Positions 1-64,000 of a DNA stretch of 64,000 nucleotides are shown piece after piece (position 1 is the first letter of the stretch; each line of letters starts with the position of its first letter). The position numbers and the translations under genes are program-made. Below the pieces are notes generated by a model. It was not told the origin of the DNA. It saw nothing but the letters and a program-made list of their open reading frames with translations, and made no database searches. The stretch covers positions 62,001-126,000 of the forward strand of contig NZ_JRLV01000005.1 in NCBI RefSeq assembly GCF_000769915.1. Reading direction: 5' to 3'. This stretch comes from Flavobacterium beibuense F44-8. GTDB taxonomy: Bacteria > Bacteroidota > Bacteroidia > Flavobacteriales > Flavobacteriaceae.

Positions 1-453
1 TATGCTTTTGCCAGTCATTTTGCAACCGGACTACTGGAAGAGGCACTGCATATTTACAGGAAAGAGTTCCAGCCATCTGAATACCTCGATAAACCTTACA
101 CTATTGCCGGAGTTAATGTAATTGCAGCCGATACCGATGATGAAGCCGAAAGAAACTTTACATCCCTAATAAGGATGTTTTTAGGAATACTTACAGGGAA
201 AAGGGAACCGTTACAGCCACCAATGGAAATGACCGATGAGCTGATGATGATTCAGTATAACCCAGCGGTTCGTGAAATGCTTAAATACTCATTTGTAGGA
301 AGGAAAGAAGCCGTTGCAAAACAGGTAGATAAATTCCTTAATGAAATGGGGGTAGATGAACTTATGGTTGTATCTAACTTTTATGACTATAATGACAGGG
401 TTAAATCTTATGAAATATTGTCTGAAATAATTGATGAACGAAATAATAAATAA
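1..453 (+). CDS. LLM-class flavin-dependent monooxygenase, C-terminal part (cut by window edge)
   Basis: The open frame runs in from base 1 with no start codon, so the gene begins outside the window and only about 150 C-terminal residues are visible. The peptide (YAFASHFATGLLEEALHIYR, then a stretch with FQPSEYL and PYTIAGVNVIAADTD) matches the C-terminal part of the bacterial luciferase-like monooxygenases of the MsnO8 type, which use reduced flavin and oxygen on small organic substrates. The substrate cannot be read from this part. The first in-frame methionine at 175 is internal and not a start. The family assignment is from recognised sequence pattern; the catalytic and flavin-binding N-terminal portion is not visible. 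Confidence 0.8.
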   Translation, partial: YAFASHFATGLLEEALHIYRKEFQPSEYLDKPYTIAGVNVIAADTDDEAERNFTSLIRMFLGILTGKREPLQPPMEMTDELMMIQYNPAVREMLKYSFVGRKEAVAKQVDKFLNEMGVDELMVVSNFYDYNDRVKSYEILSEIIDERNNK

Positions 454-509
454 GATAAAAAGCTCCCGGCTAGTTGTTGTAAATATTCAAAAAAGTAAAA
501 TACAAATAA

Positions 510-1096
510 ATGAAATCTTTAAGCTTATTTAGTATGATAGTACTGATATTGTGTTCTGTTCAATGTGCAGGGCAGCAGGTAACTCCTCAAAAACCGAATG
601 GGCTAAAGAAATTTAATAAGGCTAAGTATAGTGAGTTAAATGAGAAAAATAGCCTGAAGTACACAGAGAATGATACAATTTATGAGATTAAAGAGGAAAG
701 TAGTTATTTTTTGGAGTTAAAGCGAAGTATAGGGAATAGATTCATAAGTATTATTCTTACCACAAGTCAAACCTATCGCTACGAGAGGAAGGACAATCTT
801 TTTCAGAGATGCCGATTGGTATTAGAAAAGTTTATGACGAGAAAGGAACTATGATTAAGGAAATTAATTATGATGAAGACTATTCTTTCAGTGTAACAGA
901 TCTCATTTCTAAATTAAAGAAAGAGAAACAGATAGACCTGAATGAAGAAAAATATATAGTATTACGTCATCTTGAAAAAGATAAGCCTTACTATTTTATA
1001 AGGTATCCCTTTAATGAAATTTCATTTAAGTATATAAAGATAGACGGAAGCTCCGGAGAGATAATATTAGATAAATTTTTATATCACACGGAATGA
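510..1096 (+). pseudogene. Small exported protein, apparently frameshifted
   Basis: Two overlapping frames look like one gene broken by a single-base change. The first (510-854) starts with a signal peptide (MKSLSLFSMIVLILCSVQCA; the cysteine could be a lipobox) and reads sensibly to about residue 98. The second (809-1096) continues with a coherent globular tail (MPIGIRKVYDEKGTMIKEIN onward) whose open frame extends upstream past its first methionine. Going back one base inside 785-803, for example in the T5 run at 799-803, joins them into one protein of about 195 residues. The extra residues after the switch in the first frame look random. I do not recognise the family. It may be a real pseudogene or a sequencing or assembly error; the T5 context is not a classic -1 slippery heptamer, so programmed shifting is unlikely. 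Confidence 0.6.
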
Positions 1097-1103
1097 TATA
1101 AAA

Positions 1104-1138
1104 TAAAAAAAGCCCATACATCGTATGGGCTTTTTTTA
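1104..1138. terminator. Bidirectional intrinsic terminator
   Basis: An 8-bp perfect stem, GCCCATAC at 1112-1119 and GTATGGGC at 1123-1130, closes a 3-base loop. It is flanked by an A-rich run on the left and T7 on the right, so it can end transcripts from both directions. It lies between the small exported gene on the plus strand and the HNH gene on the minus strand, which converge here. Confidence 0.85.
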
Positions 1139-1201
1139 TTTTTAGATTTGGCTCTATGAAGTCAAGAAGCAGATGTAGTATTTATAAAAAGAAAAGTCCC
1201 T

Positions 1202-2299
1202 CTATAAAATATAGATGATGAAAATGAATAATATTAACAAAACAATGAAGCATCCAGGTGAGTTTTTATTATTAAAGGTTTGCTTAAATTGTAGTTTATT
1301 TATTTCTCTTTTGAAATCTTTTTCCCAGTTAGTTGGGAGTTCAAATATTATCTCTTTTTCAATAACTTTAGGGTTAATATCATTTCTTTGATATGAATCA
1401 TTAAGAGAAATGATTTCATCTAAATCAGAAGGAATAGAAGCTAGTTTATTGATTTGTGAACCTATCAGGTTCTTTAATAATTCAATGATTTTTTGGTATT
1501 CTTCAGAAACAATTACAAAATGAATTCTTTCTTCAAATGCTAATACGTGTTCTAGATAATTCTTAATTAGTTTTGTTACATGATGAATTTCTGAAGTGTT
1601 GCCAGGTTCTCCTGGTATACCCCAACTTTTAGTAAGTCGGTTCATCAACTCTACAGCTGGATTAGTCATTACTGTTAGCTCGGAAAACCTCTCCTTAATC
1701 CAGTTAAGAGTATCAGTAGAGTTTATGATTTCGGGATGTTTTAAATATAGTCCTCCTTTTAAGTCCTCAAGTTTTTTAAAAATGGGGTCATTCATAAATC
1801 TCATTAATTCAGCTGTTAATCTGTATTCCCATCCATCAGGTTTGTCAATAACAATTCTTTTAATTAAAGGGGGATAATTGTCAAATTCATGAATAAGAAC
1901 AGATTGTTCCTCATACCATATTTGTTCTGTTTTATTTCCTAATGACAGAACTATATATTCTTCATGTTTTTCCCTCCATTTAAATAATATGTTTGGTGAA
2001 TATTTCTGTTCATCAGTATCAATAAGCTTATGACAATTTCTACAAAGCCAAATAGAATTTGTAATTTCAGCCCTTTGCGAATCAGTCATATTTGGATTAT
2101 ATCTTTTTGAACCAACTCTTGCGCCATAAATATGAGCAGCTTCACCTATTTTTGTTGATTTATTTGGGTCTGTATTTGGGCCAATAGTATTTACTCTGCA
2201 ATCAGGATTTGAGCATCTAAAAGATGCTCGCTTTGCTAAAGTATCAATTGTTTTCTTATTAAAATCAGGATTCACAATGGGTTTATTTGATTTACACAA
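1202..2299 (-). CDS. HNH-endonuclease-like protein with C-terminal membrane anchor
   Basis: The 365-residue product has an HNH nuclease module in about residues 15-115. It has a zinc-type Cys pair at C29 and C34, the AAHI box with H56, and IWLCRNCHKLID at 83-94 with the CxxC pair C86/C89 and H90, as in ββα-metal nucleases. Residues 120-340 are mostly helical and not recognised. The last 19 residues are strongly hydrophobic (VLLILFIFIIYIL end), which predicts a tail anchor with the nuclease in the cytoplasm. The gene stands alone in AT-rich DNA between long gaps. HNH fused to a membrane segment suggests a DNA- or RNA-damaging effector, possibly in phage defence, but that is inference; no partner gene for a restriction or abortive-infection system is adjacent. 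The minus-strand ATG at 2299 is used. Confidence 0.7.
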   Translation of the reverse strand: MCKSNKPIVNPDFNKKTIDTLAKRASFRCSNPDCRVNTIGPNTDPNKSTKIGEAAHIYGARVGSKRYNPNMTDSQRAEITNSIWLCRNCHKLIDTDEQKYSPNILFKWREKHEEYIVLSLGNKTEQIWYEEQSVLIHEFDNYPPLIKRIVIDKPDGWEYRLTAELMRFMNDPIFKKLEDLKGGLYLKHPEIINSTDTLNWIKERFSELTVMTNPAVELMNRLTKSWGIPGEPGNTSEIHHVTKLIKNYLEHVLAFEERIHFVIVSEEYQKIIELLKNLIGSQINKLASIPSDLDEIISLNDSYQRNDINPKVIEKEIIFELPTNWEKDFKREINKLQFKQTFNNKNSPGCFIVLLILFIFIIYIL

Positions 2300-2948
2300 A
2301 TTACTGAATAGGAATTAGAAAAACAATAAATAAGTATTACACAGTTTCAGGATTTCAAGAAATTAGCTTACTTTATATAAGATAAGCTTTCAGTTTAACT
2401 GTTTAGATATCCTGTTGGGGTTTAAAATACCTTAGGAGATTAATCGTATTCTGGTGAGAGGACTTGCCCGAATAATTTTCGAACACTTTTATAGGTTATT
2501 TTTCAATATTTACGAGGCTTGTGGTGTGATAGACTTAAGATGGGTCATGAGGCACGATACAGGATACCAGTTTTTGTCCAACTATCTAAAACATCACAAA
2601 CAAACTACTTTTAGTAACTGTAGTTGTTTTTAGTCTTTTACGCTTAGCATTCTTTACGTTCATCTCATTCTGTAAGAAAGCTCAAAGCTTCGATTTCAAT
2701 ATATAATTTATTTTGTAGGAGTTCCGCAAAAGCAGAATACAAAATAGTCAAGACCATGAATAATCTTTTGTTAAAAATTGCGTTATCAAGTCTGGAAATG
2801 AATTTTAAAAAATAGATAAAAATTCAAGAAAATTGATTTCCGATTAGCTCTTACCGGAAATCTTATATTTTGGTATTTTTAATTTTTTTAATCGCTTTTA
2901 GTTTTTTTGGGTTATTTTAGCCACTTTGAAGAAAATGTTCTGTTATCT
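2300..2948. other. Long intergenic gap without a convincing gene
   Basis: About 650 bp lie between the divergent HNH and AraC-type genes. I see no open frame with protein-like composition on either strand. At 2401-2422 a short stretch (ATCCTGTTGGGGT at its core) resembles the T-arm/3' end of a tRNA and a similar stretch at 14142-14163. The rest is AT-rich and may contain promoters for both flanking genes, none of which I can place with confidence. Confidence 0.5.
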
Positions 2949-3977
2949 ATGTTAAAAATACTTCAAATAATCGCCCTTACTCAGGGCTTGTTTCTTTTAA
3001 CCGTTCTGTTTGTTAAACAAGAAAATTACAAGCGGATAAATTTTCTACTTCTTCTGGGATCGATTATTGCTTTACTTCTGAATGTTGTTGGAGATGATAA
3101 TTTTAACCTGTTCTTTTCTGAGGCTAATTGGTATTTTTTCCAATCTCCTTTAATCATTACACTGTTTTTTTTACTTATAAAGTATCATAACTCCAAACAG
3201 GATAAGTTTCAACTTAGGGATTTTCTTTATTTTATTCCCTACTTGTTTTTTGTTACGCTTCAAATAGTTGAGGACGTAAACGGCTTAGTTGAAAATATAT
3301 GGTTAACAATAGGAGAAATTTTGGCAGGTGTAACACTATTATCTTATTTAGGTTATACTATCTATGATATAGTTAAAAACAAAAAGGAAAGATGGATGCT
3401 GTTTTTTATAGTTCCTTATGCTTTATTGCATTTAATAGACGAAATTTCATTTATTATAACAAACAGTTATGATAATATCTCCTTTCTGGAAAGTTATGGT
3501 ATTATAGGTTTGTCGGCCATACTTCTTTACATGATTTTATTTAAGCTTGTTGTATCACCAAAATCTGTATTACCGAAGGCTGATATCAAAGCTTACAAAA
3601 CTTCAAACCTTAGTAAATCAAAAGCTGAAATATATAAAAAGGAGTTTTTAAGGCTCATGGATAAAGAAAAGCTTTTTACTAATAGTAATATAACGGTTAA
3701 CCAAGTGGCTCAAAATATGGGTATTCCAAGACAGTACTTATCTGAAATCCTAAATGTATACCTGAAAACCAATTTTCAGGACTGCATGAACAAATACAGG
3801 GCTGAAGAATTTGTAGGTTGTCTCAAGGATGACAAGTTCAGGAGTTATTCTATTATGGGCATTGCCAACGAAGTTGGTTTCAAATCCAAATCCTCTTTTA
3901 ACACTACCTTTAAAAAAATATATGGGGTTACACCTAGTGAGTTTAAAAAGACTTTGACATTAACTTCTTTAGACTAA
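2949..3977 (+). CDS. AraC-family regulator with N-terminal membrane domain
   Basis: The 342-residue protein (ATG at 2949; the frame is open from a TTG at 2907) has about six or seven hydrophobic segments in residues 1-215. A linker and a two-helix-turn-helix AraC/XylS DNA-binding domain follow in about residues 235-340. The second half of that domain (IMGIANEVGFKSKSSFNTTF) and the ending YGVTPSEFKK are typical. Such membrane-anchored AraC regulators are common in flavobacteria and sense an unknown signal in or across the inner membrane. It lies 502 bp upstream of, and on the same strand as, a TonB-dependent receptor/DUF4249 pair, so control of that pair is a reasonable inference. Family call is firm, target is not. 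Confidence 0.85.
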   Translation: MLKILQIIALTQGLFLLTVLFVKQENYKRINFLLLLGSIIALLLNVVGDDNFNLFFSEANWYFFQSPLIITLFFLLIKYHNSKQDKFQLRDFLYFIPYLFFVTLQIVEDVNGLVENIWLTIGEILAGVTLLSYLGYTIYDIVKNKKERWMLFFIVPYALLHLIDEISFIITNSYDNISFLESYGIIGLSAILLYMILFKLVVSPKSVLPKADIKAYKTSNLSKSKAEIYKKEFLRLMDKEKLFTNSNITVNQVAQNMGIPRQYLSEILNVYLKTNFQDCMNKYRAEEFVGCLKDDKFRSYSIMGIANEVGFKSKSSFNTTFKKIYGVTPSEFKKTLTLTSLD

Positions 3978-4479
3978 ACACTTCCTTTTTCTCTTTACTC
4001 TTCATAGAAGAATTACATTTCAAATTTACTTCTTAGAAATTTAAGAAGCCTCAACTTTTTCGATGAGTATCGGATTGTTCGCTTAAATAGAGACGCCAAC
4101 TATTAATATTAAGGCTCTGTATTTATAATTACTATTTGAGTTGCAGGCCCACAAAAGTACTACCCACTTTGTGAAATGTTTTTTTCATTACCATGGTTTT
4201 AAGCCAAACCATAAACTTGTAAACCCTTACTCAACTAAAAAAACAAAAAGCCTTAAATTTTTCATTTTTGTGTTCCCTTAAGTGCGGGAAACGCATTTAG
4301 AACCTTTAAAACACACTAATTTATTTGGTTTAATGATTTGATATATAGTGTTTTAAAATCAATATAGCGCCAAATAGGTACTTCAGGCGGATTCAAGACC
4401 TACTTCATTTTAACCTTGAGATATGCATGTCTAATTTTGTCTTGGTAAAATGAAAACCTTAATCTAATTCTATTTAAGT
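3978..4479 (+). other. Intergenic/promoter region of the first TonB receptor locus
   Basis: The 502 bp between the AraC-type regulator and the receptor gene hold no convincing open frame. TAATTTTG at 4432-4439 fits the Bacteroidetes -7 box and is 40 bp from the receptor ATG. I see no TTTG at the usual distance upstream, so an activator (possibly the adjacent AraC-type protein) may be needed. A small dyad (ATGGTTT and AAACCAT near 4192-4212) is also present. Confidence 0.4.
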
Positions 4480-6888
4480 ATGACAAAAAAAAAGCGATTA
4501 AAACCATTTAGGTCAGTAAAAGGGTTGGCCTTATTTGTGGTGACAATGTTGTATCCGGTATTTTTCTTTGCACAAACAAACTACACCATTAGCGGTGTCG
4601 TTAAGGATGCTAATAACGGTGAAACACTCTTGGGGGCAACCGTCCTTTTAAAAGGTACCTCCATTGGAAGTACGACCAACGAATATGGTTTTTATTCTAT
4701 CACAGCGCCTGAAGGTAATTATACCTTACTCATTTCCTATTTAGGGTTTACAACTCTCGAAAGAGCTATAAATCTTAGTTCTAATCAAAAGCTCGACATT
4801 GAGATCAATGAGGATTTCACTCAATTAGATGAGGTAGTTATTGTAGCTGAAGAATCAAAGAAAGTAAACCTTCGAACACCACAAATGAGTATGACGAAAC
4901 TTTCAGCTAATGACATAAAACAGATACCCGTTGTTTTGGGCGAGGTAGATTTGATAAAGTCCATTCAATTGCTACCTGGTGTTACCAATGCCGGGGAAGG
5001 TGCATCAGGCTTCAATGTACGCGGTGGTGCAGAAGACCAAAACCTAATTCTTTTGGATGAGGCAATTATTTACAATGCATCCCATTTGTTTGGTTTCTTC
5101 TCAGTATTTAATGCTGATGCGATTAAGGATGTTAAATTATATAAAGGAGGCATTCCCGCACGTTTTGGAGGAAGGGCTTCTTCGGTACTGGACATACGTC
5201 AAAAAGACGGAAACAGTAAAGGCTTTGAACTCACTGGGGGTATAGGTGCTGTTTCCAGTCGTTTGGCGGCGGAAGGACCAATGTTTAAAGACAAAGGTTC
5301 ATTTCTGGTGGCCGGAAGAGCTTCTTATGTAAATATATTTTTGGCCTTAGCTAATGAAGACAGCAGAGCCGGATTTTACGATTTAAATCTGAAAACAAAT
5401 TATGAAATTGATGAAAAAAATAAGCTATATCTATCAGGTTATTTAGGTAATGATAATTTTAACCTGGCGGGATTTTTTACTAATTCATACGGAAACCTCT
5501 CCGGTAACTTGCGATGGAACCACATTTTTAATAACAAGTTATTCTCCAATGTATCCCTGATATACAGTCGATATAATTACAACCTGGAGATTCCTGTTGA
5601 AGGAATTGACTGGACTTCAGATATCAGCAATTATAATGTACGCTATGATTTTGGCTACTATGCAAACGATAAATTAAAATTTGATTTTGGCGTAAATAGT
5701 ATTTATTACAAATTTAATCCAGGGAAACTCAATCCTTTAGATGCAAATTCGGGTGTTAATCCGGAAAAGTTAGATAATAAATTTGCTATTGAAGCCGGAG
5801 TGTATACAAGTTTAGAACATAAAATTTCTGATAAACTTACCGCTCAATATGGTTTACGTTTTAGCTATTTTAATCGACTGGGGCCGCAAACTTTAAACAA
5901 TTATGCCAATAATTCACCAGTGGTTTACAACGAAGAGTTAGGTATTTATGAGCGTGCTGAATCTATTTCTAATACCAAATACGGAAAGGGAAAAAGTATA
6001 GCAACCTTCAATAATTTAGAACCTAGGGTAGCACTTTCGTACCAACTTAATGAGAAATCTTCTGTTAAAGCGAGTTATAACCGAATTGCTCAATACCTAC
6101 ATTTAATTTCCAACACTACATCAGCCACGCCATTAGATGTTTGGGCGCCTAGCGGGAAATTTATTGAACCACAAATTGCTGACCAGTATGCGGTAGGCTA
6201 CTTCAGAAATTTCAGGGGAAATATGTTTTCGATTGAAGCCGAAGCCTATTACAAGACTATTGACAATAGGGTAGATTATATTAATGGAGCAGAACTTATA
6301 GCACAAAATACCATTGAAACCGAAATTTTAACTGGTGAAGCAAGAGCCTATGGATTGGAGCTTTTATTAAGAAAGAACAAAGGTGATTTCACAGGTTGGG
6401 TGGCCTATACATTGTCAAAGTCGCAACAACGTACACCTGGTGGGGCGGCAGGAGGTTTAGGCATTAATAACGGGAAATGGTATAACTCTAATTGGGACAG
6501 GACTCACGACTTTTCGTTTACCGGAAGTTACAAACTCAACGAGAAATGGAGATTTGGAGCTAATATGGTATTCCAAACAGGACGACCTGTTACTTATCCA
6601 AACGGACAGTTTGTGTTCAACGGATTATCTGTAGCAACATATTCCGACAGGAATGCAGACCGATTGCCGGCCTACCACAGACTTGATCTTTCCGCAACCT
6701 TAACACCCCGAAAAAATGAAAACAGGAAGTGGCAGGGAGAATGGGTATTTGGTATATACAATGCTTATAATCGAAAAAATGCAGCTTCTATTTCTTTCGG
6801 TCAAAATCAGGAGACAGGCACAACAGAAGCGACTCGTACTGCCATATTTGGTATTGTCCCTTCAGTAACGTATAACTTTAAATTTTAA
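4480..6888 (+). CDS. TonB-dependent receptor with N-terminal carboxypeptidase-regulatory-like domain
   Basis: This 802-residue outer-membrane protein has a signal peptide (about residues 1-31), a carboxypeptidase-D regulatory-like beta domain (about 34-122, starting YTISGVVKDANNGETLLGAT), and a plug domain (about 140-250, with GFNVRGGAEDQNLILLDE and LYKGGIPARFGGR). A 22-stranded-type barrel follows, ending in aromatic phenylalanine (TYNFKF) as barrel proteins do. It would import an unknown ligand using TonB energy. The next gene, a DUF4249 lipoprotein, starts 4 bp after its stop, so they are one transcription unit. It is clearly paralogous to the receptor at 54676-57054, with near-identical plug motifs. 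The ligand cannot be read from sequence. Confidence 0.92.
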   Translation: MTKKKRLKPFRSVKGLALFVVTMLYPVFFFAQTNYTISGVVKDANNGETLLGATVLLKGTSIGSTTNEYGFYSITAPEGNYTLLISYLGFTTLERAINLSSNQKLDIEINEDFTQLDEVVIVAEESKKVNLRTPQMSMTKLSANDIKQIPVVLGEVDLIKSIQLLPGVTNAGEGASGFNVRGGAEDQNLILLDEAIIYNASHLFGFFSVFNADAIKDVKLYKGGIPARFGGRASSVLDIRQKDGNSKGFELTGGIGAVSSRLAAEGPMFKDKGSFLVAGRASYVNIFLALANEDSRAGFYDLNLKTNYEIDEKNKLYLSGYLGNDNFNLAGFFTNSYGNLSGNLRWNHIFNNKLFSNVSLIYSRYNYNLEIPVEGIDWTSDISNYNVRYDFGYYANDKLKFDFGVNSIYYKFNPGKLNPLDANSGVNPEKLDNKFAIEAGVYTSLEHKISDKLTAQYGLRFSYFNRLGPQTLNNYANNSPVVYNEELGIYERAESISNTKYGKGKSIATFNNLEPRVALSYQLNEKSSVKASYNRIAQYLHLISNTTSATPLDVWAPSGKFIEPQIADQYAVGYFRNFRGNMFSIEAEAYYKTIDNRVDYINGAELIAQNTIETEILTGEARAYGLELLLRKNKGDFTGWVAYTLSKSQQRTPGGAAGGLGINNGKWYNSNWDRTHDFSFTGSYKLNEKWRFGANMVFQTGRPVTYPNGQFVFNGLSVATYSDRNADRLPAYHRLDLSATLTPRKNENRKWQGEWVFGIYNAYNRKNAASISFGQNQETGTTEATRTAIFGIVPSVTYNFKF

Positions 6889-6892
6889 AACG

Positions 6893-7729
6893 ATGAAAAA
6901 TATAAATATATATAGCAGGCTGGGAGCACTCCTTGTAATAATAGGATTACTTCACTCATGTACGGATGTAATAGATGTTGATTTGCCTAACGGCGGTGCC
7001 CGACTGGTGGTTGATGCGTCTATTAGATGGCAAAAAGGTACTATGGGGGAAACGCAAACCATTAATTTAAGGCAATCAACTGCTTTTTTTAATAATACTC
7101 CAGATGTCCCTGTTACGGGTGCTTCGGTAACAGTAACTAAAGAAAACGACGGGTCGATATTTGTGTTTGCCGACCAGAATAATGGCAATTATACTGCAAC
7201 CGATTTTGTTCCGGAACTAAACACAACATACACTTTGGAAATTCTCTACAACGGCAACATCTATAAGGCAACCGAAACCTTAATCGCAGCACCTGTTATT
7301 AATCGTGTTGAGCAAACCATTGAAGGTTCTGGCGATGACACAGAAATTCAGCTTCAGGTATATTTTGATGATCCCGCAGCAATTGAAAATTATTATTTTG
7401 GGGAATTTATTCCGTCTAATTTACCACTGCCTTCTCTGGCCGTTATTAGTGATGAATTTACTGATGGTAACGAAAATTTTATTGAAAATGATAATGAAAA
7501 CTATACTGCTGGAGTAAATGTAAATATTAACCTCTATGGTATTTCAAGGCGGTATTATGACTATTTAAAAATATTGATTCAACAATCCGGGAGTGATGAA
7601 AATGGACCTTTTCCTGTTACCCCTGTACAGTTAAAAGGGAACTGTTCTAATATCAATAATTCTAACGAAGAGGTATTGGGATATTTTAGGCTAGGTGAAT
7701 TCGATACTACATCGTATACAATTAATTAG
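6893..7729 (+). CDS. DUF4249 lipoprotein, partner of the TonB-dependent receptor
   Basis: The 278-residue protein has a lipoprotein signal ending at Cys23 (LLVIIGLLHSC), then the DUF4249 opening (DVIDVDLPNGGARLVVDASI) and beta-rich repeats typical of the family. It ends with the family pattern of a GYFR-like segment (LGYFRLGEFDTTSYTIN). DUF4249 proteins are encoded next to TonB-dependent receptors in Bacteroidetes and are thought to be surface-exposed accessory lipoproteins; their biochemical role is unknown. It begins 4 bp after the receptor stop, so it is translated from the same message. Compared with the two DUF4249 proteins at 52974-54665, the order of conserved blocks is the same. Confidence 0.9.
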   Translation: MKNINIYSRLGALLVIIGLLHSCTDVIDVDLPNGGARLVVDASIRWQKGTMGETQTINLRQSTAFFNNTPDVPVTGASVTVTKENDGSIFVFADQNNGNYTATDFVPELNTTYTLEILYNGNIYKATETLIAAPVINRVEQTIEGSGDDTEIQLQVYFDDPAAIENYYFGEFIPSNLPLPSLAVISDEFTDGNENFIENDNENYTAGVNVNINLYGISRRYYDYLKILIQQSGSDENGPFPVTPVQLKGNCSNINNSNEEVLGYFRLGEFDTTSYTIN

Positions 7730-7753
7730 CTGTAGAATAAAAGACAGTGCCAT

Positions 7754-7817
7754 GGTTCAAAAATGTTTATTAGGAAGTATTGATAATTGCATAAACGGGA
7801 ATAGGCATTTTTGAACC
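7754..7817. repeat. 64-bp element bounded by 12-bp perfect inverted repeats
   Basis: GGTTCAAAAATG at 7754-7765 is the exact reverse complement of CATTTTTGAACC at 7806-7817. Inside, GTTTAT (7765-7770) and ATAAAC (7791-7796) extend the pairing imperfectly. It lies just after the DUF4249 gene. It could be the 3' stem-loop of the receptor operon message, though the T-run after it is broken (TTAATCTTTTT), or a tiny foldback element. Confidence 0.55.
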
Positions 7818-7874
7818 TTAATCTTTTTAGATATTTTATACAGATGGATTTACGTGAAAATAGATGAAAATCTA

Positions 7875-8954
7875 ATGGACGCTCAGGAAACTCAAAACAA
7901 AAAAATTAAAATGAATCCAAGAAAAATTATCAGGACCGCAACGAGGGGAGTAGCTAGATACCTTACTGCCGGTTTTAATAATAAGTCAGGAAAAGGAATC
8001 AGTAATAATGATGATATAAAAACAATCTTAATTTGCAGACCAAACCATAGATTAGGAAATTTACTGTTGCTTTTACCTTTGATTCAGGAGTTGGAATCCA
8101 CATTCCCAAATAGCGAGATTGATTTGCTGGTAAACCAATCATGTGCTATCCAACTATATAAAAATTATGATACTGTTAAAGAAGTTATTGAACTTCCCCG
8201 GAAACCTTTCAGGAATCCCATAAAGTACATCAGGACATTGCTACGGCTTAGAAGCAGGAAATATGATTTGGCTATAAGTGCCGTAGAGGAATGTTTTTAT
8301 GGAAGAGTATGTACGGGCATTTCTAATGCAAAGATCAAGTTTGTAGGTGATATGGATTCAGGGGTAAAAGAAAGACATATCGCAAAGCAAGTGATTTATT
8401 CCCTGAGGTTTTTTTTGTCCAATATAGGGGTTAAGTCAAATGTTTCGACTCCGGATAGCTTAGACTTGAGACTTTCGAATGATGAGCTGATACATGGTGG
8501 TAATATGGTATATAACATAACGCAAAATGGATTACCAACAATTTGTTTATACATGCATGCCACTTGTGCCAAATACCCTACAGAAGGATGGTGGCTTGAT
8601 CTATATGAGCATTTACAGAAAGCATTTCCGGATGTAAACATTATTGAAGTACTTCCAAAAGAAAATGTTTCTAAGTTTGATTTAAGAGCCCCTGCTTTGT
8701 ATTCCACAGACATAAGGGAAATGGCAGCTATAATTGCAAGCACAGATGTTTTTATTGGCACCGATAGTGGATTAATGCATTTGGCTAGTTCGTCGCTTAC
8801 ACCTACAATTGGTCTGTTTTCTGATACTGATACAGAAAAATACAAGCCTTACAACGAGGGAAGTGTTGCCGTAAAAACCAATGAGGTGGAAATCGATGAG
8901 TTGATAGTACTTGTTAAAAATAACCTTTATCCAGATCTAAACACTTCATTATGA
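7875..8954 (+). CDS. Glycosyltransferase family 9 (heptosyltransferase-like)
   Basis: The product resembles ADP-heptose:LPS heptosyltransferases. The N-terminal half has the family opening (ILICRPNHRLGNLLLLLPLI) and an LVNQ strand. The C-terminal half has a nucleotide-sugar-binding signature (FIGTDSGLMHLASS) in the usual place, shortly before the end. Such enzymes add sugars to lipooligosaccharide on the cytoplasmic face of the inner membrane. The length, about 359 residues from the ATG at 7875, is normal for the family. A GTG at 7854 in the same frame would add seven residues, and the ATG at 7911 would remove 12; the start is uncertain. It stands alone, with no polysaccharide cluster nearby, so the acceptor is unknown. 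Confidence 0.85.
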   Translation: MDAQETQNKKIKMNPRKIIRTATRGVARYLTAGFNNKSGKGISNNDDIKTILICRPNHRLGNLLLLLPLIQELESTFPNSEIDLLVNQSCAIQLYKNYDTVKEVIELPRKPFRNPIKYIRTLLRLRSRKYDLAISAVEECFYGRVCTGISNAKIKFVGDMDSGVKERHIAKQVIYSLRFFLSNIGVKSNVSTPDSLDLRLSNDELIHGGNMVYNITQNGLPTICLYMHATCAKYPTEGWWLDLYEHLQKAFPDVNIIEVLPKENVSKFDLRAPALYSTDIREMAAIIASTDVFIGTDSGLMHLASSSLTPTIGLFSDTDTEKYKPYNEGSVAVKTNEVEIDELIVLVKNNLYPDLNTSL

Positions 8955-9323
8955 AAATTAGGAGTTACATCAGGTTTTAAAGAGAATACAGAGAAATGGG
9001 TTTTATTTTAGAGTCCTAGTTGTGTTTATATGTTTGAGTTAGCTGCAACTTATGGGTAGATGGAGCCTCTGACCTCATCCAAAAGCCCATAAGATTGCAG
9101 GACATGTTTGTACTTTATGCAATGCCAGCTTAGCTTTGAGTCTATATTGATTAGGAAAAATAATCAAAAATTAAACGATTCTTCAATAGGCTTAGCTGGC
9201 ACCATTGCATTAAGGGTTTTGATTTTCAAATAGGCTATAATACAACTATTCCCCTAAATCTGAAAAATGTTATGCAATGTCGTAATGACATCGAAGATTA
9301 TGATAAATATTAGCTGATTAAAA
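8955..9323. other. Intergenic gap with two imperfect inverted repeats
   Basis: The 369 bp between the GT9 gene and the first NmrA-like gene have no convincing open frame. Two imperfect dyads are present. CTGCAACTTATGGG (9043-9056) faces CCCATAAGATTGCAG (9086-9100). ATGCAATGCCAGCTTAGC (9118-9135) faces a near-complement at 9190-9210. They could fold as two adjacent stem-loops in RNA, or be remnants of a small mobile element. Confidence 0.45.
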
Positions 9324-10250
9324 ATGAATCAACAATTGACAAGAAAAGATAAAATATTGGTAACAGGGGCTACGGGTCATTATGGGTATTCAGTTATTGA
9401 ATCATTGATTAAAAATGGGGTGAATGAAAGTCTGATTTATGCAATGGCCAGGGATTATACAAAAACAGAGAAATTAAACTCTTTGAATGTAAATATTGTA
9501 TTGGGCGATTATGACAATTACAGTTCAATGCTGAAGGCATTTTCTGGTATCGATAAACTATTTTTTGTTTCAGGTAATGTACTGGAAAACCGTAGTGAGC
9601 AACATCTTCAAGTTGTGAAAGCGGCTGTAAAGTCTGGAGTTAAGTATATTCTTTATACAAGCCAGGAACATAAAGAAGTTAATTTTTCTCATATTGATTT
9701 TATATTAAGTTCACATTTAGCAACAGAAAATGCCATTAAAGCAAGTGGTATGAATTATACCATATTACGAAATGGGCTCTATATGGATACATTGTCTAAA
9801 TTTTTAGACAAGAATATTTTTAAGCATGGTATTTACCTACCGGCCGGTAACGCGAAAATAGGATTTGCATTACGAAGCGAAATGGCGGAGGCAGCAGCGA
9901 AGGTTTTAGTCTCAAAGGGGCATGAAAATAAGACGTATACTGTATCCGGACGGAGTTATTCATTTTTAGAAATTGCAGAGTATATTTCTCAAATCACTGG
10001 TAAAAACATTACTTATTTAAGCCCGGGTGTTGATGCTTTTCTTGCTGTTGTAATTAATAAGGGAGTATCTGAAAAATGTGCTAAAATAATTGGTTGCTTT
10101 GCTGAAGCTGCCAAAGATGGGGAGTTGGAAAAGCTTCAGTTTATACAAATGGAAAAACTATTGGGTCGAAAACCCCTAACCGTTAAACAATATCTGGAGG
10201 AAACTTTTATTTTTAATTTTTTGAGTAGTGTGGGTAAAGAAAGGATTTAG
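9324..10250 (+). CDS. NmrA-like NAD(P)-binding oxidoreductase (atypical SDR)
   Basis: This is a 308-residue Rossmann-fold protein with the N-terminal nucleotide-binding loop GATGHYG (within ILVTGATGHYGYSVIESLI). It has the pattern of NmrA/quinone-oxidoreductase-2-like atypical short-chain dehydrogenases, which bind NAD(P) and act as reductases or redox sensors. It is a paralogue of the protein at 12907-13785, sharing order and motifs such as GHENKTY. The C-terminus is odd. Where the paralogue reads GEFENQSGDLERLLGRK, this protein reads GELEKLQFIQMEKLLGRK. The DNA of that insert (10125-10152) is an exact inverted copy of part of the MerR gene downstream. The substrate is unknown. Confidence 0.85.
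   Translation: MNQQLTRKDKILVTGATGHYGYSVIESLIKNGVNESLIYAMARDYTKTEKLNSLNVNIVLGDYDNYSSMLKAFSGIDKLFFVSGNVLENRSEQHLQVVKAAVKSGVKYILYTSQEHKEVNFSHIDFILSSHLATENAIKASGMNYTILRNGLYMDTLSKFLDKNIFKHGIYLPAGNAKIGFALRSEMAEAAAKVLVSKGHENKTYTVSGRSYSFLEIAEYISQITGKNITYLSPGVDAFLAVVINKGVSEKCAKIIGCFAEAAKDGELEKLQFIQMEKLLGRKPLTVKQYLEETFIFNFLSSVGKERI
10125..10152 (+). repeat. 28-bp inverted repeat, left arm (inside NmrA-like gene)
   Basis: Bases 10125-10152 are the exact reverse complement of 10499-10526. In this arm they encode LEKLQFIQM plus one base within the NmrA-like protein. The arms are 346 bp apart. Confidence 0.97.
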
Positions 10251-10301
10251 GCGCGACCAACTTTTAATTCTAATTTAGAATACTACATTAACAGGCAAAT
10301 A

Positions 10302-10667
10302 TTACTCCTGCTGGGTGGAGATATTGATTTTGCAAACCTCGATCTGCTTTTTCATAGCTTGCAATTCCTTGATTTTTTGATTGATCTGGACAACCTTAAG
10401 GTCTAGTACTTTTATTTTAGCAGCACGGCTCATTTCTTTCCGATACCATGCATCAATGACTTCTTTTATTTCGGCAAGGGTGAAGCCCACTGATTTTGCC
10501 ATTTGTATAAACTGAAGCTTTTCCAAGGCGTCATCACCATAATAAATATAATTATTAGTTGTGACTCCGTCCTTTTTCTGTCCACTGATTAGGCCTGTTT
10601 TCTCATAAAAGCGTATCGTCCCGATTGGAATTCCTGACTCTTTGGCTAACTGATGAATTAATTTCAT
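10302..10667 (-). CDS. MerR-family transcriptional regulator
   Basis: The 121-residue protein begins directly with the MerR winged helix-turn-helix (LAKESGIPIGTIRFYEKTGL, residues about 7-26). The second wing and the hallmark block LEKLQFIQMAKSVGFTLAEI follow, then a dimerising coiled coil (KVLDLKVVQINQKIKELQAM) and a short tail. The tail has one cysteine (C113), so a metal-sensing pair is not evident. The gene is divergent from the alpha/beta hydrolase and convergent with the NmrA-like gene, and likely controls one or both. A dyad sits at its own promoter (10687-10697). Its segment 10499-10526 also occurs inverted in the NmrA-like gene; in MerR proteins that block is native, so this is the probable donor. 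Confidence 0.9.
   Translation of the reverse strand: MKLIHQLAKESGIPIGTIRFYEKTGLISGQKKDGVTTNNYIYYGDDALEKLQFIQMAKSVGFTLAEIKEVIDAWYRKEMSRAAKIKVLDLKVVQINQKIKELQAMKKQIEVCKINISTQQE
10499..10526 (-). repeat. 28-bp inverted repeat, right arm (inside MerR gene)
   Basis: This is the exact reverse complement of 10125-10152. Read on the minus strand it encodes LEKLQFIQM in the same codon register as in the NmrA-like gene. The peptide is part of the conserved MerR pattern here. Confidence 0.97.
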
Positions 10668-10686
10668 AAAAAGTTAAAGTGTATAG

Positions 10687-10737
10687 TATACTGTATAGTT
10701 GTGAGTTACAAAATTAGTATTTAATTTTACATTCAAA
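10687..10737 (-). promoter_or_regulatory. Promoter and candidate operator of the MerR gene
   Basis: On the minus strand TTTG (10737-10734), 17 bp, then TAATTTTG (10716-10709) fits the Bacteroidetes -33/-7 pattern, 41 bp before the MerR ATG. Just downstream lies TATAC-T-GTATA (10687-10697), a perfect dyad near the expected start of transcription, as suits autoregulation. It is also in the promoter region of the divergent hydrolase. Confidence 0.5.
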
Positions 10738-10747
10738 TACGAATTCT

Positions 10748-11635
10748 ATGAAATATTCTGATGAAGAATTAGTGAGACAATTGCCTGGTTTTAAAAACGG
10801 TTATATGGCGGTAAACGGGACTGAACTGCATTACGTGGAAGGAGGTGAGGGCAACCCTATTATTTTACTTCCGGGATGGCCACAAACCTGGTGGGCATAC
10901 CATAAGGTTATGCCTATACTGGCCACGAAATTTAAAGTAATTGCGATTGATATACGGGGTATGGGTAGTTCACATAAACCGATGGAGGGATATGATAAGA
11001 AAAATATGGCTCTTGACGTGTACATGCTTGTAGATAAGCTCGGCTATAACTCAGTTGCAATTGCGGGACATGATATTGGTGCTCATGTTGCCTACAGCTT
11101 TGCCGCACAATTTAAGGAGGTAACCTCAAATCTTATAATGCTTGATACTCCCCATCCTGATCCCAGCATGTACAGCCTGCCCATGCTTCCTATACCCGGG
11201 CTGGACTATACTTATCCCTGGTGGGTGGCTTTTAACCAGGTTAAGAATTTACCGGAGCAGTTGCTGGAAGGAAAGATGGATATTGTTACAGAATGGATTT
11301 TTTCCCAAATGCTGCAGGATAAAGATTGCGTATCCGAGTTTGACAAGAAAGTGTATGCAAGTGCATACAATACTGCTGATGCCATTCGCGCCTCCAACGC
11401 TTGGTATCAGGCATTCGGGCAGGATATTAACGACAGCAAGAGCTACACTAAATTGACTATGCCGGTTTGCGCAGTCGGCGGTACAGGGTACGATATGCTG
11501 CAGGGAGCACTGCAGGGTCAAGCGGAAGATTTGCAACTGTTCAGGCTTGATGGGTGCGGACATTTTATCCTTGAAGAGCAGCCGGATATCGTTGCCGGCA
11601 TTATAATGGAATTTTTGCAGAGGCAGCTCACATAA
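10748..11635 (+). CDS. Alpha/beta hydrolase, epoxide hydrolase/dehalogenase type
   Basis: The 295-residue protein has the alpha/beta hydrolase fold. It has an HGxP-like oxyanion region (LLPGWPQTWWAYHKV), the strand before the elbow (VIAIDIRGMGSSHKP), the nucleophile elbow GHDIGAHVAYSFA with aspartate as nucleophile, and the C-terminal catalytic histidine in GCGHFILEEQP. An aspartate nucleophile points to epoxide hydrolases, haloalkane/haloacetate dehalogenases and relatives rather than esterases. No signal peptide is seen, so it is cytoplasmic. It is divergent from the MerR regulator across 80 bp that hold a dyad, which suggests MerR control and a detoxification role; that is inference. The substrate is unknown. 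Confidence 0.88.
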   Translation: MKYSDEELVRQLPGFKNGYMAVNGTELHYVEGGEGNPIILLPGWPQTWWAYHKVMPILATKFKVIAIDIRGMGSSHKPMEGYDKKNMALDVYMLVDKLGYNSVAIAGHDIGAHVAYSFAAQFKEVTSNLIMLDTPHPDPSMYSLPMLPIPGLDYTYPWWVAFNQVKNLPEQLLEGKMDIVTEWIFSQMLQDKDCVSEFDKKVYASAYNTADAIRASNAWYQAFGQDINDSKSYTKLTMPVCAVGGTGYDMLQGALQGQAEDLQLFRLDGCGHFILEEQPDIVAGIIMEFLQRQLT

Positions 11636-11859
11636 TAAGTATTCGGGGAATCTTAATCATAAAGAATTGGGACTATTCCTAAGTATTCGATACGGCAATT
11701 CTCTACGGAGTTTTTTTATATGAAAAGCAAAATGACTCTATGATTATATTAACTAGGAAAGTAGCTTGGCGTTAAAAGATGTGTTTGCTTACCTAAAGAT
11801 TAAGTTTATCCCAGGAAGCCGCACTTTGGCTGATTTTTGGTTGTTATAATTCCCCTTTA

Positions 11860-12228
11860 TTATTTGCGGTCTTTCAAATCCTTGTACTCAATAACAAAAG
11901 CTGTTAATTCAGCCATTTTTCCATCACGAAATCTCCATACATCACAGTAAGAATATTTAATGCTTTCTTTGTTTTCGTTCATCACAGCGATTTGACCAAT
12001 TGCTGTAAGATAATCATTTTCTGCAATCAAATTTTTAACCTCATTTTGTGGTGGTTGTATATATTCATTAGACATCCATTTTCGGACCGCTTCTTTTCCG
12101 TTTAGTATCTGGTCACCTACAAATATCCATTTGGTATCATTGGTACAATACTGAAGAAATTCTTCATAATTTCCTTTAGAAATAGCTTCGTTTGCCTTCT
12201 GTAAAATTATTTTGTTGTTTTCTTTCAT
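11860..12228 (-). CDS. SnoaL/NTF2-like protein
   Basis: This small (122-residue) protein has the NTF2-like cone fold pattern: an N-terminal helix pair (NEAISKGNYEEFLQYCTNDT), KWIFVGDQILNGKEAVRKW, and the strand pattern ending in DVWRFRDGKMAELTAFVIEY. Members include ketosteroid isomerases, polyketide cyclases and many proteins of unknown function. It lies downstream of the HxlR regulator on the same strand with a gap of 117 bp, inside the small redox cluster. No catalytic role can be assigned from sequence alone. Confidence 0.8.
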   Translation of the reverse strand: MKENNKIILQKANEAISKGNYEEFLQYCTNDTKWIFVGDQILNGKEAVRKWMSNEYIQPPQNEVKNLIAENDYLTAIGQIAVMNENKESIKYSYCDVWRFRDGKMAELTAFVIEYKDLKDRK

Positions 12229-12345
12229 AGTAGTATTCTGTATTTACATAATAATAGTAGCTATCCGTATGTTGAAAATATGGAATAGGCTATATAGCTA
12301 GAAAATTATCCGGAATTTCACGATCAGGATGTATTGACAATTTTG

Positions 12346-12798
12346 TTAATCACGATTATTTTCATCTTCCTGCAATAGATTAAGCATAACTTTTTTAAGA
12401 AATTTTGATTTGTTCTTTTTTACTTCTTTGAGAAACGGCGAACATTCATCAGAGTTAGAGATATATTTTCCTCCCCAAATGGCTAATTCAATCAAAACCG
12501 GTATTAAATCAGCACCTTTCGGACTAAGTCTATACAGCCCTTTTACTTTATTGCCGGGATATGGTAATTTGGTAATTATTCCATTATCCTCTAATAACTG
12601 TAACCTATTTGCTAATATATTCGTTGCTATTTTTTCTGCAGATTTTGTAAAGTCTCCATAAGTCCGTGTTTTGTATAACATTAAATCCCTAACTATCAAT
12701 AACGACCATTTATCTCCGAAAATATCCAGTGATGAACTTATCGGGCAATCGGAGCGCATTTCAGCTTTCTCATCAGTTTTTATGTTTTTTACTTGCAT
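12346..12798 (-). CDS. HxlR-family winged-helix transcriptional regulator
   Basis: The 150-residue protein has the HxlR domain in residues about 17-110: CPISSSLDIFGDKWSLLIVR, the recognition region (FTKSAEKIATNILANRLQLL), and the wing GLYRLSPKG. A basic C-terminal tail follows. The conserved N-terminal cysteine (in DCPI) is the residue oxidised or alkylated in redox-sensing relatives such as YodB and HypR, so thiol or quinone sensing is plausible. It is divergent from the NmrA-like quinone-reductase-type gene at 12907. The shared 108-bp gap carries ACTTGC boxes spaced 33 bp apart (12791, 12824, 12857), one overlapping this gene's own start codon, which suits autorepression. Confidence 0.9.
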   Translation of the reverse strand: MQVKNIKTDEKAEMRSDCPISSSLDIFGDKWSLLIVRDLMLYKTRTYGDFTKSAEKIATNILANRLQLLEDNGIITKLPYPGNKVKGLYRLSPKGADLIPVLIELAIWGGKYISNSDECSPFLKEVKKNKSKFLKKVMLNLLQEDENNRD

Positions 12799-12862
12799 AT
12801 TAAAAGTAATTATTTAATTTTATACTTGCTTTTTGCAAGTTGTTATTTTAATTTTCACTTGC
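12791..12862. promoter_or_regulatory. Candidate HxlR operators between divergent genes
   Basis: ACTTGC occurs at 12791-12796, 12824-12829 and 12857-12862, exactly 33 bp apart each time. The middle one forms a perfect dyad ACTTGC-N5-GCAAGT (12824-12840). The first touches the HxlR start codon; the last is 45 bp before the reductase start. The regular spacing, close to three helical turns, suggests cooperative binding by dimers. Confidence 0.6.
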
Positions 12863-12906
12863 AAATAAAAAGCAAATTTAAGTATTAAAAATAAAAATAT
12901 TACATC

Positions 12907-13785
12907 ATGATGAAAATTTTAGTGACTGGAGCTACAGGAGTAGTTGGAAAAAGTACAGTTGAGCATCTGTTAAAAAAGGGTGTTCCCGCAAATCAAATTA
13001 TCGGCCTTTCCAGAAAAAAAGAAAATCTAAAGGACTTAGCAGCAAAAGGTGTAGAAATACGTGAAGGTGATTATTTCGATTACAATTCTTTACTACGTGC
13101 ATTTGAAGGTGTCGATAGAATTATGCTAACAAGTGCAATTGCTTTTACAGATCGATTTACCCAACATTATAATGTTATTACCGCTGCCCGACAAATGGGC
13201 GTTAAGCACGTAGTATATATGTCAATTATGCGCAAAGAAGGTTCGGGGCGTATCATACCTGAAGTTACGGAGTCAGATCGTTTTACAGAGCAAGTACTTC
13301 AATCTTCAGGACTGGATTATACTATAGTATACCATCCACCTTTTGCAGATCTTCTATCGTTCTATTATAGTCCCAATCCGTACGAAGATGGAATAAAAGT
13401 TCCTGCAAATAACGGGAAAATGGCGCCTGCGACAAGAGATGAATTGGCTGAAGCCCATGCTGAAGTACTTTCTACACCAGGGCATGAAAACAAAACGTAT
13501 TCATTAGGTGGTTCCTATTCTATTTCGTTTTCCGACATAGCAAAAATTCTATCTGAAGTAGGAGGAAAGCCAGTTTCTTTTATCACCATTACAGCCGAAG
13601 AATATATTGATGGGATAGTTAGCCGAGGAGTCGCTCGTCATGTAGCCGAGTTTATAACTGCTTGGGTATTGGCAATTGAAGGAGGTGAATTCGAAAATCA
13701 ATCAGGTGACCTGGAGCGTTTATTAGGTAGAAAGACAAAAAGTTTCACAGATCTCGTGGAAACATCTTTAGTTGAGAATAAGTAA
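12907..13785 (+). CDS. NmrA/QOR2-like NAD(P)H-binding oxidoreductase
   Basis: This 292-residue atypical short-chain dehydrogenase has GATGVVG in the N-terminal nucleotide-binding loop and a C-terminal block LERLLGRKTKSF typical of NmrA/quinone oxidoreductase-2-like proteins. It shares many blocks with the paralogue at 9324-10250 and lacks that protein's odd KLQFIQM insert. It starts with two methionines (12907 and 12910), and either could be used. It is divergent from an HxlR regulator whose family often controls quinone- and electrophile-responsive reductases. A role in electrophile or quinone stress is therefore a fair inference, not proven. Confidence 0.87.
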   Translation: MMKILVTGATGVVGKSTVEHLLKKGVPANQIIGLSRKKENLKDLAAKGVEIREGDYFDYNSLLRAFEGVDRIMLTSAIAFTDRFTQHYNVITAARQMGVKHVVYMSIMRKEGSGRIIPEVTESDRFTEQVLQSSGLDYTIVYHPPFADLLSFYYSPNPYEDGIKVPANNGKMAPATRDELAEAHAEVLSTPGHENKTYSLGGSYSISFSDIAKILSEVGGKPVSFITITAEEYIDGIVSRGVARHVAEFITAWVLAIEGGEFENQSGDLERLLGRKTKSFTDLVETSLVENK

Positions 13786-14240
13786 AATAATAGATTTTAA
13801 TAAGCGAAATGGCACAGAAGATATGTTCTCAGCAACTTCGTTATGTCGCTGGTGCTGTGCTAAACATAGACAGGAAGTATAAGCATTTAAAAAGCGACAG
13901 AAGGTTTTATAGTTAGTCATTTGAGTTGACTTTTCAAAATTAAATAGGCAATAGTTGCAAAATAAAGCCATAAAGAAAAAGTACAAAACCGTAGCAAATA
14001 CTCCGGTTGAAAAAGATAGTCGACTATTATTTTTCTTTGAATTATGTAAAAGAATTTTTGAATGAAAGCTTTCAGCAGTCTTGAGAGTTTTTTTATGTAC
14101 TCACAATATAAAATTTACAGATTTAGTTTTATTATTTAAACGGTTTAATCCTGTCGGGGTAACTACTCGGGACATCCAAACCCGCTGTAAAATCTTATAA
14201 ATCTTAGTGTATAATTCTAAATATGTAAGATTATACAAAT
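13786..14240. other. Intergenic gap, no convincing gene
   Basis: About 455 bp lie between the reductase and the terminator of the tRNA. A 72-codon minus-strand frame overlapping the reductase end has no protein-like pattern and is not accepted. At 14142-14163 there is a fragment similar to the 3' end of the nearby tRNA but in the opposite orientation (GGTTTAATCCTGTCGGGGT). The rest is AT-rich and featureless to my eye. Confidence 0.5.
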
Positions 14241-14277
14241 AAAAAAATCCCTAAATCATATCGATTAGGGATTTTTG
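14241..14277 (-). terminator. Terminator of the tRNA-Arg gene
   Basis: ATCCCTAA (14247-14254) pairs with TTAGGGAT (14265-14272). On the minus strand the hairpin is followed by T7, immediately downstream of the tRNA 3' end. Confidence 0.8.
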
Positions 14278-14281
14278 CTTG

Positions 14282-14355
14282 TGACCTCGACAGGATTCAA
14301 ACCTGTAACCTTCTGAGCCGTAATCAGATGCGCTATTCAGTTGCGCCACGAGGCC
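14282..14355 (-). tRNA. tRNA-Arg (anticodon ACG)
   Basis: The 74-nt cloverleaf reads on the minus strand. The acceptor stem is GGCCTCG with CGAGGTC and discriminator A. The D-arm stem is GCGC/GCGC. The anticodon stem is TCTGA/TCAGA with loop TTACGGC, giving anticodon ACG (arginine, CGU; the A is normally converted to inosine). The T-arm is ACAGG-TTTGAAT-CCTGT. The 3' CCA is not encoded, as is usual in flavobacteria. It stands alone between the accessory stretch and apt. Confidence 0.95.
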
Positions 14356-14469
14356 TTTTTGCTTCCCGATGTGCCAAAATAAACCAATTGGCTTATCGTT
14401 CTTTGCGGGTGCAAATATAGGGATTATTGATTAACTTGCAAACCCAAATGAATATAAAATTGAAAAAAA

Positions 14470-14982
14470 ATGGCATTAGAAAACTATATACGTGACATTC
14501 AGGATTTTCCGAAACCGGGAATTGGTTTTAAAGATATAACTCCGCTTTTAGGAAACCCCGATGCGGTTAAGGAATGCATGCAATTATTATTAAATAGCCT
14601 TAAAGATAAAAACATTGATAAAGTAGTAGGGGTGGAGAGCCGAGGTTTCTTTTTTGCTACTTTACTGGCTTATGAACTTAACGTAGGTTTTGTACCTGTA
14701 AGAAAACCTAACAAGCTGCCGTATGAAACCATTTCATCATCATATGAGCTGGAATATGGTATGGATACCCTGGAGGTGCATATTGACGGAATTAAGAAAG
14801 GGGACAGGGTACTTATACATGACGACGTACTGGCCACAGGGGGGACCGCCGCAGCAGTTTGCGAACTGGTAGAAAAACTGGGAGGCGAAATTGTACAGTG
14901 TAATTTTTTAATGGAGCTGTCGTTCCTTAACGGGAGGAATAAAATAAGCAAATACGATATTTATTCGCCATTGGTATACTAA
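14470..14982 (+). CDS. apt: Adenine phosphoribosyltransferase
   Basis: The 170-residue enzyme converts adenine and PRPP to AMP in purine salvage, in the cytoplasm. The N-terminal block (IRDIQDFPKPGIGFKDITPL) is diagnostic of Apt. The PRPP-binding motif reads RVLIHDDVLATGGTAAA, and GVESRGFFFA is the conserved loop before it. Full family length with nothing missing. Its stop codon overlaps by 4 bp the stop of a tiny gene on the other strand. Confidence 0.97.
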   Translation: MALENYIRDIQDFPKPGIGFKDITPLLGNPDAVKECMQLLLNSLKDKNIDKVVGVESRGFFFATLLAYELNVGFVPVRKPNKLPYETISSSYELEYGMDTLEVHIDGIKKGDRVLIHDDVLATGGTAAAVCELVEKLGGEIVQCNFLMELSFLNGRNKISKYDIYSPLVY

Positions 14983-15119
14983 TCCAGTGCATGTATGGTA
15001 ACGTAATATTTCCAGGCAATTATTGCTTTTTGAAACTTGGTAGCTTTGCTGAGGTCAAGCTGTTGTTTACTGTAATTAGGTAACAGCCATTTATTGAGTT
15101 TTGCCAGTAGTTTAAACAT
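14979..15119 (-). CDS. Small conserved-looking protein, 46 residues
   Basis: Reading the minus strand from ATG at 15119 to TAG at 14979 gives a 46-residue protein starting MFKLLAKLNKWLLPNYSKQQ and ending AWKYYVTIHALD. The composition is that of a real protein, basic and amphipathic. I recall similar tiny proteins from other flavobacterial genomes, often mislabelled, but cannot verify this here. It converges with apt, sharing 4 bp at the stop codons, and lies downstream of the terminator of the M56 operon. Function is unknown. It is below common ORF length limits and easily missed. Confidence 0.6.
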   Translation of the reverse strand: MFKLLAKLNKWLLPNYSKQQLDLSKATKFQKAIIAWKYYVTIHALD

Positions 15120-15147
15120 TGTGAGCGGGTTTTGGTTGTATCAAATA

Positions 15148-15180
15148 TAAAAAAAGACTGTCTTGATTGACAGTCTTTTA
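15148..15180 (-). terminator. Terminator of the BlaI/M56 operon
   Basis: A 10-bp perfect stem, AAAGACTGTC (15153-15162) and GACAGTCTTT (15169-15178), with a 6-base loop. It is followed on the minus strand by a T-rich run. It lies about 40 bp after the last M56 gene. Confidence 0.88.
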
Positions 15181-15215
15181 AGTAAAATATAAGATTTCTC
15201 TTTTTATAAATTTTT

Positions 15216-17192
15216 TTATTGGACAAATGCTTTTACCTCACCGTTTTTTATGCCTATAGCAACATTGGGAATACCATTTGAATCCTGACATGTTATTGAT
15301 TTTGAAGTATCTTTCCTGTCGTCGGTAATACTTACTTTCAGCTTAACAATTTCACCTGCCTTATTTCTTCTTACTGTTTTATATTTTATGGCTATTCCCA
15401 TTTTTTGTAGTACATCTTTATAATCTTCAAGAGTTTTATCGCTAGCATTTTTATTGATTACCACTAATGCATTGTTTTGCTGTTCTTTTTTAGGTTCCTC
15501 CTCCATTCCTGATGTAGTAATAGTAACTGTTTTAGGCCTGTTTTTAGTGGTAGTGACCATAATAATACCATTTTTGGCCTTTTCACCATATTTAGCTACA
15601 TTTTCTTCGGTTTTTTTACTTACATTAATTGCTGCAATGTTATTATGATCAAGACTTTTAACCATTTCAGGGGTGGCTTCTTTACCGTCAATAAATATCA
15701 GGGCATCATCTGCATTAACCATATTATGGTTAGTTCCGGTTTGTTTTACAACAGTATATTTACGTATTCTCCCTGTTTGGTCGTCACTTACCCTTTGGGA
15801 TATTGATGTGTTTATATCTTGTGAGGAACTCCTGTCGTAAAAAACAGTATCTACAGTAGTAGAGAGGTAGGTAAATTTACGTACTCCGTTTTGGGTTAAG
15901 GTATCGGTTGCTGTATTTATAATAACGCCATTTTTACCGGTTTTAGGGTTGTTGTGTTGTTCAGGAGCGTCTATTTCAGTGCCACCGTCAGCACCATACT
16001 GTATTTTTTCCATTTCAACAAAATATCCCCCTTTATCATTTTTCTCAACAATAAGTAAAAAAGGATCTAGCCCTATATTCTTTGAAGTACTCCATGACTT
16101 AACGTTAGCTGCTCCGTTAATCGTTAAAGCTATATTAGAAATTTCGTCATTTTCATTTCTGTCAAGTGCAGTAATAGTAAAAGTACAGCCTGTTGCTTTT
16201 TCCAGTTTTTTGATTCCTTCCTTAAGGGTTTCATCACTAGTATTTTTAGTTATTTCTAATGCATGAATCTTGTTTTGCGATTCGGTTTGAACAGTTTGAT
16301 TTTCTGTTTCTTTAATTTGAGCTTCTGTTTTTATCTGGAAAAGAAAAACAAAGGCAAACATAAATGGTAGTATGAAGGCATACTTAAATGTATTTATTTT
16401 TTTTGATGAAGGCGTGTTTAACATCATGATACGTTTTTTTATTAATGGTTGATAAAAATGATTGCTTACCCCCATATACTCTTCATTAAGCGTAAACTTA
16501 AGTAGTGTTTTCTGGTAATTTTTTCTGTCATTTATCTGTTTACAGGCTTCGGCATCGGCAATAAACTCCAGGTTTTGTGATATTGTTTTTTTATACAACC
16601 ACATAAACGGATTAAACCAAAACAGTATGGTAAAAAGCTGGCCTATTATAATATCTGCCGAATGTTTCTGGCTACTGTGTACTTTTTCGTGTTTTAGAAT
16701 ATCGTTTAACTCCTCTGGCTCAACTGCTTTCGAATTATAAACAATGTAACTGAAAAAAGAGAAGGGTAGTGTAATACCCGTGGTATCTATAATGGTATAC
16801 TGTTTTTCCTTTTTACCATTATTACCTTTTATTATTGTTTTTATTCTGAATAAATCAATTACTAACTGAATTAATAATATAGCTGCTATGGTTACATATA
16901 TCCCGATAAGTACATAAAACCAGTTAATGGTAAAGGCTTGGTCAACTATTACTTCAGTATAATTTTCTGCTTCAGGCATTAGTATTTGAAAAGGAGTAGT
17001 GTTAGTGCGCTCTACAATTACTGTTTTTGTAATAGTTAGCAGGGGTAAAAAAGCAGCAGTAAATAATCCGGAGAGTAAAAACCACCTGTTAGCAGTAAAA
17101 AAGGTTTCTTTTTTTAAAAACAGGATGTAAGCAAAATAGAATAATGCAATTATCCCCGATGCTTTTAACATATAGATGGTAAGGTTCTCCAT
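15216..17192 (-). CDS. M56/BlaR1-like membrane metallopeptidase, third of three
   Basis: The 658-residue protein has four membrane helices in the N-terminal 310 residues. The zinc peptidase motif HEKVH (H168-H172) and third ligand in NLEFIADA (E209) match the M56 family of BlaR1 and MecR1, which cleave a cognate BlaI/MecI repressor after sensing a periplasmic signal. After the fourth helix the periplasmic tail carries an uncharacterised module twice (about 308-400 and 575-658; pattern of ITKNTSDETL, then DRNENDEISNIALTI). Between them is a TonB-plug-like module (DALIFIDGKEAT, then YGEKAKNGIIMVTT). No penicillin-binding sensor domain as in BlaR1 is seen, so the signal is probably not a beta-lactam. 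It is the last gene of the operon, 88 bp after its neighbour. Confidence 0.85.
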   Translation of the reverse strand: MENLTIYMLKASGIIALFYFAYILFLKKETFFTANRWFLLSGLFTAAFLPLLTITKTVIVERTNTTPFQILMPEAENYTEVIVDQAFTINWFYVLIGIYVTIAAILLIQLVIDLFRIKTIIKGNNGKKEKQYTIIDTTGITLPFSFFSYIVYNSKAVEPEELNDILKHEKVHSSQKHSADIIIGQLFTILFWFNPFMWLYKKTISQNLEFIADAEACKQINDRKNYQKTLLKFTLNEEYMGVSNHFYQPLIKKRIMMLNTPSSKKINTFKYAFILPFMFAFVFLFQIKTEAQIKETENQTVQTESQNKIHALEITKNTSDETLKEGIKKLEKATGCTFTITALDRNENDEISNIALTINGAANVKSWSTSKNIGLDPFLLIVEKNDKGGYFVEMEKIQYGADGGTEIDAPEQHNNPKTGKNGVIINTATDTLTQNGVRKFTYLSTTVDTVFYDRSSSQDINTSISQRVSDDQTGRIRKYTVVKQTGTNHNMVNADDALIFIDGKEATPEMVKSLDHNNIAAINVSKKTEENVAKYGEKAKNGIIMVTTTKNRPKTVTITTSGMEEEPKKEQQNNALVVINKNASDKTLEDYKDVLQKMGIAIKYKTVRRNKAGEIVKLKVSITDDRKDTSKSITCQDSNGIPNVAIGIKNGEVKAFVQ

Positions 17193-17280
17193 GGTAGTAT
17201 TTTTATTTTTTTTAGGGAATACAGTTGAGGGCTGTATTCCCCATCATTACTGTTGCTTAACTAACTTTAACAATAAAGAT

Positions 17281-19428
17281 TTATTCTTTTTCAGTATTTA
17301 TTTTCTCAAGCTCTTCCTTAAGTAGCTTTCTTGATTCCTCTATTTCTTTGCGGGCTATTTCCATTTCCTTTTTCATTTCTTCCATTTCCTTTCTCTGCTC
17401 CGCTATTTCTTTTTGCTGTTCGGCTTTCATTTTATCAATGTCGCCACGTCTTTCTTCAAAGTGTTTTTTACGTTCTTCAAGTCTCTTTTTTAATTCTTCC
17501 CTTCTTTCTTCAGCATTTTCTTTTAGTTCAGTTTTCCTTGACATTATTTCAACCCTTCTTTCTTCAATTTGCGCTCTTCTTTCTTCAATTCTTTCCATGT
17601 CACGTGCAATTTGAGCCTCGCCTCTTTTTAGCTGGACAAGACCTCTTTCAATTTGCTCTTTCATCCTTATTTTGTCTGCCTGACTCATTTCCTCAACACG
17701 CTTCATTTGTTCTTCAACACGTTTAGCCATTTCGCCATCAAGCTGGGCAAGTGCTTCCATATCCATCATACTTATAGGGTCGATACTGAAATCCTGAATC
17801 ATGTCCATGTCCAGTACCATTCCTTTAGGCATTTTTACAGCATAGCCTCCACCTGCTTGTGTGGTTACTACCAGTACGCCGTCTTTAGCTTCTTTACCGT
17901 ATTTCTTTTTAGCTTCTTTACCTGTAATAACATTTATATTACTAACAATTTGTCCCTGTGGTATGGTTACTGTACTGCCTTTTTGCTGTTTTACACCGTT
18001 TACAATTACCAACACATCTTTATTATCACTGTTTATAATTTGTAGTCCGTTTTGTGGAGATGGTGAAATGTAACTCATGCCCGGAGCTACTGGTGGAGCA
18101 GGTGGTGCCGGCGGAGCAATCATAGAATTTGGTGCCATAGGAGCAGGTGGCGCCGGTGGCACCATCATATCGGGTTCATCCTCATAGTAGCTGTTAGCGT
18201 AGTTTTGGTATTGGTCGTTTACAGGTAATGCGTTAAACGCAATTTTATTACCTGTGTCTTCGCTACTTTCTATAGCAATTTCAAAACGGTTTATAGGTTG
18301 CGTACTGTTTGTTTGGTATACTTTTGACTGATTGCCATCGTTAACAGTAACCTTAATCGCTGTAATTTCATTATTGCTGTTACGGGTTATGTTGCTAAAA
18401 GTAACATTGGCGCCAAACTCTTTTTTAAACAGCTCTTTTATTTTTTCAAGTTCTGCATGTGTAGCATCTTTTGTAATTTCAAGAGCCATTTTGAACTTTT
18501 CATAGCTTACTTCCTCCACAGCCTTATCGCTACTTTTTTCCTGAGCAATAACCCTTATCTGAAACAGCATCATAAAAGCTATTAGTACCGGGAGTACTAT
18601 AGCATATTTCCAGCTGTTTACTTTTCCTGATTTTTTTTTGTTTAACATAACGATTCGTTTTTTGATTAATGATTGATAAAAATGATTGGTGATTGATATG
18701 TATTCCGGCTGAAGCGTAATTTTCAGCATTGTTTTTTGATAAGCCGTGCTGTCGCTTATTTGTTTTGTAGCAACAGCATCGGCAATAAACTCAAGATTTT
18801 GAGAGATCAAACTTTTATACAGCCAGGCAAAAGGGTTAAACCAAAAGAATATGGCGGTTAACTGACCAATAAGCATATCGGCCGAATGGTATTGCCTGCT
18901 GTGTACTTTTTCATGGCAAATAATGCTTTCCAGTTCGTTAGACTGCAATAATGCCGAATTGTATATTATATAATTAAAGAAGGAAAACGGAGCGTTTACC
19001 CGTGGTGTATCAATAAGTTTGTATCGGCCTTCTTTTATTATAGTTTGGTTTTTTATTATTCGCCTTAGCGATATAAAATTGAATAACAGTTTTATCATTA
19101 AAAATAATACAGCCGCAATATATATACCTAAAACAACATTGGGCCAGCTAAAGCTTACAGGTGGAGGTGTTGCCTGTTGTGTGTTATCCTGTAATTGTAG
19201 TAGCTGACTAACATCTATTACCTGCATTTCCTGCTGTGGCGCGGGGTCTATCCAAACAATTTTTTTAAAGAACACCAATGGTAGCGCCAATGCCGTGCCT
19301 AAGCCAGAGAGTAAAAACCAGCGGTTGGAAACAAAGAAAGTTTCTTTTCGTAAAAAAATATGATACGCAGCATAAAACAGGGCGATTAATCCCGAAGCTT
19401 TAATCATATATGTAAAAAACTGTTCCAT
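17281..19428 (-). CDS. M56/BlaR1-like membrane metallopeptidase with coiled-coil tail, second of three
   Basis: The 715-residue protein has the same four-helix M56 core as its neighbours, with HEKVH at H172-H176. After the last helix it carries one copy of the repeated uncharacterised module (from about residue 310, MALEITKDATHAEL, then ITRNSNNEITAIKVT). A proline-rich spacer (PPAPPAPMAPN type) and a plug-like module (DVLVIVNGVKQQ, then YGKEAKDGVLVVTT) follow. Last comes an unusually long, charged Glu/Lys/Arg coiled coil of about 150 residues to the C-terminus. This tail is absent from both neighbours. The first about 300 residues are so close to the next gene upstream that DNA blocks over 90 bp match almost perfectly. 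Sensor function is inferred from the family. Confidence 0.85.
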   Translation of the reverse strand: MEQFFTYMIKASGLIALFYAAYHIFLRKETFFVSNRWFLLSGLGTALALPLVFFKKIVWIDPAPQQEMQVIDVSQLLQLQDNTQQATPPPVSFSWPNVVLGIYIAAVLFLMIKLLFNFISLRRIIKNQTIIKEGRYKLIDTPRVNAPFSFFNYIIYNSALLQSNELESIICHEKVHSRQYHSADMLIGQLTAIFFWFNPFAWLYKSLISQNLEFIADAVATKQISDSTAYQKTMLKITLQPEYISITNHFYQSLIKKRIVMLNKKKSGKVNSWKYAIVLPVLIAFMMLFQIRVIAQEKSSDKAVEEVSYEKFKMALEITKDATHAELEKIKELFKKEFGANVTFSNITRNSNNEITAIKVTVNDGNQSKVYQTNSTQPINRFEIAIESSEDTGNKIAFNALPVNDQYQNYANSYYEDEPDMMVPPAPPAPMAPNSMIAPPAPPAPPVAPGMSYISPSPQNGLQIINSDNKDVLVIVNGVKQQKGSTVTIPQGQIVSNINVITGKEAKKKYGKEAKDGVLVVTTQAGGGYAVKMPKGMVLDMDMIQDFSIDPISMMDMEALAQLDGEMAKRVEEQMKRVEEMSQADKIRMKEQIERGLVQLKRGEAQIARDMERIEERRAQIEERRVEIMSRKTELKENAEERREELKKRLEERKKHFEERRGDIDKMKAEQQKEIAEQRKEMEEMKKEMEIARKEIEESRKLLKEELEKINTEKE

Positions 19429-19463
19429 GTTATTCCTGTTTGGGTTTTACTTTAGAGCATTTC

Positions 19464-20738
19464 TTATTTTAGTTCTTTTAGTTCCTGTGTAACCAGGCTT
19501 TTTAGTTGCTCTACGTTATACTTGTTAAAGCTCATAAACTTAAGCTCAGGCATAGTGTCAATAGTAATAGTGAAACTTTTGCCTGAAGCCTCATTTTTGC
19601 TCGCCTTTTTTGTAGTAATCTCTAAGGTGTTTTTCTCCTTTAAAACATTTACAGCTACGATATCTATACCCTCTTTAAGGTTTGTATCGTTGTTTTTTAC
19701 TTTACGTCCGTCAATAATAACAGTTATGTTATTTTGACTATCAGCCTGGTTAGCATACCATTGTTTACCATACATGTCATAAATTAAAACCTTAGCGGCT
19801 TCTGTTACCGGTACTGTGGTTGTAAGGTTGCTAATGTTATTTGCAGCTTTGCTTTGTGCAATGGTTTTAACCTGAAACAGTAGCATAAATGCAGCCAGAG
19901 CAGGGATTATTAATGAGTACTTTGCAGCATTTGCTTTACTTGATTTGTTTTTGTTCATCATAACGATTCGTTTTTTAATTAGTGATTGGTAAAAATTATT
20001 AGTGATTGATATGTATTGTAACTGTAATGTAACCTTTAGTAATGTTTTTTGATAATCTGTGCTATCGTTTATTTGTTTTGTAGCAACAGCATCGGCAATA
20101 AACTCAAGATTTTGAGAGATCGAACTTTTATACAGCCAGGCAAAAGGGTTAAACCAAAAGAATATGGCGGTTAACTGACCAATAAGCATATCTGCCGAGT
20201 GGTATTGCCTGCTGTGGGCTTTTTCATGGCAAATAATACTTTCCAGTTCGTTAGGTTGCAAAATTGCCGAGTTGTATACTATATAATTAAAGAAGGAGAA
20301 CGGAGCGTTTACTCTTGGTGTATCGATAAGTTTGTATTGACCTTCTTTTATAACAGATTGATTTTTAATTATCTGTTTTAGCTGTATGATATTAAGTAAC
20401 AGCTTTATGGTTAAAAATAGCACTCCTGCAATGTATACTCCAAAAATCAGGTTAGGCCAGCTAAAACTTATGGTGTTTGATAACGTAAACGGGGTTTCCT
20501 GTAGCTGTTGTAACTGATTTGCATCTATAACACTTACTTCCTGTATAGGAGAAGTAGTTGTCCATACAATTTTTTTAAAGAATACCAGTGGTAGCGCCAA
20601 TGCCGTGCCTAAGCCCGAGAGTAAAAACCAGCGGTTGGAAACAAAGAAAGTTTCTTTTCGTAAAAAAATATGATACGCAGCATAAAACAGGGCGATTAAT
20701 CCTGAAGCTTTGGCCATATATACAAAAAACTGTTCCAT
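19464..20738 (-). CDS. M56/BlaR1-like membrane metallopeptidase, first of three
   Basis: The 424-residue protein is the shortest of the three. It has the four-helix M56 core with HEKAH (H171-H175) and NLEFIADA. A short periplasmic tail of about 125 residues has a degenerate plug-like module (ITVIIDGRKVKNN) and no copy of the repeated module seen in its neighbours. It begins 1 bp after the BlaI stop codon, so translation is probably coupled. It is the likely direct protease partner of that repressor by analogy with BlaI-BlaR1; the other two may be further sensors acting on the same repressor. Confidence 0.87.
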   Translation of the reverse strand: MEQFFVYMAKASGLIALFYAAYHIFLRKETFFVSNRWFLLSGLGTALALPLVFFKKIVWTTTSPIQEVSVIDANQLQQLQETPFTLSNTISFSWPNLIFGVYIAGVLFLTIKLLLNIIQLKQIIKNQSVIKEGQYKLIDTPRVNAPFSFFNYIVYNSAILQPNELESIICHEKAHSRQYHSADMLIGQLTAIFFWFNPFAWLYKSSISQNLEFIADAVATKQINDSTDYQKTLLKVTLQLQYISITNNFYQSLIKKRIVMMNKNKSSKANAAKYSLIIPALAAFMLLFQVKTIAQSKAANNISNLTTTVPVTEAAKVLIYDMYGKQWYANQADSQNNITVIIDGRKVKNNDTNLKEGIDIVAVNVLKEKNTLEITTKKASKNEASGKSFTITIDTMPELKFMSFNKYNVEQLKSLVTQELKELK

Positions 20739-20739
20739 G

Positions 20740-21099
20740 CTACTCTTCTTTCTCTATCATCTTCAGTATTTCGCGAAGCTCTTCGGCGCTTATCTTTTCT
20801 TCTTTAGCAAAGAAAGATACCATACCTTTATATGAGTTATTAAAGTAGTTTTTAATAGCGTTACTCATATAGCCTGTGCGGTAATCTTCTTTAGATACGG
20901 TAGGGTAGTACTGGTAGGTATTACCATAGGCAATGTGATCTACATAACCTTTTTCCTCCAGGTTTCTTATTATGGTAGAAACAGTGTTGTAATGAGGTTT
21001 ACTTTCTTTTACCTCAAGCAGTACATCTTTCACAAAAGCTTTTTCAAGTTTCCATAAAATCTGCATTACTTCTTCTTCTTTGTTTGTTAATTTTTGCAT
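20740..21099 (-). CDS. BlaI/MecI/CopY-family repressor
   Basis: The 119-residue winged-helix repressor begins MQKLTNKEEEVMQILWKLEK and continues with YNTVSTIIRNLEEKGYVDH, the DNA-recognition part of the family. The ATG at 21099 is preferred, because the frame upstream (to 21150) runs through the promoter and operators. Family members bind dyads as dimers and are cleaved by an M56 peptidase. Here three M56 genes follow directly. Two perfect dyads lie just upstream, one between the -33 and -7 boxes, so autorepression is strongly suggested. Confidence 0.93.
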   Translation of the reverse strand: MQKLTNKEEEVMQILWKLEKAFVKDVLLEVKESKPHYNTVSTIIRNLEEKGYVDHIAYGNTYQYYPTVSKEDYRTGYMSNAIKNYFNNSYKGMVSFFAKEEKISAEELREILKMIEKEE

Positions 21100-21119
21100 G
21101 GCATCTTTAATTAATAATC

Positions 21120-21164
21120 CAAAGCTAAAACTATTTTTATAGTTTACCAACTATTTTTATAGTT
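21120..21164 (-). promoter_or_regulatory. BlaI promoter with two operator dyads
   Basis: Minus-strand TTG (21150-21148), 20 bp, TAGCTTTG (21127-21120) fits the Bacteroidetes promoter. Operator 1, AAACTAT-N4-ATAGTTT (21128-21145), fills the spacer between the boxes. Operator 2, AACTAT-N4-ATAGTT (21149-21164), covers the -33 box, with centres 20 bp apart. A degenerate third copy lies near 21169-21185. Binding would block polymerase directly. Confidence 0.8.
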
Positions 21165-21217
21165 ATATAACTAAAATGGTAGTTTTTTATTGTGTAAAGA
21201 TGCCTTAAAAATTTATG

Positions 21218-22441
21218 TTATGCGTGTGATTCTTGTTTTAAACGCCTTTGTACGAGTAGTATTGCAGCAGCAGAGAGCAGACCTAAAAATCCCATAACCG
21301 CCCAGTTAGTATTATAACCAAAGAAAGAAATATTGAGCATTCCCAGTTTAGAACTAAATATATGAGCCACACTAAATGTCATGGTATAGAGTGCCATGTA
21401 ACGCCCTTCATGACCACGTGGAGCACGACTCATAGCAAACGAATTGGCAAACGGGAAACAAAGCATCTCACCAAGTGTAATAAATATTACACTTAATAAT
21501 AGTACACCTATCCAAACATTAATTAACAGGGTAAAGAAGGCAAGGGCAAAGAATACCGAACCCCATAAAAGCACTTTGATTTTAGATATGTTTTTCCGTT
21601 CAATATACCCAACCAAAGGCATCTCTAAGGTAAATACCATTGTACCGTTAAACGACATAATAAGCCCTGTTTCAAATTCGGTTAGGTTATATACTTCCCC
21701 ATGATAAAGGGGCAGGGTGGTAAACATCTGGAAAAATATAAGGGCTGTAGCAAAACTGGTAAACAAGAACAACAGGAAAGTCCCATCGTTAAAAACAGAT
21801 ACGTGTTTTGTTATATCTTCTTTTACAAGCGATTTATCTTCTGTTACTTTTTTCTTCTCCTTTACTAATATATAGAACAGTAATATAGAGATTATACACG
21901 AAGCCCCATCGGCCCAAAATAATCCTTTGTAGCCAATATTTGTAATTATGAGTCCGCCCAGTGCAGGTCCTGCCGCAAAGCCAAGGTTAATGGCAAGTCT
22001 TACCAGCGCCAGTGCACGTGTACGATTTTCGGGTTTTGCATAGGTGTTAAGGGAAACAAACATGGCTGGTCTAAAAGTATCGGCAATTACCATTATACCA
22101 AACATGGCAAAACATAATCCGGCAAAGGAAGTGACATACTGTAACCCGAAAAATAAAAGCCCCGTGGTAAACAGGCTGTATACCATTACTTTGTAAAAAC
22201 CTATCCTGTCGGTTAGTTTACCGCCTATCCATGATCCCGCCATTGAACCCAGTCCGAAACATACCATTATCCAACCTACCTGACCGTATGAAAAACACAG
22301 GTCTTCTTTAAGGTATTTGGAAAGGAAAGGCAGTACCATAGTACCGGCGCGGTTAATAAACGTAATTAGCGTTAGTATCCATATCTCCCGGGAGAAGCCC
22401 CTGAAGTTATTGATATAGCGCTTAAAGGCTTTAAGAAACAT
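21218..22441 (-). CDS. Major facilitator superfamily transporter
   Basis: The 407-residue protein has about twelve membrane helices and the MFS loop 2-3 motif (GSMAGSWIGGKLTDRIG) between helices 2 and 3. The ATG at 22441 is preferred; the frame extends upstream to 22582 but that part runs into the neighbouring promoter and has an unlikely composition. Substrate cannot be read; multidrug or sugar efflux permeases look similar. It lies just upstream of the BlaI gene on the same strand but separated by its promoter, so co-regulation is not evident. Confidence 0.87.
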   Translation of the reverse strand: MFLKAFKRYINNFRGFSREIWILTLITFINRAGTMVLPFLSKYLKEDLCFSYGQVGWIMVCFGLGSMAGSWIGGKLTDRIGFYKVMVYSLFTTGLLFFGLQYVTSFAGLCFAMFGIMVIADTFRPAMFVSLNTYAKPENRTRALALVRLAINLGFAAGPALGGLIITNIGYKGLFWADGASCIISILLFYILVKEKKKVTEDKSLVKEDITKHVSVFNDGTFLLFLFTSFATALIFFQMFTTLPLYHGEVYNLTEFETGLIMSFNGTMVFTLEMPLVGYIERKNISKIKVLLWGSVFFALAFFTLLINVWIGVLLLSVIFITLGEMLCFPFANSFAMSRAPRGHEGRYMALYTMTFSVAHIFSSKLGMLNISFFGYNTNWAVMGFLGLLSAAAILLVQRRLKQESHA

Positions 22442-22517
22442 GTAAATGGGATGATTTACCACAAATATACAAAGGAATGAGTCCTTAATATTAACTGCCC
22501 AATAAAAATATTTTAAG

Positions 22518-22547
22518 TTATTGGTTACTTTTGTATAAAACCAATAA
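22518..22547 (+). promoter_or_regulatory. Promoter with overlapping dyad before the DUF1684 gene
   Basis: TACTTTTG (22526-22533) fits a -7 box 22 bp before the ATG at 22555. It is framed by a perfect 9-bp dyad, TTATTGGTT (22518-22526) and AACCAATAA (22539-22547). I see no good -33 box. Confidence 0.4.
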
Positions 22548-22554
22548 TAAGATA

Positions 22555-23157
22555 ATGAGGAATATAATAATTGGCGGAGCATTACTGCTATGCCTTATGG
22601 CAAAAGCACAGGAGTGCTCAAAGGAAAATGCTGTGGCTTTTCAGGAAAAAATGAATAAGGAATATGCTGATCCAGATGAATCTCCGCTTACCAAGGAAGA
22701 CATAAAGACGTTTAAATCGCTTGAGTTTTATCCTATAGATACTGATTTTTGTGTGGAGGCTAAACTGGTTGCAACACCAAATGAAAAGCCTTTTTACATG
22801 CAAACCACTACCAGCAGGAAGCCACGTTACAGGAAGTATGGCGAACTGCATTTTACACTAAAAGGGAAAGAGGTAAAGCTGGATGTTTTCCAAAGTATGG
22901 ATATGATGAAAATGGAAGAGTATAAGGATTATCTTTTCCTGCCGTTTACTGATTTGACTTCGGGTAACGGAAGTTATGGAGGAGGCAGGTATGTAGATCT
23001 TACAATTCCAGCAGGAAATACACTTACTATAGATTTTAATACTGCCTATAATCCATACTGTGCCTATAACCATAGTTTTTCGTGCCCGGTACCGCCGGAA
23101 CAAAATGATATACTGGTTGAAATCAAGGCAGGGGTAAAGGAGTATAAAAAGCATTAA
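22555..23157 (+). CDS. DUF1684 exported protein
   Basis: The 200-residue protein starts at the ATG 22555 with a signal peptide (MRNIIIGGALLLCLMAKAQE). It contains the DUF1684 core: GELHFTLKGKEVKLDVFQ, the LFLPFTDLTSGNGSYGGGRY block, and DFNTAYNPYCAYNHSFSCPV followed by PPEQN. The cluster of conserved Asp, Tyr, Asn and Cys residues resembles a ligand pocket, but the family function is unknown. A start at 22531 would put extra residues before the signal peptide and is less likely. Confidence 0.87.
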   Translation: MRNIIIGGALLLCLMAKAQECSKENAVAFQEKMNKEYADPDESPLTKEDIKTFKSLEFYPIDTDFCVEAKLVATPNEKPFYMQTTTSRKPRYRKYGELHFTLKGKEVKLDVFQSMDMMKMEEYKDYLFLPFTDLTSGNGSYGGGRYVDLTIPAGNTLTIDFNTAYNPYCAYNHSFSCPVPPEQNDILVEIKAGVKEYKKH

Positions 23158-23158
23158 T

Positions 23159-23192
23159 AAAAAATCCTGAGCATTGCTCAGGATTTTTTATG
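23159..23192. terminator. Bidirectional intrinsic terminator
   Basis: AAATCCTGAGC and GCTCAGGATTT form a hairpin with a 3-base loop (ATT), flanked by A- and T-runs. It separates the converging DUF1684 and scramblase-like genes. Confidence 0.85.
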
Positions 23193-23195
23193 GTA

Positions 23196-23786
23196 TTATT
23201 TACTTTCTTTAAGTACCATATCAATTGTAATTGCTCCGGCTAGTATAGCTACTTTGTTATCGTTTTGAGCAAATTCAGGATGAATGGTTACATTGTATTT
23301 ATCTGCTGAGGTGAAAATTTCTTTCATAGCACCATTCCACTTTTTATTAATAGCACCAATTTGGTTTTCGGCAGGATCGGTAATATGGAAGTTCCAGGCT
23401 TTCCAGTCTCCGTTTATTTTTGCAATATGAGAATCGGAAGCATCAAAAATATTGAACGTAGGCTTAAAGAATTTAAATTTTTGCTTTACGGTTCCTACCA
23501 CTTTTCCGTGTGGATTTGTTATTGTTATTTTAGACATCCAAAAAGTCCACCCTCTTGATATTGATGCCTGAAGCCTGTCTTCAGAATCCCTGATTTCCAG
23601 TAAAAACGGAAGCATGGGCTTTTTAAGTAACAGTCTTAAAAATTTTTGACCTGCACTTAGTTTTTGCTTTACACTACCAATGTTTGCTCCTTGTTCATTA
23701 TAAATCTGGTAGCAGTTTTCAAATTTAAAAAAGTTTACTTTTTCGTCGATAAAGTAACTGTTTGTTTCAAAAAAGTTTGAGTTCAT
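23196..23786 (-). CDS. Phospholipid-scramblase/LURP-one-like protein
   Basis: The 196-residue protein has repeated beta-strand/turn units with the LURP-one/scramblase pattern: IYNEQGANIGSVKQKL, RDSEDRLQASISRGWT, ITNPHGKVVGTVKQKF, FDASDSHIAKINGDWKAWNF and ITDPAENQIGAINKKWNG, ending in a hydrophobic helix near residues 178-190. This is a twelve-stranded barrel fold shared with tubby proteins. The bacterial members have no established function; lipid binding is possible. No signal peptide. Confidence 0.8.
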   Translation of the reverse strand: MNSNFFETNSYFIDEKVNFFKFENCYQIYNEQGANIGSVKQKLSAGQKFLRLLLKKPMLPFLLEIRDSEDRLQASISRGWTFWMSKITITNPHGKVVGTVKQKFKFFKPTFNIFDASDSHIAKINGDWKAWNFHITDPAENQIGAINKKWNGAMKEIFTSADKYNVTIHPEFAQNDNKVAILAGAITIDMVLKESK

Positions 23787-23940
23787 AAAAATAAATTGTC
23801 CCTACTCATAAGGCATTTCAGGATTTTGCCCCGTTTTTTTGTGGTTTCCGGACTCCACTTACGATTGGTTTGCTGTAAAAACAGACGAGGCGAAAATAAG
23901 TAAAAACTTATTATTTTAGATGAGGGAAGAGTTAAATTAA

Positions 23941-23972
23941 GAAAGCCGTATCGGGAACAGATACGGCTTTTC
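23941..23972 (-). terminator. Terminator downstream of homoserine dehydrogenase
   Basis: GCCGTATC (23945-23952) pairs with GATACGGC (23960-23967), 8 bp with a 7-base loop. It is followed on the minus strand by a T-rich run, 26 bp after the gene. Confidence 0.8.
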
Positions 23973-23997
23973 AACTAAACATAATCAGAACTACTAA

Positions 23998-25236
23998 TTA
24001 ATTAGCTTCGATTAAAGATTCATGAGCAAGAGTTTCTTTTTCTTTTTCAACATTTAATAAGATAAAAGACCTTTCGGCAGGATTACCGCTGTGCAGGGCT
24101 TTTACATTTTCAAGGGAAATATTCCCTGTTATGTATCCGGAATCATGATTTGCATATGACTCCTCAATAGTGTCAAAATATTCTTTTAAGCTTTCTGCCT
24201 CTTCCTTTTTGTGGCGAAGCAGTACCTTAAGCGCAACCTCATTGCTAAGCAATAGGTTTTCTTCCTGGTATATTTTTTTGTATTCGTAACGGTAATCGTA
24301 ACTTAATGCAGAGATGTCTGACAGCACAGCAGAGGCTGTAGGATGTGCACCTGCACCACGCCCCACAAAGAAATGAGTATCGGCAAAGCTGGTTTTGGTT
24401 AGCACTCCGTTAAATACATCGTCTACAGTAAACAGGCGATCATCGCTACCTACGAATTTAGGGATAACAAAAGCCGATAGAGTTCCCTGTGGTGTTTTAA
24501 ATGCCTGGGCAACCAGCTTAATTTTAAGTCCTTTTTCGCGGGCATATTTAAGCTCCAGTTTGCCTATGTTATCTATACCTATATTATATATGTCGTTAGG
24601 GTTGGCAATGTAACCAAATGAATGTGCTAATAATATTAGCAGTTTGTACTTGGCATCAAAGCCTCCAGTGTCAAGAATAGGGTTACTTTCTGCATAACCG
24701 TTATCCTGAGCCTGTTTAAGGGCAGCATCATACGAAAGGTTTTCTGCAAAAGTTTTGGTAAGTATATAGTTGGTAGAGCCGTTAACAATCCCCTCGATAG
24801 ATTCTAAAAGATCGTTGTCATAGTACTCTTCCAGATTTCTAATTATAGGCATACTGGCGCAGCAGGCAGCTTCATATAAAAGCGGCACGTTGTATTCACG
24901 CTGTAGTTCCAGGAGTTCGGTAAAATGTTCGGCAATCATCTTTTTGTTGGCAGATACCACTGCTTTCCCTTTTTTAAGAGCAGCCACTACAATTTCAAAA
25001 GCAGCATCGGCATCATCTATAAGTTCTACTACCACATTGATATCTTCGTCGTTAAGGATGTCGTTTTTGTCGTAAGTAAAGTTTTCTGCACCTATTTCAC
25101 GAGTTTTGTTTTTGTCCTTAACACAAATGTTCCTGATGTTTGCTTTCAGTCCCGGAGTTTTTTCCAATACTTCGTATAGTCCGTAACCTACACATCCAAA
25201 ACCGAATAATCCTATATTTAAATTTTTTCTTGACAT
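23998..25236 (-). CDS. hom: Homoserine dehydrogenase
   Basis: The 412-residue enzyme reduces aspartate semialdehyde to homoserine, the branch point to threonine and methionine. The nucleotide-binding GLFGFGCVGYGLYEVL is at the N-terminus. The catalytic region EAACCASMPIIRNLEE, then SIEGIVNGSTNYILT with the conserved GxVNGTxN-type motif, and GGFDAKYKLLILLAHSFG are family signatures. It follows the trans-sulfuration enzyme by 30 bp on the same strand and so falls under the same SAM-I riboswitch. No aspartokinase domain is fused; the C-terminal about 60 residues are weakly similar to ACT-type tails. Confidence 0.95.
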   Translation of the reverse strand: MSRKNLNIGLFGFGCVGYGLYEVLEKTPGLKANIRNICVKDKNKTREIGAENFTYDKNDILNDEDINVVVELIDDADAAFEIVVAALKKGKAVVSANKKMIAEHFTELLELQREYNVPLLYEAACCASMPIIRNLEEYYDNDLLESIEGIVNGSTNYILTKTFAENLSYDAALKQAQDNGYAESNPILDTGGFDAKYKLLILLAHSFGYIANPNDIYNIGIDNIGKLELKYAREKGLKIKLVAQAFKTPQGTLSAFVIPKFVGSDDRLFTVDDVFNGVLTKTSFADTHFFVGRGAGAHPTASAVLSDISALSYDYRYEYKKIYQEENLLLSNEVALKVLLRHKKEEAESLKEYFDTIEESYANHDSGYITGNISLENVKALHSGNPAERSFILLNVEKEKETLAHESLIEAN

Positions 25237-25266
25237 TTTGTATTTCTTCTTTTGTGAGATGTTTAA

Positions 25267-26445
25267 TTAAGCTGTTACGCTAGCTTTATCTGCATTAGCT
25301 TTAACAGCAGTGGCAATAGCCTGTTTTAAGTCGTCAATAAGATCATCAGCATCTTCAAGACCTACAGAAAGGCGTATAAGACTATCGGTTACACCAGAAC
25401 TGTATCTCTTTTCTGCCGGGATTGATTTGTGAGTCATTTCACATGGCAGGCAGCAAAGGCTCTTAATTCCTCCAAGACTTTCAGCCAGTTTAAACAGTTT
25501 AGTGCCCGATACTATTTGTGAAGCCAGTTCTTTATCATCAATCACAAGATCAAAAGCGATTACACCCCCAAAGTATTTTTGCTGACTTTTAGCAATCTCG
25601 TGGTTGTGGTGTGTTTTAAGGCCGGGGTAGTAAACATTTTTAATTAGTTTTTCTTCCTGTAAGAACTCAGCAATTTTCTGAGCATTTTCGGCATGTTGTT
25701 TTACTCTTAGAGTAAGCGTTTCAATACCACGGATTACTAGCCAGCTGTCGAATGGTCCTAAAATAGCGCCCGATGCGTTTTGTATGAATTTGATTTTCTC
25801 ACTTAGTTCCTGTGTAGAAGTTACCACAAGACCTGCAATTAGGTCACTGTGACCTGCAATGTATTTAGTTGCACTGTGAATAACGATGTCTGCACCAAGA
25901 TCGATAGGTTTTTGAGAAACCGGCGATGCAAAAGTGTTATCTACGCAAAGCAGTATATTGTTTTCTTTTGCTGTTTTTGCGATAGTGCGTATATCAGATA
26001 CTTTTAGGGTAGGGTTTGTAGGCGACTCAATCCATATAAGTTTTGTTTTATCGGTAACTGCATTGGCTACGTTTTGAGCGTTTGTAGAATCGACATAGTT
26101 AATTTTGATTCCGAATTTTTGGTACACGTGAGTGAAAAGTCGGAAAGCACCTCCGTAAATATCATCTACGGCAATAATTTCGTCTCCTGCCTCAAGAAGC
26201 TTCACTACCGAGTCGATAGCTGCCAGTCCGCTTGCAAAGGCAAAACCCGCATGACCGTTTTCAAGTGCTGCGATGCAGTCTTCAAGAACCTTACGTGTAG
26301 GGTTGTTACTGCGTGAATAGTCGTAACCTTTGTGAACGCCCGGTGCGTCTTGTACAAATGTTGATGTTTGGTAAATTGGGGTAGCGATTGATCCTGTTAG
26401 TTCGTCTACCGGAATGCTGTTAAGAATTAAAGTTTGCTCTCTCAT
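25267..26445 (-). CDS. PLP-dependent trans-sulfuration enzyme (cystathionine gamma-synthase/O-acylhomoserine sulfhydrylase type)
   Basis: The 392-residue enzyme belongs to the Cys/Met metabolism PLP family. It has YSRSNNPTRKVLE and FASGLAAIDSV. The PLP-lysine is in IHSATKYIAGHSDLIAG, and the C-terminal SLGGIKSLCCLPC and RLSVGLEDADDLIDDL blocks are intact. The sequence alone does not separate cystathionine gamma-synthase from O-acylhomoserine sulfhydrylase or cystathionine lyase. The context (upstream SAM-I riboswitch, downstream homoserine dehydrogenase) favours a methionine-biosynthetic step. ATG at 26445 is preferred; the frame is open from a TTG at 26472. Confidence 0.9.
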   Translation of the reverse strand: MREQTLILNSIPVDELTGSIATPIYQTSTFVQDAPGVHKGYDYSRSNNPTRKVLEDCIAALENGHAGFAFASGLAAIDSVVKLLEAGDEIIAVDDIYGGAFRLFTHVYQKFGIKINYVDSTNAQNVANAVTDKTKLIWIESPTNPTLKVSDIRTIAKTAKENNILLCVDNTFASPVSQKPIDLGADIVIHSATKYIAGHSDLIAGLVVTSTQELSEKIKFIQNASGAILGPFDSWLVIRGIETLTLRVKQHAENAQKIAEFLQEEKLIKNVYYPGLKTHHNHEIAKSQQKYFGGVIAFDLVIDDKELASQIVSGTKLFKLAESLGGIKSLCCLPCEMTHKSIPAEKRYSSGVTDSLIRLSVGLEDADDLIDDLKQAIATAVKANADKASVTA

Positions 26446-26529
26446 TTTTTTGCTGTTTAGAATATTTGACAATTTTTTAAATCCTGTTAAAAAAACATTC
26501 TAAACCAGTCTATCGGAAAGTGCATAAAC

Positions 26530-26562
26530 AAAAAATGCCTTTCCGATAAGTCAGAAAGGCAC
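26530..26562 (-). terminator. Riboswitch-controlled terminator
   Basis: On the minus strand GCCTTTC and GAAAGGC (26560-26554 and 26543-26537) form a 7-bp stem followed by ATTTTTT. The 10-base loop contains CTTATC, the same hexamer as the 5' strand of riboswitch stem P1, so it could pair with P1's 3' strand GATAAG and link ligand binding to termination. Confidence 0.85.
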
Positions 26563-26597
26563 ATAATATTATGAAATATTATCTACGTATTTCTAAA

Positions 26598-26703
26598 CTT
26601 ATCTTTCCACATTTACATGTGGTTGAATGTGGCACCTTATTCAAATTAATGAACAGGTTGCCAAGACGTCATAGGGTCAAATCCCTCGATCTTTCTGGAT
26701 AAG
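26598..26703 (-). ncRNA. SAM-I (S-box) riboswitch
   Basis: The minus strand reads CTTATCCAGAAAGATCGAGG, then a short stem GGGATTTGACCC, then TATGACGTCTTGGCAACCTG and AAGGTGCCA, closing with AAGATAAG. This is the SAM-I aptamer order: P1 CTTATC/GATAAG, kink-turn stem P2, the invariant GGCAACC core, and the P3/P4 segment. It lies upstream of a methionine trans-sulfuration enzyme and is followed by an intrinsic terminator, so high S-adenosylmethionine should stop transcription of that gene and of homoserine dehydrogenase. Confidence 0.93.
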
Positions 26704-26727
26704 AATTATTTTCTAAAGAACTTGCTG

Positions 26728-26760
26728 CAAATTTAAAGTACAATGATTTTAATTTCCAAA
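26728..26760 (-). promoter_or_regulatory. Promoter of the SAM-riboswitch operon
   Basis: Minus-strand TTTG (26760-26757), 21 bp, TAAATTTG (26735-26728) fits the Bacteroidetes -33/-7 pattern and is placed about 25 bp before the aptamer begins. Confidence 0.6.
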
Positions 26761-26822
26761 CAAAAATTAAAATATTTTTTATTTAACTGTAAATCAGTTT
26801 TTTAAAAACGGGTTTTTTGATT

Positions 26823-27683
26823 TTAATGAGCTTGGAATTGAGATAGTGTTATGAAAAAGATGGCAAAAAGTGCTAAAACGAGTCCGACATAATTAAGTTT
26901 TGACATTTTTTCTTTAAAAAATAAAATACCCACAAGGCTGCCCAGTACAATTACACCCATATTCATTCCGGCAAAAACTGTTGACGGATTTTCAGAAAAT
27001 GCCTTATGCGCTTTTAAATAAAAAAGAATATTACAAAAGTTGAAAATACCAACCAGTGCTCCAAAAGCCAAATTCATAAGGCTTAGTTTTTCTTTACTCA
27101 CAATCAGTTTAAAAAACACATACAACCATGCCACGGCTAAAGCTCCGCAAAACACTATAAAAAGCGATGTGGTGTAAGGCATGGTATTGTGCAGGGCTAT
27201 TTGTTTAAAAAGTATATCTACTATACCAAAGCCCAGTAAAACTATTGCAGGGTAAAACCACTTTGATGCGGTATTATTATCTTTTTTAGAGAGTATTAAG
27301 GCTATAGCGGGGAAACCTATAAGCAGCGCTATAATTTTATAAGTATTAAAACTCTCCTTGAAAATAAAGTAGGCTGCCAGTATTGGTATAAACAGCGACA
27401 GGCGTTGGGCAGCATCGGTTTTTACTATTCCCATGTGCTTAATAGATAGCGCCAAAAAAATAAATATAGAGGGAAGCAGTACCGCTAGCGGAATATAAAT
27501 ATGCCACGTGGCATTACTATCTACAGTACCCATATCGGGCTTAAAAAACTGATAGCATAACCCTACGGCAAACACATAGTTCCAGGCCACAATCTGGCTA
27601 ATGTTAACAGGGTAATTTTTTGCAGTTTTAAACAGTACACCAACGGTAACACTGCATATAATACTTAAAATGAGGTATAACAT
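26823..27683 (-). CDS. EamA/DMT-family transporter
   Basis: The 286-residue protein has about ten membrane helices in two homologous halves, as in the drug/metabolite transporter superfamily. The first half opens MLYLILSIICSVTVGVLFKT and the second resumes near residue 145 (ALLIGFPAIALILS precedes it). Candidate substrates of the family include amino acids and metabolites, not readable here. It is upstream of the riboswitch operon on the same strand, but the intervening 119 bp hold that operon's own promoter. Confidence 0.85.
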   Translation of the reverse strand: MLYLILSIICSVTVGVLFKTAKNYPVNISQIVAWNYVFAVGLCYQFFKPDMGTVDSNATWHIYIPLAVLLPSIFIFLALSIKHMGIVKTDAAQRLSLFIPILAAYFIFKESFNTYKIIALLIGFPAIALILSKKDNNTASKWFYPAIVLLGFGIVDILFKQIALHNTMPYTTSLFIVFCGALAVAWLYVFFKLIVSKEKLSLMNLAFGALVGIFNFCNILFYLKAHKAFSENPSTVFAGMNMGVIVLGSLVGILFFKEKMSKLNYVGLVLALFAIFFITLSQFQAH

Positions 27684-27739
27684 CTTTAAAAGAATTTGGG
27701 CAAAAATAATATCTTTTCAGTTTTTGCAGGCATCTTTTG

Positions 27740-27747
27740 TATATTTG
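27740..27747 (+). promoter_or_regulatory. Candidate -7 box of the S8 protease gene
   Basis: TATATTTG fits TAnnTTTG, 87 bp before the protease ATG; the nearest TTTTTG upstream (27721-27726) is only 13 bp away, so the -33 box is unclear. Confidence 0.35.
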
Positions 27748-27833
27748 ATTCCGCTATGAAATCGTATTAAGAATAAACCATAAATCCTTACAGGGCGTAT
27801 ATTCTGTAAAGAGTAAGGTTAAAAATTAAAAAA

Positions 27834-29441
27834 ATGAAAAAGCAGTTACTATTACTTTTACTTGTATTTACTGCAGTATGTAGCGCTCAGCAAGATGCCT
27901 GGGTGTATTTTACCGATAAACCGGATGCCGACTATTACTTTGAAAATCCGCTTGAAATGCTTTCCCAGCGTGCGTTAGACAGAAGAGCTGCACAGGGTAT
28001 TGAATTGGACGAACTGGATGTTCCTATTCATCAGGAATATATAGACGGAGTAACAACTGCTACCGGAATAACGGTAATGGCTAAGTCAAAATGGCTTAAT
28101 GCCCTGCATGTAAGAGGAGAGCTAAGTGATATAGCTGCACTAACAACACTGGAGTTTGTGTACAGTATTGAGTATGCCGATAAATCACTTAACAATCCGG
28201 GCAGGCCTGCAATAGCCTCAAGGCAGCAGGAGGTGAATAAAACACTGGATGTTCAGGCCGATTTTGATTATGGTATGAGTACTACCCAAATACAAATGCT
28301 TAACGGACACGTACTGCACCAGCAGGACTTTACTGGTGAGGGTATGATAATAGCCGTAATGGATTCGGGTTTTCCAGGTGTTAACACAGCACAACCGTTT
28401 CAAAACCTGTTGAATAACAACCGTATTTTAGGAGGTTATAATTTTGTTGCTGCAACAGATGATTTTTATACCGGTAATCAGCACGGTACCTTTGTACTTT
28501 CTACCATGGGAGGTTATGTTGAAGGGGCACTTGTAGGTACTGCACCCGATGCTTCTTACTATCTTTTTGTAACAGAAGATACCTCATCTGAAAATCCTGT
28601 GGAGGAATCCTACTGGGTAGAAGCAGCCGAAATGGCCGACAGCCTTGGAGCAGATGTAATTAATACCTCACTGGGGTATTATGATTTTGATAATCCCAAT
28701 TACGATTATACCTATGAAGACCTTAATGGTCAAACTGCATTTATAACACGTGGAGCTAATATTGCTTTTACACGCGGTATGATTTGTGTAACTTCAGCAG
28801 GGAATACGGGCAGTACCGAAAAACCTTATGTTGAGGTTCCTGCCGATGCGGCTAATGTACTTACCGTGGGTGCAGTTAATTATGAGGAGCAAAGAGGCAG
28901 TTTTAGTAGTATAGGACCAACGTTTGACGGAAGGTTAAAACCCGATGTTATGGCAATGGGGGTGGCTGCTATTTACTCTAAAACCGATGGTGAGATAAGT
29001 TTTGGTAACGGAACATCGTTTTCAAGTCCTATCACTGCAGGTTTAGTAGCCTGTTTATGGCAGGCATTGCCTGAGAAAACCAATACTGAGATTATGGATC
29101 TTATAAAGGGTTCGGCAGACAGGTTTAATAATCCTGATTATGACTACGGTTACGGGATACCTAATTTTGCTTTGGCATTAAACGAACTGTCTGTACAGGA
29201 ACTTTCTAAAAAAGATTTTGTAGTGTACCCTAACCCTGCAAAAGATGTATTTTATATAGCCCTTCCGGATGATGTTAATGAAGCTTCGGTTACGGTTTAT
29301 AACAGTTTAGGACAGGTTGTTTTAAAACAGGAAGTGGTTGCTAATCAGGCAATATCGTTACATGGTTTATCGTTTGGAGTATATAACTATGTGGTGTCAT
29401 CTTTCGATAAATCCAAAACCGGAAGGCTGATAAAGCAATAA
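27834..29441 (+). CDS. Subtilisin-like (S8) serine protease with type IX secretion sorting domain
   Basis: The 535-residue protein has a signal peptide (about 1-18), a propeptide-like region, and an S8 catalytic domain. The triad is D177 (in AVMDSGF), H217 (in NQHGTF) and S395 (in GTSFSSP); oxyanion N324 lies in SAGNTG. The last about 75 residues (YPNPAKDVFYIALP, then VYNSLGQVVLK, ending GRLIKQ) form a type A C-terminal sorting domain of the type IX secretion system. The enzyme is therefore exported and probably cell-surface-attached or released. All catalytic residues are present. Its substrate is unknown. Confidence 0.93.
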   Translation: MKKQLLLLLLVFTAVCSAQQDAWVYFTDKPDADYYFENPLEMLSQRALDRRAAQGIELDELDVPIHQEYIDGVTTATGITVMAKSKWLNALHVRGELSDIAALTTLEFVYSIEYADKSLNNPGRPAIASRQQEVNKTLDVQADFDYGMSTTQIQMLNGHVLHQQDFTGEGMIIAVMDSGFPGVNTAQPFQNLLNNNRILGGYNFVAATDDFYTGNQHGTFVLSTMGGYVEGALVGTAPDASYYLFVTEDTSSENPVEESYWVEAAEMADSLGADVINTSLGYYDFDNPNYDYTYEDLNGQTAFITRGANIAFTRGMICVTSAGNTGSTEKPYVEVPADAANVLTVGAVNYEEQRGSFSSIGPTFDGRLKPDVMAMGVAAIYSKTDGEISFGNGTSFSSPITAGLVACLWQALPEKTNTEIMDLIKGSADRFNNPDYDYGYGIPNFALALNELSVQELSKKDFVVYPNPAKDVFYIALPDDVNEASVTVYNSLGQVVLKQEVVANQAISLHGLSFGVYNYVVSSFDKSKTGRLIKQ

Positions 29442-29451
29442 ACCATTACTT

Positions 29452-30378
29452 ATGAGATACGCCTTACTATTCTTATATGCAATTTTATCAGTTTCCTGTC
29501 AAGAAGAAAAAACACTTCCTCCCCAAAATATGATTTTGGGTTCTTGGAGCTCGATAGATAATACAAACCAGTTTGCTAACAAAAGAGGTTTTGAATTTTT
29601 CCCTGATAGTATTTTTGAAGATAAATATGGTTTTTTTAGCGACAGATTCTATTATAGTGATAGTGTAAACGATCCATATAACAGGTATTTTCGTTATTTT
29701 GGCACTAAGTCTAAATATGCCTTATCAAAAGACAGTTTAAGGCTTTTTAATCCGGCAATTCAAAAATGGAGTTCGTATAAAGTAGAAAAACTCACTCCCG
29801 ATACACTTATAATAACTACAAATGTTAAAGATGAGAGAGGTGGAACTTTTATAAAAAAGACATATAAAACAGATACTATCCCTGATTTTGATGCAATTTA
29901 CTTTTACTCATCACCGTGTTATGGCTCCTGTCCTGTTGTTTCGCTACTTATTAAGAATAACGGAGATATTTTGTACATTGGTGGAGCTAATGTAAAAAAT
30001 AAAGGACTGTATCAGTCAAATATCGGTAAGGAAGCATTTAACCGCATTCAGGAAAAGTTTAAAAGGGCTGATTATATGAATTTGGAGGATGCTTATTCTG
30101 CTAAAGTAACAGATGTATCGTCGGTAGATATTTATTTTATTAAAGATAATAAGGTAGTAAAGACTATTGAGGATTATGGGGCTGATGGACCCAATGAATT
30201 AGTTTGGGCTTATTTTCCTTTAGAACTAATAGAACAGGAGCTTGACCTGAAAAAGCTTGAGATTCCAGATGATATTGCAAAAGAGTTTAATATAGATAAA
30301 GATTATAAAGATATAGTATTTTATGTAGGCGAAAGAATGGGATTTGATTTTTTAATCCGTTTGTCTGATAATATTTAG
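29452..30378 (+). CDS. DUF6438 lipoprotein, copy 1
   Basis: The 308-residue protein has a lipoprotein signal ending SVSCQEEK (Cys16). Residues 27-125 resemble a lipocalin-like/extracellular domain (ILGSWSSIDNTNQFANKRGF). The DUF6438 core starts near residue 150 with YFYSSPCYGSCPVVSLLIKN, including the CxxxC pair typical of the family. It starts 11 bp after the protease stop, so it is probably co-transcribed with it. A tandem paralogue follows. Function of DUF6438 is unknown. Confidence 0.85.
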   Translation: MRYALLFLYAILSVSCQEEKTLPPQNMILGSWSSIDNTNQFANKRGFEFFPDSIFEDKYGFFSDRFYYSDSVNDPYNRYFRYFGTKSKYALSKDSLRLFNPAIQKWSSYKVEKLTPDTLIITTNVKDERGGTFIKKTYKTDTIPDFDAIYFYSSPCYGSCPVVSLLIKNNGDILYIGGANVKNKGLYQSNIGKEAFNRIQEKFKRADYMNLEDAYSAKVTDVSSVDIYFIKDNKVVKTIEDYGADGPNELVWAYFPLELIEQELDLKKLEIPDDIAKEFNIDKDYKDIVFYVGERMGFDFLIRLSDNI

Positions 30379-30400
30379 CTTATTATATCAACTTTTCATT

Positions 30401-31336
30401 ATGAAAAACACTTTACTATTATTAATTGTAATGCTTTTTATTTCCTGTCAAAAAGAAAAAACACTTACACCCCAAAATATGATTTTGGGTACTTGGAGCT
30501 CGATAGATACTACAAACCAGTTTGCTAACAAAAGAGGTTTTGAGTTTTTTACTGACAGTATTTTTGAAGATAAATATGGCTTTCACAGTGAGAAGTGTCA
30601 TTTTATAAGTGCTGAAAATTCCAAATACGGGTCAAATGCATATTATATTTATTTTGGTACTGAGTCTAAATATACTTTATCAAACGACAGTTTGAGGCTT
30701 TTTAATCCCGCAACCAAAAAATGGAGTTTGTGTAAAGTAGAAAAACTTACTCCGGATACACTTAAAATAGCTCCAGATACTACACATAGGTACGGAGGGA
30801 CTTTTGTGAAAAAGGTATATGAAACAGATACTATTCCTGATTTTGATGCTGTTTTTTTATATTCATCGCCGTGTTTTGGTATAAGTCCTGTTGTTACGCT
30901 TCTTGTAAAAAATAATGGAGATGTGTTATTTAGCGGCAGGTACAGTGTAAAACATTTAGGACTAAATAAGTCAAAAATTAGTAAGGAAGGATTTAACCGT
31001 ACTCAGGAAAGGTTCAAAAGGGCAGATTACATGAACTTGGAGGAGTCTTATGCGCATAACGTAACAGATGGTATGCAGTGTGTTTGTATTTATTTTATAA
31101 AAAACAATAAAATAGTAAAGACTGTTAGGGATTGTGGAGCTCAGGGGCCTAATGAGTTAGTGTGGGCTTATCTCCCTTTAATAAGAATAGGACAGCTGCA
31201 TGATATGAAAGAGCTTGAGGTTTCTGCTGATATTGCAAAAAAGTTTAATATAGATACTAACAGTACAGATGTAATGATAAATATGGATGTAAGAGAGAAG
31301 TTCGATTTTTTAAGCCGTTTGTCTGAAAATTTGTAG
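30401..31336 (+). CDS. DUF6438 lipoprotein, copy 2 (lost CxxxC)
   Basis: The 311-residue tandem paralogue of the preceding gene has a lipoprotein signal ending FISCQKEK and the same two-domain layout. Long stretches are identical (LGTWSSIDTTNQFANKRGFE versus LGSWSSIDNTNQFANKRGFE). The metal- or disulphide-type pair CYGSC of copy 1 reads CFGIS here, so the second cysteine is gone; new cysteines occur elsewhere (for example QCVCIYF). It begins 23 bp after copy 1. Function is unknown. Confidence 0.83.
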   Translation: MKNTLLLLIVMLFISCQKEKTLTPQNMILGTWSSIDTTNQFANKRGFEFFTDSIFEDKYGFHSEKCHFISAENSKYGSNAYYIYFGTESKYTLSNDSLRLFNPATKKWSLCKVEKLTPDTLKIAPDTTHRYGGTFVKKVYETDTIPDFDAVFLYSSPCFGISPVVTLLVKNNGDVLFSGRYSVKHLGLNKSKISKEGFNRTQERFKRADYMNLEESYAHNVTDGMQCVCIYFIKNNKIVKTVRDCGAQGPNELVWAYLPLIRIGQLHDMKELEVSADIAKKFNIDTNSTDVMINMDVREKFDFLSRLSENL

Positions 31337-31366
31337 TTTTAAAGTTTAAAAAAATATTCATTTTAC

Positions 31367-32305
31367 ATGAACAGAATCACTGAATTATTTAATATAGAAT
31401 ACCCTGTAATACAGGCAGGAATGATTTGGGCCAGTGGTTATAAACTGGCAAGTGCAGTAAGTAATGCAGGAGGGCTTGGTCTTCTTGGAGCGGGGTCTAT
31501 GTACCCTGAAGTACTGCGCGAACACATACAAAAATGTAAAAAGGCAACAGATAAACCTTTTGGTGTTAATGTACCAATGCTATATCCAAATATCGAAGAG
31601 ATAATGAATATTATTGTGGATGAGGGGGTGAAAATCGTATTTACATCTGCCGGAAATCCTAAAACATGGACAGCATGGTTAAAGGAGCGTGGTATTATAG
31701 TGGTACACGTAGTAAGTAGCGTAAAGTTTGCCCTAAAGGCTCAGGAAGCAGGGGTAGATGCTGTTGTAGCCGAAGGTTTTGAAGCAGGCGGACACAACGG
31801 TAGGGAAGAGACCACTACATTTACGCTTATTCCTATGGTGAAGGAAAAATTACAAATTCCGCTTATCGCTGCAGGAGGTATTGCAACAGGTAGGGGTATG
31901 CTCGCCGCTATGGTTCTTGGTGCCGATGGCGTACAGGTGGGTAGTCGTTTTGCTGCCTCGGTTGAGTCATCGTCACATGATAACTTTAAACAGGCCATTG
32001 TGAATGCACAGGATGGCGATACACACCTTACCCTTAAGGAGCTTGCTCCGGTAAGGCTGATAAAAAACAAGTTTTTCCATGATGTGATGGATTTATATAC
32101 AAAAGCCCCTACGGTAGATGATCTTAAAACATTACTGGGCAGGGCACGTGCCAAGAAAGGTATGTTTGAAGGTGACCTTGAAGAGGGCGAACTTGAAATT
32201 GGGCAAATTGCCGGACTCATACATGAGGTAAAACCCGCAGCAACAATTTTAGAGGAAATTATAACCGATTTTAAAGAGGCAAAGCAGGAAGCTGTAAGTC
32301 TTTAA
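31367..32305 (+). CDS. Nitronate monooxygenase/FabK-like flavoprotein
   Basis: The 312-residue TIM-barrel flavoprotein matches the nitronate monooxygenase/2-nitropropane dioxygenase family, which includes FabK enoyl reductases. It has the N-terminal PVIQAGMIWASGYKLASAVS with the conserved AGMxW and NAGGLGLLGAGS. The flavin-phosphate-binding region is VVAEGFEAGGHNG with the catalytic-histidine-type GGHNG, then IAAGGIATGRGMLAAMVLGA and GVQVGSRF. Cytoplasmic. The exact substrate (nitronate or enoyl-ACP) cannot be fixed from sequence. Confidence 0.88.
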   Translation: MNRITELFNIEYPVIQAGMIWASGYKLASAVSNAGGLGLLGAGSMYPEVLREHIQKCKKATDKPFGVNVPMLYPNIEEIMNIIVDEGVKIVFTSAGNPKTWTAWLKERGIIVVHVVSSVKFALKAQEAGVDAVVAEGFEAGGHNGREETTTFTLIPMVKEKLQIPLIAAGGIATGRGMLAAMVLGADGVQVGSRFAASVESSSHDNFKQAIVNAQDGDTHLTLKELAPVRLIKNKFFHDVMDLYTKAPTVDDLKTLLGRARAKKGMFEGDLEEGELEIGQIAGLIHEVKPAATILEEIITDFKEAKQEAVSL

Positions 32306-32310
32306 ACATA

Positions 32311-32346
32311 AAAAAAGCCCGGCAGTTAGTGTCGGGCTTTTAATTT
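32311..32346. terminator. Bidirectional terminator
   Basis: AAGCCCG and CGGGCTT form the stem of a hairpin flanked by an A-run (left) and TTTTAATTTTTT (right). It overlaps the last codons of the minus-strand membrane gene. Confidence 0.75.
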
Positions 32347-32760
32347 TTTATAGGTTGTAATAAGCTGTAGCATAAAAAATACCTGTGCTATAACAAAAGC
32401 AGTTGTAGCCAGGAAAAAAGCTTTAAAAATCAAAGCCGTATTTTCAGCAGAAAAGTTAAGGTCTACATCGGTTTTATATAAAAATACTATTACTAGCGGA
32501 ATGCTGAGTAGTACATGGATTATGACCAATAGCCTGTTAAGCGGCCATTTTTTTATAAAAGCCCACAGATAAATTAATGCTGTGAATAGTAACCAGGGTG
32601 TTATGAAAAACGAAAGGAAAAAATGAGGAGGTAATATGGTTGTATTCCATCCCGGAATTAAACTCATAGCAAAATCAGCAGGGGTAATGGCCACCCATGC
32701 AAAAAACAGGCTAAATGCTACCAGAAATAAAATTAATGTGGTTGTAACTATTTTTCTCAT
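32326..32760 (-). CDS. Small membrane protein (four helices), unknown family
   Basis: The 144-residue protein has about four hydrophobic segments (starting MRKIVTTTLILFLVAFSLFF) and short polar loops. I do not recognise the family. Its start overlaps by 4 bp the stop of the gene before it (ATGA-type overlap, 32757-32760), so the two are translationally coupled and probably work together. Confidence 0.6.
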   Translation of the reverse strand: MRKIVTTTLILFLVAFSLFFAWVAITPADFAMSLIPGWNTTILPPHFFLSFFITPWLLFTALIYLWAFIKKWPLNRLLVIIHVLLSIPLVIVFLYKTDVDLNFSAENTALIFKAFFLATTAFVIAQVFFMLQLITTYKKLKARH

Positions 32761-33221
32761 GATATTTTTTTGTTTTTACCTGTTTTGTAAGCTGTAAATA
32801 ATGCTATTGCAATTAGTATTATTTCTATGGTAATCATAATCGTATGATTAGCTATGGGGTAGTATTCTTCTTTAGTTTTTTGAGGTTCAGCACTAAGTGG
32901 AGGATAAATAGTCATACTTCCGTCAGAACCAATTCTGTCATTTATAATAATTGCTTCAATCCATAGTAAGGCAACTAGTATAATAAATAATATAAAGACA
33001 ATATTTATAAACTTGTCCCTGAATTTATTGATTAAGGTTCTTATTCCATAAATAAGAAATCCCGGTATCGCAATAAGCAGGAAAACTAGTGAAAAACGAT
33101 CCATTACAAAATAAGTATCGTCCACATTTATATCTATTGTTGAATCTTCAGAAGAGTAGAGAAACACACATGGCAATAATATAATAATTAACCATAGTAT
33201 TTCCTTAAGATATCTATTCAT
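32757..33221 (-). CDS. Small membrane protein, unknown family
   Basis: The 154-residue protein (ATG at 33221 preferred; the frame runs on into a repeat element upstream) has an N-terminal helix, a further two hydrophobic segments near residues 50-90, a polar loop with acidic residues, and a C-terminal helix (TIMITIEIILIAIALFTAYK). Not recognised. It is translationally coupled to the next gene. Confidence 0.6.
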   Translation of the reverse strand: MNRYLKEILWLIIILLPCVFLYSSEDSTIDINVDDTYFVMDRFSLVFLLIAIPGFLIYGIRTLINKFRDKFINIVFILFIILVALLWIEAIIINDRIGSDGSMTIYPPLSAEPQKTKEEYYPIANHTIMITIEIILIAIALFTAYKTGKNKKIS

Positions 33222-33248
33222 TGGTGTGGTTGTTTTTGCTGCTGCAAT

Positions 33249-33391
33249 ATATAAAAAAAGAGGTTGTCTCAAATTAATCCTGTAGGATTAGTGTCATTCT
33301 GACGAAGGAAGAATCTCTGTTTTTCAGAAGATTTTTATACTCCACTTCGTTTTGCTCAAAATGACATTTGAGACAACCTCTTTTTTTATAT
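33249..33391. repeat. 143-bp foldback (MITE-like) element
   Basis: The 26 bases at 33249-33274 are the exact reverse complement of 33366-33391 (core GAGGTTGTCTC / GAGACAACCTC). Inner sequence TCATTCTGACGAAGGAAG (33293-33310) faces a near-complement ending AAAATGACAT, so the whole element can fold back on itself. It carries no gene. The sequence type (GAGACAACCTC, GACGAAGGAAG) resembles repeats scattered in other flavobacterial genomes, from memory. Confidence 0.85.
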
Positions 33392-33399
33392 AGTTTTGT

Positions 33400-33525
33400 G
33401 CATTGCCAGAACTTATTTTCCACTTTTCCACTTCAACCTTGTGGAGAAATCTCTAGGGCTTTTTATTGAGATTTCTCGACTTCACTGCGTTTCGCTCGAA
33501 ATGGAACTTTTGAGACAGCTACTTG
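33400..33525. repeat. Degenerate second foldback copy
   Basis: GAGAAATCTC (33444-33453) and GAGATTTCTC (33468-33477) pair perfectly. The tail TTTCGCTCGAAATGGAACTT then TTTGAGACAGC mirrors the end of the adjacent intact element (TTTTGCTCAAAATGACATTT then GAGACAACC). It looks like an older, decayed relative. No gene is present. Confidence 0.6.
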
Positions 33526-33530
33526 TTATT

Positions 33531-34946
33531 TCAGAATTTGTTTTCTACTTCGGCAGCTTCAAGCATAAGGTAATGCAGGTCGATGTTTTTAACAAACGGC
33601 TTAAGCAGTTGGCTACCCGGACCAAACATTGCCAGCTCTACATAATCTGCAGAGTGGTTCATGCTAATCCATCCTACCGAGTTGTGTTCTTTTTGCATTT
33701 CTGCAAAAGCCTTAAACGGTAAGTGTTTGTAGTTGTATAGTCCGTCTTCTTTTTCAAGCCCGGTATAATAGCCTAATATGGTTTTAGCTTCTTCCTGAGA
33801 GATAGTCCTGCCGTTGGCGTGTTTTATTATTTCCCTAACCTGGTCTACACTGGAGTCACTGTGAATACTGTTAAGTATCCATTCGTTAGTCTGAGTATAG
33901 TTTTGGATGCTGTCAAAGTTACTGTTTGCTTCCTTACCATATATGATACCAGGATTGGCATTACCGTGATCGGTAGTGATAACAACAAGGGTGTTACCAT
34001 CTTTTTCGGCAAAATCAATTACAGCTTTAATAGCATCGTCAAAAGCAGTTTGGTCATATAAAACTGCACCAATATCATTAGCGTGTGCACCCCAGTCTAC
34101 CTTACCAGCCTCGATTTGAAGTACAAATCCGTTTTTGTGTCCCTTCATGCGATCAATAGCCTTTTGAGCCATTTCAGCAAGGGTAGGAGTGTTGTCGGTA
34201 AGTTCTTTACTGCTTCTGCGGTCTATGGTGTATGGAAGTCCGTCATCCGCAAAAACACCTAATATTGGTTTGTCATTGCTTGCTGCCATCATTTCGCCAC
34301 GGGTACGGGCAACCTGCCATCCCTTAGCTTTATAATCAGCATAAACGTCTTTCTTATCTTTTCTTTTATCGGCACTAAAGTAATTGTTACCACCACCCAT
34401 CATTACATCAAAGCCCAGTTTTAGGTACTCTTCAGCAATTTCGGCCTGCGCATTACGGCTGTCGCTGTTTACACAAAAACCTGCCGGTGTGGCGTGGGTA
34501 ATAGGCACTGTGGTAACACAGCCAGCCATTTTACCAGCTTTTTTGAATTTTTGCCATATAGGCATGTTTCTTTCTCCGTTAGGGCCTACGTTAAGGGAAC
34601 CGTTGTTTACCCTTGCACCGCCACCCCATGATGAACTTGCAGCAGCAGAATCGGTCACTATAGAACTGGCCGAAGCCGTATCCATAAGTGCCCTGCTAAT
34701 GCGCTGGTCTTTATAAAGCTGTAACCAGTTAGACCCTTTACCGTTTTTACGGTTAAGGTATAAATCGGCCATGTTTAGCGTACCGGTACTCATACCGTCA
34801 CTAACCATGAATATAATGTTTTTAGCCTTTTTGTTTTTATCTAAATTATTGATGTCAAGTACCTGTGCAGTACCTTCAAAAGGATTAAGGACAGCGGTGC
34901 CTATGGTGAAAAGCGAACCGTTCCTGAAAAATTTTCTCCTGTTCAT
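33531..34946 (-). CDS. Alkaline phosphatase
   Basis: The 471-residue enzyme hydrolyses phosphate monoesters. The nucleophile pattern is D99-S100-A101 (TDSAAASSSWGGG). Metal ligands are suggested by FMVSDGMS (D50), HATPAG, QIEAGKVDWGAHAND and VVITTDHGNAN. The N-terminus MNRRKFFRNG has a twin-arginine-type start with a short hydrophobic stretch, so Tat export of the folded metalloenzyme is plausible. Length and motifs fit the PhoA-like alkaline phosphatase family. It is not in an obvious phosphate operon. Confidence 0.92.
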   Translation of the reverse strand: MNRRKFFRNGSLFTIGTAVLNPFEGTAQVLDINNLDKNKKAKNIIFMVSDGMSTGTLNMADLYLNRKNGKGSNWLQLYKDQRISRALMDTASASSIVTDSAAASSSWGGGARVNNGSLNVGPNGERNMPIWQKFKKAGKMAGCVTTVPITHATPAGFCVNSDSRNAQAEIAEEYLKLGFDVMMGGGNNYFSADKRKDKKDVYADYKAKGWQVARTRGEMMAASNDKPILGVFADDGLPYTIDRRSSKELTDNTPTLAEMAQKAIDRMKGHKNGFVLQIEAGKVDWGAHANDIGAVLYDQTAFDDAIKAVIDFAEKDGNTLVVITTDHGNANPGIIYGKEANSNFDSIQNYTQTNEWILNSIHSDSSVDQVREIIKHANGRTISQEEAKTILGYYTGLEKEDGLYNYKHLPFKAFAEMQKEHNSVGWISMNHSADYVELAMFGPGSQLLKPFVKNIDLHYLMLEAAEVENKF

Positions 34947-35129
34947 TTTTTTAATTTGTTAATCGTAAATAGGAATCCGCCAAATTTACACAACTATACC
35001 AACAAGGGGTTAAAGAGCAATGTTATTTAAACTTTAAGGAAAACTGTAGTAAAGTTTAAGTAGCAACCCGGCAAAGTTACACAAGTTTTAATGAACAGCT
35101 TGGGGTTTAACATTTTGGGCTAGTTAGCC

Positions 35130-35408
35130 TTAATTGCTTTTTTCTATAAAATAATAAATTCCGGTAACGGCTACCCATGTAATTAGGCAATCCAGTATAA
35201 GGTTTATTATTTTCCATTCCCAGTTTAGAAAATCATGCCCCGCCCAAAACTGATAGTAGTATACAAAGGGGAATCCTATTTTAATATTAAAACCGTAAGT
35301 GTCAGATAAAGGGTTAAGCTGAGGTAATATCATAATAAACGAAACCGAAAAGAATACCAGTATGGATAATAGTAAGCCCTTTATTATTGTTTTAAGATGA
35401 GGTTTCAT
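35130..35408 (-). CDS. Small membrane protein
   Basis: The 92-residue protein has an N-terminal hydrophobic helix (IIKGLLLSILVFFSVSFIMI) and a second helix at the end (LDCLITWVAVTGIYYFIE). I do not recognise it. It stands alone between the phosphatase and lysA, with non-coding DNA of about 180 bp on the phosphatase side. Confidence 0.5.
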   Translation of the reverse strand: MKPHLKTIIKGLLLSILVFFSVSFIMILPQLNPLSDTYGFNIKIGFPFVYYYQFWAGHDFLNWEWKIINLILDCLITWVAVTGIYYFIEKSN

Positions 35409-35435
35409 GTGGTTAAGGTTTGTATTTCAAATATA

Positions 35436-35473
35436 TCAAAAAAACAAAAGACCGAAGCTTTACAGCCCCGGCC
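35436..35473 (-). terminator. Terminator of lysA
   Basis: The minus-strand RNA GGCCGGGGC / GCUUCGGUC (35473-35465 with 35458-35450) pairs fully when G-U pairs are allowed. It has a 6-base loop and is followed by UUUUGUUUUUUU. Confidence 0.65.
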
Positions 35474-35503
35474 CTGAAACAATAACAAGTATATATAACC
35501 TAA

Positions 35504-36730
35504 CTAAACCGTAATAGGTTCATCTTTAAAATCCATAACAACCTGGTTACGGATTATATCTTCAAAGGTTTCCCTTTTTCTAATAAGGTGGCCTTTTCCT
35601 TCATACCATAATACCTCTGCCGGACGAACTCTTGAATTGTAGTTTGAAGCCATAGAGAAGCAGTATGCCCCCGAATTCCTGAAACAAAGCACATCGCCCT
35701 CTTTTATTTCAGCAATCTTTCTGTTGCTTGCAAACGTATCGGTTTCACATATATATCCTACAACCGAGTAAAAACGGTCTTTTCCCTTAGGGTTACTTAT
35801 ATTTTCAATGTGATGGTGTGAACCATAGAACATAGGGCGGATAAGGTGGTTAAAACCTGTATCAATCCCGGCAAATACAGTAGAGGTGGTTTGTTTTACC
35901 ACGTTTACTTTTGCAAGGAAGTAACCTGCTTCACTTACCAGGAATTTACCCGGTTCAAAAGCAAGGGTAAGGTCTTTACCATACTCCTGGCAAAATGCGT
36001 TGAAACGCTTGCTCAGTTTTTTACCCAGTTCTTCTACATTGGTTTGAATATCATCTTTTTTATATGGTACTTTAAAACCGCTTCCAAAATCAAGGAACTC
36101 AAGGTTTTTAAAGTTAAGTGCTGCTGTAAACAGTATCTCTGCAGCATAAAGGAATACTTCAATATCAAGTATGTCAGATCCGGTATGCATGTGTATACCG
36201 TTAATGTTCATACCTGTATTTTCCACAATCCTTAAAAGGTGAGGCATTTGGTGTATTGAAATACCAAATTTACTGTCTATATGTCCTACAGATATGTTGC
36301 TGTTACCACCCGCCATTACGTGAGGGTTGATACGGATACATACCGGTATATTAGGATGTTTTGCGCCAAACTGTTCCAGTATGGACAGGTTGTCTATATT
36401 GATTTGTACGCCAAGGGCGGCTACCTCTTCAATCTCTTCCATAGATACACCGTTAGGGGTGTAAATAATGCTTTCGGGCTTAAAGCCGGCCATAATACCG
36501 AGTTGCACTTCCTGTATGGAAACGGTATCAAGGCCGGAACCCATCTGTTTAAGCAATTTTAATATAGATATGTTTGATAACGCTTTTACGGCGTAATTGA
36601 TTCTTAAATTTTTTACCTTTGAAAACGCATTTTCTAAACGATAATACTGCGTTTGGATTTTAGCCGCATCATACACATATAGAGGACCTCCAAACTCTTC
36701 GGCTAACTGTAATAAATTATTTGCTTCCAT
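35504..36730 (-). CDS. lysA: Diaminopimelate decarboxylase
   Basis: The 408-residue PLP enzyme makes lysine from meso-diaminopimelate. The PLP lysine is K49 in INYAVKALSN. The phosphate-binding glycines are in FLDFGSGFKVP, the HMHTGSDI block marks the barrel, and the C-terminal RNSGAYCFSMASNYNSR with the preceding CETDTFA is the substrate-binding cysteine region. Full length. It is a single-gene unit. Confidence 0.95.
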   Translation of the reverse strand: MEANNLLQLAEEFGGPLYVYDAAKIQTQYYRLENAFSKVKNLRINYAVKALSNISILKLLKQMGSGLDTVSIQEVQLGIMAGFKPESIIYTPNGVSMEEIEEVAALGVQINIDNLSILEQFGAKHPNIPVCIRINPHVMAGGNSNISVGHIDSKFGISIHQMPHLLRIVENTGMNINGIHMHTGSDILDIEVFLYAAEILFTAALNFKNLEFLDFGSGFKVPYKKDDIQTNVEELGKKLSKRFNAFCQEYGKDLTLAFEPGKFLVSEAGYFLAKVNVVKQTTSTVFAGIDTGFNHLIRPMFYGSHHHIENISNPKGKDRFYSVVGYICETDTFASNRKIAEIKEGDVLCFRNSGAYCFSMASNYNSRVRPAEVLWYEGKGHLIRKRETFEDIIRNQVVMDFKDEPITV

Positions 36731-37013
36731 TTCTTTTTCTTAGATATACTTGTTTCGGTAGCAAAATTATTTACAAATTCAATTCCAGTCAATTAAATAG
36801 AGTATACTAACAAAATATAACAAAAAGTTAAAAATATAACATTTGTAATTTACTATAACGATTTAAATCACGGTAAAAAAATACCGGGCTCATCCTTTAA
36901 GCGGCAGTAACGTATAGTAGCTTATGGATTTGCCCGGAACTGGGTAACAATTAAAAAATGATGTTGTGGTTAACTATATAAATAAATATGATTCTGATTA
37001 AATAGCTGAGGGC

Positions 37014-37433
37014 TTACTGTCTTGAAAGTGTTATTACATAACCGTCTATATAGGTCTCATCAAGTGTAATGGTATTGTTTTCCATCTTGAAGCACCCTAA
37101 ATCATTATCATTAACGATAAGAGAGGTTTCACACCCAAATGTAGTTGATTCGGTTACCATAAACTGAAAGCTGTAATTACCTGATTCAAAATAATCATTA
37201 GCTGTTTCATCAGTATTATTATTGGTAACGGTAACTGTACCGTTTTCATTAAATTGCCAAACAATGGTTCCGGGGTCAAATTCCTGGCTGGTTCCGGCAA
37301 ACCCGCCATTTACTTTTATAAGCGACCAGCTGTCGTAAAAACTGTTGTCAACAGGACTGTTGTCATCGTCATTATTACAGCTTAATGTTAAGCTTGTAAT
37401 AGCTAGTAATAGTAGTAATTTTATGGTTTTCAT
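37014..37433 (-). CDS. Lipocalin-like lipoprotein
   Basis: The 139-residue protein (ATG at 37433; a second ATG at 37439 would add two residues) has a lipoprotein signal ending LTLSCNNDDD. A small beta-barrel pattern like the lipocalin-like domains of flavobacterial lipoproteins follows: SWSLIKVNGGFAGTSQEF, VWQFNENGTVTVTNN, ITLDETYIDGYVITLSR. Function is unknown; family call by pattern only. Confidence 0.7.
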   Translation of the reverse strand: MKTIKLLLLLAITSLTLSCNNDDDNSPVDNSFYDSWSLIKVNGGFAGTSQEFDPGTIVWQFNENGTVTVTNNNTDETANDYFESGNYSFQFMVTESTTFGCETSLIVNDNDLGCFKMENNTITLDETYIDGYVITLSRQ

Positions 37434-37542
37434 AGGCAATGGTTTTACTATTAGATGATTAAACCTAAAAAGGGTTGCGTGACCCAGTATTAAGGATTGG
37501 ATAAAAAATTAAAAATACTTTCGGTCATTGGATTGAATTTTC

Positions 37543-37550
37543 TATTTTTG
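37543..37550 (+). promoter_or_regulatory. Candidate -7 box of sucC
   Basis: TATTTTTG fits TAnnTTTG, 32 bp before the sucC ATG. No clear TTTG lies at the normal distance upstream. Confidence 0.35.
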
Positions 37551-37581
37551 TTCCACTTTTAATAAGATAAATGCATTAATT

Positions 37582-38775
37582 ATGAATTTACACGAATATC
37601 AGGGAAAACAAATACTGGCAAGCCACGGCGTACGTGTACAGCGCGGTATTGTAGCTAACAATGCTGTGGAGGCTGTTGCTGCCGCTAAAGAATTAACTGC
37701 CGAAACCGGAACAGAATGGTATGTGGTAAAAGCACAGATCCACGCAGGTGGCCGCGGTAAAGGTGGTGGTGTTAAGCTTGCAAAAAACCTTCAGCAGGTA
37801 GAAGAGATTGCAGGACAGATAATAGGTATGGACCTTATCACACCTCAAACTCCTCCAACAGGTAAAAAAGTTCATAAGGTACTTATCGCTGAAGATGTTT
37901 ACTATCCCGGAGAAAGTGAAACTTCAGAGTTCTATATGTCTGTACTTCTAAACAGAGGTAAAGGACGTAACATGATTATGTATTCTACTGAAGGTGGTAT
38001 GGATATCGAAGAGGTTGCAGAAAAAACTCCTCACCTTATCTTTACTGAAGAAATTGATCCTGCAGTAGGACTACAGGGATTCCAGGCAAGAAGAATTGCA
38101 TTTAACCTAGGTCTTTCAGGTAATGCGTTCAAAGAAATGGTAAAATTTGTTGACTCTCTTTATACAGCTTATGTACAAAGTGATTCATCTCTTTTTGAAA
38201 TCAACCCTGTACTTAAAACTTCAGACAATAAAATTCTTGCTGTAGATGCTAAAGTTGTTCTTGATGACAACGCTCTTTACAGACAAAAAGAATATGCTGA
38301 TATGCGTGACGTTCGTGAGGAAAACCCAATTGAGGTTGAAGCGAAAGAAGTGGGACTTAACTATGTTGACCTTGACGGTACTGTAGGTTGTATGGTAAAC
38401 GGTGCAGGTCTTGCAATGGCTACTATGGACCTTATTAAGTATGCAGGTTTTGAGCCGGCTAACTTCCTTGACGTAGGTGGTACTGCAGATGCTAAACGTG
38501 TTGAGACAGCTTTCCGTATCATTCTTCGTGATCCAAACGTAAAAGCTATCCTTATCAATATCTTTGGAGGTATCGTTCGTTGTGACCGTGTTGCTCAGGG
38601 TGTTGTTGACGCTTACAAAAACATGGGTGACTCTATCAACGTGCCTATCATTGTACGTTTACAGGGTACTAACGCAGATATCGCTAAAGAACTTATCGAT
38701 AACTCAGGTATGCCAATCCTTTCTGCTACTCTATTCCAGGAAGCTGCAGATCAGGTTAAAAATGCTTTAAGCTAA
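37582..38775 (+). CDS. sucC: Succinyl-CoA synthetase (ADP-forming), beta subunit
   Basis: The 397-residue ATP-grasp subunit works in the citric acid cycle, converting succinyl-CoA and ADP to succinate and ATP with the alpha subunit. The start MNLHEYQGKQILASHGV and the ATP-grasp region with VKAQIHAGGRGKGGGVKLAK are diagnostic, as are NPVLKTSDNKILAVDAKVV and the C-terminal GGIVRCDRVAQGVVDA. The alpha subunit (sucD) is not in the window. Confidence 0.96.
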   Translation: MNLHEYQGKQILASHGVRVQRGIVANNAVEAVAAAKELTAETGTEWYVVKAQIHAGGRGKGGGVKLAKNLQQVEEIAGQIIGMDLITPQTPPTGKKVHKVLIAEDVYYPGESETSEFYMSVLLNRGKGRNMIMYSTEGGMDIEEVAEKTPHLIFTEEIDPAVGLQGFQARRIAFNLGLSGNAFKEMVKFVDSLYTAYVQSDSSLFEINPVLKTSDNKILAVDAKVVLDDNALYRQKEYADMRDVREENPIEVEAKEVGLNYVDLDGTVGCMVNGAGLAMATMDLIKYAGFEPANFLDVGGTADAKRVETAFRIILRDPNVKAILINIFGGIVRCDRVAQGVVDAYKNMGDSINVPIIVRLQGTNADIAKELIDNSGMPILSATLFQEAADQVKNALS

Positions 38776-38798
38776 TAAGATAAACCAACAGGTTTTAT

Positions 38799-38834
38799 AT
38801 AAAAAAATCCCTCGCAATGCGAGGGATTTTTTAT
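38799..38834. terminator. Bidirectional terminator after sucC
   Basis: AAATCCCTCGC and GCGAGGGATTT close a 3-base loop (AAT), with an A7 run on one side and T6 on the other. It serves sucC and the converging esterase gene. Confidence 0.88.
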
Positions 38835-38844
38835 TTGGTATCCT

Positions 38845-39672
38845 TTATTTCTTTTTCTTCTTGAGCTCTATAATTCGGTTAACTTCTTTAACCAGTAGGG
38901 GGAAAGCAGGTTCTGTCATATTATGCCCATAACCTTCCAGTTCATAAAGACGGGTATCTTTGTGGCCTGCTATTTTCATCATTCGAGCCATATAAGCGTT
39001 TTCCTCATAGCGTCCCAGCATTTCCATTTCCCTGTCGCCCGTAATTAAAAGCAACGGAGGTGCATCGGCACGTACATGGAACAACGGAGCATACTCATCA
39101 ACAAACGGTTGTTTTTCAGGGATGCCTCTTTCTTTTCTTACGGTAAAGTGAGTTATGCACTGCCCGCTAAACGGAATAAGTCCGGCAATCCTGTTAGAAT
39201 CGATATCATATTTGGCAAGGTATTTTTGATCCAGTCCAACCATACTTACCAAATAACCTCCGGCAGAGTGACCTGAAAGGAAAACAAGTGATGGATCTCC
39301 GCCATATTTTTCAATATTATTGTATACCCATGCTACGGCAGCAGCGCTGTCTTCAATATAAGCAGGCGCTTTTACATTAGGGCTTAAGCGATAGTTAACC
39401 CCTACAATGCAATACCCTTTGTTTTTAAGATATTCGGGTATTTCCTTACTCCCCTGAGTTATTCCTCCGCCGTGAAACCATACTATTGTAGCAAAGTTTT
39501 TGGTATCCTTAGGTAAGTATATGTCCAATACACAACGTTCGGCGATATAGGAATCTGACTTGTTTGTTGCCTGATCGTAATACTGAATGTTGGTTTTGGT
39601 AACGTACTCCGTTTGTGCTTTACTCACTGTAGCAGTAAGCAAAAACAGGAATAGTAAAAGTTGTTTTTTCAT
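38845..39672 (-). CDS. Exported carboxylesterase (alpha/beta hydrolase)
   Basis: The 275-residue protein has a signal peptide (MKKQLLLFLFLLTATVSKAQ). It has the hormone-sensitive-lipase-type oxyanion segment WFHGGGITQGSK, the nucleophile elbow GHSAGGYL with serine, an aspartate region LLITGDREMEM, and the histidine in GYGHNMTEPAFP. It belongs to the alpha/beta hydrolase carboxylesterase group, probably periplasmic. The substrate is unknown. Confidence 0.87.
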   Translation of the reverse strand: MKKQLLLFLFLLTATVSKAQTEYVTKTNIQYYDQATNKSDSYIAERCVLDIYLPKDTKNFATIVWFHGGGITQGSKEIPEYLKNKGYCIVGVNYRLSPNVKAPAYIEDSAAAVAWVYNNIEKYGGDPSLVFLSGHSAGGYLVSMVGLDQKYLAKYDIDSNRIAGLIPFSGQCITHFTVRKERGIPEKQPFVDEYAPLFHVRADAPPLLLITGDREMEMLGRYEENAYMARMMKIAGHKDTRLYELEGYGHNMTEPAFPLLVKEVNRIIELKKKKK

Positions 39673-39717
39673 TGAAAATGATTTTAGATATTATTAAAAG
39701 ATGGGTAGCTCAAATAT

Positions 39718-39748
39718 AAAAAAATCCCGAGCTATGCTCAGGATTTTG
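39718..39748 (-). terminator. Terminator of the lipoprotein gene, imperfect
   Basis: ATCCCGAGC and GCTCAGGAT form a hairpin with one mismatch and a 3-base loop. The minus-strand side is followed by T6, right after the YD-repeat lipoprotein gene. Confidence 0.6.
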
Positions 39749-39764
39749 TAAAACTAATATTTTT

Positions 39765-40604
39765 TTAGAAGTAATTGTAGGTGCAAATTTCATTAGTGAT
39801 ACCCTCAGGGCTGGTTGTGTACTCAGCCGTAGGATAACCATTTTCATTTATCGTATAGTATACATTTTCTGAAACAATCATATTAGGGCATAAACCGTGC
39901 TTATTATTGTATACACTTAAACCATTACTGTTTTCAAGATAATAGGTGGTTTCATAGTGCTTTTTAAGGGAGTAATAATATGGGTTTTTTGTTTCTCCAT
40001 AAGTATAACTAATGGTTTCGGGCTCGCTGTTGCCTTCAAGTACTCTTATAATACTTGTAATGTTTCCGTTTGTATCATATATATAATCTACAATATCAAC
40101 ATGAGAAACACTTGTGGCAGGATCTAAATCGGTCATTTTAATAATACGTCCCTGTTGGTCCAGTAAAAGTTCCCTTTTTTCAAGCTTATCACTGATTACA
40201 TGGTATATATGTGTTATTACTTTGCCTTCTTCATAAAACAGCTCTGTGTAATCTCCAAATGTCTCAGACCATAGTTTAGTTATTCTCCCTTGGTCGTCAT
40301 ACTCATATATGTATTCTGTTCCGTATTTTGTTCTCTCTGATAATCTATTATTACTATAAAAATATTCTCCGTTAAATTTGGTGTCACCATCTGCCTTGGC
40401 AAGATTATGCTCAGCATCATAGAAATAATGTTCGCTTAAATCTACGGTTAATTCATCACCGGGGTTATTTACTATCGGATAAATAACCGATTTAAGTAAG
40501 CGGGCGTTTTCATCTTGCGGATTATTGCCGGAATCATCGTCAGAACACGAAATAAGGGCTAATGCTACACAGGGTAGGGATAGGTATTTTAAGATACTTT
40601 TCAT
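39765..40604 (-). CDS. Lipoprotein with YD/RHS-like repeats
   Basis: The 279-residue protein has a lipoprotein signal ending ALISCSDDD. A series of beta-hairpin units resembling YD repeats of RHS proteins follows (YIYEYDDQGRITKL, LLLDQQGRIIKM, YIYDTNGNITSI, YTINENGYPTAEY). Such small repeat lipoproteins are common in flavobacteria and have no known function. Single-gene unit with its own terminator. Confidence 0.65.
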   Translation of the reverse strand: MKSILKYLSLPCVALALISCSDDDSGNNPQDENARLLKSVIYPIVNNPGDELTVDLSEHYFYDAEHNLAKADGDTKFNGEYFYSNNRLSERTKYGTEYIYEYDDQGRITKLWSETFGDYTELFYEEGKVITHIYHVISDKLEKRELLLDQQGRIIKMTDLDPATSVSHVDIVDYIYDTNGNITSIIRVLEGNSEPETISYTYGETKNPYYYSLKKHYETTYYLENSNGLSVYNNKHGLCPNMIVSENVYYTINENGYPTAEYTTSPEGITNEICTYNYF

Positions 40605-40636
40605 AGGTATGGTTTTTTATCCCTAAATGTATAAAA

Positions 40637-42820
40637 TTATTTTACAATATTACACTGTGTTAACTCATTAAGGAAATCAAGCACCTCTTTAACCGACTGT
40701 ACCCTATATTTTGCAGATGTATTGCCAGAGCCTACTTTAACCGAGTGCTGGTAGCTGCCGGTAAGTTTTTCAAACAAATCTTCATCAGTCTTATCATCGC
40801 CAAAGGCAAGTATAAAGTCGTAATCTTCATTGTAAATACTGTTTTTATAAGTAGTCCCCTTGTGGGCAAGGAAGTGTTTAACCTCAATTACCTTATTGCC
40901 GTCTATAATTTGTGTAGGCATGTTGTACAATTGATTCTTTAATAGCGAAAGCAATTCACGCGATGCCAGGAAGCCCTGCCTTTGCTCTACATTTCTGTAG
41001 TGCCATGCCACCCCAAATTCTTTTATCTCTACAAAACTTTCAGAATTAGTGTCTACATAATCCTGCATTATTTCTATCACGCGGCCTTTCCATTCGGGCG
41101 TACCATTTATAACCGACTCCCATTTCTCTCTTTTTACATATCCGCCATGTTCGGCAACAAGGCCAATAGGTAGTTCGCCAAGCCATTTTTCAAGGAATTC
41201 CCTGTTACGTCCGCTAATAATCCATACATCGTTTTTCGGGTCGGCAGCAAGGGTATTCAATAGTTTTATGAGTTTATCATCCGGAACAGCCATTTCGGGT
41301 TTAGGCTGAAGGTTTACTAGTGTACCGTCAAAATCAAGTAGTAACAGTCTTTTTTCTGCATCTTCATACTTTTCATAAAGCTCAATTCTTTCTTCTCCTG
41401 CAAGGGCTACTGCTTTGGTATCTTTATTATGAATTTCTTCAGTTTCATTTAAAAAGTCGGAAGCCCATCTAAATACATCATGCTTTTTTAAATAGCGCTG
41501 CATGTGTTCCAGTCTACGAGCCTGTTCTTCCTCACTCATGGTAAGTCCGTAATTAAGCTTTAGGGCTATCTGTTCAAAATCGTGTGGATTTATAGTTAGC
41601 GATTCCTGTAGTTCTTTTGCTGCACCTGCCATTACACTCAATACAAGAGCTCCTCTAAGGTCTTTGCGGGAAGCGACATACTCTTTTGCCACAAGATTCA
41701 TTCCGTCTCTTACAGGTGATATAAGTGCGGCATCGGCACTGGTGTATAAGGCAATTAGCCTGTCAAAGTCGACCGACTGGTACTGGTACACCACAGGTGT
41801 CCATTTATAGTTACCCAGTTTACCGTTTATACGCGCAATGGTAAGTTCAATCATTTTTTTACGTTCACCATATTTAGTTATCTCCTCACGCGATGGTACA
41901 ATAACAAGCAGGAATACTACCTTTTCTCTCCATTCAGGGTAGGTGTTAAGGAAGGTTTCATAGGCATTAAGCCTGTTTGTAATCCCCTTTGTATAATCGA
42001 GCCTGTCTACCGAGAAGATTATCTTTTTATCCTTATACAGGTCTTTTATCTCGTTGCGTAGTTTTACCACATTAGGATTATCATACGCATTGTGGAACTT
42101 ATCAAAATCGATACTGATAGGGAAGGAGCCTACCTTGGTACGATGGGTATCCTGACTAAATAGGAAGTTTTTGTGAGGGAAGCCCAGCATTTTCTCAATA
42201 CATTCGGTAAAGTGGATAGCATTTTCCCAGGTATGGAAACCAATAAGGTTACTGCCCATTACACCTTCCATAAGGTAACGCCTTACTTTATTAGGCAGTA
42301 CCCTGAATATTTCAAAGTTTGGGAAAGGGATGTGCAGGAAAAATCCAATTTTTGCCTGTGGATGCTTTTCACGTATTATTTTTGCCAGTCCCATAAAATG
42401 GTAATCGTGTATCCAAACAATGTCACCGGGTTCGTAAATACTGTTTACCTTATCGGCTACAATTTCGTTAGCAGCTTTATAGGCTTCAAATCCGTCGTGG
42501 GTATATTCTATAAAGGATGGGAAGTAATGAAACAGTGACCATAAAACGGAATTACTGAAAACATTGTAAAAATTACGGTTAAGCCTGCGCTCTAAATAAA
42601 CGGGCTCAATATCAAAATTGCTGTCGTAGTTGTTTTTGTTTTCTTCCCAAAGCTGTTGGTCAAAATCGGCTACACCTACCCAGGTAAGGTTCTTTTGGCT
42701 TTTTTCAGAGTAGGAGAGTACTGCTGTTGCGAGCCCTCCGGCACTTTGTGTAATTTTTACATTGTCTTTTTGTCTTTTAATAGACACAGGTAATCTGTAA
42801 GATACGGTAATAATTTTCAT
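40637..42820 (-). CDS. Bifunctional trehalose-6-phosphate synthase/phosphatase
   Basis: The 727-residue protein (ATG at 42820; the frame extends upstream to 42859 but MKIITVSYRLPVSIKRQ is the natural start) fuses two enzymes. The N-terminal GT20 domain (about 1-470) has WIHDYHFMGLAKII, FFLHIPFPNFEIF and VSPVRDGMNL-type (LISPVRDGMNLVAKEYVASR) motifs. The C-terminal HAD-type phosphatase has DFDGTLVNLQPKP and FGDDKTDEDLF near the end. Together they make trehalose from UDP- or ADP-glucose and glucose-6-phosphate, for osmotic and desiccation stress. Both active sites look intact. Confidence 0.95.
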   Translation of the reverse strand: MKIITVSYRLPVSIKRQKDNVKITQSAGGLATAVLSYSEKSQKNLTWVGVADFDQQLWEENKNNYDSNFDIEPVYLERRLNRNFYNVFSNSVLWSLFHYFPSFIEYTHDGFEAYKAANEIVADKVNSIYEPGDIVWIHDYHFMGLAKIIREKHPQAKIGFFLHIPFPNFEIFRVLPNKVRRYLMEGVMGSNLIGFHTWENAIHFTECIEKMLGFPHKNFLFSQDTHRTKVGSFPISIDFDKFHNAYDNPNVVKLRNEIKDLYKDKKIIFSVDRLDYTKGITNRLNAYETFLNTYPEWREKVVFLLVIVPSREEITKYGERKKMIELTIARINGKLGNYKWTPVVYQYQSVDFDRLIALYTSADAALISPVRDGMNLVAKEYVASRKDLRGALVLSVMAGAAKELQESLTINPHDFEQIALKLNYGLTMSEEEQARRLEHMQRYLKKHDVFRWASDFLNETEEIHNKDTKAVALAGEERIELYEKYEDAEKRLLLLDFDGTLVNLQPKPEMAVPDDKLIKLLNTLAADPKNDVWIISGRNREFLEKWLGELPIGLVAEHGGYVKREKWESVINGTPEWKGRVIEIMQDYVDTNSESFVEIKEFGVAWHYRNVEQRQGFLASRELLSLLKNQLYNMPTQIIDGNKVIEVKHFLAHKGTTYKNSIYNEDYDFILAFGDDKTDEDLFEKLTGSYQHSVKVGSGNTSAKYRVQSVKEVLDFLNELTQCNIVK

Positions 42821-42982
42821 TTTTCGGCTTTTTGCCTGATGGTAGTAGAGGCCTGCCATACAGGCGATTCACTCAAATTTACAAAACGAATAGCGTATGG
42901 ACGTTTAATAGAATGTTAGTTAACATATATTTATTAAACTTTTGTGGGATTGATAAAATGAAAGAAAAAAATTACGAATCTA

Positions 42983-43507
42983 TTAAACAGAATATTTTAA
43001 TAATGCGGTATAAGGATCACCTTTTAGGTCTAAAAGCATAGCAAAGGCAGGTTCGGTTTTAATGCCCTTGCGTTTAAGGTCAATTATTTGTTGTTTGAAG
43101 TATTCTCCTTTTGCCTCTAGGATTTCAAATTCCTTTATCATGTGGAGATAGGCATTTTGCTGTTTTACAGGTATGGCCTGCCCGAAAATCTCTACTTCAA
43201 ACCCGTCAATCCAAAAACGGACTATAACACTATGTATCCCGTTAATTAGTTTTTTATTGATGCTAAAGTCTTTTTCCGACTGAAAATTATTGGTTAAGGC
43301 TAATATAAAAGATTCCCTGTCCTGATATTCACAAATAATATCAAGATCGCTGTTTTCTATATTAATGGCTATAGGGTAGGTGCCTGTTAATAGTGGAGTA
43401 AAGCCCGAAAGCTTTTCCATAACCTTGGCCTTTGTTAGTACAGCATAAACTTCCTGTTGTATGGCATTGCCTGTTTTAAGGTAGGTTATGGTGTCAAACT
43501 GATTCAA
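42983..43507 (-). CDS. DUF4269 protein (nucleotidyltransferase-like)
   Basis: The 174-residue protein has the DUF4269 pattern with a nucleotidyltransferase-like core: LLTGTYPIAINIENSDLDII (G, then SDLDI acidic pair), then IVRFWIDGFEVEIFGQAIPV and a helical tail ending FAMLLDLKGDPYTALLKY. The acidic residues (DLDI and EVEIF) could bind metal. No enzymatic role is established for the family. It begins 2 bp after the DUF1456 gene stop, so the two are co-transcribed. Confidence 0.8.
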   Translation of the reverse strand: MNQFDTITYLKTGNAIQQEVYAVLTKAKVMEKLSGFTPLLTGTYPIAINIENSDLDIICEYQDRESFILALTNNFQSEKDFSINKKLINGIHSVIVRFWIDGFEVEIFGQAIPVKQQNAYLHMIKEFEILEAKGEYFKQQIIDLKRKGIKTEPAFAMLLDLKGDPYTALLKYSV

Positions 43508-43509
43508 GG

Positions 43510-43977
43510 TTAGTCCTTATTTGGTTTCTTACCGTTTTTAAAACGGGTTTTATCCATTATAGGTTCTTTCTTTTTAGGCTTGTTGAATTTTTTTATCGGT
43601 TTTTTTGCAGTACCTGTTGCTTCGCCCTGTGTTTTAGGTTTTGGCTTAGGTTTTGGCTTAGGTTTGCCTTTATAAGTACCCGGTTTTTTTGGAGCAGAAG
43701 TATCTTTACCTGCTTCGGCTTTTATGGCTGCCAATACTTTTTTAGGGTCTTTTGGCTCATCTTTAGTACCGCGTAAGTGAATAATAAGTCCGTTTAAAAA
43801 GTTGCGTAGTACCTGATCGCCACAATCCATATAATTAGGGTGGTTCTCATTACGGAAAAATGCTCCCAGCTCAGGTTTTGAAATCCTGAAATCTACCAGT
43901 TCTAAAATCTCAACAATCTGGTCGTCACGAAGCTGAAGTGCTACCCTTAGCTTTTTAAATATATCGTTATTATTCAT
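43510..43977 (-). CDS. DUF1456 (YehS-like) protein with basic Lys-Pro tail
   Basis: The 155-residue protein has the DUF1456 helical domain twice-repeat pattern in residues 1-75 (NNDIFKKLRVALQLRDDQIV, then LRNFLNGLIIHLRG). A linker and a low-complexity basic tail follow, with a KPKPKPKPKPK run and a KKPIKKFNKPKKKEP stretch. The tail is rich in lysine and proline and may bind nucleic acid or ribosomes. Family function is unknown. First gene of a two-gene unit with DUF4269. Confidence 0.82.
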   Translation of the reverse strand: MNNNDIFKKLRVALQLRDDQIVEILELVDFRISKPELGAFFRNENHPNYMDCGDQVLRNFLNGLIIHLRGTKDEPKDPKKVLAAIKAEAGKDTSAPKKPGTYKGKPKPKPKPKPKTQGEATGTAKKPIKKFNKPKKKEPIMDKTRFKNGKKPNKD

Positions 43978-44009
43978 TACGTTATTTTTTGCAAAGGTAG
44001 TTTAAATAT

Positions 44010-44807
44010 TCAATTAATAAGCCATAAATAGGCTTCTTCAAACTGACCTGCCCAAAGCTTTTCGTTATGCCTGCCGTTGTGTACTATCTTTTTATGATAC
44101 AGCTTCTTATCTGTTAGCTTAAAACGAATCAGTTCTTCCATACGTTCCAAATCAGTAATCATTTCGCTGCTTTCATGGTCACCTGCCATAAAGTACAGTT
44201 TGGCATCAATGTTTTCCACGGCATGAACATCATCATATATTTTATCGTTAAACCAAAATGAAGGGGAAAAAACAGCTGCTTTACCAAATACTTTTGGGTA
44301 CTTTAACACAGCATAAAATGATATAAGTCCGCCAAGGGAGCTACCCATTATCATGGTGTTTTCCTTATCGCTAAGGGTGCGGTAGTGTTCGTCTATATAA
44401 GGTTTAAGTGTAGTAACCAGAAAATCAAGGTATTTGTCTCCATTGCCTCCACCATACTTTTCATTAGGGTAGGGAGTGAGTTCGTCAATACGGTTGTTGC
44501 CTCCGTTTTCTATGCCTATAACAATTGTTTCGGCTTTAAGGCTGTCCAGTGTTTCGTCAATGCGCCACTCTCCTGCAAAAGCGGTAAAGCTGTCAAACAG
44601 ATTCTGACCGTCATGCATGTACAGTACCGGAAACTTTTTATCGCTATTCCCGTATATATCAGGTAGGTATATCCATATTTTACGCTCGCCACCCAGTTGC
44701 GGGGCATTGATGGAAAAAGTCGACACATTTTGTGATAAAGACGGGGTTTGAGGTTTGGCAGTCATACACCATAAAGATAAGGTGAATAGGAAAAAAATGC
44801 GGACCAT
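44010..44807 (-). CDS. Exported esterase (EstD/enterochelin-esterase-like)
   Basis: The 265-residue protein has a signal peptide (ending TAKPQT), the beta-strand-rich start (ISINAPQLGGERKIWIYLPD), LYMHDGQNLFD, and the nucleophile elbow MGSSLGGLISFYAVLKYP with serine. The catalytic acid/histidine region is near the end (NGRHNEKLWAG). This is the putative-esterase family that includes enterochelin esterases and esterase D. Substrate is unknown. Confidence 0.87.
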   Translation of the reverse strand: MVRIFFLFTLSLWCMTAKPQTPSLSQNVSTFSINAPQLGGERKIWIYLPDIYGNSDKKFPVLYMHDGQNLFDSFTAFAGEWRIDETLDSLKAETIVIGIENGGNNRIDELTPYPNEKYGGGNGDKYLDFLVTTLKPYIDEHYRTLSDKENTMIMGSSLGGLISFYAVLKYPKVFGKAAVFSPSFWFNDKIYDDVHAVENIDAKLYFMAGDHESSEMITDLERMEELIRFKLTDKKLYHKKIVHNGRHNEKLWAGQFEEAYLWLIN

Positions 44808-44860
44808 AATTAAAAACTTTTACGGTAAAAACGATATATTAGCTAAAAATACCACAATCT

Positions 44861-45262
44861 ATGAGCACTTACGAAGAAAAATTAAGCTTATTGTCTGAAA
44901 TGATTGCTTTTGCAAGAATTGACGGTGAGATACACGAAAGGGAGTATCAGTTTCTGGCTATAGTTGCTTCGCAGCTCAGTATTGATAAGGATGTTTTTGA
45001 AAGTCTTTTTGAGCATGAAGCCGAAAAGGTAGCCATAAAATCAGAGCACCAGCGAATACTTCAGTTTTACAGGCTGGCACTTTTAATGCATGCCGATGGT
45101 GTACTGCATGAAAACGAGCAGATTGCCATACGCGAAATGGGCATCAACATGGGGCTTAGTCCGTTTGCCATGAGAAGCGTACTGCAGGAAATGGAAAAAT
45201 CGCCAACCGGGCTTATTGATCCGGATATTATGCTGGCACTTTTTCGCGCCCAGCACAATTAA
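44861..45262 (+). CDS. TerB-like protein
   Basis: The 133-residue all-helical protein has two EF-like acidic helix-turn motifs (FARIDGEIHEREYQFLA and MHADGVLHENEQIAIRE), the pattern of TerB/DjlA-type domains that bind metal. TerB homologues are linked to tellurite resistance and phage/envelope stress; no other ter genes are present here. Its stop overlaps the stop of the MscS gene on the other strand by 4 bp. Database entries for such proteins are sometimes mislabelled as UvrABC subunits; this one is not. Confidence 0.75.
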   Translation: MSTYEEKLSLLSEMIAFARIDGEIHEREYQFLAIVASQLSIDKDVFESLFEHEAEKVAIKSEHQRILQFYRLALLMHADGVLHENEQIAIREMGINMGLSPFAMRSVLQEMEKSPTGLIDPDIMLALFRAQHN

Positions 45263-46083
45263 TCGGCAGCTTTGTGAATAACCCTTTGCGGGAATGGTAT
45301 AGATACTCCGTTTTGCCTGAATTTATCCAGTATTTTGTAGCGTAAACGGCTTTTTACATTCTCGGCCCTAAATACATCTTCTACCCAAAAGTAAATGGAG
45401 AAGTCAAGTGATGAGTCGCCAAAGTTATTAAAGCGGACAAAAGGCTCGGGTTTTGTAAGTATGCCCTGTTCTTCGGCAGCAGCATCATGTAATATTCGGG
45501 TAACCAAATCAACATCCGACGAATAATCAACCCCTACAGTAACATCAAAACGGGAAGCCAGGTCGTTGTGCGTCCAGTTTATAAGTTCGTTTTTAGTAAG
45601 GTCAGAGTTAGGGATAATAATATATTTATCATCGCGGGTAAGTACGGTAGTGGTGCGCAGGCGTATTTCCTGAACGGTCCCCACTATATTGTTTACCTCT
45701 ATTACATCGCCCATTTTTACGGTTGAGTCTACCAGTATTACAATCCCCGAAATGTAATCGCTAAAAAGGTTTTGTATACCAAGTCCCAAACCTACCAACA
45801 GGGCAGCAGAACCGGCTAACAGTACCGAAAGGTTAAAACCTACTATCTCAAGCGACAGTACTAAAACAACTACAAGTAGTATATACTTTATAAGGGTAAA
45901 AATGGAATACTTTTTAGCCTCATCAAAACTATGTATTCGGTAAATGCTCTTTTTTATGATTTTCATTACGAAAGCCACACATACCCAAAAAACAATAAGT
46001 GTAATAATGGAGCTTACCTTAAGCTGCGTTTTACCTATGGTAATCAGCGTTTCATTTAGCAGTTCTTTAATATGTTCCCACAT
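45259..46083 (-). CDS. MscS-family mechanosensitive channel
   Basis: The 274-residue protein has three membrane helices followed by a soluble beta/alpha domain, as in MscS. The pore helix is rich in Gly/Ala (LLAGSAALLVGLGLGIQNLF), and the beta domain includes GDVIEVNNIVGTVQEIRLRT with the conserved VGTVxxI and ITIPNS-type (YIIIPNSDLTK) motifs. It releases solutes on osmotic downshock. It begins 3 bp after the larger MscS protein stop, so both are in one operon. Confidence 0.92.
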   Translation of the reverse strand: MWEHIKELLNETLITIGKTQLKVSSIITLIVFWVCVAFVMKIIKKSIYRIHSFDEAKKYSIFTLIKYILLVVVLVLSLEIVGFNLSVLLAGSAALLVGLGLGIQNLFSDYISGIVILVDSTVKMGDVIEVNNIVGTVQEIRLRTTTVLTRDDKYIIIPNSDLTKNELINWTHNDLASRFDVTVGVDYSSDVDLVTRILHDAAAEEQGILTKPEPFVRFNNFGDSSLDFSIYFWVEDVFRAENVKSRLRYKILDKFRQNGVSIPFPQRVIHKAAD

Positions 46084-46086
46084 GGT

Positions 46087-47979
46087 TTATTCCGGTTTAT
46101 TCTGTTTGTCTTTGTTCATTTTTACATTAAAGGACGGGGCTTCATAATCCTTGTCAAGATAGTTTTGCGGGATGGTAGTCATGTTTCCGTCGCGTGCAGC
46201 CCTATAGTGTGGCGATAGTATCTCAATACCTTTTTCGTTGCAGCAGTCCTGTATGTTTTTATGCAGTTCGCTGTATATGGCAGCCTGTTTGTTAGCTTCT
46301 TTAGTATAGGCATTAATTTGATAAGCTACATAAAAATCCTCCAGGCTGGTTTGCAGTACAAACGGTACAGGCTCTTTTAGTAAATGTTCGGTCCTGTCGG
46401 CAGCATCAAGCAATGCCTGCTGTATGTCTTTCCACGGAACGTCATACCCAATAGTTACCGTAGTGTGGAGTATAAGCCCTTTGCTTATAGTGTCGCTACT
46501 GTAATTAATGGTATGGCTACTCATTACGGTGGAGTTAGGTATGGATATGATTTCGTTTTTAATGGTACGTATACGGGTTACCAGTAGTGACTTTTCAATC
46601 ACATCGCCCACAACTTCGCCAATTTTTACGCGGTCGTTAATTTTAAAAAGTCGCATATAGGTAAGTACAATCCCCGCAATAATATTGGATAACGACCCCA
46701 TAGAACCAAAGGTAAACAGGAAACCTAAGAAAACCGACACTCCTTTGAATACCTCTGAATCACTACCCGGCAGGTAAGGGAATATCACTATTAAAAGGAA
46801 AGCCAGTATAAGTACGCGCACAATTTGATAAGTAGGGTTGGCCCAGTCGGGGTAAAAGCCATCTATATGGAGGTTACCGCGTGCAATTTCGTTTTTAAGG
46901 AAACGCGCAAAGCGCAGTATGTACCTAAAGATAATAATCAGTACAATAATAGTAATAAGGTTTGGCATGTAATCCCAAACACCAAACGTTACTTTTTTAA
47001 CCGGAGTAAGAATATAGCTGAAAAGCGTTTCGGCAAAGTTTTGTGTCCACGGGAAAATACCAAACAGTACCGGTAGTGCTATATAGATAAGCAGGAAAAT
47101 AAACAACCACTTTATAAGTCTGTTAACCAGTAATAGCAGGTTTACCTGCCTGTCGGCATCAAACAGTTCGTAGGTTTTGATTTTTATACCGTGTATTCTT
47201 TTGTCCTTTTGCTGTTTAATCTTGTCGGCAGTCCAGCCAAACAGTTTTCCCGAAAGATAAATAAGCAGTACCAGTACCCCAATAACCAATAGTGCCAGTG
47301 CTATTTCTTTTATCAGAGTCTTAAAGCTGGTTTCGTTTTTGTAGGTGGTTATCTCATCAGCAATTATAGTTTTGTAACTATCGGCAAGTTCCTCTTTTGT
47401 GGTGTTATTCCAAATAGCATCGTTCTCCGATAGGCTAATGATTATCCTGTCGTGGTATACTACATCTGAAGTCGCTTCGGCAGAAACCACCTGTAGTGAA
47501 TCGGGCTGGAAAAGAATCCTGCCACCCAGTTCTTCAATGCGGCGGGTTACGGCCTGGGCACGCTCGGAAGCCGAAAAACTGCCCTGTTTGCTGTAAATGT
47601 GGAAAAGAGTATCGTTAAAGAAACCCGTAACCGGATTCCCTTTTATGGTGGAGCGCAGTTTGTCTATCTGTTCCTTTTTTGCGGCAAGCCTTTTGGTTTC
47701 GCGACTTTCAAGCTCTTCGAGCTCTTTTTGCAGTTCTTCCTTTTTAAGGTTATCGGTAGTTTTTAACGACTGTATCTGTTGTTCCAGTTCGGCTTTTTTA
47801 ACCGAGTCTTTTAACCGTTGTTGCTCAATAAGCGCAATTTTGGTATTAAAAGCCTCAAGGTTAGCAGCGTTAACCGAGTCGTTTACCCGGGCAATACTGT
47901 CTTTTTGGGCAAAAGCACATTGCGTTATAGTAAAAGCAATTATCGTTATAAATAAACGGTAAAGTTTCTTCATCCTCAT
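46087..47979 (-). CDS. MscS-family channel with long N-terminal region
   Basis: The 630-residue protein has a signal peptide (to about residue 24, FAQ) and a charged coiled coil (about residues 30-95, rich in Glu/Lys/Leu). A periplasmic domain and several membrane helices follow, then the MscS core (FLFTFGSMGSLSNIIAGIVL pore region, DRVKIGEVVGDVIEKSLLVT beta domain, IISIPNSTVM). The layout resembles MscK/MscM-type large channels. It starts the operon with the small MscS. Confidence 0.9.
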   Translation of the reverse strand: MRMKKLYRLFITIIAFTITQCAFAQKDSIARVNDSVNAANLEAFNTKIALIEQQRLKDSVKKAELEQQIQSLKTTDNLKKEELQKELEELESRETKRLAAKKEQIDKLRSTIKGNPVTGFFNDTLFHIYSKQGSFSASERAQAVTRRIEELGGRILFQPDSLQVVSAEATSDVVYHDRIIISLSENDAIWNNTTKEELADSYKTIIADEITTYKNETSFKTLIKEIALALLVIGVLVLLIYLSGKLFGWTADKIKQQKDKRIHGIKIKTYELFDADRQVNLLLLVNRLIKWLFIFLLIYIALPVLFGIFPWTQNFAETLFSYILTPVKKVTFGVWDYMPNLITIIVLIIIFRYILRFARFLKNEIARGNLHIDGFYPDWANPTYQIVRVLILAFLLIVIFPYLPGSDSEVFKGVSVFLGFLFTFGSMGSLSNIIAGIVLTYMRLFKINDRVKIGEVVGDVIEKSLLVTRIRTIKNEIISIPNSTVMSSHTINYSSDTISKGLILHTTVTIGYDVPWKDIQQALLDAADRTEHLLKEPVPFVLQTSLEDFYVAYQINAYTKEANKQAAIYSELHKNIQDCCNEKGIEILSPHYRAARDGNMTTIPQNYLDKDYEAPSFNVKMNKDKQNKPE

Positions 47980-48058
47980 ATTCTGTGTTACAACACATAA
48001 ATATAGGGAATTTTTTGAATTTTAATACTTGGAATATACGGTCTTTGTAATTAAAGTT

Positions 48059-48607
48059 TTACTCTTTTGTTATAGCGATATCAGGATATTTGGCATTTAA
48101 CGGTTTGAGAATGGTATCTTTTACTAAGTACTCATTAGTAATAAGATTATTTGTGAGTTTAGGCAAATCGTCTCTTAGCAGTTGTAAAGTATCGTTACTT
48201 ATGGTATAATCACCCTGATATACTTTGATAAATTCAAGATGCCTTTCGCATATTTCAAAACTATTATTTTTGTATAATGTTAAAGAAATATCTCTACTAT
48301 AGAGACTGTCGGTCTGTGTATTAAGTATAGGTTTTGTCCAGAATTTATTGTGAGCAGAACTAAAATTAAAATAACATATTAGCAGGAAAGCTGCTGTTAC
48401 GAATGTCATAGTATAATCAAAATTCTTGTTGCGTTTAACTAGTTTGGTAATTATAACTATAAGTGAAAGAATTAAAAATAGTACACTTAATATAAAAAAA
48501 CATAATACATGTACAATCCCTGATTGATAATCTCCAATAGGGAGTATAATATAAAGTGCAAGTAAGGCGATTATGATACCAATGTATTTAATAGAGTTTA
48601 ATGTCAT
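48059..48607 (-). CDS. Membrane protein of unknown function downstream of uvrB
   Basis: The 182-residue protein has three hydrophobic helices in the first 105 residues (LNSIKYIGIIIALLALYIIL, VLCFFILSVLFLILSLIVII, YTMTFVTAAFLLICYFNF) and a soluble C-terminal half with small beta-strands (DISLTLYKNNSFEICE). Not recognised. It begins 10 bp after uvrB ends and may be transcribed with it; a functional link is not evident. Confidence 0.6.
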   Translation of the reverse strand: MTLNSIKYIGIIIALLALYIILPIGDYQSGIVHVLCFFILSVLFLILSLIVIITKLVKRNKNFDYTMTFVTAAFLLICYFNFSSAHNKFWTKPILNTQTDSLYSRDISLTLYKNNSFEICERHLEFIKVYQGDYTISNDTLQLLRDDLPKLTNNLITNEYLVKDTILKPLNAKYPDIAITKE

Positions 48608-48617
48608 TTAAACATCT

Positions 48618-50606
48618 TTATATCTTATCCTGCAATACTTTAATCTCGTCTCTTAGTTTGGCAGCCTGCATAAAGTCAAGATCTTTAGCGGCTTTTTCCA
48701 TAGCCTTACGTTTTTCGCGTATAATCTTTTCAATTTCGCCCTTAGCCATATAAGTGGTATCGGGTTCGGCAGCCATTTTAGGCGAATTATCATAATGGTA
48801 TGACGACACCGGACTCTTAGACAGCGAGTTCTCAATTTTCTTATTAAGGGCTTTAGGTTCTATACCGTTTGCCTTATTAAAGTTCATCTGTTTTTCACGG
48901 CGGTAGTTGGTTTCGTCAATAGTACGCTGCATACTGTCGGTTATCTTATCGGCATACATTATCGCCTTACCGTTTACGTTACGGGCAGCACGCCCCACGG
49001 TTTGCACCAGCGAACGTGTACTTCTCAAAAAGCCTTCCTTATCGGCATCCAGTATGGCAACAAGCGATACTTCGGGTAAGTCAAGCCCTTCCCTTAAAAG
49101 GTTAACCCCAATAAGTACGTCAAACAGACCTTTACGCAGGTCCTGCATGATTTCCACACGCTCCAGTGTATCTACTTCCGAGTGGATATAACGGCATCGT
49201 ATTGCTACCTTAGTAAGGTATTTAGCCAACTCTTCCGCCATACGCTTGGTTAGGGTGGTGACCAAAACACGTTCATCTGCCTCTACGCGTTGCTGTATTT
49301 CCTCAATAAGGTCATCTATCTGGTTAAGGCTTGGGCGTACTTCAATAATCGGGTCCAGCAATCCTGTAGGGCGTATAACCTGCTCTACATAAATACCGTC
49401 ACTTTTTTGAAGCTCGTAGTCGGCTGGGGTAGCACTTACATACACCACCTGATTTTGCAGTGCCTCAAACTCCTCAAATTTAAGCGGACGGTTATCCATC
49501 GCAGCCGGAAGCCTGAAGCCATACTCCACAAGGTTTTCCTTACGGGAGCGGTCTCCGCCATACATGGCATGTACCTGCGATACGGTTACGTGGCTCTCAT
49601 CTATAACCATTAAAAAATCATCAGGGAAGTAATCCAACAGGCAGAAAGGCCTTGTGCCCGGCAGTCTGCGATCCAGGTAGCGAGAGTAGTTCTCAATACC
49701 CGAACAGTATCCCAGTTCACGAATCATTTCCAGGTCAAAGTTAGTACGTTCCTCCAGGCGTTTTGCCTCCAGGTGTTTGCCTATCTCTTTAAAGTAATCT
49801 ACCTGTTTTACAAGATCCTGCTGAATCTCCCATATAGCTCCCTGCAGTACATCGGGCGATGTAACAAACATATTGGCAGGGTAAATATTCAGTCGGTCAT
49901 ACTTTTCAATCACAAGGGCTGTTTTGGCATCAAAGGCTTCAATTTCTTCAATCTCATCGCCAAAAAAGTGTACCCTGAAAGGATCATCGGCATAACTCGG
50001 GAAAATCTCTACGGTGTCTCCCTTAATACGGAAGGTTCCCGGCAGGAACTCGGCTTCGGTACGGGAGTAAAGGCTCTGTACCAGCCTGTGTAATAATTTG
50101 GTTCTCGATATAACCTGATCACGCTCTATGGAAATTACGTTTTTTTGGAACTCCACCGGGTTACCAATACCGTATAGGCACGAAACCGAGGCTACCACCA
50201 GTACATCACGCCTGCCCGAAAGTAGGGATGAGGTGGTACTTAAACGCATTTTTTCGAGCTCTTCGTTAATCGAGAGGTCTTTTTCTATATAGGTTCCCGT
50301 TACGGGAATATAAGCTTCGGGCTGATAGTAGTCGTAGTAGGAAACAAAGTACTCTACGGCATTATCGGGGAAAAACTGTTTGAACTCTGTGTACAGCTGT
50401 GCTGCCAGTGTTTTGTTGTGTGCCAGTACCAGTGTAGGGCGTTGTACATTTTCTACCACGTTTGCCACGGTAAATGTTTTACCCGAACCGGTAACTCCTA
50501 AAAGTGTCTGGAAACGTTCTCCTGAATTTATGCCTTCACTAAGCTGTTTTATGGCTGCGGGCTGGTCGCCCATAGGTTTATAATCAGATACTACTTTGAA
50601 TTTCAT
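48618..50606 (-). CDS. uvrB: UvrABC excinuclease subunit B
   Basis: The 662-residue helicase-like protein acts with UvrA and UvrC in nucleotide excision repair. Walker A is GVTGSGKTFT; motif II reads VIDESHV. The conserved LLREGLDLPEVSLVAILDAD and VGRAARN (motif VI region) are intact, and the UVR domain at the C-terminus (IREKRKAMEKAAKDLDFMQA) binds UvrC. Full family length. Confidence 0.97.
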   Translation of the reverse strand: MKFKVVSDYKPMGDQPAAIKQLSEGINSGERFQTLLGVTGSGKTFTVANVVENVQRPTLVLAHNKTLAAQLYTEFKQFFPDNAVEYFVSYYDYYQPEAYIPVTGTYIEKDLSINEELEKMRLSTTSSLLSGRRDVLVVASVSCLYGIGNPVEFQKNVISIERDQVISRTKLLHRLVQSLYSRTEAEFLPGTFRIKGDTVEIFPSYADDPFRVHFFGDEIEEIEAFDAKTALVIEKYDRLNIYPANMFVTSPDVLQGAIWEIQQDLVKQVDYFKEIGKHLEAKRLEERTNFDLEMIRELGYCSGIENYSRYLDRRLPGTRPFCLLDYFPDDFLMVIDESHVTVSQVHAMYGGDRSRKENLVEYGFRLPAAMDNRPLKFEEFEALQNQVVYVSATPADYELQKSDGIYVEQVIRPTGLLDPIIEVRPSLNQIDDLIEEIQQRVEADERVLVTTLTKRMAEELAKYLTKVAIRCRYIHSEVDTLERVEIMQDLRKGLFDVLIGVNLLREGLDLPEVSLVAILDADKEGFLRSTRSLVQTVGRAARNVNGKAIMYADKITDSMQRTIDETNYRREKQMNFNKANGIEPKALNKKIENSLSKSPVSSYHYDNSPKMAAEPDTTYMAKGEIEKIIREKRKAMEKAAKDLDFMQAAKLRDEIKVLQDKI

Positions 50607-50765
50607 TTTTCTGTTTTTCCTTCCTTTTTTACAAAGATAGTGAAATGATTGTTTGCCCTTGTGTATTTTAAAACGGTAAAAAATATTGATTTTTAAATGT
50701 ATAACATTATTTTTGAGATACTAAAATGACAGTTTTTTCTGTTTAATATACAAACACAGTCAGCC

Positions 50766-52283
50766 ATGAAAAACACACCTTTAATCCTTGCTTTGTTATT
50801 ATTGTTTTTAGTTTCCTGTAAAGATGAAAAACAGCAGGAAGTACAACAGGATGTTACCACAGAGATACCTGATTTAATAGCCGATTCGGGAAACAGAAAA
50901 GCTTTTACGACCGATAACCTAAACATGCAGACCTTTACACTGGATGCAGGGAAAGATAATACTATTAAAGGAGAGAAGGGAACCGAGCTTACTATCCCTA
51001 AAAATACTTTTACTGATGCTCAGGGTAATGTAGTGACCGGAAATATTACTGTACAGCTGAAAGAGGCTTTAAGTATCTCTGATATAGTGACGGGAGGACT
51101 TACAACGACATCAAACGGAGAAATATTGAGTTCGGGCGGGATGTTGTATGTTAATGCGAAACAGGGTGATAATGATGTTTTTATAGGTAAATCAAAATCA
51201 ATAGGGGTAAGTGTGCCTACCGATAATTTTGTTCCCGAAATGCAGATTTTTACAGGTAATGAAGATGCCGACGGAAATATTAACTGGGTTGAACCAAAAG
51301 ATATTATTAAAAAGCCTGTTGCAAAACCAACTCCAAACAAAGCAGCAAAATCTACTAAAGCAGCAAAACCTACTCAGGGTAATATGTTTGATGCTATATT
51401 GGATTATGTTGGAGATGGGGATAAGGATGATACATATCCGGCTCCTTATACAAAGCCCTTAAAACCTTATAAAAATGACGGAGGTATAGTTATAGCAGTA
51501 AATATAGATAACCCTGAACTTTTACCGGAGTTTATGCCTTTTAGTAATGTATCGTGGAAACTGGTAGATGAGTCGGCTTTCTCAAAAGAAGATAATGGAA
51601 AAGACTGGAAACATGTATCAGTAAAGCGGTCTGCTAAAGATAACATATATATATTGACCTTTAAGGGAACAGAAAAAAATAAGGATGATATAAAAGAATA
51701 TGAAGTTTATCCTGTACTTGAAGGCGAAGAGTATGAAGTAGCTTTGGCCGACTATAATAAAAAAATTGCTGCTTATGAAAAGGAAATGAAGCTACTGGAG
51801 GAGAAAAGAAAAGAGCAGGAGGAAATAAATAAAAGGATAGAAAGAAATTTGACTGATGAATCAAAAGCAATGGATTTTGCTAATGATTATATTTTTGAAG
51901 TGACCCGTTTAGGTTGGATTAACTGTGATTATTTTTATCGTAAGGGTAATCTAACAGATGTTTTGGTAAGGACAACTATTAATAATACAGGTAAAAATGA
52001 TGTTTACGCTTATATGGTAATTAAAGAAGATAAAGTTTGTTTAGCAGGTTTTCCTGATGAAAACGGTAGTTTTATGTTTGGTTCTGCTGGTAATGCATAT
52101 ATCAAAATGCCTTTAGGTATAAAAGTAACTATACTTGGAGTAAGTGCCCAGGAAGACGGGACATTAAAATTTGCGAGTAAGGATGTAACTATAACTAAAG
52201 AAACTTCGGTCTCATTAGAATTAAAACAAGCTACTGAAGAAGATATGAAAAAGGCTATTGAAACAGGTACGATTAATACTTAA
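50766..52283 (+). CDS. Lipoprotein with ZU5-like and coiled-coil segments
   Basis: The 505-residue protein has a lipoprotein signal ending LFLVSCKDEK. Residues about 50-180 contain a ZU5-like pattern (IKGEKGTELTIPKNTFTDAQ, ILSSGGMLYVNAKQGDND, IGVSVPTDNF); the match is by eye only. A lysine/proline spacer, a middle beta domain, a short coiled coil (EKEMKLLEEKRKEQEEINKR) and a C-terminal domain follow. It shares 4 bp at the stop codons with thiamine diphosphokinase on the other strand. Function is unknown; surface or periplasmic location likely. Confidence 0.6.
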   Translation: MKNTPLILALLLLFLVSCKDEKQQEVQQDVTTEIPDLIADSGNRKAFTTDNLNMQTFTLDAGKDNTIKGEKGTELTIPKNTFTDAQGNVVTGNITVQLKEALSISDIVTGGLTTTSNGEILSSGGMLYVNAKQGDNDVFIGKSKSIGVSVPTDNFVPEMQIFTGNEDADGNINWVEPKDIIKKPVAKPTPNKAAKSTKAAKPTQGNMFDAILDYVGDGDKDDTYPAPYTKPLKPYKNDGGIVIAVNIDNPELLPEFMPFSNVSWKLVDESAFSKEDNGKDWKHVSVKRSAKDNIYILTFKGTEKNKDDIKEYEVYPVLEGEEYEVALADYNKKIAAYEKEMKLLEEKRKEQEEINKRIERNLTDESKAMDFANDYIFEVTRLGWINCDYFYRKGNLTDVLVRTTINNTGKNDVYAYMVIKEDKVCLAGFPDENGSFMFGSAGNAYIKMPLGIKVTILGVSAQEDGTLKFASKDVTITKETSVSLELKQATEEDMKKAIETGTINT

Positions 52284-52942
52284 TCAAAACACTCCATCAT
52301 AAGGAGGTCGCCTTCCTTGTGTTCTATAAGTACAATACCATCCTTGAGGGTTACATTACTGCTGCCGGTACGGTAACCCAGGGTTAACTCTTCATTATTG
52401 AGTTCATATTTAAGGTTTTGTGTTTTTATTCCCGATACTTTTCCTATGGGGATTAGTGACAACGGAGTATTTTCGGGATACCATTTTTCAAATTTTTTAG
52501 GCAGCAGGAATACTTTAGAGTGATCGTCCAGTATAACCACCTTGATAAGATTGCGGTAGCGTACAATATTAGTAATGTTTGTAATGGTATGGTCGGCACG
52601 TTTACCTGTAGCCCAAATTACATTGGCAGCGGGTATTTTTCTGTCTATAAGGTAGTCCAGTGCTTTTTCGAGGTCGGTTTTATCCTGACTCGGGGTATGT
52701 ACTATTTCCAGGGGGTATTGTAACTCCTTGTATTTTTCGGCATCAAAACCATTGTCAAAATCCCCAAGTAAAACATCTACTTTAATACCCAGTTCCATTA
52801 CACGCTCTATTGCGTTATCCAGTACTATTACAAGCGGAGACCATTCCAGTAACTGACCCATAAGCTCTTTGCTGCATGCTGCGCCGTTTGCAATAATTAA
52901 TGCAGGTTCCTGATCGTCTCTAACAATGTGGTGGGATGACAT
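52280..52942 (-). CDS. Thiamine diphosphokinase
   Basis: The 220-residue enzyme transfers pyrophosphate from ATP to thiamine. Motifs: LLGDFDN (acidic metal site), PSQDKTDLEKALDYL, and the loop TGKRADHTITNI, all typical of ThiN/TPK. The C-terminal beta domain (GSSNVTLKDGIVLIEH) binds thiamine in homologues. It ends the minus-strand receptor operon, 31 bp after the second DUF4249 gene. This is the usual family length. No TPP riboswitch is seen before the receptor. Confidence 0.92.
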   Translation of the reverse strand: MSSHHIVRDDQEPALIIANGAACSKELMGQLLEWSPLVIVLDNAIERVMELGIKVDVLLGDFDNGFDAEKYKELQYPLEIVHTPSQDKTDLEKALDYLIDRKIPAANVIWATGKRADHTITNITNIVRYRNLIKVVILDDHSKVFLLPKKFEKWYPENTPLSLIPIGKVSGIKTQNLKYELNNEELTLGYRTGSSNVTLKDGIVLIEHKEGDLLMMECFD

Positions 52943-52973
52943 AATTTTGATTTAGAGAGCAAAAATACAAACT

Positions 52974-53798
52974 TTATTGTACTGTATACTCAATAAAAGA
53001 AGCTTCACTAAGCCTGAAATAACCCAAAGGATAATTATCGGGGTTGGTTTGGTTTACAATATTGCCCCTCACACTAATAGGAGGTGTTTGAAAAGGGTTT
53101 GGAGTATCGGGTGGAATTAGGCTCAGTAACTTACTCATATAGTTGTAATAGCGCGGAGAAATGCCATACAGGTAAATTATCATTTCTTCATTTGGCTGTA
53201 AATCATCATACAAACGAATTGTGTAAGTATAATTCCCATTAACGAATTCATCGTCAAAAATAGCATCGTTAGATCCTTTATTAGCCCTTATAAAACTGTG
53301 CAGATAGTAATTTTCCTCATCAGGAGGATCCTGAAAGTAAGCCCTTAAAGTAGTGTCTCCTTCATTAAATCCCTCATCGCTTTGTATTACTTCCTCCAGT
53401 TGAGGCACACTAATAAGAGTTTCGGTTGCGGTATAGGTTTCTCCGTTCAGTTCAATATAGAGTGTATACGTTTCGTTTATGGCAGGCTGGAAGTTATCAC
53501 AAACATACTGTCCTGTTCTTTGTATGTTATCAGACTCAGTAAAGTTATATACATCGTTATTACTGTTTTTTACATAAACCTTAGCGCCCTTTACGGTAGG
53601 TATAATGGTATCGTAAAAACCTGTAGTAGTGGTAAGCCGAATGGTTTGATGTTGCCCAGTATATCCTTTTATCCAGACTATTGAAGCATCGACCACAAGG
53701 CGGGGCGGAGAATTGGGTATATCTAAATCAACAACGTCTTCGCAAGCCGTTAAAAAAAGGCTCATGAAGACGAGTGATAAATAGTATATTTTTCTCAT
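52974..53798 (-). CDS. DUF4249 lipoprotein, second locus copy 2
   Basis: The 274-residue protein has a lipoprotein signal ending SLFLTACED (Cys19), then DVVDLDIPNSPPRLVVDASI and beta-rich repeats with QTIRLTTTTGFY, ending YPLGYFRLSEASFIEYTV. It is clearly related to the upstream DUF4249 gene (40 bp away) and to the one at 6893-7729. Probably surface-exposed partner of the TonB receptor; biochemical role unknown. Confidence 0.9.
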   Translation of the reverse strand: MRKIYYLSLVFMSLFLTACEDVVDLDIPNSPPRLVVDASIVWIKGYTGQHQTIRLTTTTGFYDTIIPTVKGAKVYVKNSNNDVYNFTESDNIQRTGQYVCDNFQPAINETYTLYIELNGETYTATETLISVPQLEEVIQSDEGFNEGDTTLRAYFQDPPDEENYYLHSFIRANKGSNDAIFDDEFVNGNYTYTIRLYDDLQPNEEMIIYLYGISPRYYNYMSKLLSLIPPDTPNPFQTPPISVRGNIVNQTNPDNYPLGYFRLSEASFIEYTVQ

Positions 53799-53840
53799 TT
53801 TGTGGAGGTTCGCTTACAACCTAACACAAAAATAAAGTAA

Positions 53841-54665
53841 TTATTGTACGGTATACTCCATAATGTCTACTTCAGTAACGCGAAAATAACCATAGGCATA
53901 GTTATCTATATTGGTTTCGTTTACCAGATTACCGCGTACTGAGGTAGGAGGAGTTTGGAACGGACCGCCACCCGGCTCAGCAACATTTGTAAGCTGCATA
54001 AGATAATTAAAGAATCTTTCGGAAGTACCGCCAAGCTTAAAGTGTACAATATCACCTGCTTTAAGATCTTCATGGCTAATAAAAGCAAACATTTCATTCC
54101 CTTGGAAAAATTCATCATCCAGTGCATCATAATCAGGGTAAGGCAGTACATCTATATCAAAACGGGCCATATAGTAGTTAACTTCGGCACCGTTGTCCTG
54201 CCAAAAGAAACGCACTTCAATCTCATCGCCTAAAACACCCCCTTCGTCATCCTGTATCACATTAGAGATTTCGGGAACGGCAAATAGTTTTTCGGTAGCG
54301 GTATACGTTTCTCCGTCATTAATTACGGTAAGGGAATACTCATCATTAATAACAGGAATAAAATCAGTACACACATAATTACCGGTGTTTGGTACTTCGT
54401 TAAAAGTAAATACTGCACCCGATGTATTGTTAGTAACAAATACCGTAGCACCCGATACTACAGGGATTTCCGGTTCATAATACCCCGTTGTTGTGGTTAG
54501 TCTTATGGTTTGGTTACTTCCGTCAGTACCTTTTATCCATTCTATTGAGGCATCAATAACCAGCCTCGGTTCTGCTGTATCAAGGTCTACTTCAATTACA
54601 TCTTCACAACCTGTAAAAGCCAGCGAAGCAGTAAATAATAATAGTAGGAATTTTATATTTTTCAT
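53841..54665 (-). CDS. DUF4249 lipoprotein, second locus copy 1
   Basis: The 274-residue protein (ATG at 54665; the frame extends upstream into the receptor gene) has a lipoprotein signal ending SLAFTGCED (Cys20), then DVIEVDLDTAEPRLVIDASI. It has QTIRLTTTTGYY and the ending YAYGYFRVTEVDIMEYTVQ. It starts 10 bp after the TonB receptor stop. Same family as the next gene; the two are tandem paralogues and so may bind different partners of one receptor, or be a redundant pair. Confidence 0.9.
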   Translation of the reverse strand: MKNIKFLLLLFTASLAFTGCEDVIEVDLDTAEPRLVIDASIEWIKGTDGSNQTIRLTTTTGYYEPEIPVVSGATVFVTNNTSGAVFTFNEVPNTGNYVCTDFIPVINDEYSLTVINDGETYTATEKLFAVPEISNVIQDDEGGVLGDEIEVRFFWQDNGAEVNYYMARFDIDVLPYPDYDALDDEFFQGNEMFAFISHEDLKAGDIVHFKLGGTSERFFNYLMQLTNVAEPGGGPFQTPPTSVRGNLVNETNIDNYAYGYFRVTEVDIMEYTVQ

Positions 54666-54675
54666 GATGATTGTC

Positions 54676-57054
54676 TTAGAATTTAAAGTTATAGGTAACA
54701 CTTGGTATTATACCGAAAATGGAAAGCCTAACTGCCTCGTTAGCTCCGGTATCTTCGTTTTGCCTAAAGTTTATGGAAGCGGCATTCATCCTGTTGTACA
54801 GGTTGTAGATACTAAATACCCATTCGCCCTGCCATCCTTTTTTCTTATCGGGTTTTGGGGTATAGGTAGCCGATACATCCAGGTGGTGGTATGCCGGAAC
54901 CCTGTTTTCATTTCTTAATCCGTAGCTAGGGATTACTAAATCACCATAAACGTACTGTCCGTTTGGATAGGTAACAGGCTTGCCTGACTGTAATGCGAAA
55001 ATTGCCCCAAACGACCATTTGTTGTTGTACTCGTAAGACCCTGTAACCGAAAGGTTATGTAGTTTATCGTAGCCCGAAAGATACCATCCGCCATTGTTAA
55101 TGCCTGTTTCATTAGGTGTCCTGCCCGGTGTTTGCTGTTCAGATCTCGAAAGAGTATAAGAAACCCACCCTGTTAGCTTACCTGTGTTTTTCCTGAAAAG
55201 GACTTCAAGTCCGTATGAACGGGCTTTACCGTTAAGTATAACCTGCTCAATATTGTTGTTGGCAATAAGGTCGGCTCCGTCAATATAATCAACCCTGTTT
55301 TTTACTTTTTTGTAAAAGGTTTCGGCTTCTAGAGTATACTCGTTGTTCTTAAAGTTTCTGAAGTATCCTAATGCTACCTGATCCAATAACTGAGGTTTAA
55401 TGTACTTACCACTTGGCGTCCATATATCCAGCGGAGTAGGGGATGCAGTGTTAGAAATTAAGTGAAGGTATTGTGCCATCCTGTTATAGCTGGCTTTTAT
55501 AGACTGATTGTCATCGAGTTTAAAGGAAACACCTGCTCTTGGCTCCAGGTTGCTAAAATCGGCAATGGTTTTACCGCTGCTGTAATATTCGATACCTGTA
55601 ATTTCACCTTTCTCATATATTTTAAGTTCGTCGTTAAACACTACAGGCTGGTCGTTAGCGTAAAGCGTTACTTCCTGTTGTCCCATCCTGTAGAACATGC
55701 TGTAACGCAATCCATAACTAACGGTAATATTATCGGTAAGCTCGTGTTCTGCCTCAATGTAGGCGGCAGGCTCAAAAGCGTATTTTCGGTCTAACTGATC
55801 GGGGTTAACCGTTGAGGTTTCGTCAATAGGTTTAATAGTACCCGGGTTAAAATCGTAGTAAACGGCATTAACACCATAGTTTAGCTTAAACTTGTCTGAA
55901 ATATAGTTCTTAAAGTCGTATTTGAAATTGTAGTTTTTAATCCCCGATTCCCATGTAAAGCCTACAAAACCAAGCTCCAGCCCATAGTAATAATCACTGT
56001 AGATTAAAGAAGCATTAGAGAACAGCTTTTCGTTAAACAGGTGGTTCCATCTCAGGTTAAGTACCGTGTTGCCATATACATTATTAAAGCTGTTGCTGAT
56101 GTCAAAAAGGTCACGCCCAAAGTACCCTGAAAGGTACAGGTTGTTGTTTTCATTTAACTGATAGCTTAACTTGGTATTTAGGTCATAAAAATAAGCCGAG
56201 TTATCGTTATCTGTAAGTTTAAGGAAAAGGTGAGCATAAGAGGCTCTACCACCTATAAGGAAAGAACCTTTGCCTTTTACAAGCGGACCTTCGGCCAGTA
56301 AACGGCTGGAAATAGCGCCTATACCACCATTCATATGGAATTCGTTTTTGTTACCTTCTTTCTGGTATATATCCAGTACCGATGATAACCTGCCGCCGTA
56401 ACGTGCCGGGATTCCGCCTTTGTACAGTTTAAGGTCTTTTATGGCATCTGAATTGAATACCGAAAAGAAACCGAAAAGGTGTGAGGAGTTAAATATAGTT
56501 GCCTCATCCAGTAATATAAGGTTTTGATCGGCAGCGCCACCACGCACGTTAAAGCCCGATGAGCCCTCTCCGGCATTGGTAACCCCGGGTAGGGTAAGTA
56601 TGGATTTTAAAACGTCTACTTCACCCATAACCACAGGCATTTTCTTAATTTCCTGTACAGAGAGTTTGTTAACACTCATTTCAGGTTTTTTGATGTTAGC
56701 CCTAGGCTGATTGTCTGAAATTACAATTTCGCTAAGTTCCTGGCTTGATGATGAGAGTTCGTAGTTTTTCCTGATGTTTTGGTTCAGGTTTACGGTCTCG
56801 GTAATAGTGGAAAAACTTACATAACTAATTTCGATGGTGTAAGTACCTTCCGGTAGTGATATGGAAAAGAAACCATATTCGTTAGTTGAGATAGCAGTTT
56901 GGGTTTCTACAATGTAAACGGTAGCTCCAATAAGGGTTTCACTGCTGCTCATGTCTGAGATTGTTCCGCTGAGCGTATATTTTTCCTGGGAAAAACCTAC
57001 AGCAGCAAACAATAGTAAGATGGCCGTGAGGCATCTTTGGGTAATAATGTTCAT
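54676..57054 (-). CDS. TonB-dependent receptor, second locus
   Basis: The 792-residue receptor has a signal peptide, a carboxypeptidase-regulatory-like domain (YTLSGTISDMSSSETLIGAT), a plug (GFNVRGGAADQNLILLDEAT and LYKGGIPARYGGRLSSVLDI), and a barrel ending TYNFKF. It is paralogous to the receptor at 4480-6888, with the same blocks in the same order. It is followed by two DUF4249 lipoproteins and preceded by a LytTR regulator/kinase pair on the same strand. The ligand is unknown. Confidence 0.93.
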   Translation of the reverse strand: MNIITQRCLTAILLLFAAVGFSQEKYTLSGTISDMSSSETLIGATVYIVETQTAISTNEYGFFSISLPEGTYTIEISYVSFSTITETVNLNQNIRKNYELSSSSQELSEIVISDNQPRANIKKPEMSVNKLSVQEIKKMPVVMGEVDVLKSILTLPGVTNAGEGSSGFNVRGGAADQNLILLDEATIFNSSHLFGFFSVFNSDAIKDLKLYKGGIPARYGGRLSSVLDIYQKEGNKNEFHMNGGIGAISSRLLAEGPLVKGKGSFLIGGRASYAHLFLKLTDNDNSAYFYDLNTKLSYQLNENNNLYLSGYFGRDLFDISNSFNNVYGNTVLNLRWNHLFNEKLFSNASLIYSDYYYGLELGFVGFTWESGIKNYNFKYDFKNYISDKFKLNYGVNAVYYDFNPGTIKPIDETSTVNPDQLDRKYAFEPAAYIEAEHELTDNITVSYGLRYSMFYRMGQQEVTLYANDQPVVFNDELKIYEKGEITGIEYYSSGKTIADFSNLEPRAGVSFKLDDNQSIKASYNRMAQYLHLISNTASPTPLDIWTPSGKYIKPQLLDQVALGYFRNFKNNEYTLEAETFYKKVKNRVDYIDGADLIANNNIEQVILNGKARSYGLEVLFRKNTGKLTGWVSYTLSRSEQQTPGRTPNETGINNGGWYLSGYDKLHNLSVTGSYEYNNKWSFGAIFALQSGKPVTYPNGQYVYGDLVIPSYGLRNENRVPAYHHLDVSATYTPKPDKKKGWQGEWVFSIYNLYNRMNAASINFRQNEDTGANEAVRLSIFGIIPSVTYNFKF

Positions 57055-57177
57055 TGTTTTGATTGATTGAGTTGTTGTTTTCTTTTTAGCAAAATTCGAA
57101 TACTAAATTATGATAAAGGTAAATTATTCTCGGGAAAAAGTATAATCCCTTTATTATTCTTTAATATTTGGATTGAT

Positions 57178-57194
57178 AACGTCTAACAGACGTT
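57178..57194. promoter_or_regulatory. Perfect dyad upstream of the second TonB receptor
   Basis: AACGTCT-AAC-AGACGTT is a 7-bp perfect inverted repeat with a 3-base centre, in the 183-bp gap between the regulator and receptor genes. It has no T-run, so it is not a good terminator. It may be an operator for the LytTR protein or a message structure. Confidence 0.4.
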
Positions 57195-57237
57195 TGAAAT
57201 TGTATTTTGTTACATGCTTTACATTTTTTTAAACCCT

Positions 57238-57990
57238 TTACATTATATTTCCTTCCAGCCAATTTTTAAAAGAAGTTACTTTCTCCCGGCTAACAATAAC
57301 ACTATCATTAGCTGGCGGTTCGAGTTTTAATATTAGTCTGCTGTTAAAATAACCGCTTATTTTTTGAATGGCATCTATGTTTACCATAAACTGCCTGTTG
57401 ATCCTGAAAAAATTATGTTGGTCCAGTATGTTTACCAAATAATCTAATGTATAATCCAGAGGGAATTTTTGATTATTAAAGGTGTACACATAAGGTATGC
57501 TTTCTGAAACCTGTATATAGGCTATTTCCTGAGATTTTATGTAAATAAACTGGTTGTTGATTTTTACCAGTAACCTTGCAGTGTCTCTTTTAAAAAAGGC
57601 ATGGGCAATTTTATTGATATCCATAGCCATAGGAGATCTAAGCTGTTCAAATTTATTGATAGCTGTCTTTAGTTCGTTAAGATCTATAGGCTTCATTAAA
57701 TAGTCAATACTATTAACTTTAAAGGCTTTGAGCGTAAAGTTATCGTAAGCTGTGGTGAATATGACAGGAAGATTCAGGTTTGTTTTTTCAATCAGTTCAA
57801 AGCAGTTTCCGTCAGATAATTGTATGTCCATTAAAACCAAATCGGCAGTACCACCATTATCCAACCATTTTAATCCTTCAGCGACAGAGGGAATAACAGC
57901 TACTACATTGATGTTTTTTCCTGTTTTTAGCAGTAATTGTTCCAGCCTTTCGGCATTATGTTTTTCATCTTCAAAAATTACGATATTCAT
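57238..57990 (-). CDS. LytTR-family response regulator
   Basis: The 250-residue regulator has a CheY-like receiver (IVIFEDEKHNAERLEQLLLK, phospho-accepting aspartate in LVLMDIQLSDGNCFELIE, conserved lysine in SIDYLMKPID). A LytTR DNA-binding domain follows in about residues 145-250 (IAYIQVSESIPYVYTFNNQK, HNFFRINRQFMVNIDAIQKI, VIVSREKVTSFKNWLE). It overlaps the kinase gene by 4 bp and is encoded next to the receptor operon, so control of that operon is likely. Confidence 0.93.
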   Translation of the reverse strand: MNIVIFEDEKHNAERLEQLLLKTGKNINVVAVIPSVAEGLKWLDNGGTADLVLMDIQLSDGNCFELIEKTNLNLPVIFTTAYDNFTLKAFKVNSIDYLMKPIDLNELKTAINKFEQLRSPMAMDINKIAHAFFKRDTARLLVKINNQFIYIKSQEIAYIQVSESIPYVYTFNNQKFPLDYTLDYLVNILDQHNFFRINRQFMVNIDAIQKISGYFNSRLILKLEPPANDSVIVSREKVTSFKNWLEGNIM

Positions 57991-59051
57991 AAAGGCAGTA
58001 TTACAGGTATTTTTACAATAAACGAATCATTAGTTTCACAGATAATAATGCTGTTGTTTCCTATTAGCTCATAACGTTTTTTAATATTCTCCAGTCCCAG
58101 TCCCGAAGAGGCTTCTGAGTTTTGTTTTTTACAGAGATTGTTTTTAACAATAAGCCAGTTATTCTCTCGTTTTAAAGAGATAAAAAGCGGGGATGTCAAA
58201 GAGAATCGGGTATGCTTTATAGCGTTTTCAAATAACATTTGTAGGGTAGCGGGAGCAATAAGACATTTTTTAATAATATCATCATCAAGATCTATCTCAA
58301 TATTAATACTATTTTGATGCCTTATGTTGATAAGAAACAGATAGGATTCAAGGAAATTTAATTCGGTTTCTAAAATAACCATGTTTTCAAATTTCTTATC
58401 GAGTATATAGCGGTAAGTTTTGGCAAGCTGTGTTATATAATCGGCTGCAATATCAGGGTCCTTATAAACAAGGTTTGTTAATACACTAAGTGAATTAAAA
58501 AAGAAATGCGGATCAATCTGGTTTCTTAGGGCTTCATATTTTGCTTCTGTATTTTCACGCATCAGTCTTTCAGTATGCAGCAGGTTTTCCCGCCATTGCC
58601 TGTAATAAAAAATGATTCCGTTAAAAGCGAGTATCAGAAAATAGAACAGAAAACTTCCAAAGATGAGATCGTAACTTGGTAAAGTAAAACTGTCCCAGGC
58701 TTCATAACGGTTAAAAAAGAAAATATCAGTTACAGCATATATAAAACCAAAAGCGAATGCAGCTATAACACCATATAGTAAAAAAACGGAGCAAAGTACA
58801 ATTAGTTTTTTACGATTACCGGATTGGCTTAATTTACGTTCTGTAAATTTTGCTATCCTAATAGCACCTTCCCATATAAGGAACCCCACTATAACATACA
58901 TTGTTACAAATACAAGAGAGCGTGTATTATAATCAGGGTTATCCTTTATAAATGACAAATCGAACGATTTGAAAATAAGCCCGAAAAGTACAAGTACTAT
59001 AATTCGGGCTATGATTTTATAAGTCAGGTATTTATTTGTGTTAGGGCTCAT
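57987..59051 (-). CDS. LytS-type sensor histidine kinase
   Basis: The 354-residue membrane kinase has about four helices in residues 10-160 and then the His_kinase domain of LytS/YehU type. The phospho-accepting histidine is in LRNQIDPHFFFNSLSVLTNL; the ATPase-like end has LQMLFENAIKHT (N box) and GLGLENIKKRYELIG. No extracellular sensor domain is large enough to name; a membrane-embedded signal is likely. It is translationally coupled to the LytTR regulator (4-bp overlap). Confidence 0.92.
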   Translation of the reverse strand: MSPNTNKYLTYKIIARIIVLVLFGLIFKSFDLSFIKDNPDYNTRSLVFVTMYVIVGFLIWEGAIRIAKFTERKLSQSGNRKKLIVLCSVFLLYGVIAAFAFGFIYAVTDIFFFNRYEAWDSFTLPSYDLIFGSFLFYFLILAFNGIIFYYRQWRENLLHTERLMRENTEAKYEALRNQIDPHFFFNSLSVLTNLVYKDPDIAADYITQLAKTYRYILDKKFENMVILETELNFLESYLFLINIRHQNSINIEIDLDDDIIKKCLIAPATLQMLFENAIKHTRFSLTSPLFISLKRENNWLIVKNNLCKKQNSEASSGLGLENIKKRYELIGNNSIIICETNDSFIVKIPVILPL

Positions 59052-59067
59052 TATTTTAATATTGTTT

Positions 59068-59098
59068 CAAAAATAGAGTGCCTGTAATGAATGACAAA
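59068..59098 (-). promoter_or_regulatory. Promoter of the kinase/regulator unit
   Basis: Minus-strand TTTG (59098-59095), 19 bp, TATTTTTG (59075-59068) fits the Bacteroidetes -33/-7 pattern, 16 bp before the kinase ATG. Confidence 0.5.
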
Positions 59099-59161
59099 GT
59101 TATTTTTTCTGAACCGGCTTAAAAAGTAGCTGAAGTGTTGAATTTATAGGTTTAGGCGTAT

Positions 59162-59191
59162 AAAAAAAGCTGCCGGTTAGGGCAGCTTTTT
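59162..59191 (-). terminator. Terminator of icd
   Basis: AAAAAGCTGCC and GGCAGCTTTTT form a hairpin with a 6-base loop. On the minus strand T7 follows, 21 bp after the icd stop. Confidence 0.85.
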
Positions 59192-59211
59192 AATTATAGT
59201 AAATGCTTGTA

Positions 59212-61840
<2,629 letters not shown>

Positions 61841-62191
61841 TTATCTTCTTCTCTCTTTGATTTTTGCTTTTTTACCAGTAAGGTCTCTAAAGTAGAATAT
61901 ACGTGCTCTTCTAACTTTACCTCTTTGGTTAACTTCGATTTTTTGTAATGCAGGCATGTTAACAGGGAAGATACGCTCTACACCTACTGAACCAGACATT
62001 TTACGGATAGTGAAAGTTTGAGTGATACCAGCACCTCTTTTTTGGATAACAACACCTTTAAAGAACTGTGTTCTTGTTTTTTCACCCTCTTTAATTTCGT
62101 AGTACACAGTGATTGTGTCTCCTGAATTGAACTCAGGGAAATCTTTTTTTGTTACGAACTCGTCCTGAACGAATTTTACTAAATCAGACAT
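61841..62191 (-). CDS. rplS: Ribosomal protein L19
   Basis: The 116-residue protein of the large subunit has the L19 signature: GDTITVYYEIKEGEKTRTQF, GVVIQKRGAGITQTFTIRKM, SVGVERIFPVNMPALQKIEV, and the basic C-terminus (RRARIFYFRDLTGKKAKIKE). It sits next to trmD, as in many bacteria. The 5' leader (62192-62272) contains TATATTTG at 62265-62272 as a possible -7 box. Confidence 0.97.
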   Translation of the reverse strand: MSDLVKFVQDEFVTKKDFPEFNSGDTITVYYEIKEGEKTRTQFFKGVVIQKRGAGITQTFTIRKMSGSVGVERIFPVNMPALQKIEVNQRGKVRRARIFYFRDLTGKKAKIKERRR

Positions 62192-62264
62192 GATTTTTTA
62201 ATTTAAACGTTTGAATCAGAGCAACATGCACGGGTATCGCCAGAGGTTGGTCCGAAATTGGCTG

Positions 62265-62272
62265 CAAATATA
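62265..62272 (-). promoter_or_regulatory. Candidate -7 box of rplS
   Basis: TATATTTG on the minus strand, 74 bp before the rplS ATG. The leader between contains a possible stem (GCCAA/TTGGC around 62241-62264 on the plus strand). Confidence 0.35.
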
Positions 62273-62342
62273 AATATTTTTTTAATACACAGAAATATTT
62301 TGATCTTAAATTAAATATAAATTTTAAGCTTGTAAGTGTTTG

Positions 62343-63017
62343 CTATTCAAGTAAATCGGGTCTTCTATTTTTGGTATGCTCCAGTGCTTTGTCCTCTCTC
62401 CACTGGTCAATTTTAGAAAAATTACCGCTTAAAAGTACATCGGGTACTTTCCAGCCTTTGTATTCGGCAGGGCGTGTGTAAATAGGAGGGGAAAGCAGGT
62501 TGTCCTGAAAACTATCGGTAAGTGCCGATGTTTCATTGCTCAATACTCCCGGTATAAGCCTGATAATAGAGTCGGCAACAACGGCAGCAGCAAGTTCACC
62601 ACCCGAAAGTACAAAGTCGCCTATGGAAATCTCTTTGGTAATAAAATGATCGCGCACACGCTGATCTACACCTTTATAATGTCCGCAAAGAATAATAATG
62701 TTTTTAAGCATAGACATTTGGTTTGCCATTCCCTGATTAAGGGTTTCGCCATCGGGAGTCATGTATATAACTTCGTCATATTCTCTTTCACTTTTCAGTT
62801 TAGTAATGCAGGCATCAATAGGTTCGATCATCATAACCATACCGGCGCCACCGCCAAACTGGTAGTCGTCTACATTTTTGTGTTTGTTAGTGCTGTAATC
62901 CCTCAGGTTGTGCAGGTGTACTTCTACAAGTCCTTTATCTATAGCTCTTTTTAGTATTGAAGCTTCAAACGGACTCCTTAAAAGCTCGGGTAATACAGTG
63001 ATAATATCGATGCGCAT
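62343..63017 (-). CDS. trmD: tRNA (guanine-N1)-methyltransferase TrmD
   Basis: The 224-residue SPOUT-fold enzyme methylates G37 of tRNAs. The start [20 protein letters not shown] at 63017 is the natural one; the frame upstream (to 63068) looks random. Knot residues are in [20 protein letters not shown]; the SAM-binding region is [16 protein letters not shown]. Its neighbour downstream is rplS, separated by about 150 bp. Confidence 0.95.
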
Positions 63018-63132
63018 TTTACTAATTTTTAAATGAACCAGTGGTTTAATGTACCAATGAGGGTGCAAAAGTAAAGCGAAATTACCGAAGCTACAATAAT
63101 TACTACATTAAGCCACTGTCTTATTATTACAT

Positions 63133-63585
63133 TTATACACCAAACTGTTTAAGGTGATGATCAAGGTGTTTGTATTGCAGTATGTCCCATTCCTCAAAGG
63201 TCATTTCTCCAAAAAAAGGATGTTTCATATTCTTTATGCAATCGTGTCCTTCTTTTGAGAAAGTCTCTACCAGTCTGATTAATTCTGCCTTAGAGGTTTC
63301 AAAATCGGGTTCGTGTGTAACTTTAAGTTCTTTTGCTGTAGGCATACCTTTTCCAAATGGTTGTGGTTCCAATAATTTTTTCTTGGCCGATTTTCCGAAA
63401 AAGAAAACAAGAAATTTATTAGGCTTTAGCTCCAGTGTACCGTGTGCTACTTTAATAATTTGCTGGCAGTGCAGCAGCATTTGGCTAACAGTCATTTTAC
63501 CCCATTGTGAAAGTGTAATAGGGGAAAGCTGATTTATTCTGTCGATAATTTCGTGATTATCGGTTGGGTTGAAAATGCTTTTCAT
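63133..63585 (-). CDS. DUF1569 protein (DinB-like)
   Basis: The 150-residue protein has the DUF1569/DinB-like four-helix pattern with metal-type histidines: WGKMTVSQMLLHCQQIIKVA (H39), and EWDILQYKHLDHHLKQFGV with HxxHH near the end. It also has the family block KHPFFGEMTFEEW. Possible metal-dependent transferase; the exact role is unknown. No signal peptide. Confidence 0.82.
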   Translation of the reverse strand: MKSIFNPTDNHEIIDRINQLSPITLSQWGKMTVSQMLLHCQQIIKVAHGTLELKPNKFLVFFFGKSAKKKLLEPQPFGKGMPTAKELKVTHEPDFETSKAELIRLVETFSKEGHDCIKNMKHPFFGEMTFEEWDILQYKHLDHHLKQFGV

Positions 63586-63629
63586 GTTGTTTTTTGATTA
63601 ATGACCCTCAAAATTAAGAATAAGTCAGT

Positions 63630-64000
63630 TTACTTTTTTACTGCTTTTAGAGCATAAACAAAAGGAATTTTGTTTTGCAGGTGTGGTATTCTGTAACGTT
63701 TAGGCTCAAATTCTTCCATGTCGTTAAAACAGTCGTATGGAGAGTAATTGTATTCTTTAAAAGTTTTAATTTCAAGGTTGTTGTTTATCAGGGTGCTAAA
63801 GACTTCACTAAGATCGTGGTTCCATGATATGGTTTTTGTTTCCATATCGGCAGCTTTGTCAGCATAAGTACCTGTTTCGGTTTCAATAATGGCTTCCTCG
63901 TTAAAGTAACTATAATCTATTTTACTGAACCCCGGGTCAAACATCCATACAAAAGGATGAAATTCAGCAATGATAAAGTTACCTCCTGGTTTAAGGAAAT
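63630..64000 (-). CDS. Class I SAM-dependent methyltransferase, C-terminal part (cut by window edge)
   Basis: The open frame runs off the right edge. The peptide visible from 64000 is FLKPGGNFIIAEFHPFVWMF followed by DPGFSKIDYSYFNEEAIIE, and this matches the C-terminal portion of class I methyltransferases (LKPGG is the typical strand-5 lead-in). The SAM-binding GxGxG is outside the window. The frame contains an in-frame ATG at 63944 but continues upstream without a stop, so that is not the start. Substrate unknown. Confidence 0.85.
   Translation of the reverse strand, partial: FLKPGGNFIIAEFHPFVWMFDPGFSKIDYSYFNEEAIIETETGTYADKAADMETKTISWNHDLSEVFSTLINNNLEIKTFKEYNYSPYDCFNDMEEFEPKRYRIPHLQNKIPFVYALKAVKK

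Follow-up and report, generated by a model that had tools for sequence, protein, structure and literature searches.

A short tract of a MerR-family regulator gene was very probably copied into the neighbouring NmrA-like gene by a replication template switch in the lineage of this genome. The two genes lie tail-to-tail on opposite strands of the window, by which we mean the whole 64,000-nt stretch of DNA that was analysed. Each of them carries one arm of a perfect 28-bp inverted repeat, and the features concerned are collected in Table 1.

Table 1. Positions of the donor and recipient genes, the repeat, and related features in the window.
Feature	Position	Strand	Basis or content
NmrA-like NAD(P)-binding protein gene, 308 aa (recipient)	9324..10250	+	ORF; Pfam NmrA PF05368, E 5.9e-29
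Arm 1 of the perfect 28-bp repeat	10125..10152	+	NmrA codons 268–276 (residues LEKLQFIQM) and first base of codon 277
Minimal foreign tract, AAGCTTCAGTTTATA (KLQFI)	10131..10145	+	Codon alignment with six close relatives; 15 nt against their 12 nt
Spacer, 346 bp	10153..10498	.	NmrA 3' end, intergenic gap, MerR 3' end; C-termini like those of relatives
MerR-family regulator gene, 121 aa (donor)	10302..10667	-	ORF; Pfam MerR_1, E 1.8e-16; MerR-DNA-bind, E 1.8e-15
Arm 2 of the perfect 28-bp repeat	10499..10526	-	MerR codons 48–56 (residues LEKLQFIQM) and first base of codon 57
Donor tract in MerR (KLQFI)	10506..10520	-	Within the 20-nt run identical in the G247 MerR (L062)
Alpha/beta hydrolase gene, divergent partner of MerR	10748..11635	+	ORF; pair in G247
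NmrA-like paralogue without the block (GEFENQSGDLERLLGRK)	12907..13785	+	ORF, alignment

The inverted repeat

The two arms were exact reverse complements at 28 of 28 bases and both encode LEKLQFIQM, just as the preliminary description had read them. Beyond the perfect part, the inverted repeat extended imperfectly to 50 bp at 84% identity. This pair was the longest perfect inverted repeat of the window, while the longest repeat in shuffled versions of the window measured 15–18 bp (40 dinucleotide-preserving shuffles). From base composition, the expected number of 28-bp pairs is about 1e-7 for the whole window and about 2e-9 for arms no more than 400 bp apart. A search of the assembly confined the 28-mer to its two arms in the 3.8-Mb genome. 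We also scanned 264 kb, made up of the window and ten 20-kb pieces of its own 266-kb contig, for perfect inverted repeats no shorter than 17 bp whose spacers do not exceed 3 kb; each piece was scanned separately. Seven such repeats were obtained, and the NmrA/MerR repeat alone had both arms wholly within ORFs of at least 300 nt. That the arms are perfectly identical is not in itself proof of a recent event.

Elsewhere in the window, a mostly intergenic, MITE-like element of 145 bp (33248–33392) is bounded by 27-bp perfect terminal inverted repeats. It is single-copy, its 16-bp arm pattern (up to one mismatch) being found genome-wide only at its own two arms.

The foreign tract in the NmrA-like gene

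Six close homologues (L032 and L056–L060) showed 71–81% protein identity to the window NmrA, and the closest by DNA were L060, L056, and L057 (84–85% identical). Five of the six came from the genome_contigs scan and belong to Galbibacter (L056), Flavivirga (L057), Maribacter (L058), Muricauda (L059), and Sinomicrobium (L060); L032 comes from a genome of the same genus (G418). KLQFI and the extra codon were missing in all six, where the site follows the pattern GEL-E/D-S-x-x-x-QM. The individual sequences were GELES-DSLQMEK (L060), GELES-DGLQMEK (L056), GELES-NGLQMEK (L057), GELES-DDAQMEK (L058), GELES-DSAQMEK (L059), and GELDS-DSLQMAK (L032). The window NmrA reads GELEKLQFIQMEK at the same place.

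Wider comparisons gave the same result. In a 26-row alignment, which combined the window NmrA and its paralogue with 24 of the 58 fetched homologue loci, the extra residue was unique to the window NmrA, and both KLQFI and this residue were absent in the 25 other rows. KLQFI occurred in none of the 34 NmrA homologues of at least 37% identity among the matches listed. The genome_contigs scan, which had EKLQFIQM among its query peptides and may omit records from the genome itself or from a very near one, returned five NmrA relatives, none of them block-bearing. The absence of KLQFI from all these homologues supports the preliminary proposal that the MerR gene was the source of a short conversion or template switch, which thus withstood the refuting check set out with it.

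At the codon level, the foreign stretch in the window NmrA consists of AAG CTT CAG TTT ATA. It is enclosed by native NmrA codons, with TTG GAA before the tract (TTA GAT in L032) and CAA ATG after it. The LE and QM of the block are native among the NmrA relatives, with LD in one of the six. A foreign tract in NmrA is well supported, and the alignment indicates that about 15 nt of MerR sequence took the place of 12 nt. The foreign part of the 28-bp block first described is thereby narrowed to KLQFI, the outer residues being NmrA's own. The gain of one residue was borne out by all six close relatives; the idea that GDLE-type residues had been replaced did not hold, as the relatives have S-D-S-L-like residues there.

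The reading frame of the NmrA gene was intact, and dN/dS outside the block was about 0.2 relative to L060 (0.100/0.468). Judged by its sequence, the gene is still under purifying selection. With L032 as the outgroup, the window NmrA branch exceeded the L060 branch for dN as well as for dS (by difference), and the window-side branch came to about 0.36 dS, again by difference. A structure predicted from the 26-row alignment had a mean pLDDT of 89.5. In this model, residues 265–275 form a predicted loop between helices 250–264 and 276–280. Because the block falls in the predicted loop, a foreign segment would plausibly be tolerated there, and the KLQFI change was probably tolerated rather than selected.

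Origin of the tract in the MerR gene

The nearest MerR gene was found in another genome, G247 (L062), with 89% identity; it carries ALEKLQFIQMAKSVGFTLAEI. It matched the window MerR at 25 of the 28 bases, and an uninterrupted 20-nt identical run spans the foreign tract. Among seven MerRs of 56–70% identity (L063–L069), six contained (E/D)K(L/I)RFIQMAKAVGF and the seventh was without it. The local match between the window NmrA and the G247 MerR scored 50, a value reached by none of 300 codon shuffles. The block is native to MerR proteins, as the preliminary description had held, since it is present in the G247 MerR and, in a similar form, in six others; the direction of copying is therefore from MerR to NmrA. 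Copying from NmrA to MerR was ruled out, because the nearest MerR is natively block-bearing.

Genomic neighbourhood

Among the loci examined, NmrA–MerR adjacency was seen in the window genome only. The surroundings of NmrA in the six close relatives, covered as far as 3 kb to each side (1.5 kb for L032), yielded no MerR match, and the 18 kb around the G418 NmrA gave no DNA match to the MerR gene. The similarity of the window NmrA to its relatives stops by about 10270, and the MerR–hydrolase pair is common to G247 (10295–11638, 85% identical DNA). A rearrangement appears to have brought the NmrA and MerR genes together, and the tract appears to have been copied at the same time or later.

In the genus and family samples (398 and 397 genomes, respectively), each species was represented by a single genome, and both samples were drawn from larger groups. 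The family-wide NmrA search (397 genomes, E 1e-95) returned only the genome's own NmrA. The corresponding MerR search (397 genomes, E 1e-48) gave three further MerRs of 66–69% identity, which left the branch unshortened. Because none of the relatives found shares this gene neighbourhood, the event can be assigned no more closely than to some point on the long branch.

Comparison of window positions 2751–13813 with G247 (L091) revealed shared but shuffled AraC, DUF4249, MerR/hydrolase, HxlR, and NmrA-like genes; a putative TonB-receptor-like gene also belongs to this shuffled cluster. In G247, the MerR/hydrolase pair has another position and orientation with respect to the other genes of the cluster, and a second NmrA-like gene lies nearby. 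A mobile origin was considered and rejected: the pair was on no plasmid record (two weak matches concerned the hydrolase only), and the viral scan yielded no relative.

Other similarities were seen around the NmrA gene. The DNA at about 8854–9301 resembles the beginning of a 200-aa gene found directly before NmrA in L060 and G418, the match stopping at about 9240. The gap to NmrA is much shorter than in L060, and the 200-aa gene, putatively PAP2-phosphatase-like, looks truncated in the window. Upstream of NmrA lies a glycosyltransferase family 9 gene (7854–8954), a relative of which likewise precedes NmrA in G418, where one gene separates the two. A SnoaL-like gene (11860–12228) shows 84% DNA identity to its G418 copy (L092), located about 4 kb from the G418 NmrA.

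Possible similarity of the two genes before the event

Two flank motifs are native in NmrA, TTGGAAA in five of the six relatives and CAAATGG in all six, and both match the window MerR. We compared five NmrA relatives with the window MerR and the G247 MerR, which made ten native pairs. The best local match fell on the block site in five of these, namely L060 and L032 with both MerRs and L056 with the window MerR, and it was weak relative to codon shuffles. For the window MerR, the site score was matched by 24 (L060), 8 (L032), and 85 (L056) of 300 shuffles each; for the G247 MerR, by 171 (L060) and 63 (L032) of 300. In the remaining five pairs the best match was located elsewhere or, for L059 with the G247 MerR, overlapped the region. 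With a third MerR (L063, 70% identity), the best match was off site for all five relatives, and L060 scored higher there (36.5). An imperfect likeness of NmrA and MerR at the site before the event is thus plausible, but the case made by these alignments is not strong. On the proposed explanation, the flank similarity to MerR would be older than the event. The flank codons of the window MerR may, however, have arisen in the event itself.

Mechanism and alternative explanations

An imperfect inverted repeat made perfect is the trace left by template switching. In the mechanism that we propose, both genes would already have had in common a chance imperfect inverted repeat, composed of TTGGAAA..., CAGTTTA, CAAATGG, and AAAA. 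With its end in one flank, either the TTGGAAA-like or the CAAATGG-like, a nascent strand would have annealed to the MerR site about 350 bp off. About 15 nt would have been copied from MerR, followed by a return to NmrA at the other flank. Such a switch would turn 12 nt into 15 nt and S-x-x-x into KLQFI, keep the frame, and leave a repeat that is perfect over 28 bp. The strand may have folded back onto the MerR sequence that it carried itself, leaving a loop of 346 nt, or it may have switched across the fork. We infer a single event, and one of replicative template switching, not of RecA-type gene conversion.

The latter process has a small chance of being the right explanation. In non-replicative gene conversion, a break in NmrA would have been repaired via the MerR site through the short flank similarities; donor, recipient, and tract would be identical to those of the template switch, and the trace of a short conversion, through annealing or RecA, would be the same. 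The uninterrupted flank identity between the L060 NmrA and the window MerR amounts to only 7 bp and 9 bp, which speaks against conversion. Identity of 7–9 bp is probably too little for efficient RecA-type recombination. At 346 bp, the spacer is far above the limit of 70 bp given in the cited passages of the yeast survey (PMC8604942), and this counts against a template switch.

An exchange in both directions is improbable. In that case, MerR would have given KLQFI and taken the outer codons TTG and CAA from NmrA. The window and G247 MerRs differ at three bases in the 28 bp (CTT/TTG and CAG/CAA), and all three window bases agree with the flanks of the NmrA relatives, as a two-way exchange would have it. 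However, other MerRs vary at the TTG and CAA codons and do not polarise the change. The argument is also partly circular, because identity served to delimit the 28-bp tract in the first place.

The preliminary description had further raised the possibility of an invertible switch, in which recombination between the arms turns the 346 bp and swaps both C-termini in frame. The geometry stood up, as inversion in silico produced an open 341-aa NmrA–MerR hybrid and an 88-aa MerR–NmrA hybrid. The genome has nine PF00589 (tyrosine) and two PF00239 (serine) recombinase matches that could act from afar; none of the nine and neither of the two is on the contig of the window (C51), all 11 being on other contigs. 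The idea of a working switch found no support in the C-termini, the recombinases, or the relatives. The C-termini of NmrA and MerR are both like those of their relatives, that is, ancestral, and no swapped C-termini were found in the relatives examined. Among the genomes examined, the repeat is private to the window genome, being missing from the 34 NmrA homologues among the matches listed and from the 25 other alignment rows. The assembly shows one orientation, with the 28-mer in its two parental contexts only. Taken together, these observations make a switch very unlikely. We regard as similarly far-fetched a combined reading, in which a two-way exchange with rare in-frame C-terminal swaps by inversion would make the locus a nascent coding shufflon born of a copying error.

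Chance or convergent point mutation can practically be dismissed: the segments are short and partly alike in unaffected relatives, but relative to L060 the change would take three substitutions together with separate insertions of 1 nt and 2 nt, all within about 15 nt, each required change heads towards the MerR sequence, and the expectation within 400 bp is the one quoted above (about 2e-9). Since no genome was found that has the NmrA–MerR neighbourhood without the block, the branch is long, and a stepwise origin keeps a small probability. The close relatives, none of which has the NmrA–MerR neighbourhood, contained no stepwise intermediates.

Relation to known systems and significance

Template switching is the reading that we favor, and on this reading the locus offers a clear instance of a process already known, not a new system. 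As described in the cited passages of the yeast survey (PMC8604942), template-switch homogenisation in coding DNA involves perfect arms of 7–16 bp with spacers of up to 70 bp and changes up to five neighbouring residues; phage T4 rII and E. coli rpsL and thyA are among the cases named there. The present locus resembles the quasipalindrome correction outlined in those passages, in that one arm is copied onto the other, an imperfect repeat becomes perfect, and adjacent residues are replaced. It differs from the surveyed yeast cases in its 346-bp spacer, its 28-bp arm, its two unrelated convergent genes, and the gain of one codon. The four-point model, which in the portion cited (PMC7954356) covers intra- and inter-strand switching in great ape genomes, likewise explains a mutation cluster by a brief reverse-orientation copy from nearby at one fork. 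Unlike the great ape case, the event here concerns bacterial coding DNA, with two genes as donor and recipient.

Perfect inverted repeats in coding sequence, with both arms coding, are also reported in the cited part of the work on Nematomorpha mitochondria (PMC6649704). There the repeats are numerous and reach 284 bp, whereas here a single repeat lies between two genes. As for the invertons, or gene-altering programmed inversions, described in the cited section of PMC11892184, recombination between the repeats could recode proteins. In contrast to these, the contig here has no recombinase match and the relatives examined are without the repeat.

On the preferred explanation, a five-residue segment would have moved in frame between unrelated bacterial genes by a copying error, and the donor, the recipient, and the pre-event state are all recoverable from relatives. 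The result suggests that scans for bacterial template switches should cover convergent neighbouring genes and spacers of several hundred bases. Clusters of changes that span several residues and look adaptive can stem from one copying event.
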